From NCBI GenBank assembly GCA_002937585.1, contig PTKE01000015.1:1-35462 (forward strand): DNA of 35,462 nt, written 5' to 3'. The position numbers and the translations under genes were made by a program. Every line of letters starts with the position of its first letter. Within the stretch, counting starts at the first letter, position 1. Source of the DNA: Alphaproteobacteria bacterium MarineAlpha9_Bin6. GTDB lineage: Bacteria; Pseudomonadota; Alphaproteobacteria; UBA7887. Below are positions 1-35,462 of this stretch, in pieces. Under the pieces are notes generated by a model that saw nothing but the letters and a program-made list of their open reading frames with translations, was not told where the DNA came from and did not search any database.

Positions 1-1
1 A

Positions 2-1351
2 CTAACCGAGGTCGTCTTTGGTCCCATGGGCAACGCAGAAATGGAACGAGTCCTCGACAACACACACGAATATCGGGTCGTTACTGATCCCGAGGAGGCC
101 GGGCGCAAAGTCCACAAGAAGGTTGAGCTGTTCGCCAATATCTCGGAACCCATGTTTTGCGGCACCTGCCATGACGTGACACTGTTCAACGGCTTTCGAC
201 TCGAAGAAGCGTTCAGTGAATACCGGACATCCCCAGCAGCTGCACGCGGAGAAACCTGCCAAGATTGCCACATGGGCAAGGTCCAGGGCGTAGCATCGGG
301 CTATGATTACGGACCAGCTGCAGTCGTCGGTGGAGTCGAAACGATGCCCCGCAAACTTACGAACCACTTTTTTGCGGGTCCCGACTATTCGCTGATCCAT
401 CCCGGAATCTTCCCGCATAACTCTGTGGCGCAGGCGCTCGCGACGATGGAGGAATGGCTACAGTTTGATGTCGACGCCGGCTGGGGCACTGACGAATTCG
501 AGGACACCGTCACCGACGACGGGCAGTTTCCAGAAGCCTGGCAGTCCATCGATGACCGCTACGATGCCCGCGATATTATTGATTATCAGCTGGAACGACT
601 CGCATGGGCAACCGAACAGCGGCTCGAGGTGCTGCGTAACGGCTACATACTTGGCGATATTGTCACCAAACGTGCCGACGCAGGCGGCATTGAATTCGAC
701 GTCCAGGTGAGAAGTGGCACCGACGGTCACAACGTACCAACGGGCTTTACCGGCGAGCGGTTGGTCTGGCTTGAAGTAACGGTGACGGATGATGACGGCA
801 ACGTGGTGTTCGTATCCGGCGACCGCGACCCAAATGGTGACTTGCGCGATGGCCATTCGGCATACGTGCATGCTGGCGTGACTGCACTAGACCCTTACCT
901 GATGAGTCTCCAATCGATCTTTGTCACGCAGAATGTTCGGGGCGGTGAGATAGAGCACGTGATCCCAATTCCTTATCCGGTGACTGCCCTGCCAAGGGTG
1001 TTGCCATCGGCAGTATCGCTGGTATTCACCGGAGAGCCGGCGACAGAACGAGTCCACAAGAGGGGTATAGAGCCTCTTGGAGAGCGGTGGGGACACTATG
1101 TTGTTGAAGGCGACGCGCTGACCGGCCCGGGCCCGTATCGAGCGGTGATCAAGCTGATCCAGCAACCGGTTCCGATCAACCTCGTAGTGGCCATGCAGGA
1201 TGTTGGATTTGACTACGGACTCACGCCACGCCAAGTTGGCGACGCGTACATCGCTGGCGCACAGGTATTATGGGAGCGCGAGGTGATATTCAATATTGAC
1301 CCTGGTCAGGCCACAAATCAGACGGATAACGAAACAAAATTGGATGGTTAG
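2..1351 (+). CDS. Multiheme cytochrome c, C-terminal part (5' end outside the window)
   Basis: The frame is open from base 2, before the first ATG at 26, so the true start lies left of the window. Two heme c motifs are visible, CGTCH at 158-172 and CQDCH at 257-271. Nearby His residues (for example in LTNHFF and SLIHPG) could be axial ligands. The second half (from about base 690) has no heme motif. It looks like a beta-rich domain and contains GHNVPTGF, a signature I associate with the carboxy-terminal domain of cytochrome c554/c-prime-type multiheme proteins. Such proteins work in the periplasm or at the cell surface as electron carriers. More hemes are expected in the missing part. The next gene encodes an outer-membrane barrel, which suggests a cytochrome that hands electrons to or through the outer membrane; that role is inferred. 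Its own substrate, if any, cannot be read. Confidence 0.85.
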   Translation, partial: LTEVVFGPMGNAEMERVLDNTHEYRVVTDPEEAGRKVHKKVELFANISEPMFCGTCHDVTLFNGFRLEEAFSEYRTSPAAARGETCQDCHMGKVQGVASGYDYGPAAVVGGVETMPRKLTNHFFAGPDYSLIHPGIFPHNSVAQALATMEEWLQFDVDAGWGTDEFEDTVTDDGQFPEAWQSIDDRYDARDIIDYQLERLAWATEQRLEVLRNGYILGDIVTKRADAGGIEFDVQVRSGTDGHNVPTGFTGERLVWLEVTVTDDDGNVVFVSGDRDPNGDLRDGHSAYVHAGVTALDPYLMSLQSIFVTQNVRGGEIEHVIPIPYPVTALPRVLPSAVSLVFTGEPATERVHKRGIEPLGERWGHYVVEGDALTGPGPYRAVIKLIQQPVPINLVVAMQDVGFDYGLTPRQVGDAYIAGAQVLWEREVIFNIDPGQATNQTDNETKLDG

Positions 1352-1364
1352 ATTGGCTTCTGTG

Positions 1365-1397
1365 CTCGCTGTGCACGTGAATAACGCGGACAGCGAG
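1365..1397 (+). terminator. Inverted repeat between multiheme cytochrome and barrel genes
   Basis: CTCGCTGT at 1365-1372 and ACAGCGAG at 1390-1397 are perfect 8-base arms around a 17-base loop. Wobble pairs can extend the stem outward. No T-run follows, so this may be a processing site or weak attenuator rather than a true terminator. Confidence 0.3.
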
Positions 1398-1457
1398 TGC
1401 GAGTTGTAGTATTGAAAATTATGTCTTTCCGACGAAAGCCTTGGGGAGCAGTTGGAT

Positions 1458-2954
1458 ATGGGTAGATGCCGCTGGTACGGACGTAGCACCTCTTCATGGT
1501 CGCGGTTAAGCGTTGTCACGTTAGTGGCTGTGAGCCTTCTTGGCTCCACCGCATATGCGTCGGACGACGAGCAAGGTGGACACTGGTACGACTGGTTCTG
1601 GCCTCTCGGGGCACCGGCGCCCGTCGAAGCCTTGAAGCACGAATATGTTCCATTTAAAGGGCTCGGTGAAATTCCGAACCGACCGAAACTGATGATTGAG
1701 CTTGGCGACGCTTTCCTTGGTACGGGGCGGCTCAATCCCGGATTTCAGGTTCCCATTATCGGCGCCGTCTGGCAACCTCGACTTTGGTCCTACTTTATCA
1801 GTCGAACAGCACTGCAATCCTTCGATAATGGGGCGGCAGGCGCTGATCGCGAGACAGAAATTGCGAACCGAACAGACCTTTTCGTCAATTTGCAACTTAC
1901 CGGAACGGAAAAGATTCTCTTGGGCCTCAGGCCGTTCGACGCAAATTCGCCAAGACGCTTTACCAAGTACACCTTCAGCGGAGCCGACGAAGACTTCAAA
2001 AACGAACTCAACCTAGACGTTGAAGCTCTGTTTTTTGAGGGTGACGTAGGAAGTCTGTTTCCAATATTGGATGAAAAGGGCGTCACACCGATTGATTTTG
2101 GATTTTCGGTCGGTCGTCAGTCGATTACCTTCCAGGAAGGAATTCTTATCAACGATACCGTCGATATGATCGGGTTTAACCGCAACAATCTTACTTTTCC
2201 AGGCGCCTCAAACCTGAGATTTTCGGGTATGTGGGCATGGGACCGACTGGACCGGAATGACCGGGTTCGGGGATCCAATGCGAATATGTTGGCATTGTTT
2301 ACAGCGATAGATACACATGTCAGCACATTTAGTGTGGATACCATTTACGTCGCGGACAACGCGGCCGATGGCTCAGGAGATGCGTTTTATCTCGGCGTCT
2401 CAGCAATCCAGCGGATGAAGGTTCTGGGGCGACTAGGCGTGAGCACGGCGTACCGGGTCAACAGTTCTTTTGCGCTCGATGATGAAATTAGTGGGAACGT
2501 GATTGGCGATGGCACCCTGGTGACGGGTGAGTTCTCTTTCACACCGCATGGCTCACACGATATCGCCTATTTCAATCCGTTTTTGGCCCTTGGAAATTTT
2601 ACGCAAGCAGGACGCGAGGCAATTGTCGGAGGGCCGTTGGCAAACACCGGAATACTGTTCGCGTCGGCGAATCTCAGCACCTACGGCGCCGAAGTTAGCC
2701 CGTTCGTCGATGATGACATCGGGTTTGCCATCGGTTATCAGGCATTTTGGCAACATGGTCGTCGCAATCTAACTTTAGAGCTCGCAACGAAGAAGGATTA
2801 TTCGGGAAGTGGCAATGATTCTGTCGCGATCGGATATCAGCTGCAACAAGCAATTGCACAGTATGTTCAAATTCAGATCGAGTCCTTTTACACGTTCAAT
2901 GACACCATTTCGGACGGCGCAGGGGCACGCTTTGAAGTACTAGTGGTATATTGA
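1458..2954 (+). CDS. Outer-membrane beta-barrel (porin-like) protein
   Basis: This 498-residue protein has a Sec signal peptide: basic start, hydrophobic stretch VVTLVAVSLLGS and a likely cut after AYA near residue 35. The mature part has alternating polar and hydrophobic strands rich in Gly, Asn, Asp and aromatics. It ends in FEVLVVY, and a final aromatic residue is the usual BAM-recognition mark of outer-membrane barrels. I chose ATG 1458 because GGGGAG at 1443-1448 sits 9 bases upstream; a TTG at 1452 would be too close. I do not recognise a named family. It is shorter than MtrB-type barrels of about 700 residues. It lies between a multiheme cytochrome and a reductase gene, so it may hold a cytochrome or pass a substrate across the outer membrane. 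An ordinary porin is the alternative. Confidence 0.72.
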   Translation: MGRCRWYGRSTSSWSRLSVVTLVAVSLLGSTAYASDDEQGGHWYDWFWPLGAPAPVEALKHEYVPFKGLGEIPNRPKLMIELGDAFLGTGRLNPGFQVPIIGAVWQPRLWSYFISRTALQSFDNGAAGADRETEIANRTDLFVNLQLTGTEKILLGLRPFDANSPRRFTKYTFSGADEDFKNELNLDVEALFFEGDVGSLFPILDEKGVTPIDFGFSVGRQSITFQEGILINDTVDMIGFNRNNLTFPGASNLRFSGMWAWDRLDRNDRVRGSNANMLALFTAIDTHVSTFSVDTIYVADNAADGSGDAFYLGVSAIQRMKVLGRLGVSTAYRVNSSFALDDEISGNVIGDGTLVTGEFSFTPHGSHDIAYFNPFLALGNFTQAGREAIVGGPLANTGILFASANLSTYGAEVSPFVDDDIGFAIGYQAFWQHGRRNLTLELATKKDYSGSGNDSVAIGYQLQQAIAQYVQIQIESFYTFNDTISDGAGARFEVLVVY

Positions 2955-2967
2955 TTTAGGATAGCAC

Positions 2968-3020
2968 AAAAAAGATGAGATCGTGCCGCGCTAGCCGGCT
3001 ATTCGTAACCGATCTTCATC
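2968..3020 (-). terminator. Terminator-like hairpin read on the minus strand
   Basis: GATGAGATCG (2974-2983) pairs with CGATCTTCATC (3010-3020) apart from one bulged base. On the minus strand the stem is followed by T6 (A-run 2968-2973). The 26-base loop is long but contains a small GCCG/CGGC hairpin. No minus-strand gene lies close by, so the role is unclear; on the plus strand it sits in the leader of the reductase gene. Confidence 0.35.
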
Positions 3021-3132
3021 TAGCGTAGAGATTAAGATGGAGGGCATACTTGGTTTTCGGCGCATACGTCCTACAAGGGTCAAAAGTGTTTAGGTTTGTC
3101 AAGACCGGGGAAATTGAAAGAGTGAGACAGTA

Positions 3133-4422
3133 ATGGATGCCTTGTTTGGATCAACCGCGGTCCACTTAGTCGGCGCCATCATTATGGCCACGGCTTTGTT
3201 CCAGGTGGCGGTTCTTCTTTTCACCTCCTGGCGCGGTGCAATTTTTGCCCGAAGCCAACAAGAATTGTCTCTTCAGCTTTTAAAACGTCGCGTCGAAGCA
3301 GAAACACTACACGGTCAGATGGAACGGGACAAAGGCAGCTCGACTTGGTCCGGCCTGCGCAAGTTCCGCATCAACCGAAAGGTGCCGGAAGGCGGCGGCA
3401 TTTCCTCCTTCTATCTCGTACCCCACGATGGCAAAGAGATCCCACAGTTCGACCCGGGTCAATATTTAACCTTTAGTCTGCGCTTGCCGGATCGAGAGAA
3501 ACCGCTCGTGCGGTGCTATTCTTTATCGGACGGTAGCCTTCAAAGGGAACACTACCGTGTCAGCATCAAGCGGGCGGACCCGCCACGCAAGGCACCAGAG
3601 GCCCCGCCCGGGGTATCATCGAGTTTTTTCCATAACGCACTTAACGAGGGCGACATCGTTGATGTTAAAGCGCCGTCTGGAAATTTTTATCTCGACATCT
3701 CTAAACATACGCCGGTGGTCCTGATAGGTGGCGGTATCGGGCTGACCCCAATGCTTAGCATGCTCAATACTCTTTGTGAATCGGACTCCCAACGAGAAAC
3801 TTGGTTGTTTTACGGAGTCAGAAATGGCGAAGAGCACATCATGCGCGAGCACTTAGCACAGCTCGAGGCTGAACATGAGAACGTGCATTTGCAAGTGTGC
3901 TACAGCAATCCCCGAGATGGTGTCGACACCGATGGAACCGACTACCACCACGCTGAAAGGGTAAGTATCGAACTTTTTAAACGGGTCCTGCCATCCAATA
4001 ACTACGAATACTACATTTGTGGACCCGGGCCGATGATGGAGTCAATGACCAACGGGCTTCGGGAGTGGGGCGTTCCAGACAGCGATGTGCATTTCGAAGC
4101 ATTCGGCCCCGCCAGCGTCAAAAAAACCGCGCCGGCCAAAAAAAAGGCGGTGCCAGCCGGGGCAGCCGCTATCGAGGTCGTTTTTTCGAAGTCAGGAAAA
4201 ACTTTGAAGTGGGACGGGTCGGCTGAATCTATACTCGAACTTGCTGAAAACAACGGGATCGACATCGACTCAGGGTGCAGAGCGGGAAGCTGCGGCACCT
4301 GCATTACCGCGCTCAAGGGGGGAGAGGTTGACTACATCGAAGAACCAGGCGCATTACCTGAGGACAGCTCTTGTCTAGCTTGCATCGCGGTGCCAAAGAA
4401 CAATTTGACCCTAGACGCTTGA
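3133..4422 (+). CDS. Membrane-anchored FAD/NAD(P)-binding reductase with C-terminal 2Fe-2S ferredoxin
   Basis: This 429-residue protein has one transmembrane helix (about 9-32), then a ferredoxin-NADP reductase-type module. The FAD motif is R127-C-Y-S, the nucleotide motif GGGIGLTPM starts at about 199, and CGPGPMM follows. A Lys/Ala/Pro linker leads to a plant-type 2Fe-2S domain with C382-x4-C387-x2-C390 and a late Cys in SSCLAC. The order FNR module then ferredoxin matches reductases such as Hcr and phthalate/vanillate-type oxygenase reductases. It should pass electrons between NAD(P)H and a one-electron partner on the cytoplasmic side of the membrane. There is no oxygenase or hybrid-cluster gene beside it. 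Its neighbours are cytochromes and a barrel, so I infer that it feeds or drains this electron chain. The Shine-Dalgarno site is weak (GAGTGAG upstream), so the start is less certain than for its neighbours. Confidence 0.88.
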   Translation: MDALFGSTAVHLVGAIIMATALFQVAVLLFTSWRGAIFARSQQELSLQLLKRRVEAETLHGQMERDKGSSTWSGLRKFRINRKVPEGGGISSFYLVPHDGKEIPQFDPGQYLTFSLRLPDREKPLVRCYSLSDGSLQREHYRVSIKRADPPRKAPEAPPGVSSSFFHNALNEGDIVDVKAPSGNFYLDISKHTPVVLIGGGIGLTPMLSMLNTLCESDSQRETWLFYGVRNGEEHIMREHLAQLEAEHENVHLQVCYSNPRDGVDTDGTDYHHAERVSIELFKRVLPSNNYEYYICGPGPMMESMTNGLREWGVPDSDVHFEAFGPASVKKTAPAKKKAVPAGAAAIEVVFSKSGKTLKWDGSAESILELAENNGIDIDSGCRAGSCGTCITALKGGEVDYIEEPGALPEDSSCLACIAVPKNNLTLDA

Positions 4423-4485
4423 ACTGGGTGAACGAGGGAAGTTATCTTAGTGTGGCGCGGCATTTATATATGGAGGCTTGGTAAA

Positions 4486-5505
4486 ATGGAAAATACGGCA
4501 TTCGTGGACCGATTGTATCAAGCGCTCGGAACGACTGCTCTCGCGCTGGGCCTTGTTCTGGGCCTGCTCGCTGGCCCGTCACCGGCCGCAGCGCAGGAAA
4601 TGCGCCTTGACCCGGCTCTGGTAAAGGGTCCGGACGCTTGCGGAGAATGCCACAAGTCTTCGGTCGGCGTCTGGAAAGACACGCACCACGCCACAACCTT
4701 CAAAAGCTTGCCGCGTAGTGATAAGGCCAAAGAAATTGCAAAAGCTATGGGGATCCGGCGAATCAAGAGCGAGAGCGACTGCCTAGGTTGCCATTTTACC
4801 TCTGCGGCCGTGGATGGCGATGCTAAACCCATCGCGGGAATTACCTGCGAATCCTGCCACGGTGCCGGCAAAAACTGGATCGACGTACACAGCGATTTTG
4901 GGGGCAAGGGTGTGACCGCCGATACAGAGGACCCCGCCCACAAGACAGCAAGGTATGAACAATCCGAGGCAGCGGGTTTAATTCGACCCTCACGGATCTA
5001 CGCGGTAGCGGAGAACTGCTACACCTGCCATACCGTCCCTAATGAAAAACTCGTTAACGTAGGGGGACACCCGGCCGGTAGCAAATTCGAGCTGGTAGCA
5101 TGGAGTCACGGTGAAGTCCGACACAATGTCTGGTACTCGAAGGAAAACAACGCTTCTCCGCTCGAACGGCAACGGATGATGTACATCGTCGGCCAAGCAC
5201 TCGATTTAGAGTACGCCTTACGCGGTGTCGCAAAAGCAACGGAGAAGGCAAAATACGCTGTCGCTATGGCCAAACGTGCTAAAAGAGCCGAGAAACGACT
5301 TCAGAAAATTGCCGAAATGGTGGACGCACCAGAGATCCAGGCCATTCTCGCTATCGCTGCCGAAGCCAAGCTTAAATTAAACAACGAGGAACAGCTGACA
5401 ACGGCAGCCAATGGAGTATCGGTGGAGGCTAAGAAACTTTCCGACAGCTATGATGGAAGTCAGTTTGCCGGAATCGATGCCATATTGCCGAAACTGGATA
5501 AGTAA
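4486..5505 (+). CDS. Periplasmic tetraheme cytochrome c (c554-like)
   Basis: This 339-residue protein has a signal peptide with hydrophobic core ALALGLVLGLLAG and cut near AAAQE. Four heme c motifs are present: CGECH (Cys 52), CLGCH (99), CESCH (121) and CYTCH (178). The spacing and the paired His residues (THHATT, GHPAG, SHGEVRHN) fit the cytochrome c554 family of periplasmic tetraheme carriers. The last 110 residues carry no heme. They are rich in Ala, Lys and Glu and probably form long helices, perhaps for docking. ATG 4486 was chosen because GGAGG at 4472-4476 is 9 bases upstream; the GTG at 4450 has no such site. The next gene begins 46 bases downstream, so co-transcription is likely. 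The partner and direction of electron flow are not shown by the sequence. Confidence 0.88.
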   Translation: MENTAFVDRLYQALGTTALALGLVLGLLAGPSPAAAQEMRLDPALVKGPDACGECHKSSVGVWKDTHHATTFKSLPRSDKAKEIAKAMGIRRIKSESDCLGCHFTSAAVDGDAKPIAGITCESCHGAGKNWIDVHSDFGGKGVTADTEDPAHKTARYEQSEAAGLIRPSRIYAVAENCYTCHTVPNEKLVNVGGHPAGSKFELVAWSHGEVRHNVWYSKENNASPLERQRMMYIVGQALDLEYALRGVAKATEKAKYAVAMAKRAKRAEKRLQKIAEMVDAPEIQAILAIAAEAKLKLNNEEQLTTAANGVSVEAKKLSDSYDGSQFAGIDAILPKLDK

Positions 5506-5551
5506 GGGGAAAACCCATTTATAGGACCATACCGCGCGCGCGGAGGCGGTG

Positions 5552-7279
5552 ATGGCCGACACGACCACAACCATCCAGCGCCCACAACGCTGGGATAGCC
5601 CATTTGGGCCAGAGATGACGGACGCTGACGTTGAACGCGTCCTCGCGCTTGAGCCGTTTTGCAACATGGACCCGGAGCGATTTCCAGCGAGTCAGTCACT
5701 CGCGGGAGTCATTAAAAATGACACACGATTGATCCGTTACAACGACGGTGACATCCTCGTGCGGGCTGGAGATTATGGTAATTCAGCATTTTTGGTGGTA
5801 TCCGGCGAGGCCCACGTGGTTCTACCACAGACCCCCCTCCCTGAGGAGATGCTTGGTCGAGCGACTGAGAGAACAAAGGGCATAGTAGAAGCCGTTAGCC
5901 AACTCTGGAAAAACTCTAAATATCCAGAGGTACGGGATCACAACCGCTATGAAGACGGAGGTGCCACGGGAACACGCGGCAGCGATCAACATGCACGTAT
6001 TTTCTTGCAGGATGTCCCGACGGTTCTAAACGAGCATCGCACCAGAACACTGGGTGCGGGCGAGATGTTCGGGGAAATTGCTGCGCTTGGCCGAACACAG
6101 CGCACAGCCACCGTTTTTGCCGGGGGCGACTCAGAGCTTCTCGAAATCAGATGGCAGGGATTGAAAGAACTGCGCCGAAGGGTTGATGAGTTTCGCAAAC
6201 ACGTCGATAACCTATACCGGCAACGCAGCCTCACGGCACATTTGCAAGCAACACCGATGTTCGAACATCTCAGTGATGAGGTAATCGAAAAGATCGCCGA
6301 TGAGACGTTATTCGAGACTTATGGAAATTTTGACTGGCACACCTCCTACAAACGCTTATCGGAAGGACGTCCTGAAGACCGCCTTGCCCGCGAGCCAGTA
6401 ATAGTTTCAGAAGGCGATTATCCGGACGGATTGTTACTAGTTCGTTCCGGTTTTGGGCGGATCAGTAAGTCGGTCAATAACGGTCATCGCACCCTGCAGT
6501 ATATTGGAGCCGGTAAGGTTTTTGGTCTGCAGGAGATCATCCATAACTGGCGCCAAAAGGATTCAAGGCCACTTCAGACCAGTCTTCGGGCGTTGGGCTA
6601 CACAGACATTCTCCGAGTACCGACCAAGATTATCGAAGAATTAGTACTGCCAACCCTGACAGATGAGGCGCTAAACCGGTTGACCGGTTTAACACATCAG
6701 ACCAGCAGGCCGGCCGAAGCAGATACGAGTGGAGTTGTGGGTCTGGACGCAGGCATGTTGGAGTTTCTAGTCGAATACCGATACATCAATGGCAGTGCAA
6801 CCATGTTGATCGACCTCGACCGTTGCGTTAGATGCGATGAATGCGTCACCGCTTGTGCCAAGGGACATGACAACAATCCCCGTTTCAACCGTCATGGCCG
6901 ACGCTACGACCACTACATGGTGGCCAATGCTTGTATGCACTGCGCAGACCCCGTTTGTATGATTGGTTGTCCAACCGGTGCAATTCACCGGTCTTCATCA
7001 GCGGGTCAGGTGGTTATAAACGACGACACCTGTATTGGGTGCTCTACTTGCGCCAACTCGTGTCCTTACGACAACATTCGAATGGTTGATGTGCGGGATC
7101 AAAATGGTGCTTTCATTCTTGACCAGTCGATGAGTGCACCAATCGTAAAAGCTACCAAATGCGACCTTTGCGTTGACCAACCAGGTGGCCCCGCATGTCA
7201 AAGGGCCTGTCCTCATGATGCACTGAAACGCGTTGATATGAGTGATATGGGATCACTTGCAGACTGGCTGGACAGGTAG
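5552..7279 (+). CDS. Cyclic-nucleotide-binding (x2) / four-cluster 4Fe-4S ferredoxin fusion protein
   Basis: This 575-residue protein has no signal peptide or membrane segment, so it is cytoplasmic. It carries two cNMP-binding (CRP-type) folds, then a DmsB/NrfC-type ferredoxin. The first fold (about 45-205) keeps the phosphate-binding cassette with FGEIAAL and RTAT, including the Glu and Arg that hold the nucleotide phosphate. It also has an insertion of about 65 residues before that cassette. The second fold (about 215-370) has VFGLQE but no matching Arg, so it probably does not bind nucleotide. From about 425 to 555 there are four Cys clusters, starting at CVRCDEC, CMHCADPVC, CIGCSTC and CDLCVDQPGGPAC, enough for four 4Fe-4S centres. 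GGAGG at 5542-5546 supports ATG 5552. It overlaps the next gene (membrane cytochrome b) by one base, so the two proteins are probably partners. Control of electron flow by cAMP or a related nucleotide is inference. Confidence 0.9.
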   Translation: MADTTTTIQRPQRWDSPFGPEMTDADVERVLALEPFCNMDPERFPASQSLAGVIKNDTRLIRYNDGDILVRAGDYGNSAFLVVSGEAHVVLPQTPLPEEMLGRATERTKGIVEAVSQLWKNSKYPEVRDHNRYEDGGATGTRGSDQHARIFLQDVPTVLNEHRTRTLGAGEMFGEIAALGRTQRTATVFAGGDSELLEIRWQGLKELRRRVDEFRKHVDNLYRQRSLTAHLQATPMFEHLSDEVIEKIADETLFETYGNFDWHTSYKRLSEGRPEDRLAREPVIVSEGDYPDGLLLVRSGFGRISKSVNNGHRTLQYIGAGKVFGLQEIIHNWRQKDSRPLQTSLRALGYTDILRVPTKIIEELVLPTLTDEALNRLTGLTHQTSRPAEADTSGVVGLDAGMLEFLVEYRYINGSATMLIDLDRCVRCDECVTACAKGHDNNPRFNRHGRRYDHYMVANACMHCADPVCMIGCPTGAIHRSSSAGQVVINDDTCIGCSTCANSCPYDNIRMVDVRDQNGAFILDQSMSAPIVKATKCDLCVDQPGGPACQRACPHDALKRVDMSDMGSLADWLDR

Positions 7280-8097
7280 TGACGTTTGCCTCTCGCCGCC
7301 TGCGCAACATATCGATTGTAATTTTGGTCGCATTGGGTTTGTTGATAGGTCATCAAGTCTATAACGTGGCGCTCTATCAGGAACAGTTTTTATCTGGCTG
7401 GTTATTAATCGGTACAGTCCTATTCTTAACATTCTATAACGCCCGAAAGAAACTTAGCATGCTCCCTATCGGGACAGCTGCTAAATGGCTTCAGTTTCAT
7501 ATTTACCTCGGTTTTCTTTCTGTTCTTTTATTTTTTCTTCACATTAGCTGGCGTATTCCAAATGGTTGGCTAGAAGGTTTGTTAGCAGTTTTTTTTATCG
7601 GAGTGTCTCTAAGCGGGGTCACTGGACTATACCTTAGTCGCCGTCTTTCTAAGTTGCTAACTCAGCGCGGCGAAGAGGTAATATTTGAACGCATCCCCGG
7701 CTTCATCGCAGGATTACGAAGTGAGGCAGAGGAACTGGCATTACAATGCGCTTCCGGAACCAGCTCCTCGACTATCAGTGATTATTACGCTGCCGACTTG
7801 GCTCCTTTCTTTTCTGGACCAAAAAATCTGATGCGTCACTTTTTGGGTTCTCGTCGCGCCCTATTCGAAATGATCAAACAGACCACTAATATGGACCGCT
7901 ATTTAAACGACAAAGAGCGGGAATTCGCAGAAAAACTTCGTCAATTAATCGAGAAAAAGGATGAACTTGACTACCACTATGCTCTGCAAGCAATCCTTAA
8001 GGGTTGGCTGTTTATTCACATTCCACTCACGTACGGGATGATAATTTTAGCAGTCATACACCTGGTACTGGCATACGCGTTCAGCGGAGGCCTTTGA
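7279..8097 (+). CDS. b-type membrane cytochrome with two H-x13-H helices
   Basis: This 272-residue protein has about five transmembrane helices (10-28, 38-54, 73-90, 101-119, 245-268) and a hydrophilic loop from about 121 to 243. Helix 3 carries His74 and His88, and helix 5 carries His247 and His261. Each pair is 14 residues apart, as in diheme membrane cytochromes where two helices hold a heme on each side of the bilayer. It would link quinones or a cytoplasmic donor to periplasmic carriers. The GTG start overlaps the stop of the ferredoxin gene (TAGTG), a mark of translational coupling. Some codons are more AT-rich than in the neighbours, as is common in membrane proteins. I do not recognise a named family. 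The heme reading rests on His spacing and context only. Confidence 0.75.
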   Translation: MTFASRRLRNISIVILVALGLLIGHQVYNVALYQEQFLSGWLLIGTVLFLTFYNARKKLSMLPIGTAAKWLQFHIYLGFLSVLLFFLHISWRIPNGWLEGLLAVFFIGVSLSGVTGLYLSRRLSKLLTQRGEEVIFERIPGFIAGLRSEAEELALQCASGTSSSTISDYYAADLAPFFSGPKNLMRHFLGSRRALFEMIKQTTNMDRYLNDKEREFAEKLRQLIEKKDELDYHYALQAILKGWLFIHIPLTYGMIILAVIHLVLAYAFSGGL

Positions 8098-8099
8098 TC

Positions 8100-10526
8100 T
8101 TGGCTCAGGTCCAACAATTCTCCTTTCGCGAAAGTCCGTACCTCCGCCCTACCCAGAAGTGGGTCTGCGGTCACCTCACCGAAGGTAAACCGTGTCAAAT
8201 CGGTCCGGATAACAGGGGAAACTGCAGAGCCACCTCGGAGTGCCAGCCACGCCGGGATGGATCGCGATGGCAATGCACCCGCTCGCAACTTGCTGGCGGA
8301 CCCTGCAAGGAGGGCCCTCTCCCCGATGGGAACTGTTGCAGAAGCATCCCGAAATGCCGGCCGGTGCGAAGCTGGCGTGCAAAACGGGGTGCCGCAACGA
8401 AGTGGGTAGTGTCGGTTACAATCGGTCTCGTTCTATTGTGTATCGCCGGGGATGGTAGACAGCAGTTTATAAATCCTGGAAGTCTAACCTCACAACACGC
8501 TGAACTTTCGAATTGTGGCAGCTGCCACGGCGCGTTCGAATCAACACCTACGGAATGGCTTCACGCTGCCTTTGCAAAATCAAAATTGAAGGAAGACAGC
8601 GAACGGTGTCTGAACTGCCACAAACTGGGTGATGATGCTTTCCGACCTCACAGCATCCCAACTGACACGCTCGCTTCTCTAACGAAAACAGCAGCAATAA
8701 CCTACCCTTCATCTGGAGCATTGAGCGTACGTATCGCAAATACACTTCTGGACCCGCCCAACGAGGGCGGCCGCGTCTTGGTCTGTGGAACCTGTCACAG
8801 CGAACATCATGGCTCTGACTTCAATCTGACCGCTATGTCTGACGAAGGTTGCACCACTTGTCATAAAGCCCAATTCACAAGTTTTTCTGAAGGGCACCCA
8901 GCATACGTGGCATATCCCTATCAACGTCGTACTGGTATCCAGTTCGATCATCTTAGCCATTTTGGAAAACATTTTCAGACAGAACAAAATAAATCACTTG
9001 CATCCAAAGACTGTGGAAACTGCCACAAACCGGATTCTGTAGGCCAGAAGATGCTGGTGAAGTCCTTTGAGATCGTCTGTGGCGCGTGTCACGGCGGTCA
9101 GATTGAAGGCGAAGGACGAGCAGGTGCCAAAGGAATCGCTGTCTTCAGCGTTCCAGGGATAGATCCATACGCGCTTCAGGATCGCGCGGTCGCCATAGGA
9201 GAGTGGCCCGAGTTTGCGGAAGGGCCCGTCACTCCTTTTATGGATCTTCTACTCTCCAGCCAAAATAATTATCGAGCTGCCAAGACGATTCTTGAAGGTC
9301 TTGACCTGATGGATCTCTCGGACGCTACCGAGGAGCAAATCGGTGCCGTGGAAAGCCTAGCCTGGAACGTGAAGGGCTTGTTTTTTGATTTGCGTATAAA
9401 TGGATTGAACGAGCTAAAAACACGTTTAGAAACGGGCTTCGGACGGAAATTAGTAACAGATGAACTAGCCCAGCTAACCGGTCTCCTGCCAAGCGGAGTG
9501 GTTCAATCCGCTCAAACAAAATGGTTTCCGAACCTTTTTATTGAAGTCTCTCGGCAGCGCAAAGGTGAGAGAGTATTTTTGCCCTCCGATGATGAATCTC
9601 AAAATGAAGATTCAACTGATTTGAAAACACTTAACGGAACTGGTGAGATCGATCTTGGAGACGACGAAATCGATCTTGGAGACGATGAAATCGATCTTGG
9701 AGACGATGAAATCGATCTTGGAGACGATGAGATTGATCTTGGAGACGATGAAATCGATCTTGGGGACGACGAGATCGATCTTGGGGACGACGAGATTGAT
9801 CTAGGAGACGACGAAATCGATCTTGGGGACGACGAAATCGATCTTGGGGACGATGAAGAAATCGCCCTTGAAGACGACGATGAAATTGAGCAACGCAGCG
9901 ACGGTCCGACACTAGAAACACCTGTAATAGACGAGGATTGGGCAGCGGCAGGAGGCTGGTATCAAGACGACGATACCTTTGCTCTGAGGTACCGCCCTGT
10001 AGGACATGCCGACATTTTTATCCATAGCTGGTTAGACGTGACCTCACCCTTAACAGTATCGAGGACCTCCGAGGAAGGAAATAATAAAGTCGAACCTGGC
10101 TGGGCGACCGATATCTTTGAGGAGTTGGCGAACGCAAAGGGACCTGGGGTGTGCATTAAATGCCACTCGATCGATCAGAGCGATAATGCGAATGTAAGTA
10201 TCAATTGGCGTGGTGCGCGTCCTGACCCAAATCAACATTCGTTTACAAAATATTCCCACGAATCCCATTTCAGCCTCCTTGATGAGAAGGGTTGTGTAAC
10301 CTGTCACATAGTGAACAAGGAGAGCGATTTTTCAGTCGGTTTTGAGGATCGCGACCCAACCACCTTCGCCAGTAACTTCAAACCTTTGGAGCAGGCTGTA
10401 TGTGCCAACTGCCATCAAGCCAAAAAGGCAACAGACAGCTGCCTCACATGCCACAACTATCACGTCGGCGAATTTACTCAAGCCATGCCTACCACAAATG
10501 ACATGCTAGCTACCAACAACAACTAA
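8100..10526 (+). CDS. Membrane-anchored decaheme cytochrome c with Cys-rich cytoplasmic domain and acidic heptad repeats
   Basis: This 808-residue protein starts at TTG 8100, where GGAGG (8086-8090) is 9 bases upstream and overlaps the end of the cytochrome b gene. A start at 8004 would lie deep inside that gene. Residues 1-98 hold two similar Cys-rich units (WVCGH..GKPC..GP..GNC, then WQCTR..GGPC.EGPLPDGNC) that could bind metal. One transmembrane helix follows (about 100-118). The rest is periplasmic: six CxxCH motifs between about 140 and 330 (CGSCH, CLNCH, CGTCH, CTTCH, CGNCH, CGACH), a heme-free part, ten copies of EIDLGDD (about 516-585), then four more motifs from about 685 to 785 (CIKCH, CVTCH, CANCH, CLTCH). 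It probably takes electrons from the cytochrome b and passes them across the periplasm. The family has no name that I know. Confidence 0.88.
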   Translation: MAQVQQFSFRESPYLRPTQKWVCGHLTEGKPCQIGPDNRGNCRATSECQPRRDGSRWQCTRSQLAGGPCKEGPLPDGNCCRSIPKCRPVRSWRAKRGAATKWVVSVTIGLVLLCIAGDGRQQFINPGSLTSQHAELSNCGSCHGAFESTPTEWLHAAFAKSKLKEDSERCLNCHKLGDDAFRPHSIPTDTLASLTKTAAITYPSSGALSVRIANTLLDPPNEGGRVLVCGTCHSEHHGSDFNLTAMSDEGCTTCHKAQFTSFSEGHPAYVAYPYQRRTGIQFDHLSHFGKHFQTEQNKSLASKDCGNCHKPDSVGQKMLVKSFEIVCGACHGGQIEGEGRAGAKGIAVFSVPGIDPYALQDRAVAIGEWPEFAEGPVTPFMDLLLSSQNNYRAAKTILEGLDLMDLSDATEEQIGAVESLAWNVKGLFFDLRINGLNELKTRLETGFGRKLVTDELAQLTGLLPSGVVQSAQTKWFPNLFIEVSRQRKGERVFLPSDDESQNEDSTDLKTLNGTGEIDLGDDEIDLGDDEIDLGDDEIDLGDDEIDLGDDEIDLGDDEIDLGDDEIDLGDDEIDLGDDEIDLGDDEEIALEDDDEIEQRSDGPTLETPVIDEDWAAAGGWYQDDDTFALRYRPVGHADIFIHSWLDVTSPLTVSRTSEEGNNKVEPGWATDIFEELANAKGPGVCIKCHSIDQSDNANVSINWRGARPDPNQHSFTKYSHESHFSLLDEKGCVTCHIVNKESDFSVGFEDRDPTTFASNFKPLEQAVCANCHQAKKATDSCLTCHNYHVGEFTQAMPTTNDMLATNNN
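9645..9854 (+). repeat. Ten tandem 21-base repeats encoding EIDLGDD
   Basis: Ten in-frame units of 21 bases each encode the same heptapeptide E-I-D-L-G-D-D. The units differ only at silent positions (GAA/GAG, ATC/ATT, CTT/CTA, GGA/GGG, GAC/GAT). A decayed unit, EEIALEDDDEIE, follows. The block adds 40 acidic residues in 70 and separates the six-heme and four-heme parts of the decaheme protein. Confidence 0.97.
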
Positions 10527-10533
10527 TGGGCGA

Positions 10534-10556
10534 GAATGCTTGTACTTAACGCATTC
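10534..10556. terminator. Inverted repeat between convergent genes
   Basis: GAATGC (10534-10539) and GCATTC (10551-10556) flank an 11-base loop in the 96-base gap between the decaheme gene and the convergent alcohol dehydrogenase gene. The place suits a two-way terminator, but the stem is short and there is no T-run. Confidence 0.25.
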
Positions 10557-10622
10557 CGTCCCCCAAAACACTCAAAAGTCTACACTGCACTTAATGCCAG
10601 ACATTTGTATTAGAACGACAAT

Positions 10623-11765
10623 TTATGCGTTGAATTCATCGTGCATAACAAGCATTTGGCGCACAGCATCACCCGCGGCGAGTTTGTCAAACCCTGCGTT
10701 TAAATCGTCAAGGACAATATTTCCGCTCCTCAGCTTATCCACTGCCAACTTGCCCTGTTTGTAAAGGTTAATGAACTTGGGTACATCCTGACGCACGATA
10801 GAACTACCCATGTAGCTACCCTTGATGGCGCGTTCGTTGACTACGAGCTCCGCATGTGGGATTTCGAATGTATGTTGATGTTGGGATAAGCCCGAAGTTA
10901 CGGTCATTCCGCCACGACGGGTAATGGCATAGGCAGTCTGCATCGCCTCAACGGCACCAGCAACCTCAAAAGCGTATTCAACTCCACCTTTAGTTGCCTC
11001 TATTACCTTTTCAACACAATCAGGGTCGGAGGCATTAAAGGTGTCTGTGGCGCCCAACTGTCTGGCCAAACCCAGTTTATCGTCCGCAATATCGATCGCG
11101 AGTATCCTACCGGCCCCAGCGACCACACCGCCGAGCAACGCGCACAGACCTACCCCGCCAAGTCCAACAATCCCGATCGTGGACCCAGGGGAAATCTTTG
11201 CCGTATTGACGATAGCACCAACACCAGTCACGACAGCGCAACCAAACAGCGCGGCGTCAACCATCGGCACATCCTTATCAATGACAATTACCGAATCCTC
11301 GCAGGACACCATATACTCTGCGTAGCAAGAAACACCATTGGTATGATGTAGTGGTTCACCATTGAGGGAAAGCCTTCGATGCCCATTGACCAGAGCACCT
11401 GTGGCTCGGGCATTGAAAGCGGTACTGCAAAGGTTAGGTCGACCCGTAGCACAATATTCACATTCCCCGCACATCGGCACGAAACTCATAACCACATGGT
11501 CACCCGGCTTGCATTGGGTAACATCTTCGCCAACTTCCTCCACCACGCCTGCTGCCTCGTGACCTGGTACCATTGGCACCTTTCGTTCCATCACCCCGCG
11601 GATCATGGACAAATCTGAGTGACAGAGCCCGGCCGCGCCGGTCCTAATAAGCACTTCATCATCACCTGGCGACTCGAGGTCGACATCCTCTACAACCAAT
11701 GGGTTTGACTCGGTAAATGGATGCTCCTTGCCCTGTTCGTACAGAACCGCAGCCTTCATCCTCAT
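10623..11765 (-). CDS. Zinc-dependent alcohol dehydrogenase (class III-like MDR)
   Basis: This 380-residue medium-chain dehydrogenase oxidises an alcohol with NAD(P), or reduces the aldehyde. Catalytic zinc ligands are Cys48 (GLCHSD), His69 (PGHEAAG) and Cys176. The structural zinc loop is complete, with Cys99, Cys102, Cys105 and Cys113. The nucleotide fold shows GLGGVG at about 201, and ILAIDIAD suggests NAD (Asp at the end of the second strand). Length is normal for the class. A GGGAGG site sits 5-6 bases before ATG 11765. The gene stands alone: a convergent cytochrome gene lies downstream and a divergent HAD gene upstream. The substrate is not shown by the sequence; class III members include formaldehyde-glutathione and long-chain alcohol dehydrogenases. 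Confidence 0.92.
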   Translation of the reverse strand: MRMKAAVLYEQGKEHPFTESNPLVVEDVDLESPGDDEVLIRTGAAGLCHSDLSMIRGVMERKVPMVPGHEAAGVVEEVGEDVTQCKPGDHVVMSFVPMCGECEYCATGRPNLCSTAFNARATGALVNGHRRLSLNGEPLHHTNGVSCYAEYMVSCEDSVIVIDKDVPMVDAALFGCAVVTGVGAIVNTAKISPGSTIGIVGLGGVGLCALLGGVVAGAGRILAIDIADDKLGLARQLGATDTFNASDPDCVEKVIEATKGGVEYAFEVAGAVEAMQTAYAITRRGGMTVTSGLSQHQHTFEIPHAELVVNERAIKGSYMGSSIVRQDVPKFINLYKQGKLAVDKLRSGNIVLDDLNAGFDKLAAGDAVRQMLVMHDEFNA

Positions 11766-11867
11766 TTAACCCTCCCCACGTTATGTATTTAACAGCGCGC
11801 CCAGCCGTTACTATAAAACCCAAAAATTGCGGCCATATACACTATACTCAGATACTCCGATAATTTG

Positions 11868-11891
11868 ATCAAGCGGGTTTCGTGTCTTGAT
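11868..11891. promoter_or_regulatory. Inverted repeat in divergent intergenic region
   Basis: ATCAAG and CTTGAT, 12 bases apart, lie between the divergent alcohol dehydrogenase and HAD genes. It is a possible operator, but a match of this size can arise by chance. Confidence 0.22.
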
Positions 11892-12024
11892 ACTGACCTA
11901 GTTAAACATGCTTTATTACCCAAAGGCAGACGACTAAAAAGGCTGACCTATGGCATACCAATAAAATTCTTGTAGTCTTGGGACCTAGTTTGCCCCTTCC
12001 AACAAAATTGGCTGCAGGTCAATC

Positions 12025-12747
12025 ATGAGCTTAAACGAAATAAGAGCACTGACCTTCGATACAGGTGGCACGATTCTTGATTGGCACACTGGATTTCGCA
12101 CTGCTTTAGCAGAGCTTGGTGCAAAACATGGTGTTGATAAGGACTGGGCCGCGCTCGCGAACGAACTTCGTCGGCGTTCGCTGAAGAAAATGATAAATCT
12201 CGGTGAAAAATCTCCGCCAGCCTATAATATGGACGATTCACACCGGCTAAGCTTAGACGAAATCCTTGCCGAAAATGAGCTCGATGCAACAACCACCGAA
12301 GAACGTCGAGATATCTGGTGGAAACGTGTGCACAGCCTGCGCTGCTGGCCGGATTTTCCAGCGGCCTTGCCGCAGCTTTCTGAAAAATACATATGCGCAT
12401 CCTTTACGTTGCTAAGTGTCAGAATCATCATCGACACCGCCAGAGCAAATGGTTTGAAATGGGATGCCATACTCTCGTGCGAAATTTTCGGCAAATACAA
12501 GGTATTGCCTGAAGCATATACAACGACTGCCAAGCTACTTAATCTCGAGTCAAGCGAGTGCTTGATGGTGGCATGCCACAACTTTGATCTTGATGCGGCA
12601 AAAAATGTTGGCTTCAAGACAGCGTTCGTCCGACGACCGGACGAATGGGGATTAGAGGGACCACCGGATCCAAATCCTAAACCACACCATGACATCATTG
12701 TCGATAATTTCTCAGAATTGGTGAGCAGCCTCGGCATTTCATCCTAA
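12025..12747 (+). CDS. HAD-family hydrolase, haloacid dehalogenase type II-like
   Basis: This 240-residue cytoplasmic protein has the HAD nucleophile motif as FDTGGTILDW (Asp10). The residue two places on is Gly rather than the Asp used by phosphatases, which points to a dehalogenase-type member. Motif 2 is TLLSV, motif 3 Lys lies in GKYKVLPEAY, and the last motif is ACHNFDLDAAKNVG. The end KTAFVRRPDEWG is common in L-2-haloacid dehalogenase-like proteins. Such enzymes replace the halogen of 2-haloacids by hydroxyl, but many annotated members have unknown substrates. The Shine-Dalgarno site is weak (AGGT, 7 bases upstream). It is divergent from the alcohol dehydrogenase gene and convergent with the cupin gene, so it is probably monocistronic. 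Confidence 0.85.
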   Translation: MSLNEIRALTFDTGGTILDWHTGFRTALAELGAKHGVDKDWAALANELRRRSLKKMINLGEKSPPAYNMDDSHRLSLDEILAENELDATTTEERRDIWWKRVHSLRCWPDFPAALPQLSEKYICASFTLLSVRIIIDTARANGLKWDAILSCEIFGKYKVLPEAYTTTAKLLNLESSECLMVACHNFDLDAAKNVGFKTAFVRRPDEWGLEGPPDPNPKPHHDIIVDNFSELVSSLGISS

Positions 12748-12859
12748 GCAGAACTTTGCATTCTCAGTCGTGCAAAACTTGTGGTTCGAGATCAAAGACG
12801 CCAGAGAATATAACCAACACCGTGTGTGGAAAATTCAGTGGCGTACATGAGCTTACATT

Positions 12860-13252
12860 TTATTGCGGTACGCCTTTCTCAGAAGATTCGTGATACGGTG
12901 GAGAGTAAATTACGAGGCATTTGACGGGAGCATCACTGATCGCGGTAAATGAGTGAGGTGTGTCTGGAGGAAAATAGCAGGAGTCCCCAGGCCCCATTTC
13001 ACCTGCTTCGCCGTCAACCTCGGCGCGGGCACGACCTTCTAGAACGTAGACAACCTGCTCTATTCCAGGATGCAAGTGAGGCTGCGCGCCACCACCTTTG
13101 CTAACGACACCCAAAACAATTTCGATATTTTTAGCGCCAACCGTTTCCGGCCCAATTAAACGCCGGTTCTGAGTCTCCAAATGGTTGGCCGGACTGTACG
13201 GTTCTACGTTTTCCGCTCGGACTATATGGCGCAAGCTTTTCCCTTCAATCAT
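12860..13252 (-). CDS. Cupin-domain protein
   Basis: This 130-residue single-domain cupin has motif 1 as His59-x-His61-x3-Glu65 and motif 2 His100 (PPDTPHSF), which together make the usual four-ligand metal site. The glycine-rich turn PGDSCYFPP is typical. Proteins of this type are dioxygenases, isomerases or small-molecule binders, and the sequence does not tell which. GGAG lies 6 bases before ATG 13252. It converges with the HAD gene and diverges from the small exported protein at 13422. No operon partner is visible. Confidence 0.88.
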   Translation of the reverse strand: MIEGKSLRHIVRAENVEPYSPANHLETQNRRLIGPETVGAKNIEIVLGVVSKGGGAQPHLHPGIEQVVYVLEGRARAEVDGEAGEMGPGDSCYFPPDTPHSFTAISDAPVKCLVIYSPPYHESSEKGVPQ

Positions 13253-13322
13253 TGGTAACTCCGTTACTTGATTTTCTGAAACTATTTATAAAACATATGT
13301 TAGCGAAGCATGTACGATCATC

Positions 13323-13328
13323 TATAAT
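13323..13328 (+). promoter_or_regulatory. Candidate -10 box of the 13422 gene
   Basis: TATAAT at 13323-13328 is a perfect -10 hexamer upstream of the small exported protein gene. The -35 position (TTAGCG, 17 bases upstream) is poor. If used, the transcript would start near 13335 and its leader would begin with the hairpin at 13341-13383. Confidence 0.4.
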
Positions 13329-13340
13329 ATCTAAAAAAGG

Positions 13341-13383
13341 GATGTTTGGTAATTGGAGTGTTTGGCTCCGTACACTAAACATC
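13341..13383 (+). promoter_or_regulatory. Nested symmetrical inverted repeat in the 5' leader of the 13422 gene
   Basis: Outer arms GATGTTT (13341-13347) and AAACATC (13377-13383) enclose inner arms GGAG (13355-13358) and CTCC (13366-13369). All three spacers are exactly 7 bases. The element could fold as an RNA hairpin in the leader or serve as an operator. Function is unknown. Confidence 0.45.
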
Positions 13384-13421
13384 AAAAATAGAGAAGGAAG
13401 ATTTAGAAAATAAAAAGAACT

Positions 13422-13910
13422 ATGGGTTTTCTATTCACCAGTTTATTTTTGGCATCGTTTGGCACTGCGGCACTCGCGGACCATCATGGTCATCTACCAA
13501 AGTCAGGCACTATCAGTTGGGTGACTGGCTGGATTTTTGAAGGGCCGGAATTAGCACCGCAGAAAGATGGGTACGTGATTGGCCACGCGCAGGCTATTGG
13601 CGCCACTTTCAACGTAAATGGGTCCGGACCACTTCACGAAGGTCGCGCAACTTGCATTGTGACTTTTATTGCGACACCTGACGGTGTGACTAATAAAGGT
13701 AACTGTTTCTTCGGAGACCAAGATGGGGATCGAATTTTTACCTCATTTACTGGTGACGAAGCTGCTAATAAGGGAACCAATACAATCGTAGGTGGCACGG
13801 GGAAATATGCTAGCATTACGGGTAGTGGACCATGGGAATGCGTTGGCAATGCACCTACTGATAATGGCGGATTCAATTGTCGCCAAAGCCTTACGTACGA
13901 ATTGCCGTAA
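13422..13910 (+). CDS. Small exported protein of unknown function
   Basis: This protein of 162 residues has a signal peptide (hydrophobic FLFTSLFLASFGTAALA, cut before DHHGH). The mature part has about 140 residues rich in Gly, Thr and short beta-strands (GTISWVTGWIF, GGTGKYASITGSG), with three Cys that could form a disulphide. The fold looks like a small beta-barrel, with some resemblance to allene-oxide-cyclase-like barrels, but I cannot assign a family. ATG 13422 has no Shine-Dalgarno site at a usable distance. The good site GAGAAGGAAG (13391-13400) is 21 bases away but would suit an ATA codon at 13410, which would add MKRT to give a basic signal-peptide start. An in-frame TAG at 13404 limits any longer form. 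The gene is divergent from the cupin gene. Confidence 0.75.
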   Translation: MGFLFTSLFLASFGTAALADHHGHLPKSGTISWVTGWIFEGPELAPQKDGYVIGHAQAIGATFNVNGSGPLHEGRATCIVTFIATPDGVTNKGNCFFGDQDGDRIFTSFTGDEAANKGTNTIVGGTGKYASITGSGPWECVGNAPTDNGGFNCRQSLTYELP

Positions 13911-14006
13911 GCGAAACACCGTTCTCACTTAAATTCTACGAACACTAGATAACTGAGAACGTATGTGATCGACTCGGGCCTACCCGGGAAGCGGAGTATA
14001 ACCTTG

Positions 14007-14038
14007 TCGACCTCTCATTTGAACTAATGGGAGATCGA
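14007..14038 (+). terminator. Hairpin downstream of the small exported protein gene
   Basis: TCGA-C-CTCTCATT (14007-14019) pairs with AATGGGAG-A-TCGA (14026-14038), with one C/A mismatch and one G-U pair around a 6-base loop. It lies about 100 bases past the stop at 13910. The T-run after it is weak (TTTCTCC). It may end that transcript or lie in the leader of the thiolase gene. Confidence 0.4.
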
Positions 14039-14200
14039 TTTCTCCAAACCTTGGCAATCCTTATGTTGTGTAGCAAAAGTTGGGCGGTTCCCACATAGCG
14101 AAGATTTGTCTACGGGATACCCCATCTAAAACCACAAATTAGAGTACGTTACCGGTGGCACGAATTTTGTTCGTTTTAACTTTCGAGGAAACCGTTCTCA

Positions 14201-15379
14201 ATGAGCATCAAAAACAAGGCTTTCATCGGAGGGATCTACGAACACCCCACCCGAAAAGCAATTGATAAGTCAGTCGCCCAACTTCACGCGGAGAGCGCCG
14301 CTGGAGCACTCGCAGATGCAGGGCTGAGCCCCGACGATGTTGACGCGTATTACTGTGCCGGTGACGCTCCAGGTCTTGGCCCACTGTCCATGATCGACTA
14401 TATGGGCTTGAAAAATGTTCGCCATATGGATGCAACCGAGACAGGCGGATCTTCCTACGTCGTGCACGTGGGACACGCAGCCCAGGCGATTGCTATGGGC
14501 AAAGCCAATATAGCCCTTATCACTCTAGCTGGCCGGCCTCGTGCCGATGGCATGGCGACTGGCACCGCGCCACGAAATTATGACTCCGCGGCACCTGACG
14601 TTCCTTTCGAATTCATCTACGGCCCCACTGTCGTTAATATGTATGCGATGGCCGCACGTCGTCATATGTATGAATTTGGCACCACAAGCGAACAACTCGC
14701 ATGGATTAAGGTCGCTGCCTCTCACCATGCGCAGCACAATGAGCACGCAATGTTGCGCAATGTGGTCACGGTGGAGGACGTTGTCACTTCTCCGATGATC
14801 TCGGATCCACTACATCGCCTCGATTGCTGTGTCATTTCCGACGGTGGTGGCGCAATCGTAGTTACTAGTCCCGAAGTCGCAAAATCACTCCAACGAGATT
14901 GCGTAAAAATTATGGGCCATGGTGAGGCGCCAAAAAGTATCGATAACGGTCAAATTGACCTGACCTACACCGGCGCACGCTGGTCTGGCCCCATCGCCTT
15001 CGAGGAAGCCGAGGTCACACCATCTGATATGGACTATGTTTCAATTTACGACAGCTTCACCATTACAGTACTTGAGACAATTGAGGACCTTGGTTTTTGT
15101 GAGAAAGGAAAAGGTGGATCTTTCGTGTCCGACGGGAACCTCATTTCGGGCCAAGGCCGTCTGCCCTTCAACACCGACGGTGGAGGGCTATGTAACAATC
15201 ATCCAATGAACCGCGGAGGCTTGACCAAAGTCCTGGAAGCGGTTCGCCAACTCCGTGGAGAAGCGCACCCTGCCGTTCAGGTAAAGAATTGCCAACTCGC
15301 ACTTGCCCATGGCACTGGTGGCTCCATTGGAACCAGGATGGCAAGTTCAACTGTTATCCTTGGAAGAGCAGACTCATGA
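14201..15379 (+). CDS. Thiolase-like (SCP-x type) protein
   Basis: This 392-residue protein of the SCP-2/DitF-type thiolase group keeps the late thiolase signatures NTDGGGLCNNHP and the catalytic-loop HGTGG. The place where true thiolases have the nucleophilic Cys reads ETGGSSYVVH, with Ser and no Cys. Members without that Cys, paired with a DUF35 OB-fold protein, are known in acyl-CoA side-chain breakdown (for example as aldolase-type Ltp2/ChsH2-like pairs), where they catalyse retro-aldol or condensation steps. The downstream gene is exactly such a partner and overlaps by four bases (ATGA). An AGGA site lies upstream of ATG 14201 at a rather long distance. A carbon-carbon cleaving role in the breakdown of a branched or hydroxy acyl-CoA is the best inference; the substrate is unknown. 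Confidence 0.88.
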   Translation: MSIKNKAFIGGIYEHPTRKAIDKSVAQLHAESAAGALADAGLSPDDVDAYYCAGDAPGLGPLSMIDYMGLKNVRHMDATETGGSSYVVHVGHAAQAIAMGKANIALITLAGRPRADGMATGTAPRNYDSAAPDVPFEFIYGPTVVNMYAMAARRHMYEFGTTSEQLAWIKVAASHHAQHNEHAMLRNVVTVEDVVTSPMISDPLHRLDCCVISDGGGAIVVTSPEVAKSLQRDCVKIMGHGEAPKSIDNGQIDLTYTGARWSGPIAFEEAEVTPSDMDYVSIYDSFTITVLETIEDLGFCEKGKGGSFVSDGNLISGQGRLPFNTDGGGLCNNHPMNRGGLTKVLEAVRQLRGEAHPAVQVKNCQLALAHGTGGSIGTRMASSTVILGRADS

Positions 15380-15765
15380 GCACACAAAGGATTTTTCCGG
15401 CTCCGCCGGAAAGTATTGAACACAAAGAATTTTGGGCCAACGTAAACGAGGGGAAGTTGTTGCTGCCTCGTTGCAAGGACACGGAACAATTTTTTTGGTA
15501 CCCCCGAAAAATTAGCCCCTTTACCCTCAGTGACAACGTCGAGTGGGTGCAAGCATCGGGGAAAGGGGTAATTTATACGTTTTCCGTCATGCGTCGCGCT
15601 GAACCGCAGTACGTTATCGCCTATGTGAGACTGGACGAGGGTGTCACAATGATGACGAACATAGTGGAGTGTGATCCGGATTTATTGGCAATAGGACAAC
15701 CAGTGGAACTCCTAATGCAAGAATCAGAAAACGGGCAGAAAATTCCCGTTTTTAAACCTGCGTAA
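15376..15765 (+). CDS. DUF35 OB-fold partner of the thiolase-like protein
   Basis: This protein of 129 residues starts at ATG 15376, which overlaps the thiolase stop as ATGA, so translation is coupled. It matches the DUF35 (ChsH2-like) plan: an amino-terminal helix (EHKEFWANVNEGKLLL), a zinc-ribbon segment, then an OB-fold (GVIYTFSVMRR, PQYVIAYVRLDEG, IGQPVEL). The ribbon is damaged: only CKDT remains of the usual C-x2-C pair, and the second pair (normally CPxC after YPR) reads ISPF. Zinc binding is thus unlikely, although the WYPR core is kept. In known systems this partner completes the active site or docks the acyl-CoA for the thiolase-like subunit. Confidence 0.88.
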   Translation: MSTQRIFPAPPESIEHKEFWANVNEGKLLLPRCKDTEQFFWYPRKISPFTLSDNVEWVQASGKGVIYTFSVMRRAEPQYVIAYVRLDEGVTMMTNIVECDPDLLAIGQPVELLMQESENGQKIPVFKPA

Positions 15766-15811
15766 CCTACCCTCTATAAATGATCGTAAACAGCGATAGA
15801 ACCGCACACTT

Positions 15812-15832
15812 AGGTGATTGTGCCATTCACCT
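15812..15832. terminator. Inverted repeat between convergent genes
   Basis: AGGTGA (15812-15817) and TCACCT (15827-15832) flank 9 bases in the short gap between the DUF35 gene and the convergent FAA-hydrolase gene. The place suits a two-way terminator, but the stem is short and lacks a T-run. Confidence 0.25.
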
Positions 15833-15836
15833 GAAA

Positions 15837-16697
15837 TTAGGGTAAGTGGGCCGGTAAACGATCGTCGTTCCCCAATGCTATCCGGCGCACTTCGTCACTG
15901 TCCGTCGGATGATGGCCAAGGTTGGCCTTAGGTACTTCACCCTCGATCACCTCGTTACGCAAGCGACCGATACCGGTTATCTCAACTTCAATTATATCAC
16001 CGGGATCAACTGCACGGGAGTTGGCGGGTGTGCCAGTCAACACAAGATCGCCAGGAACTAAGGTGATGTGTCGGGCTAAATCGGTGACCAGATAATCAAT
16101 GCCAAACCACATGTCTTGACCTATTACCGCCTCTTGGACAATCTTTCCATTTCGGTAAGTACGCAAAGTGGAATCTCGCACATCGACGCCACTAACGATG
16201 CCAGGGCCCACAGGGCAAAGTGTGTCCGCACCTTTCACACGAACCATCGATCCAGCATCCGTATCACGCATATCTTGCAAACCGGCATCATTCGCGACAG
16301 TAAAACCCGCTATATAATCCCATGCGTCCTCCAGTAGGATATTTCGAGTCAACTTTCCAATGACCACTGCCAACTCCCCTTCGTAATTCAAATACATGTG
16401 ACCGCCAGGCCTGACCAACTGACCACCATGCGAATTGAGGGAAGAAATTGGTTTGTGAAAATAGGTCGGCTCTGTTGGTTCACCTTCACCACCAAATTCG
16501 TACCAACGTGATCGATAGTTCCCGTGCGGGCAAATAATCTTGGTTGGAGCGCATGGCGGCAAATGCTGCACTTCGCTTTCAGAAACCAGACGACCATCGT
16601 CCAGCTCTAACCCTCCATCAACCACCGTGCTCCAATGGGCGCTACCAGAAAAAATGACGCGCCGTAGTTCATGTCTTGGGCCATCAAGAACACTCAT
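15837..16697 (-). CDS. Fumarylacetoacetate hydrolase-family protein
   Basis: This 286-residue protein has the FAH fold. The metal site shows as YEGELAVVIGK (two Glu) with an Asp later in the ANDAGLQDMRD segment. VKGADTLCPVGP and LVPGDLVLTGTPANS are hallmark segments, with the final strand DIIEVEITGIGRLRN. Members hydrolyse or decarboxylate beta-diketo or 2-hydroxy-dienoic acids with Mg or Mn, often in aromatic breakdown. GGGGAG lies 9 bases before ATG 16697. The TRAP solute-binding gene lies 151 bases upstream on the same strand, so uptake and cleavage of one oxo-acid compound is possible. That link is inferred from position only. Confidence 0.92.
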   Translation of the reverse strand: MSVLDGPRHELRRVIFSGSAHWSTVVDGGLELDDGRLVSESEVQHLPPCAPTKIICPHGNYRSRWYEFGGEGEPTEPTYFHKPISSLNSHGGQLVRPGGHMYLNYEGELAVVIGKLTRNILLEDAWDYIAGFTVANDAGLQDMRDTDAGSMVRVKGADTLCPVGPGIVSGVDVRDSTLRTYRNGKIVQEAVIGQDMWFGIDYLVTDLARHITLVPGDLVLTGTPANSRAVDPGDIIEVEITGIGRLRNEVIEGEVPKANLGHHPTDSDEVRRIALGNDDRLPAHLP

Positions 16698-16848
16698 TTT
16701 TCACTACTCCCCTATTATGCCCTGACATCAATCGACTTTTCCCTTCAAACAGAACTAGAAAAGATTCTTTACGCAAAATTCCAATTCTTATTCGTGCTTG
16801 CTCACAACGCCGTTTTAGTGAAAGCGTCAAAGTTACCAAAAATAAAGA

Positions 16849-17955
16849 TCAGCCCCGTACACTATTTTTGTATATATCCCGACTAGTCATAAAACCGTGT
16901 GTACTATAGGAGGCAAGGGATAAAGCATTCTCTCGAAATTTAGACCAACTGTCGTATATTCTGCGGCTCAAATCGTCTGTCTCAGCAACTTCAGCAACGA
17001 CTTCGTGTGATACCTCAAACAATCCACGCGAAACTTCTTTGGGAAAATGGCGAAGTTCCACATCGAAGCGATTGACCAATACTTTAAGCGCCTGCGAGTT
17101 CCCATAGTCGATTTCCGCTGTCATTCGCGCAGTTTCGTGCCCGGCTGCTTGCCGAACAATCGCACGCAAATCATTGGGCAGTGCCATATAAGATTCTTGG
17201 TTTACGGTTAGTGGGTTCGCAGGTCCTGGTTCTAAAATGCTGGGGCCGTAATAATATTTTGCTGCCTTGTGCAATCCAAGTGCAAGATCTGCATACGGTG
17301 CAATCCACTCTGCCGCATCTACTACACCACTCTGGAGCGCGGGCAGAATTTCTCCTCCCGGAATGTTCATGGTAATTGATCCAAGGCGCGTCAAAACCTC
17401 AGCACCAAGCCCTGGGATTCGCATCCGGAGACCTTTAAAATCCTCGAGACTATTAATTTCACGATTGTACCATCCGCCCATATTGGTGCCACTATTGCCC
17501 GCAAGAAAGCCTTGCAATCCAAATTTTCCATAAAGTTCATCCCACAGCTTCTGGCCTCCTCCATTGTAGATCCATGCATTATGTTCCAGTGGAGTTAACC
17601 CACCAGGAACTCCGCAGAAAAAAGCCATTGCTGGATGTTTAGCAACCCATATGTAAGGGGCCTCGTGCATACACTCAGCTATACCCTCACGAACCGCGTC
17701 AAATGCTTCATATGCCGGGACCAACTCGCCAGCCCCATATACTTTTATGATTAATTTTTCGTTGGACATATTTTTGATAGCATCAGCGATTCTCTGTGAT
17801 CCAGTACCAAGTCCTGGAAACATTTTTGGCCATAATGTGACCATTTTCCATTCAATCCGGTTACTCGCTATCGCCGGTGCAGACTGTTTAATATTTGAAG
17901 TAACAGCAGCACCAGCCCCAATGCCAATGGTTTTAAGAAACGACCTTCGTCTCAT
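16849..17955 (-). CDS. TRAP transporter solute-binding protein (DctP/TakP-like), Tat signal
   Basis: This 368-residue periplasmic binding protein starts with a twin-arginine signal (RRRSFLKTIGIGAG) and a cut near AIAS. The body matches the TakP/DctP group: ITLWP-like opening (VTLWPKMFPGLG), GAGELVPAYEAFDAVREG, MRIPGLGAEVLTRLG with the Arg expected to hold the ligand carboxylate, and DAAEWIAPYADLALGLHKAAKYYY. TakP-type proteins bind 2-oxo-acids. GGGAG is 6 bases before ATG 17955. The DctQ and DctM membrane subunits are not in the window, so the protein is an orphan here and must share a permease elsewhere. The FAA-hydrolase gene lies downstream on the same strand. Confidence 0.92.
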   Translation of the reverse strand: MRRRSFLKTIGIGAGAAVTSNIKQSAPAIASNRIEWKMVTLWPKMFPGLGTGSQRIADAIKNMSNEKLIIKVYGAGELVPAYEAFDAVREGIAECMHEAPYIWVAKHPAMAFFCGVPGGLTPLEHNAWIYNGGGQKLWDELYGKFGLQGFLAGNSGTNMGGWYNREINSLEDFKGLRMRIPGLGAEVLTRLGSITMNIPGGEILPALQSGVVDAAEWIAPYADLALGLHKAAKYYYGPSILEPGPANPLTVNQESYMALPNDLRAIVRQAAGHETARMTAEIDYGNSQALKVLVNRFDVELRHFPKEVSRGLFEVSHEVVAEVAETDDLSRRIYDSWSKFRENALSLASYSTHGFMTSRDIYKNSVRG

Positions 17956-18282
17956 ATTATTCTCCCAGGCTCTTTCCCTACCGACCAGAATAATTGACCT
18001 TACAGCATAATAAACTTCACGAAACTCCAGTAACGTAGTTAGTGTGCGATGAAGGTCTTCGCCACAAGATGTCTTCTCATAAATTGCTTCAGAACTATTG
18101 TTTTGAATTGCGGCATTCTAAAATCTGAAAGTTCTCAGGCCTTTATTTAGTAAAAGGTGCAATTCAGTCGCTATAAGTCCCATAAAAAACTCCTTCATTT
18201 ATTCCGTATTTTTTGCCTATATTTGAAGTCGGAAACCAGTATTTTACTTTAGAACTAGTCAATGAAACGGAGGTGTAAGTCG
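17956..18282. other. Divergent intergenic region between TRAP binding-protein and amidase genes
   Basis: This stretch of 327 bases has no convincing gene; the longest ATG frame is 33 codons and looks random. It should hold the promoters of both flanking genes. A perfect 8-base inverted repeat, TGAATTGC (18104-18111) and GCAATTCA (18159-18166), encloses a smaller one, CCTTT/AAAGG (18140-18157). This could be an operator or looped RNA. Confidence 0.5.
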
Positions 18283-19665
18283 ATGACCCACCTCGCAGAT
18301 CTTTCCCTTCGCGACGTTTCTAGCGGTTTCCGCACGAGACGGTTCTCTGCCTCAGAGCTACTTGAACAGTGTTTGCAGAGAATCTCCTCGACCAGAAATA
18401 GACGAAGTGCTTTTCTTCAAGTGCTTGACGAAAGCGCTCGGAAAGCCGCTCAGCAAACTGATATTCGAATAAAAAACGAAAGCCTATTAGGACCGTTAGA
18501 TGGAGTCCCTATCGCGATCAAAGACAATATTCGAATCAAGGGTTATCCAACGACAGTTGGTTTTCAATTTTGGCGCGACTCTGTCACGGAGGAAAATGCT
18601 CAGGTTATAACTCTATTACAAACAGCCGGTGCAGTACTCGTGGGGAAAACTAATCTCGATGAGGCGGCGCTTGGCGCCACGACAGACAATGCCTTCTTTG
18701 GTTGCACCTACAACCCATACGGCGAGAACATGACACCTGGAGGATCCAGTGGTGGCTCAAGTGCCGCAGTTGCTGGAAGACTGTGTATTGGTGCGTTGGG
18801 AACCGATACCATGGGATCGATCCGTATTCCCGCATCCTACTGCGGCGTGGTTGGACTAAAACCAACATACGGCCGCATTAGCACGCGCGGAATTGTCCCC
18901 CTTAGCCGTCACTTTGACCACGTTGGTCCTTTCGGACGCACTGTAGAAGATGTCCAAATTATGTTGAGCATATTGGAAGGTTTCGATCCTAGACATCCAG
19001 ACTCACGTAGAAATCCTAACACGTCAGTGGAACCGTTTAATGTTAAGGGACTACGACTCGGCACGATTGAAAATTTCCATCAGACCGAATGGCATCCAAA
19101 AGTGTCCGCTAGTTTTAAGGACTCATTGAAGCGAATGAAGGACCTTGGCTGTTTGATTGAGCCGCTTGAAATACCTGACTACGAACCAGCATCAACACGC
19201 ATATCTTGTTTAAAGTTTGTGGAGGCAGAAGCCGCATCGACCTTTTCAAACGAGCTACTCTCTACGTCGAACCAAATTCCGGATAAAATACTGAAGTTAC
19301 TCAACTATGGTGCTCGGTTAAATTCTAAGCAACGAAATCAGGTAAAATCTCACCTGTTGGATCTTTCAAATCGTGCAAACATCTTATTCGATCAAGTTGA
19401 CGCATTAATCGCACCCACAACTCCACAGGCCGCCTTCCCGTTTGAAGCTGAAGTGCCAATCAATCAAAGCGATCTCACGGTCCTTGCCAACATTGCTAAC
19501 TGGCCAGCAATCTCCGTACCAATAGGATTTGATCAAAATGGTATGCCGCTCGGTATCCAATTCATGGCTCCAGCCTGGCAAGACACGACTGTCATCGAAC
19601 TTGCACACTCTTTCGAACTTTCCAGAGGTCCGTTTCCAGGACCTGATCATATCAATTCCATTTAA
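18283..19665 (+). CDS. Amidase (amidase-signature family)
   Basis: This 460-residue amidase-signature enzyme hydrolyses a carboxamide to acid plus ammonia or amine. The Ser-cisSer-Lys triad is complete: Lys80 (PIAIKDN), Ser155 (PGGSSGGSS) and Ser179 (DTMGSIRIPAS). The distances of 75 and 24 residues match the family. I chose ATG 18283 because GGAGG (18269-18273) is 9 bases upstream; ATG 18262 has no site. The length is normal. It is GatA-like in general form, but no gatB or gatC lies nearby, so it is more likely a catabolic amidase than part of the tRNA amidotransferase. The aldolase gene follows 206 bases downstream. The exact amide is unknown. Confidence 0.92.
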   Translation: MTHLADLSLRDVSSGFRTRRFSASELLEQCLQRISSTRNRRSAFLQVLDESARKAAQQTDIRIKNESLLGPLDGVPIAIKDNIRIKGYPTTVGFQFWRDSVTEENAQVITLLQTAGAVLVGKTNLDEAALGATTDNAFFGCTYNPYGENMTPGGSSGGSSAAVAGRLCIGALGTDTMGSIRIPASYCGVVGLKPTYGRISTRGIVPLSRHFDHVGPFGRTVEDVQIMLSILEGFDPRHPDSRRNPNTSVEPFNVKGLRLGTIENFHQTEWHPKVSASFKDSLKRMKDLGCLIEPLEIPDYEPASTRISCLKFVEAEAASTFSNELLSTSNQIPDKILKLLNYGARLNSKQRNQVKSHLLDLSNRANILFDQVDALIAPTTPQAAFPFEAEVPINQSDLTVLANIANWPAISVPIGFDQNGMPLGIQFMAPAWQDTTVIELAHSFELSRGPFPGPDHINSI

Positions 19666-19826
19666 CCTTTTAATATGGTGCTCAAGAAGCGAAGTAATTC
19701 GACAAAATACTAACTCCATACAAGTCGAGTACCAAGAATCCGACCCTTGCAAAAGGTTGTCCCAAAGACCTTGCGCAAGCGCAGTATGGCTGTCACAACA
19801 TTGGTCCAAGATAGCTTGAGAATTAC

Positions 19827-19853
19827 AAAAAAATGGGGTGGAGAACCACCATT
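19827..19853 (-). terminator. Intrinsic-terminator-like hairpin on the minus strand, just upstream of the aldolase gene
   Basis: GGTGG (19837-19841), loop AGAA and CCACC (19846-19850) form a perfect 5-base stem, extended by ATT/AAT past a bulge. Read on the minus strand the stem is followed by a T7 run (A-run 19827-19833), the classic intrinsic terminator form. On the plus strand it sits 5 bases before the Shine-Dalgarno site of the aldolase gene and could limit ribosome access. Confidence 0.45.
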
Positions 19854-19871
19854 CGCAGAAGGGTATGAACA

Positions 19872-20669
19872 ATGATTATGCCGAATACATTTCGGGAAAA
19901 ATTGGAACGAAATGAACCAACTGTTGGGACACACTTTTTATCCCCCGACCCCGATCTTCCGGAAATAATTGGCGATACTGGACTATATGATTACGGAGAA
20001 TTTTGCGCCGAATATGCAGTCTTTGACATGCCCTTGCTCTATCACATGGCCCGCGCAGGCCAATGCGCAAACCTGCCTCTGATGATCAAGCCAGACCAGA
20101 AAAGCGAATCATTTTGGGCCCAAACCGCGCTCGGGGCGGGGTTCAAGTCCGTCTTATTTACCGACATTCGAACCACAGAGGATATTGTTAGGTGCCAACA
20201 AGCAATTAGGCCCGACACCCCAAAAAACGGCGGTCATATGGGTGTAAAATTGCGACGCCCGGCACTCACCGGTTATGCCCCTGAAGGCTACGTTCAAGAC
20301 TTAGAATCGATAGTCTTTTTAATCATGATTGAAAAGAACGTAGCAGTTGAAAACATCGACGAAATCCTCTCTGCTGCAAATAATTACGGAGTCGACATGA
20401 CCCAATGGGGTCCGGCGGATTATGGGTTTTCCCGCGGTGAACCAAACTTGATGAATACTCCTGAAATTCGACCAGCTGAGGAGTTAGTAATCCGCAAATG
20501 TCTTGAATATGGCATCCATCCCCGAATCGAAATTGGGGATAGCGAAAAAGCGAAACGGTACATTGACCTTGGTGTGCGACATTTCTGTGTAGGATGGGAT
20601 CGCTTCTTTTACCAAAGCAATTTGGTGCAGCTCGGAGAGAACATGAAAAAAATCGTGGAAGGACTGTAG
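19872..20669 (+). CDS. HpcH/HpaI aldolase-family protein
   Basis: This 265-residue TIM-barrel protein belongs to the HpcH/HpaI aldolase / citrate lyase beta group. Visible pieces are the opening GTHFLSPDPDLPEIIGDTG, a Glu in FLIMIEKNVAVENIDEI and the Asp of QWGPADYGFSRG, which should hold the divalent metal that activates pyruvate. Family members cleave 4-hydroxy-2-oxo acids to pyruvate and an aldehyde. The Arg expected near the front is less clear (GEFCAEYAVFD replaces the usual DxEH region), so the substrate may differ. AAGGG is 8 bases before ATG 19872. The gene sits between amidase and nicotinamidase genes on the same strand and may be part of the same catabolic set. Confidence 0.85.
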   Translation: MIMPNTFREKLERNEPTVGTHFLSPDPDLPEIIGDTGLYDYGEFCAEYAVFDMPLLYHMARAGQCANLPLMIKPDQKSESFWAQTALGAGFKSVLFTDIRTTEDIVRCQQAIRPDTPKNGGHMGVKLRRPALTGYAPEGYVQDLESIVFLIMIEKNVAVENIDEILSAANNYGVDMTQWGPADYGFSRGEPNLMNTPEIRPAEELVIRKCLEYGIHPRIEIGDSEKAKRYIDLGVRHFCVGWDRFFYQSNLVQLGENMKKIVEGL

Positions 20670-20742
20670 GCCAAATGAGAATGCGCGTACTGTTAACGTA
20701 CTTGGAAGCGCCACGAGGAATTATAGATTGGAGTGACCGATA

Positions 20743-21453
20743 ATGCCGGCTTCAATGAAGCGACGTCAGTTTCTGTTTGGGATCGGAAGCCTTGCGCTAC
20801 TTACTCCGAGTGTTGCATTTCCAGCTGTCAAGCCCTCAGATAAGGCTGTACTATTAGTAGTTGACGTCCAAAATTGCTTTCTCCCGGGTGGGACGCTTGC
20901 GGTAAACGGCGGGAATGAAATCATTCCGATTATCAATGCTCTCGCGCAAAAATTCAAAAACGTGATATTCACACAAGACTGGCACACCCCAGGCCATGCC
21001 TCGTTCGCGTCGAGCCACCCTGGCAAAACTCCTTTTGAGACCATCGAGTTACCGTATGGCAAACAGGTTTTGTGGCCGGACCATTGCATTCAGGGATCCG
21101 AAGATGCAAAACTCGCCGCCGGTCTAGATATCCCGCACGCGCAGCTGATTATACGCAAAGGGTATCACAACGACATCGACAGCTATTCGACCTTTATCGC
21201 TGCGGACCGGAAAACAAAGACAGGCTTAACCGGCTATGTACAAGAACGCGGGTTGAGCGAAGTATATGTATGCGGGTTAGCCACGGATTTCTGTGTCAGC
21301 TGGTCTGCAATCGATGCTCGACGCGCAGGCCTACATGTTTCGGTAATCGAAGACGCCTGCCGGGGCATTGATCTCAATGGATCACTTGAGGCTGCGTGGC
21401 ACTTGATGGATGAGGCTGGCGTAAAACGCATTCAATCTAGAGACATCACATAG
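20743..21453 (+). CDS. pncA: Nicotinamidase, predicted to be exported by Tat
   Basis: This 236-residue isochorismatase-fold enzyme turns nicotinamide into nicotinate plus ammonia. The catalytic triad is Asp41 (VVDVQNCF), Lys139 (RKGYHND) and Cys184 (ATDFCVSW). The metal site is Asp79-x-His81-x3-His85 (QDWHTPGHASF). The 45-residue spacing from Lys to Cys equals that of E. coli PncA, and WPDHCIQG and IDSYSTF are PncA signatures. The unusual part is the front: MKRRQFLFGIGSLALLTPSVAFPA is added before the normal start and reads as a Tat signal, so the enzyme would work in the periplasm. GGAG is 9 bases before ATG 20743; the Met at residue 5 is an alternative start that keeps the signal. It lies 73 bases after the aldolase gene. 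Confidence 0.93.
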   Translation: MPASMKRRQFLFGIGSLALLTPSVAFPAVKPSDKAVLLVVDVQNCFLPGGTLAVNGGNEIIPIINALAQKFKNVIFTQDWHTPGHASFASSHPGKTPFETIELPYGKQVLWPDHCIQGSEDAKLAAGLDIPHAQLIIRKGYHNDIDSYSTFIAADRKTKTGLTGYVQERGLSEVYVCGLATDFCVSWSAIDARRAGLHVSVIEDACRGIDLNGSLEAAWHLMDEAGVKRIQSRDIT

Positions 21454-21630
21454 CGGGGACCTACATCCATACCTGCTACACTTCGCGGTGAAATGTAAAA
21501 CATACAGACCAGACATAAAATGGCGACGTTTCTGTAGCTTACTTGAAACCAGGTAATCCTTCGCGGACTCTTTGCGGTGCTTGTGTGTCGCCGACCAACT
21601 GACAAGCTCCGACGGTGATGCCTGCCTCAC

Positions 21631-23355
21631 TTAATGACCAGCGGCCAGCGCACCTTTAATTACTTGCCCAGCACATGCACCCGTAGTTTCGCCGTTTTCC
21701 AGTGTGACTTGGCCATTGACAACCGTATAGGCGATGCCCTCCGCTTTTTGGACTAGACGTCGAGCGCCTCCTGGCAGGTCTCGCTGTACCGTCGGGACCT
21801 TCGGCCTAATCTCTTTTTCGTCGAAGAGCACCAAGTCCGCCGCATAATCTTTACGTATTAAGCCGCGGTCAGATATTCCCCAGGCTAATGCATTGTCGAG
21901 TGTCAGCATGCGCACCGCAGTTTCCAGGGTAAACACTTGTTTCTGGCGCACCCAATAGTTCAACATATGAGTTTGTAGGGAGGATCCCATCTCCTGACAA
22001 ACGTGGGCGCCTGAATCCGAGAAGGTCGCCAATGTGCGAGGGTGCTCAAGTATACCTTGGACATGACTAGGATCCTCATTGACTAGTGGCTGAACGAAGA
22101 TTTGATCTTCGTTTTCCAAAACCAAATCCAGAATCACCTCCACTTGATGCTTGCCACAAGCTTTCGCCAGATCTTCTACAGTAGGGTCATCCCAATCGAC
22201 CCCTCGCATAACATATAAATTATCATAGTCGGGTTTACGCGGATCTGTGGTAGCAGCACCGCCTCCCTGAAAAACATTGTCACGAGGTTTCATAAGGGCT
22301 TCGTCGGCAATAAGTCGCTGTCGGACGTCCGGATTAGCAAAACGGGATTTCTGTTCTTCCATCGAGAGGCTCCGCACTTCTTCCCACGCCGGCAAGCCAT
22401 CGAACGGCAGGTAGGATTTAGCCGAAAAAATAGCGTTGATGGAACGAGTCGTTGCCTGACCCCACATCTGTCCACCAGATGCGACCACTTCGTCGATATA
22501 ATTGGTTTGGTATTGCCAAGAAATAGGCTCATCTCCCTGGCTGGTAGAAAGAATGCCGAACATGACAGGCCGTCCGCTATTTAGTGCCACCTTACGCAAA
22601 CGTTCCAAAAAATCCCGTTGGGCGGCACCCGATGACATATCTGGACCGATTTGGAAGACTCCCGAGTTAACCTCTGCCATGGCAGCAACTAGTCGATCGA
22701 TTTCTTCCCATTCAGCAATTCGGCTGGCCACCGGCGTCCCGTCTGGTGTGATGTGGGTTGTAGCGCGGGATGTGGAAAAGCCCACGGCACCAGCTAGCAG
22801 TGCCTCCTGAACAGCCCAAGCCATGCGGTCAAGGTCTTCTTCGTTTGCCGCTTCGCTCAATGCTCTTTCGCCCATGACATACATACGCAATGCCGAGTGC
22901 CCAATGTAAGCCCCATAGTTCAAGCCTTTGGGCAACCGCTCCACATTGGCCAGATATTCAGGAAAGGTCTCCCAAGTCCAGTCGATGCCCGAAACCATGG
23001 CTTCGGTGGGAATATCCTCCACCGCTTCCAGGCACCTAGCAAACCATTCGCGATCCTCAGGCATACAGGGCGCCAAAGCAAAACCACAATTGCCCATCAA
23101 CGCTGTTGTCACCCCGTGCCAGCAGGAGCAACTGCCCAACGGATCCCAGGAGACTTGAGCGTCCATGTGAGTGTGGCCATCGATAAATCCCGGCGCGACA
23201 ACCAACCCATCAGCATTAATTGTACGCTCAGCGGCTTTCCGAATATGTCCAATCTCAATGATGCGACCGTCCTTGACACCAATATCCGCCCCATACCGCG
23301 CCACGCCAGACCCGTCCACCACAGTGCCGTTCTTGACCAGTAGGTCCAACCCCAT
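21631..23355 (-). CDS. D-aminoacylase-like amidohydrolase, copy 1
   Basis: This 574-residue amidohydrolase of the N-acyl-D-amino-acid deacylase group starts with the small beta domain (DLLVKNGTVVDGSG). It has the first metal motif FIDGHTHMD, the conserved Cys of MGNCG, SDSGAH near the end and the closing domain KDYAADLVLFDEKEI. The family removes acyl or carbamoyl groups from D-amino acids or cyclic amides with zinc. The T-H-x-R segment that carries another metal ligand in true D-aminoacylases reads FQIGPD here, so the substrate or metal number may differ. GAGGGGAA precedes ATG 23355. A paralogue lies at 26820-28502. Cytoplasmic, with no signal peptide. Confidence 0.9.
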   Translation of the reverse strand: MGLDLLVKNGTVVDGSGVARYGADIGVKDGRIIEIGHIRKAAERTINADGLVVAPGFIDGHTHMDAQVSWDPLGSCSCWHGVTTALMGNCGFALAPCMPEDREWFARCLEAVEDIPTEAMVSGIDWTWETFPEYLANVERLPKGLNYGAYIGHSALRMYVMGERALSEAANEEDLDRMAWAVQEALLAGAVGFSTSRATTHITPDGTPVASRIAEWEEIDRLVAAMAEVNSGVFQIGPDMSSGAAQRDFLERLRKVALNSGRPVMFGILSTSQGDEPISWQYQTNYIDEVVASGGQMWGQATTRSINAIFSAKSYLPFDGLPAWEEVRSLSMEEQKSRFANPDVRQRLIADEALMKPRDNVFQGGGAATTDPRKPDYDNLYVMRGVDWDDPTVEDLAKACGKHQVEVILDLVLENEDQIFVQPLVNEDPSHVQGILEHPRTLATFSDSGAHVCQEMGSSLQTHMLNYWVRQKQVFTLETAVRMLTLDNALAWGISDRGLIRKDYAADLVLFDEKEIRPKVPTVQRDLPGGARRLVQKAEGIAYTVVNGQVTLENGETTGACAGQVIKGALAAGH

Positions 23356-23537
23356 GACGTTCCCCTCAGCAAAAATTTAGCAATCCAAACCTTACTCTCT
23401 AGAGAGCCCGACGCCACTCCAGCAACGCCCAACCTGGGCTTCTCCGTCGGGGGAAAGCAGATCCATTCGCAAGCACGTCGATTAGAGCGTCCGGACAGAG
23501 CTTGGAGAAATTTTGTCGCTGAGGCAATGCCTAAGCT

Positions 23538-25385
23538 TTAGGTAATGGCAACAGATGATCGTTTCATGCCGCGCCCAGCCTTTTTCCGCTCATGCTGTTT
23601 CAGAAGTTTTTTCCGAATTCGGATTGACTTCGGTGTGACCTCAACCAACTCATCATCGTTTATGAATTCAAGGGCGTATTCAAGTGTCGTCTCGATCGGC
23701 GGCGTTAGTATAATATTTTCGTCACTTCCAGCCGCGCGGATATTTGTCAGTTGCTTTCCCTTCATTGGGTTCACCACCAAATCATTTGCCCGCACATGCT
23801 GCCCCACCACCATACCTTCGTATATTTCCGTGCCAGGAGATACAAAAAGACGCCCACGTTCCTGGAGATTAAATAGAGCGTAGGCGAGCGCCCGCCCGCC
23901 CGCCATCGAAACCAACACGCCGCTGTTCCGACGACCCAGCGCCGCATCAACCTTGGTACCGTAATGATCGAAAGCATGGTACATGAGGCCCGTCCCGGAT
24001 GTCGCCGTAAGAAATTCTGAACGAAATCCGATTAACCCACGGGTCGGGATCAAATACTCCAGTTGTGTTCGGCCCCTGCTATCCGAGCCTACATTACGCA
24101 ATTCACCCCGGCGTTCCCCCAATTTTTCCATGACAGCACCCTGGTGTTCATCCTCGACGTCAACGGTCAGGATTTGCCAGGGTTCGCAAATCTTGCCATC
24201 CACCTCTTTCAAAATCACTTCGGGGCGTGATATCGCAAGCTCGTATCCCTCACGCCGCATGGTCTCAACGAGGATGCTGAGATGCAATTCGCCTCGGCCG
24301 GAAACTTTAAATTTGTCGGGATCATTAGTCGGCTCGACCTGTAGCGCTACATTATGAATGAGTTCCTGGGCGAGCCGCTCTCCTAAATTTCGACTGGTCA
24401 CGAATTGTCCGTCGCGACCAGCCGACGGTGCGTTATTCACTTGAAACGTCATGCTGATCGTAGGTTCGTCAACCACAAGTGCAGGAAGAGGCTCAATTTT
24501 CTCTAGAGCACAAATTGTGTCGGATATGTTGAGCTTGTCAAAACCAGTGAAGGCGATAATTTGCCCTGCCACTGCCTCTTCCCACTCAACCCGTTCTAGG
24601 CCGTGGAACCCAAAAATCTGTAAAATTCGTTCAGTGCGCGTCTTACCGTCAGCGCCAATCAATGTAACCGGGGAATTCCGCGCAATCCGACCACGCTGCA
24701 CACGCCCAATCCCAATTACACCTACATAGCTTGAGTACGACAACGCACTGACCTGAAGTTGAAACGGCCCATTTTGATCAACATTGGGTGGCGGCACGTG
24801 ATCGGTAATCGCCTGGAAAAGGGCCGTCATGTCCGGTTTTCTTTGATCGGACTCCAACGACGCCCAGCCTTCAAGCGCCGAGCTATAGACCACCGGAAAA
24901 TCAAGCTGCTTGTCACTTGCGTCCAGCCGGTCGAACAAGTCAAATGTCTGATCCAATACCCAATCTGGCCGTGCACTAGGACGATCTATTTTATTGATTA
25001 CAACGATAGGACAAAGCCCCAATGCAAGCGCCTTGTTGGTAACAAAACGTGTCTGGGGCATGGGACCTTCCACCGCATCGACTAACAACAGTACCGAGTC
25101 CACCATAGATAAAATTCGCTCGACTTCTCCCCCAAAATCAGCGTGGCCCGGTGTGTCAACGATATTGATGTAGGTGTCTCTCCATTGAAGTCCCGTATTC
25201 TTCGAGAGAATAGTGATGCCTCTTTCTCTTTCCAATTCGTTCGAATCCATCACTCGTACTTCGGACTGATAAGCACGACCGAGCGTACCGCACTCGTTGA
25301 GCAACGCGTCGACGAGTGTGGTCTTGCCATGGTCAACATGAGCAATAATGGCAATATTACGGAGTCCAGAAGGAGTGTCGGTCAT
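23538..25385 (-). CDS. typA: Translational GTPase TypA/BipA
   Basis: This 615-residue ribosome-binding GTPase shows all G motifs: AHVDHGKT (G1), RGITI (G2), DTPGHADF (G3) and NKID (G4). Next come EF-Tu-like domain 2, the EF-G-like domains III and V, and the TypA-specific carboxy-terminal part ([50 protein letters not shown]). It helps ribosome assembly and stress or low-temperature adaptation. The length is normal. The Shine-Dalgarno site before ATG 25385 is weak. It is divergent from the cinA-like gene, with a 214-base gap that should hold both promoters. Of the genes here this one is the best for phylogenetic placement. Confidence 0.98.
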
Positions 25386-25599
25386 CCACGAACCGGATAA
25401 AGTGATTTAAGAAAAAGAAACCGGAAATAATCGCTCGGAAGCAGCACCACGGTTATATACGATCCCCGCCACCGTTTAAACAGCATTAGGGGCCAGGACA
25501 ATATTCAGTTTTTCCCTAAATAAGAATCCATAAGTCAGATAAAAAACTATCTCGGTTTCTTGAACAATAGCTGACCATAATTATAAGGGAATTTATTGC

Positions 25600-26790
25600 A
25601 TGCGATGTGAAGTAGTGGCGATCGGCACAGAGCTTTTGCTTGGCCAAATCGTAGATACCAATTCATCTTGGATTGGTGAGCAGTTAGCGCTAGCCGGAGT
25701 TGATTCACATTTTCAAACGAAAGTAGGTGATAATTTTAATCGCATGGAATTCTGTATCCGTCAGGGTTTGGAGCGCAGCGACGCATTGATTTGCTGTGGT
25801 GGGCTGGGCCCCACACAAGATGACATCACTCGTGACGTGATCGCGCGTATCATGGGGGTAGAGTTAATCCGTGATGAGTCCATCGTTGCGAAGATTCGAG
25901 AAATGTTCGAATCCCGCGGGCGGATCATGACCGATAATAACCGGCGACAAGCAGATATTCCCGCCGGCGCTTCACCAATCCCAAAAATGCCGGGAACCGC
26001 GCCCGGTCTCTACTGCCCAATTGGTGACAAGGTAATCTATGCAGTGCCGGGCGTCCCCTACGAGATGCGCGAGATGATGGAACATTTCATTCTGCCCAAC
26101 CTTCAGGAACGATCCGGTGAACGGACCGTCATACGAAGTCGGGTACTTCGAACTTGGGGAAATAGCGAGTCCGGTCTAGCAGAAGTCCTGGCAGACCGTA
26201 TTGACCAATTGGATAAAATCGGAAGCCCGACACTTGCCTTCTTAGCTAGCGGCATTGAAGGGATTAAGGTCCGAATTACGGCAAAGGCTAATGAGGAAGC
26301 AGCTGCATTTGACATATTAGCTAAAGAAGAAACGCTTTTACGGGAGTTGCTGGGTGATATCGTGTTCGGCGTTGACGACGAAACAATAGAAACCGTGGTA
26401 CTAGACAAGTTACGCGCCAAGAACATGACGCTAACGGTCGGTGAGTCTTTGACGGGTGGAGTCATGTCTTCACGTCTTAGTAGCGTAGATCCAGAAATGA
26501 ACATCTTTAAGGGCGCTATCATATCCGACGGACCTCCCAGAGGGAGAATCGGCATGGATCGAGCAATATCTGCAGCTAGACATGCACACGAGATCTATGG
26601 GACTGATGTCAGCGTGACTGCCGTCGCACCAGATCCATCTGAATCTCAACCACGAGGTACAGTTTACCTCGGTATAATTATTGGTCACAAAGAGTTCTCT
26701 GACAAAGTGGCTCTTCCAGGAGATCGGAATCGCTTGCGAAATTATGCGGTCATCAGCCTCATGAATTTCTGCCGAAAGCTCCTCTCGTGA
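25600..26790 (+). CDS. cinA: CinA-like protein with a damaged deamidase domain
   Basis: This 396-residue protein has the CinA plan. The amino-terminal MoCF-like domain is complete (GTELLLGQIVDTNS, CCGGLGPTQDDITRD, PGVPYEMREMM) and in the family hydrolyses ADP-ribose or related NAD products. The carboxy-terminal PncC domain, which normally deamidates nicotinamide mononucleotide, keeps GESLTGG (usually AESCTGG) with its Ser. It then loses about 20 residues: the Y-S-N-x-x-K part with the catalytic Lys and the GAVS loop are gone, and the GxAGP loop reads VAPDPSES. The deamidase is therefore probably inactive or changed. AAGGGA sits 9 bases before ATG 25600. It ends 29 bases from the convergent amidohydrolase gene. 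Confidence 0.9.
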   Translation: MRCEVVAIGTELLLGQIVDTNSSWIGEQLALAGVDSHFQTKVGDNFNRMEFCIRQGLERSDALICCGGLGPTQDDITRDVIARIMGVELIRDESIVAKIREMFESRGRIMTDNNRRQADIPAGASPIPKMPGTAPGLYCPIGDKVIYAVPGVPYEMREMMEHFILPNLQERSGERTVIRSRVLRTWGNSESGLAEVLADRIDQLDKIGSPTLAFLASGIEGIKVRITAKANEEAAAFDILAKEETLLRELLGDIVFGVDDETIETVVLDKLRAKNMTLTVGESLTGGVMSSRLSSVDPEMNIFKGAIISDGPPRGRIGMDRAISAARHAHEIYGTDVSVTAVAPDPSESQPRGTVYLGIIIGHKEFSDKVALPGDRNRLRNYAVISLMNFCRKLLS

Positions 26791-26819
26791 GACTATGTGC
26801 GAAACAATCCATTAAGAGA

Positions 26820-28502
26820 TTAGTGACGCAGTACGCATCCGGGCCGAACCCCGGTATGTTCGTCATCGCGGAGAATTACCTTACCGTTGCAAATAGTTGC
26901 TCGGTAGCCGTTAGCTCTTTGGATAAAGCGCTTCGCACCGCCTGGGAAATCATGCACGATTTCAGGCATACGCTCCCCCAACCGGTCAATGTCGATGACA
27001 TTAATGTCAGCACGCAACCCACGAGTTATGGTGCCCCGATCAGTAACACCAAGCACCCGAGCAGGTGCTGAAGTAATACGCCGCACAGTTTCTTCAAGCG
27101 AGTATAACTCTGCATCACGACCCCAATGGGACAACACAAACGTCGACCAACCAGCATCCATAATCTGGCTGACGTGAGCGCCAGCGTCCCCAAGCCCGGG
27201 CATAACAAACTCTTGGGAAAGCACCCGGGTCAGGGCTTCAAGGCTTTGGTTGAAAAACCGGACAGTGAACAACGCACGACCATCGCTCTCATCCGATAGC
27301 CTTAGAAAGGTCTCTACCGGATCTTCACCCCTCGCGTCTGCCATTGCCTGCAAGCTTGACTCTCTACCCCCGGTATATTGAGGTCGTTCTGAATCCCCTA
27401 GCCAAATAATATGTTCCATGCCGGTCAAACGCCATATGTCGCCGTAGTCAGAGAGAGTTTCCGCTTTGGCTGCCTCGATCAACTCACGTCTAGCAGACTC
27501 GTCCCGAATCGCGGCCAAGCGCTCCTCCAGACCCATTTCCCCAAGACGTTTCCAAGGCTTGGAGCGCCAAATCAAGTTACATTGCAAACCGGTAACAAAA
27601 CCCGAACCCCTCGGAATCGCAATCGCATTGATATCTAATCCTTCGGCCCGCATTGCCGATACCGCCTCACAGATACTATCGCCATATTCATTCGTTGGAC
27701 CTGCCGTCATGCTAAACAAAACTCGACCACCCGACGCCCGCGCTTCTTTAGCTAACAAAGCAATTTCTCCGTCAAAATCACTGCGAAGGTTAGTGACGTT
27801 TTGCATCAAACCACCCTCGGAACCAACCGCTTCGGCAATCTCGACAAGCTCCTGGTGGTCCGCATGCGTGCCCGGAACATGACGGCCGTCAGGAAGATGA
27901 TGAAACAAGAGGCGTGACGTCGAAAATCCCACTGCACCATCCTTCACTGCAGTCCGCGCAATCGCCGCCATTTCACTCCGTTCTTCAGGTGTCGCCTGCT
28001 CCTCAACGGCCCGTTCGCCCATTACATAAAAGCGAAGAGCACAGTGGCCCACCAAGCCAGCAACATTTATCGCCGGAGTCATAGTCTCAACGCTGTTAAG
28101 ATATTCCCCGTAATGCTCCCAATCCCAGGGAAGGCCAGATAGAATTGCGTCTTTCGGGATGTCCTCCACCGCTTCCATCATACCGGCCAGCAATTCACGG
28201 TCTCCCGCGCGGCAAGGCGCGAAGGTGACACCACAATTCCCCATTAGTGCTGTGGTCACGCCATGCCATGAAACAGGCGTCAACATCGGATCCCAGCCGA
28301 TCTGTGCATCAAAATGTGTGTGTAAATCGATAAAACCTGGAGTAACGATTGTATCGGTCGCGTCAATCTCTTCACGACCAGTGCTCGACACAGCGCCTAC
28401 TTCGGTGATGCTATCTCCATCGATTGCGATATCGCCTATTACCTGGGCGTCGCCAGAACCATCAATGATGGTTCCCCCACGGATCACCAAATCATGCACC
28501 AT
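26820..28502 (-). CDS. D-aminoacylase-like amidohydrolase, copy 2
   Basis: This 560-residue paralogue of the 21631-23355 protein shares the same order of motifs: DLVIRGGTIIDGSGD, FIDLHTHFD, HGVTTALMGNCG, AVEDIP, YVMGERA, AVGFSTSR, GDAGAH and a closing beta domain. As in copy 1, the T-H-x-R segment of true D-aminoacylases is absent (MQNVTN instead). The family hydrolyses N-acyl-D-amino acids, dihydropyrimidines or related amides with zinc; the substrate here is unknown. GGGAGGAG is 6 bases before ATG 28502. Similar length, strand and sequence to copy 1 suggest duplication followed by divergence. A DUF599 gene is divergent upstream. Confidence 0.9.
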   Translation of the reverse strand: MVHDLVIRGGTIIDGSGDAQVIGDIAIDGDSITEVGAVSSTGREEIDATDTIVTPGFIDLHTHFDAQIGWDPMLTPVSWHGVTTALMGNCGVTFAPCRAGDRELLAGMMEAVEDIPKDAILSGLPWDWEHYGEYLNSVETMTPAINVAGLVGHCALRFYVMGERAVEEQATPEERSEMAAIARTAVKDGAVGFSTSRLLFHHLPDGRHVPGTHADHQELVEIAEAVGSEGGLMQNVTNLRSDFDGEIALLAKEARASGGRVLFSMTAGPTNEYGDSICEAVSAMRAEGLDINAIAIPRGSGFVTGLQCNLIWRSKPWKRLGEMGLEERLAAIRDESARRELIEAAKAETLSDYGDIWRLTGMEHIIWLGDSERPQYTGGRESSLQAMADARGEDPVETFLRLSDESDGRALFTVRFFNQSLEALTRVLSQEFVMPGLGDAGAHVSQIMDAGWSTFVLSHWGRDAELYSLEETVRRITSAPARVLGVTDRGTITRGLRADINVIDIDRLGERMPEIVHDFPGGAKRFIQRANGYRATICNGKVILRDDEHTGVRPGCVLRH

Positions 28503-28692
28503 GTTTCTCTCCTCCCTGTCGACTGTACAGCTTATAATCTAACTTTCTAGCCGAACGGTGTAAAATTGGCACAAGTAAATTTATGCTACTGCCACATAGA
28601 TGTATCGACCTACACGAGTGATAGTAGGTTTAATTGGTTAGTACGTTAATATGTATGCCCCAGCTAAAGACTGCCGTTAAGGGACCCCATAG

Positions 28693-29379
28693 ATGCTGTC
28701 ATTGCTCACACCGCTCGACATCATCTCCGTGCTCTGGTTTTTTGGAGTTTGGACTGGATACACTTTGATAGCAGACAGCGAAAGGCTGCAGCATAGGTCG
28801 GTCCTGGGGATCATGAATGAGCATCGCCAACGTTGGATGCACGAGATGTTGCGCCGGGACATGCGCATGCTGGACGCTCTCATCCTCAACCATCTGCAGA
28901 GTGGCATCGCCATGTTTGCTTCAACAAGTATCTTAGTGGTCGGCGGTCTCGTCGCATCACTGGGGGCTACCGAGAAAGCTATCGCTGTCCTTTCCGCGCT
29001 GCCGTTTCTCAGAGAAACATCGAGGTTCGAATGGGAACTAAAGATCCTATTGCTTCTTCTGATTTTCGTCTTCGCATTCTTCAAATTTGTCTGGTCGTAT
29101 CGTCTGAACACATATTGTGCCGTCCTTATAGGCGCTGTTCCCAGTAGCACTGAGATAGATGCAGACGCTAAGGACCAAGCACGGCGGGCTGGTAAAATAG
29201 CAAACCTTGCTGCACGACATTTTAATCGTGGTCTGCGCGCATTTTACTTTGCGCTGGCAGCACTCTCCTGGGTGCTTCACCCGATCGCGTTCATGGTCGC
29301 CACAACATGGGTAGCAGTCGTACTCTATCGACGCGATTTTCATTCCCGCTCACAACAAATCATTCGTGGCATTTCGTGA
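28693..29379 (+). CDS. DUF599 membrane protein
   Basis: This 228-residue integral membrane protein of the DUF599 family has about four helices, near 10-25, 68-90, 115-135 and 180-210. Between the first two is a soluble loop with HRQRWMHEMLRRDMRMLDALI. The segment FKFVWSYRLNTYCAVLIGAVP and the later ARHFNRGLRAFYFALAALSW match the family's conserved blocks. No function is established for DUF599. AAGGG is 9 bases before ATG 28693. The next gene on the strand begins about 125 bases downstream, so a shared transcript is possible but not shown. Confidence 0.85.
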   Translation: MLSLLTPLDIISVLWFFGVWTGYTLIADSERLQHRSVLGIMNEHRQRWMHEMLRRDMRMLDALILNHLQSGIAMFASTSILVVGGLVASLGATEKAIAVLSALPFLRETSRFEWELKILLLLLIFVFAFFKFVWSYRLNTYCAVLIGAVPSSTEIDADAKDQARRAGKIANLAARHFNRGLRAFYFALAALSWVLHPIAFMVATTWVAVVLYRRDFHSRSQQIIRGIS

Positions 29380-29506
29380 GTAATCTTTGGTGCTATTTTT
29401 ATATTGGACGTAGTTGCGATGACCATCGGCAAAAAATGCCAATTTTTATTTTTGGTCCCACCGTCTCTGCCAACAAGTGGCCTATAAAACCAAAAAGGAA
29501 ACTATC

Positions 29507-30859
29507 GTGATACGGAGAAACCAATCACGTCGGCACTTCCTGCGGAATGCGGCTGCAGCGAGCATAGCCACATTTGCTGCGCCCTATGTCAAGGCCGCGC
29601 GCTCTGCCGGGAAGCTGTCGTTAGGGATATGGGATCACTGGGTGCCGGGGGTTAACGCCGTACTGCGAACGATTTGTGAGGAGTGGGGTAACGCCAACGG
29701 CGTGGAAGTAACCATCGATTTTATCACATCGATCGGAAACAAACTGTTACTGACAGCACAAGCTGAATCTAGAGCTAGAACCGGCCACGACGTCTACTCC
29801 TTACCGGTGTATTATCCGTCTATGTTTCGTCGTTCTCTTGAGCCAGTAGACGATGTAGTTACGGATATCATTTCGGCTTACGGGCCTTTGGCACCATCGG
29901 CATATTTTCTAGCTCAGCTTGACGGAGTTTGGCGCGCCGCACCATCGCCAACAGCGTCCCCCAACCTCGCCAGTGTATCCAGACTAGACCTGTACAAAGC
30001 GCATGCCGGTGTAGACCTGACCGAGATTTTTCCGCCCCATGCAAACCGCAATCCTGAACTGGTCGATAAATGGACATACGAGGCATTCCTGAAGGCTGCA
30101 GAGCAATTACATCTGGCCGGCCATCCTTTTGGAGCGGCCATATCTCCAACACCGGACGGAACCAATTGGCTCGCAGCTTTATTTTCTGCATATGGTGCCG
30201 AATTCGTTAATCGGGATGGCGAGGTGAGTGTAAATTCGAACGAGGTTCGTAACGTTCTCGAGTATATGTCTCGCTTAACACAGTTTATGCCGGATCACGT
30301 CTATGCTTGGGACGATGCTAGTAATAATCGGTTTATGATATCCGGTAAGGGATCCACTACCATTAATCCGCCAAGTATCTGGGCAGTGTCTAACAGGGAC
30401 ATGCCTGCCGTGGCGGAGCAACTATGGCACCACGATACGCCACGTGGACCGAAGGGCAGTTTCCGAGCAGACGCCCCCTTCTTCTGGGGGGTCTGGAATT
30501 TCTCAGAAAATATCTCGGCAGGCAAAGATCTTCTGCGTTATGTCGCCAACCGAAACGTTGTTGATCAGCTCGTGCTTGCTTCTCAAGGATTTGATATTCC
30601 CGTTATTATTTCGCATTACCAGAACAATGATATTTGGGCAAAATCAGGTCCTCCTCCAGGCACTCTTTACAATTATCCCGCCCGAGGAGATGAAAAACTT
30701 ATCTCTGCTGGATATCCGGCACCACCAGAAATGGCATCACAAATCGCGGTTCAGGGCCTTTACGGAAACTTGGTAGCGAGCGTGACGCAGGGAGGCGAAA
30801 CATTTGATGATGCGATATCCTGGGCAGAAAACGAATTGGAAGGCATGATGCGGGGGTAG
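29507..30859 (+). CDS. ABC-type extracellular solute-binding protein, Tat signal
   Basis: This 450-residue family-1 (sugar-type) binding protein starts with a Tat signal, SRRHFLRNAAAASIATFAAP, cut near VKAA. The body has the usual features: LGIWDHWVPGVNAVLRTICEEWGNAN, TAQAESRARTGHDVY, NLASVSRLDLYKAHAG, KWTYEAFLKAAEQLHLAGHPFG and the late QIAVQGLYGNLVASV with a helical tail. GTG 29507 was chosen because AAGGAA (29495-29500) is 6 bases upstream; the GTG at 29477 lacks such a site. No ABC permease or ATPase gene is near, so its transporter must be elsewhere or its role may be sensing. The ligand cannot be read from the sequence. Confidence 0.9.
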   Translation: MIRRNQSRRHFLRNAAAASIATFAAPYVKAARSAGKLSLGIWDHWVPGVNAVLRTICEEWGNANGVEVTIDFITSIGNKLLLTAQAESRARTGHDVYSLPVYYPSMFRRSLEPVDDVVTDIISAYGPLAPSAYFLAQLDGVWRAAPSPTASPNLASVSRLDLYKAHAGVDLTEIFPPHANRNPELVDKWTYEAFLKAAEQLHLAGHPFGAAISPTPDGTNWLAALFSAYGAEFVNRDGEVSVNSNEVRNVLEYMSRLTQFMPDHVYAWDDASNNRFMISGKGSTTINPPSIWAVSNRDMPAVAEQLWHHDTPRGPKGSFRADAPFFWGVWNFSENISAGKDLLRYVANRNVVDQLVLASQGFDIPVIISHYQNNDIWAKSGPPPGTLYNYPARGDEKLISAGYPAPPEMASQIAVQGLYGNLVASVTQGGETFDDAISWAENELEGMMRG

Positions 30860-30921
30860 GAGGAAAATTCCCCCACTCCCCAGTGATGAAACAAACTTTA
30901 TTGACGTAGGTGCGAAGTAAA

Positions 30922-31824
30922 CTATTGGTCTGACTCTACTGCTTCCACGAACTTATCAACCAATCCCTCTTTTGCACGGATAACATGTTCCGGACCAGGA
31001 AATTTGCCGCTTTTGACATCATCAATGAACTCTTTGAAACCACTAATACGTTGTGCTTGCATCTCCTGTTTTAGTTTGTAGAGTTCGCGATACTGTTTGG
31101 AGTGACGTGGATAGGGTGGAGGATTATTCCCAAGAATATCCTCGGCAAAGAGAAACTGCATATCTCCACCGCTTCCAGCACCAATTGAGGAAGTGAGTAA
31201 CGTAGTACGTTTGCTAATTGCGGAAAGAAGTTCCTCCGGTATAACCTCTACCTCAACGGCATACGCCCCGGCGCTCTCAAATTCCTTGATTTTTTGGTAG
31301 ACCCATATTGCCTCTTCAACGGTCTTTCCAACAGCACGTAGTCCCCCTGTCCAAGTACTTCTTCTTGGGACAAGCCCAGCGTGGCCCTGCACGGGCACTC
31401 CAGCCTCGGCGGCCGCACTGATAAACCGGGGGCTCCATTGGCACATAACAGCATCTGCTCCAACCACCATCGCATCATACGCCAGCCGAATCGCTTCCGT
31501 TTCGCTTGCGGCAGCAACAAGTGGAACAGAGAACGCCATAAACGTATTCGGAGCAGCGCGCCGCATAGCAATCGCTGGTTCAGGATTTGTGGGGTCAAAC
31601 CGCACTTTCATAGTATCAACCCCAGCCTCTTCAGCTGCCGCAGCTTCTTCTGGAGTAAACGGTACTGTCTCGACAAGAACCCGCACACCCTTTTGGTCTC
31701 TCAAATCCTTAACCGTATAGTTGCGTGTGCCATAGGCACCACCAAGGGTCATAATTCTCTTCAACCCGCGCTGTGCCGCGTCTCTTGGTGGAATTGCGCC
31801 GTCGCCAGTCGCGTGGCTCACCAT
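30922..31824 (-). CDS. PanB-like ketopantoate hydroxymethyltransferase-family protein
   Basis: This 300-residue TIM-barrel protein shows the PanB core, in divergent form: VPVQGHAGLVPRRSTWTGGLRAVG (PanB: GHIGLTPQ), EFESAGAYAVEVEVIPEELLSAI (PanB: catalytic Glu in VLEMVP) and TSSIGAGSGGDMQFLFAEDILG (PanB: GIGAG, DGQ). PanB adds a methylene group from tetrahydrofolate to 2-oxoisovalerate; other members of the wider superfamily handle phosphonates and oxo-acids. The early segment VLVETVPFTPEEAAAAEEAGVD departs from true PanB, and panC is not adjacent, so pantothenate synthesis is doubtful. An AGGATAAGG site precedes ATG 31824. It is the last gene of the minus-strand run that starts at the glutathione transferase. 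Confidence 0.8.
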   Translation of the reverse strand: MVSHATGDGAIPPRDAAQRGLKRIMTLGGAYGTRNYTVKDLRDQKGVRVLVETVPFTPEEAAAAEEAGVDTMKVRFDPTNPEPAIAMRRAAPNTFMAFSVPLVAAASETEAIRLAYDAMVVGADAVMCQWSPRFISAAAEAGVPVQGHAGLVPRRSTWTGGLRAVGKTVEEAIWVYQKIKEFESAGAYAVEVEVIPEELLSAISKRTTLLTSSIGAGSGGDMQFLFAEDILGNNPPPYPRHSKQYRELYKLKQEMQAQRISGFKEFIDDVKSGKFPGPEHVIRAKEGLVDKFVEAVESDQ

Positions 31825-31929
31825 AGGCCTTATCCTTTTCCTTTATATTTCTGTAGTAGCAAGATCACCAACCAGTGTTTGATGCGCAGATCCTCTACCC
31901 AAAACAGTCGTCAGGACTTACAACCCATC

Positions 31930-32055
31930 TCACGCTTTAGCTTTTCGTCCATACATATTCCAGTGTAGATAGGCCCGGCACGCTGGATGAAAAGCAATAA
32001 ACCCCAACACCAGAAAACTGGCCGCCAGTACTGTGATCACGTTCCTCCATTTCAT
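31930..32055 (-). CDS. 41-residue single-span membrane protein
   Basis: This short gene has ATG at 32055 and TGA at 31930-31932, with AGGAG 7 bases upstream. The protein starts MKWRNVITVLAASFLVLGF, with one hydrophobic helix (about 6-22), then PACRAYLHWNMYGRKAKA with a basic end. The positive residues at both ends make topology uncertain. It lies 33 bases after the short-chain dehydrogenase stop and 105 bases before the PanB-like start, on the same strand, so it is probably co-transcribed. I do not recognise a family. The strong ribosome site and fitting position argue for a real gene. Confidence 0.6.
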   Translation of the reverse strand: MKWRNVITVLAASFLVLGFIAFHPACRAYLHWNMYGRKAKA

Positions 32056-32088
32056 AGCCTATCTCCTGACTGTCTAGTCTCCGGCGAT

Positions 32089-32856
32089 TTACGGCAGTGT
32101 ACCCAAACCACCAGAGGCAACGTGGGTTTGCCCGGTGGTGAAACTTGATTTGTCGCTCAGCAGGAAATGAACAAGTTCACCGATTTCAGCTGTTTTGCCG
32201 ACCCGCTTAAGAGGCGTAGCTTCAATCAAACGACGACGGACGTCCTCACTCACATCCTCCGTCATTTCCGTATCGATCCAGCCCGGCGCAACACCGTTGA
32301 CACGTACGTGAGGACCAAATGCCACCGCACAATTTCGGACAAAGCCAATAACGGCCGATTTGGACGTGCCATAGGCAATCAACCGTTCGGCAGAAATTGG
32401 GTTGGGCATAAGTCCAAGGACCGAAGATATACAAACGATTCTTCCGTAACCACGATCTATCATTCCACCCTTAGCACGCCAAACCTGATAGAAAGTGCCG
32501 TCTACATTGGTGCGCATTATTTCGCGCCATGTGTCACCTGTCATGTTCACGCTATCCGCCGATCGCGCAATACCAGCGTTGGTAACCAAAAGATCGACCG
32601 GTCCCAGATCCTTCTCAATTGCATCGAACATATCGGACGTTTGCTCAGGATCGCTTACGTCAGCGCGATAAATTTCACCGGCGCCATTTTCCTCAGCGAT
32701 CAGCTGACAAGTTTCCTCAGCAGCGGTCTTGTTCGCCACATAATTGATTGCGACCTGAGCGCCACTTCTTGCCAATCTCTGGCAAATTGCTCGGCCAATA
32801 CCTCGCGACCCACCTGTTACAAGGGCTGTACGACCAACAAATTCTCTATCGCCCAC
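32089..32856 (-). CDS. Short-chain dehydrogenase/reductase (FabG/PhaB-like)
   Basis: This 255-residue classical SDR has the cofactor motif TGGSRGIG (about 15-22), DVSD, NAGIA (NNAG-type) and the catalytic Ser-Tyr-Lys as SSVLG...[14 protein letters not shown] follows, and the protein ends in a substrate-cap region and GQTHVASGG. The [11 protein letters not shown] segment after the second strand suggests NADPH. It should reduce a 3-oxoacyl thioester or oxidise a secondary alcohol; 3-oxoacyl-ACP and acetoacetyl-CoA reductases are the closest types. The insertion of about seven residues before the Tyr ([12 protein letters not shown]) is longer than in FabG. It starts 12 bases after the CmcJ/NvfI-like gene, so it is in the same operon and may act on its product. 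Confidence 0.92.
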
Positions 32857-32868
32857 GATGGTCCCACT

Positions 32869-33681
32869 TCAGTCGAAAAAAGCGACAGTACGTGTTTCTA
32901 TACTGATGCGTGGCTTGGCATCGTCCGGACTAGAAGGGTCCTTGAACGCGGAATGGGGCGTATAACGGGAGCGTCCGTCCTCCGCCGAGTCAAATACCTT
33001 GAGCAAAAGAGCCTCATTGGTGCGCATCTGTGATACAAAATACCACTCATGGTTCGGGTTATGGCGCACCAGATAAATTTGACCGTTTCTGTCTGAATAG
33101 CGAAGAGCCAAGGTGAAAAAATCACTTCCCTGAACACTATTCGCCGCACACACTCCAAGCGGCCAATCCTGCACAGTATGGGATAAAGGCCTCCATAGAT
33201 TGATAAACGCGTACCGCTTTCTTAAAAGCTCTTCGGCCCGATCGGGCAATAACTCGCGCACCCGCGTAGGCGCAGATATTTCTGTGTAGTCGTTGTGGAC
33301 AAGTCGCACAGGCAAAGCGTTCGCCGAATTCTGTTGTTCAACTATGTCACTACGGTAATTATGATCAAAAGCGTGGACCTCGACTGCACCCACCGCGCTC
33401 TTAACCAGTTCAGCTGCCTCCGGATAATATTTCTTCTCTACCGTATCTCTATCGGCGAATGGTGCCACTGCCGCGTCAATGCTGATTAAAGAAAAACCGT
33501 GCTCATCAAATGATGTCTCGTTTTCATGACCGCGGAGATTACAGATGCGAACTTCATGTGTGTTATAAACCGGATCGTTTTTGCGTCTTTCTGGTTCCGG
33601 TTCGTAAAAGAATATCTCCGGTTCGACATCCATCGGCACGGCATATTCCATTGTCGACAAAACAAAGTCTTCCGAAGGCAT
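32869..33681 (-). CDS. CmcJ/NvfI-family putative oxygenase
   Basis: This 270-residue protein resembles the CmcJ/NvfI group (related to cephamycin 7-alpha-methoxylase component CmcJ and fungal NvfI). The conserved blocks are [63 protein letters not shown] and [15 protein letters not shown]. The family is counted among non-heme iron / 2-oxoglutarate oxygenases, and the His and Asp of HND plus a later His (TPHSAF) could be the iron ligands. I chose ATG 33681 because GGAG is 8 bases upstream; a TTG at 33741 has no site and adds a poor start. Its neighbours are a glutathione transferase and a dehydrogenase, which suggests modification or detoxification of a small molecule. The substrate is unknown. 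Confidence 0.82.
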
Positions 33682-33828
33682 CCTAGAATCTCCAAGCCCT
33701 AAAAAGGCCACACAACATAAAAACAAACTCCACTGACCCAAATCAGCAGTAAGTCCAGACCGTTGAACAAGAAACGCTATCGGCGCTCTCGGCCGCCGAT
33801 AGCAGTTGCACTGGGCAGCAGCCCTTTA

Positions 33829-34488
33829 TTAACTGAGCCCAAGTAGCGGTGCCACGTCAGTGCTGCTCCAACAAGGCAATCCCTCAAGTCGTTCGTACCA
33901 AGCTACTACATTTCCATGCTGCGAGAGCGGCAGTTTCTGATAGCTATGAAGATGCATAGGTGCTGCAACCACGATGTCAGCAATGGTCGGCTCGTTCCCG
34001 CTGATCCAGGATTGACCGGCTAACCGCGCATCGAGAATGCCCGCCAACTTATGGAAATTCCCGTCTTCTGCCTCAACGATTGCTGCATCGGGATCCACCT
34101 TAAACACATTCGGTTTTACAACGTTTTCAATCAAGTAAACGTAGCAGCTCGCGAACCACTTGTTTGACTCCCACAAGAGCCAGAGGTTGATATCAGCACG
34201 AACTTTCAAATCCTGTGGGTAGGCTGCAGATGGTCCGGCCGCGTCAGCCGCGTATTGCAGAATGGCGTTGGACTCCCAGAGATTAAGGTCGCCATCTACG
34301 AGTGCCGGCAACGTCGCCATGGGATTTATCGCCAGGTACGCGGGCAGCGTCCGAAAACCCGTTTCACTCGGCTCCGTCAGACCATCGAAATAGTCATAAG
34401 TCTCCGATTCAAAGTCGATTCCCATCAGCTTGAGTCCGGCAATAACCTTTCGGCAATTGACAGTACACGGATCGTAGTGAAGCTTCAT
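33829..34488 (-). CDS. Glutathione S-transferase
   Basis: This 219-residue cytosolic GST has an amino-terminal thioredoxin fold (KLHYDPCTVNCRKV, then the cis-Pro region MATLPALVDGD and the glutathione-gamma-glutamyl motif WESNAI) and an all-helical second domain with the folding motif PTIADIVVAAP. The active residue is probably a Cys or Thr of CTVN, which suggests a beta- or omega-like class rather than a Tyr-type. It would conjugate or de-conjugate glutathione on an electrophile. GGAGG is 5 bases before ATG 34488. It heads the minus-strand run, with the CmcJ/NvfI-like gene 147 bases downstream, and has two inverted repeats upstream. Confidence 0.93.
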   Translation of the reverse strand: MKLHYDPCTVNCRKVIAGLKLMGIDFESETYDYFDGLTEPSETGFRTLPAYLAINPMATLPALVDGDLNLWESNAILQYAADAAGPSAAYPQDLKVRADINLWLLWESNKWFASCYVYLIENVVKPNVFKVDPDAAIVEAEDGNFHKLAGILDARLAGQSWISGNEPTIADIVVAAPMHLHSYQKLPLSQHGNVVAWYERLEGLPCWSSTDVAPLLGLS

Positions 34489-34584
34489 TTAGTCCTCCCC
34501 GCTTGTAGCCATCTGATTTTGGTAAACTTTGCTAATCCGTTCACATTGCAAGATTGTGGGCGTCTAAATCACAAATTGCAAATC

Positions 34585-34604
34585 CCTAGGTAAAACTACC
34601 TAGG
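34585..34604. promoter_or_regulatory. Perfect inverted repeat upstream of the GST gene (candidate operator)
   Basis: CCTAGGTA (34585-34592) and TACCTAGG (34597-34604) are perfect 8-base arms around AAAC. The right arm also lies in the 10-base palindrome TACCTAGGTA (34597-34606), so CCTAGGTA occurs twice as a direct repeat 14 bases apart. It is about 97 bases upstream of the GST start. A dimeric repressor site fits; no regulator gene is in view. Confidence 0.5.
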
Positions 34605-34618
34605 TACCTTTGTTCATG

Positions 34619-34645
34619 ATCAACGCAGTCCCAACACGCGTTGAT
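34619..34645. promoter_or_regulatory. Second inverted repeat upstream of the GST gene
   Basis: ATCAACGC (34619-34626) and GCGTTGAT (34638-34645) are perfect 8-base arms with an 11-base centre. It begins 14 bases from the first repeat and differs from it in sequence, so two regulators or a hairpin are possible. Confidence 0.4.
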
Positions 34646-34743
34646 TCAGCGGAGATATTGTTGATGAACTCATTAGTGATTGTCGCCTGAGATACCCTGC
34701 CCGACCCGTCCCGTAGGCAATCGCCAATTCAAGACAACCGCCG

Positions 34744-35031
34744 TCAGCTAACTGGACAACATTGTTTCGATATATCTCCCGCCATGGGATTTGATATTGA
34801 ACCGTTGAGGGTGTCCAGACACTGCGTCAGAGTCTTCCATTCCGCAGGATCAACCTCGGCATTAAAAGTGCGGGCATTCAAATTAAGGTGAACGGTGTCT
34901 CCAGTGCGAAAGAGAGCCAAACCACTGCCGACTCGGGCGAAGCTTTCAGGATTAAAAGGCTTTCCGAAGTGCGAGACTGCCTTCTCTCACCGGCGGTCCC
35001 ACGCAGAGTTGGCATCAGGAAACACCTCGTA
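34744..35031 (-). pseudogene. Broken reading frame with an in-frame TGA
   Basis: On the minus strand a protein-like frame runs from 35031 to a stop at 34744-34746, cut by TGA at 34987-34989. Before the stop it reads YEVFPDANSAWDRR; after it comes EKAVSHFGKPFNPESFARVG, then GSGLALFRTGDTVHLNLNAR and a helical end. A TAA lies just before, and there is no good start, so it looks like the carboxy-terminal remains of a longer gene. The composition looks coding. I cannot name the family; a weak likeness to the end of JmjC-type ribosomal oxygenases is a guess. A change of one CGA to TGA would explain the break. Confidence 0.4.
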
Positions 35032-35101
35032 TTAACATTTCAGTTACATCTTTTATCCTAGGCAAGGCATCAACTAATAAGGGGTCGGATCGGGATCAAC
35101 T

Positions 35102-35293
35102 ATGGGACAACGTCAATACATCGAGTCCGAAGAGGCGAAGCGGAGAATAATAGAGTACTGCTTGCATAAAGGGGTATTAGCGGGTTGGAGTGGCCGATCT
35201 GAAAGTGCTGGAGCGTGTTGCGCCGCACGGCCACCGGCCGAGTCACCTGATGCCGCGGGCAATGTCTATATCACGGGGCGAGTAACCGGATAG
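35102..35293 (+). pseudogene. Short frame ending in a beta-propeller (SBBP-like) motif
   Basis: This frame of 63 codons starts at ATG 35102 with no clear ribosome site. The front, MGQRQYIESEEAKRRIIEYC, is helical. The end (35249-35290) reads DAAGNVYITGRVTG, which matches the D-x-x-GN-x-Y-x-TG core of SBBP beta-propeller repeats. A single repeat cannot fold as a propeller, so this is probably a gene fragment joined to unrelated sequence. Confidence 0.3.
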
Positions 35294-35395
35294 GTCCATG
35301 TGCCATGTGGCGCACAGAAAATATAACAGATTTGTCGGTTTTAGTTTTTTAGATGCAATAAAAAGAACATCACATCAAAGCTATTAGTTCAAAAT

Positions 35396-35462
35396 CTAAG
35401 CAATATTTGCAGCATCAAAGTCGGTAACACCGGAAAACACTGCAACCACACTGAGTTCATCG
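35396..35462 (-). CDS. C-terminal end of a minus-strand gene entering from the right edge
   Basis: The minus strand is open from the window edge to TAG at 35396-35398, giving 21 residues: DELSVVAVFSGVT then DFDAANIA. The strand-like pattern and Asp-rich ending recall the tails of large secreted or repeat proteins, but this is too short to assign. The upstream part lies outside the window. Confidence 0.35.
   Translation of the reverse strand, partial: DELSVVAVFSGVTDFDAANIA

Follow-up and report, generated by a model that had tools for sequence, protein, structure and literature searches.

The seven genes g1 to g7, located at one end of a 35,462-nucleotide stretch of alphaproteobacterial DNA (the window, which is the whole contig), are supported by sequence comparison as a conserved multi-compartment electron-transfer unit. 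We lean towards the reading that this cluster is an NADH-fed electron export system under cyclic-nucleotide control.

Gene content and protein features

Positions 2–10526 of the window are filled by seven open frames on the plus strand. The original prediction of seven consecutive plus-strand genes was reproduced at the coordinates given in Table 1, with the exception of the start of g7, which had been placed at 8004; g7 probably begins where g6 ends, at TTG 8094 or 8100. The CxxCH motifs, of which at least 16 had been reported, number 16 (two in the visible part of g1, four in g4 and ten in g7). Residue shuffles of each protein yielded a mean of at most 0.04 such motifs, which ruled out a chance origin, and genes for c-type cytochrome maturation are present in the host.

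Table 1. Genes and sequence features of the cluster
Feature	Position	Strand	Description
g1	2..1351	+	Periplasmic pentaheme cytochrome c, only the C-terminal two thirds present; long C-terminal domain
g2	1452..2954	+	Predicted outer-membrane beta-barrel, ~18 strands; AlphaFold2 pLDDT 77, OprD/AlgE-like by Foldseek
g3	3133..4422	+	Membrane-anchored NADH-type reductase, order TM-FAD-NAD-2Fe-2S; Pfam
g4	4450..5505	+	Periplasmic tetraheme cytochrome, c554 type; PF13435
g5	5549..7279	+	Cytoplasmic; cNMP-binding domains and four 4Fe-4S clusters
g6	7279..8097	+	Membrane diheme cytochrome b, two H-x13-H pairs
g7	8094..10526	+	Decaheme cytochrome c; cytoplasmic Cys-rich N-terminal domain, one membrane helix
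Cys-rich domain of g7	8166..8357	+	Two four-cysteine repeats preceding the membrane helix
EIDLGDD x10 in g7	9645..9854	+	Between hemes 6 and 7

The 5' end of g1 is lost at the contig edge, leaving hemes 4 and 5 visible at 158–172 and 257–271. Relatives of g1, including one from the same genus, carry five CxxCH motifs, and the family profile matched the pentaheme cytochrome c552 of T. tepidum (PDB 5ze8) over the heme part with an E-value of 7.2e-15; judged from its sequence, g1 is of the T. tepidum c552/ExtKL pentaheme type. A leftward extension to the missing heme gene had been proposed; neither a 5' remainder nor a second copy of g1 was found in the host genome. Five histidines outside the CxxCH motifs (113, 144, 265, 354 and 365) are conserved in g1 and could cap all five hemes, in which case no catalytic heme would be obviously open. 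On the contig from the same genus, g1 is preceded by a TonB-like pair and by one gene on the minus strand.

The interpretation of g2 as an outer-membrane barrel was borne out by its signal-peptide-like N terminus, its aromatic last residue and the beta-barrel fold of its AlphaFold2 model. In a Foldseek search, the model resembled OprD/AlgE/chitoporin-type channels, and MtrB was absent among the best 50 matches. By sequence, a known nutrient porin family, an outcome that the original prediction had named as contrary to its proposal, was rejected: no Pfam porin match was found in 26 g2 relatives and no PDB match for the g2 sequence. A conserved GGPLANTGILF stretch is located between strands. The ideal backbone diameter is ~33 A for the ~18 strands of g2, versus ~47 A for 26 strands, suggesting that a multiheme cytochrome would not fit inside the modeled barrel. 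The role of an MtrCAB-like cytochrome sheath, which had been considered for the barrel, is therefore disfavored by the OprD/AlgE-like model.

The FAD and NAD sites read in g3 correspond to Pfam domains, together with a 2Fe-2S domain, and g3 matched the flavohemoprotein reductase 1cqx (E-value 2.5e-71) and NqrF (7e-36). PF13435 was identified in g4 with an E-value of 4e-16, and its four CxxCH motifs are invariant. In g5, Fer4-type cysteines were found for all four of the 4Fe-4S clusters that had been claimed, and the cNMP-binding domain PF00027 scored 88.7 bits against a cut-off of 27.5. The first cNMP domain contains a canonical FGEIAALGRxxRTA cassette and the second is degenerate; the phosphate-binding cassette (FGE...R..RTA) is invariant in seven relatives.

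The two H-x13-H helices reported for g6 were confirmed as H74/H88 and H247/H261, which are invariant in 25 relatives. Its helical model reached a pLDDT of 92, and a PDB fold search with this model returned no match. All ten heme motifs of g7 are invariant among its relatives, and two sets of cysteines in its Cys-rich domain (C55, C64, C74 and C80; C91, C101, C111 and C118) are nearly invariant in 26 relatives. A PHROGs search with this domain and with g2 returned nothing.

Conservation of the cluster and its cyclase neighbors

The gene order was sought in other genomes, as had been suggested, and linkage was counted in the 35 relatives whose sequence extended far enough to either side of the locus. 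The genes g3, g5, g6 and g7 were found together, and not scattered, in all 35; g4 was present in 34, and g1 and g2 in 18, always as a pair. When locally missing, this pair is usually located elsewhere in the genome, as in Ca. Uabimicrobium and ZRK34, and co-occurrence of g1 with g5 over 77 genomes (10/4/1/62) gave a p-value, uncorrected for kinship, of 9.5e-9. Four Limisphaerales-type genomes possess the core and lack g1, suggesting that the outer-membrane part is not obligatory. With respect to the "new kind of wire" put forward in the original prediction, the linkage upholds a conserved multi-compartment unit; a cytochrome-enclosing barrel is not supported.

The cluster is known from at least five phyla (Proteobacteria, Planctomycetota, Verrucomicrobiota, SAR324 and Nitrospinota). 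Its carriers include a named strain, Hwanghaeella grinnelliae Gri0909, and two organisms with complete genomes (Planctomycetales ZRK34 and Ca. Uabimicrobium amorphum), which makes the system accessible to experiment.

Cyclase genes were found at 18 of 94 stretches, with ~0.9 expected, and in one genome the sole cyclase gene is located 171 bp from g3. This adjacency falls in approximately four lineages (p ~0.013 by lineage count). No cyclase gene was seen beside the cluster in the window, and the cyclase of the host is on another contig. The enrichment of cyclase genes beside the cluster suggests that g5 has functional cNMP domains. In a distant variant, an NAD(P)H flavoenzyme, the cNMP domains and the ferredoxin are fused and no g3 is present within the 33 kb read, which points to NAD(P)H as the electron donor.

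Electron flow and alternative explanations

We infer the direction and order of electron flow, its gating by cNMP, the docking of g1 on g2, the acceptor and the exit from the cell as follows. NADH would reduce the anchored flavin/2Fe-2S protein g3. Next, g5 would accept the electrons on its four 4Fe-4S clusters, with its cNMP domains tuning this step. Passage across the inner membrane would fall to the diheme cytochrome b g6, which would hand the electrons to the membrane-anchored decaheme g7. They could then arrive at the two cytochromes of the periplasm, tetraheme g4 and pentaheme g1. Located at the periplasmic face of the g2 channel, g1 may reduce an acceptor that either comes in through g2 or makes contact with it. 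More tentatively, a second messenger made by the neighboring cyclase in several lineages might directly switch on or off the passage of electrons between NADH and the outer membrane via the cNMP-binding ferredoxin, with the inner- and outer-membrane cytochromes matched by co-occurring acidic repeats.

A tentative alternative is that the cluster forms a true extracellular conduit in which minerals, humics, electrodes or partner cells receive electrons from g1 positioned in or on g2. Such a conduit would be consistent with the strict pairing of g1 and g2 and with the analogous barrel and pentaheme of extHIJKL in Geobacter, on which some of the reduction of Fe(III) and Mn(IV) depends (PMC6148476). 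However, the narrowness of g2 around a multiheme cytochrome argues against it, as do a gene set without an outer-surface cytochrome and a g1 without a noted lipoprotein signal.

Another tentative explanation is that g2 is a selective channel admitting a soluble oxidant, such as an oxyanion, which g1 or g4 reduces in the periplasm, so that electrons stay in the cell. The likeness of g2 to substrate channels, its conserved stretch between strands and the c554-like character of g4 would fit such a reductase, and a similar role with selenite and tellurite was once proposed for ExtI, as one proposal (PMC5877670). The possible capping of all five g1 hemes weighs against this explanation, and no known catalytic subunit is present.

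The electron source of g6 could instead be quinol. Oxidation of quinol by g6 and g7 in the manner of NapC/CymA or Cbc-type complexes, with g3 and g5 regulatory or separate, would follow a frequent plan, since many quinol dehydrogenases combine a diheme cytochrome b with a multiheme cytochrome c, but it is unlikely, given that g3 and g5 accompany g6 and g7 at all 35 loci and that the flavoenzyme is fused to g5 in the variant. Still less probable is an inward flow from an outside or periplasmic donor through g1, g4, g7 and g6 to g5 and g3, yielding NADH or reduced ferredoxin. Although the carriers are all reversible in principle and one genome in the set is labeled as an Fe(II)-oxidizer, transfer from common donors to NAD is uphill, the set has no energy-coupling subunit, and the flavoenzyme fusion can be read more simply in other ways. 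Chance proximity of genes with unrelated functions can be practically discounted, as it is refuted by linkage kept across phyla and by genome-level co-occurrence.

Comparison with known electron-transfer systems

To our knowledge, most of the trans-envelope electron systems that have been studied well draw on quinol and are controlled at the level of transcription. No description of systems combining multiheme cytochromes with cNMP binding, or of such systems in these phyla, was found in the main texts of the open-licence literature, nor was the combination of an NADH-to-outer-membrane electron path with cyclic-nucleotide control found described there. If the NADH-fed export reading is true, a second messenger would directly control electron export, via a cNMP-binding ferredoxin in the path and an adjoining cyclase.

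MtrCAB and other Pcc systems, like g1–g7, consist of a barrel and multiheme cytochromes, but their barrel has ~26 strands and g1–g7 contains no MtrA/B/C-type protein. Curated models confirmed this absence, which the original prediction had noted: scores for the MtrA/DmsE type (TIGR03508, cut-off 192.2) were at most 38.9 bits for g7 and 24.8–30.2 for g1 relatives, and no OmcA/MtrC match in NCBIfam was found among the window proteins. On g7, the MtrC-type Pfam domain matched the heme stretch, and no single stretch passed by itself. Family scores and barrel size together ruled out membership in the MtrCAB type.

Cbc-type and Hmc/Qrc-type complexes join multiheme c with a membrane b or an anchor and an Fe-S subunit, and we know of no cNMP domains or NADH flavoenzyme in them; matches of g7 to these types were weak and all below cut-off. 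The NapC/NirT domain PF03264 had no match in g4 or g7, and g1 relatives gave only borderline scores of 18–26 bits (cut-off 24.1), confined to a short part of the heme region. The FAD and NAD domains of g3 are shared with flavohemoprotein reductase and NqrF, but g3 differs in its N-terminal anchor and C-terminal 2Fe-2S domain, whereas in NqrF the 2Fe-2S domain precedes the FAD domain.

The pentaheme type that includes T. tepidum c552, ExtKL and the cable-bacteria PHCs has, as g1 does, five hemes and a C-terminal domain; for the published family, this domain is termed Ig-like (PMC11976967). The C-terminal part of g1 is longer, and its pairing with a barrel gene is strict. Full-length g1 relatives scored 35.6, 30.3 and 27.0 bits with the ExtKL model NF040886, against a cut-off of 250. 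The extHIJKL(MNOPQS) cluster of Geobacter sulfurreducens likewise places a barrel (ExtI) beside a periplasmic pentaheme (ExtKL) and contains additional multiheme cytochromes and a membrane cytochrome b (PMC6148476, PMC5877670), but it differs from g1–g7 in having a rhodanese lipoprotein and a pair of Rieske and cytochrome b proteins instead of an NADH reductase, a cNMP-ferredoxin and a diheme-b/decaheme module.

Composition and conservation of the gene set

The host genome (2.38 Mb, 98.6% complete) carries g1-g7 as seven consecutive genes on the + strand, from base 2 to 10526 of the window, which is one entire contig. Intergenic gaps are at most 178 bp, and the last three genes (g5, g6 and g7) touch or overlap. 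Domain scans and a count of 16 CxxCH motifs, far more than in shuffled proteins, confirmed the seven-gene description of the original prediction. The gene for the pentaheme cytochrome g1 is truncated at the contig edge; g1 of relatives has five hemes, and its start, visible on a same-genus contig, comprises a signal-peptide-like stretch and, after it, an acidic repeat. For the decaheme cytochrome g7, the most likely start is 8094 or 8100.

The same gene set, originally predicted to act together, was sought in other genomes, and the g1-g7 set is a conserved, multi-phylum unit. Full-length relatives of g5, the cNMP-binding 4Fe-4S protein, were present in 8 of 77 related genomes, with neighbours drawn from the g1-g7 set. 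With a permissive cut-off, a scan with the g5 alignment, using one genome per species, yielded 513 relatives, of which the best 80 were kept. Linkage was counted, with profiles from our own alignments, at the 35 loci with at least 7 kb on each side of g5: g3, g5, g6 and g7 were found in all 35, g4 in 34, and g1 and g2 in 18, both being present every time. The complete set was found in 32 loci (the window is one of them, and one contig is counted twice, as L026 and L061), which by record title span Alpha- and Gammaproteobacteria, Planctomycetota, Verrucomicrobiota, SAR324 and Nitrospinota. Only broad taxonomic groups were used because some record titles are unreliable as taxonomy. L058, L070 and L095, titled Akkermansia muciniphila or Klebsiella pneumoniae, have Verrucomicrobiota-like gene content and are probably mislabelled metagenome bins.

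Features of the cluster, its relatives and their surroundings (L-numbers, stretches from relatives' genomes)
Feature	Location	Remark
g1		domain scan: weak multiheme c
g2		domain scan: empty
g3		domain scan: FAD, NAD, 2Fe-2S
g4		domain scan: cytochrome c554
g5		domain scan: cNMP-binding, 4Fe-4S
g6		domain scan: weak DUF4405 signal
g7		domain scan: doubled CxxCH types
Unnamed Cys-rich domain, g7 N terminus	window 8166-8357	kept across phyla (g7 alignment)
DD/LL repeats	window 9645-9857 (g7); g1 and g7 of L024, L026, L029, L047, L051, L052, L054, L076, L080, L084, L102	
Distant variant	L034:8422-19522; also L030, L031, L033, L035	NAD(P)H flavoenzyme-cNMP-ferredoxin fusion and FHA-decaheme
Cyclase-bearing stretches	L052, L059, L061, L068, L069, L083, L085, L092, L094, L096, L098, L099, L100, L103, L107, L109, L110, L115	
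Cytochrome c assembly-like genes	L133:12344-15766; L139:10649-13744	ResB/CcsA type, by eye
TonB-dependent receptor-like and TonB-like genes	L135:7414-10730; L024:4996-8109	by eye
Two D-aminoacylase-like amidohydrolase genes	window 21631-23355 and 26820-28502, both - strand	a few kilobases apart, by eye

The outer-membrane pair

For core loci without a local g1-g2 pair, g1 was searched across the whole genome. This search located it elsewhere, adjoining g2 wherever the flank was readable, in most such genomes, Ca. Uabimicrobium amorphum and Planctomycetales ZRK34 among them; it found no g1 in four Limisphaerales-type genomes (one with a weak partial match only) or in one 91% complete relative. 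Strong g1 matches were compared with g5 of the main type or the variant across 77 alphaproteobacterial genomes: both occurred in 10, g5 only in 4, g1 only in 1 (63% complete) and neither in 62 (Fisher p 9.5e-9, uncorrected for kinship). Next to the stand-alone pair of Ca. Uabimicrobium and of a relative lie two cytochrome c assembly-like genes, and genes resembling those for a TonB-dependent receptor and TonB precede g1 in the genus and family of the host.

The AlphaFold2 model of the barrel g2 (pLDDT 77) has ~18 strands (19 assigned, one short), and its Foldseek neighbours, with TM-scores near 0.5-0.6, are chitoporin, Campylobacter MOMP, Occ/OprD channels and AlgE. This model does not favour a cytochrome-sized lumen: the computed ideal backbone diameter is ~33 Å for 18 strands versus ~47 Å for 26. 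The modelled barrel would barely have room for a multiheme cytochrome, and a sheath as in MtrAB (~26 strands) is therefore unlikely. g1 could dock below the g2 pore, or a small acceptor could enter through it; between strands, a conserved GGPLANTGILF sequence hints at a putative constriction or binding site.

Proposed electron path and cyclic-nucleotide link

The cluster is apparently an NADH-fed, cyclic-nucleotide-linked electron export system ending in the outer-membrane pentaheme-channel pair; we infer the direction, control and acceptor of its electron flow. NADH would pass electrons to the reductase g3 directly before g5, the diheme cytochrome b g6 would carry them across the inner membrane, and g7 would follow, with g1 and g2 as the outer-membrane end. 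By its gene content, which includes a heme-copper oxidase gene and two genes for cytochrome c assembly, the host is able to produce c-type cytochromes and probably uses oxygen in respiration.

The nearest proteins to g3 are the reductase part of flavohemoprotein and NqrF. Its NAD domain would be cytoplasmic, because basic residues follow the N-terminal membrane helix. The position of g3 directly before g5 was assigned mainly because a fused flavoenzyme replaces g3 in a distant variant, whose g5 forms a fusion protein with a pyridine-nucleotide-disulfide oxidoreductase and whose g7 carries an FHA domain instead of the Cys-rich domain. In genome G068, the variant is accompanied by relatives of g4, g1 and g2, and no g3 was found within the 33 kb read at that locus; some variant genomes are without any g1.

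The four histidines of g6, two H-x13-H pairs, are kept in 25 of 25 aligned relatives, a spacing as expected for two b hemes across the membrane; its confident model (pLDDT 92) gave no match in a PDB fold search. In aligned relatives, g7 combines a conserved Cys-rich domain made up of two four-Cys repeats with one membrane helix and ten CxxCH motifs that are invariant. Acidic DD/LL repeats occur at the g1 N terminus and between hemes 6 and 7 of g7 (EIDLGDD ten times in the window). By genome they were found in both proteins in 12, in neither in 21 and in g7 only in 1 (p 2e-8, with no correction for kinship and one contig represented twice), which suggests, as a pattern of co-occurrence and not as proof, that the two cytochromes meet.

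Of the cNMP domains of g5, the first carries an invariant cassette, FGEIAALGRxxRTA or near it, and the second is degenerate. Class III adenylate/guanylate cyclase genes, varied in position and architecture (CHASE2, GAF, 7TMR-DISM, AAA and others) and in Verrucomicrobiota usually accompanied by a FecR-type gene, occur at 18 of 94 stretches (some contigs counted twice). About 0.9 were expected from the cyclase density of 15 sampled genomes, 12 of them picked for having a cyclase at the locus (1 to 10 cyclases per genome, except a SAR324 genome with 88). Because shared ancestry inflates the raw probability, and p is ~0.013 when adjacency is counted as four lineages, this is good but not decisive support for cyclic-nucleotide control. 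The single cyclase gene of the host, CHASE2-like by eye, lies on another contig than the window.

Relation to known systems

No published description of the g1-g7 set was found in the open-licence papers searched. g1 matched the T. tepidum pentaheme c552 and was below the cut-off for ExtKL; c552 and ExtKL are one pentaheme type by structure comparison (PMC11976967). Among described arrangements, extHIJKL(MNOPQS) of Geobacter comes closest; it comprises a barrel, a pentaheme and further cytochromes together with a Rieske/cytochrome b pair (PMC6148476; PMC5877670), but its inner-membrane part differs from that of g1-g7.
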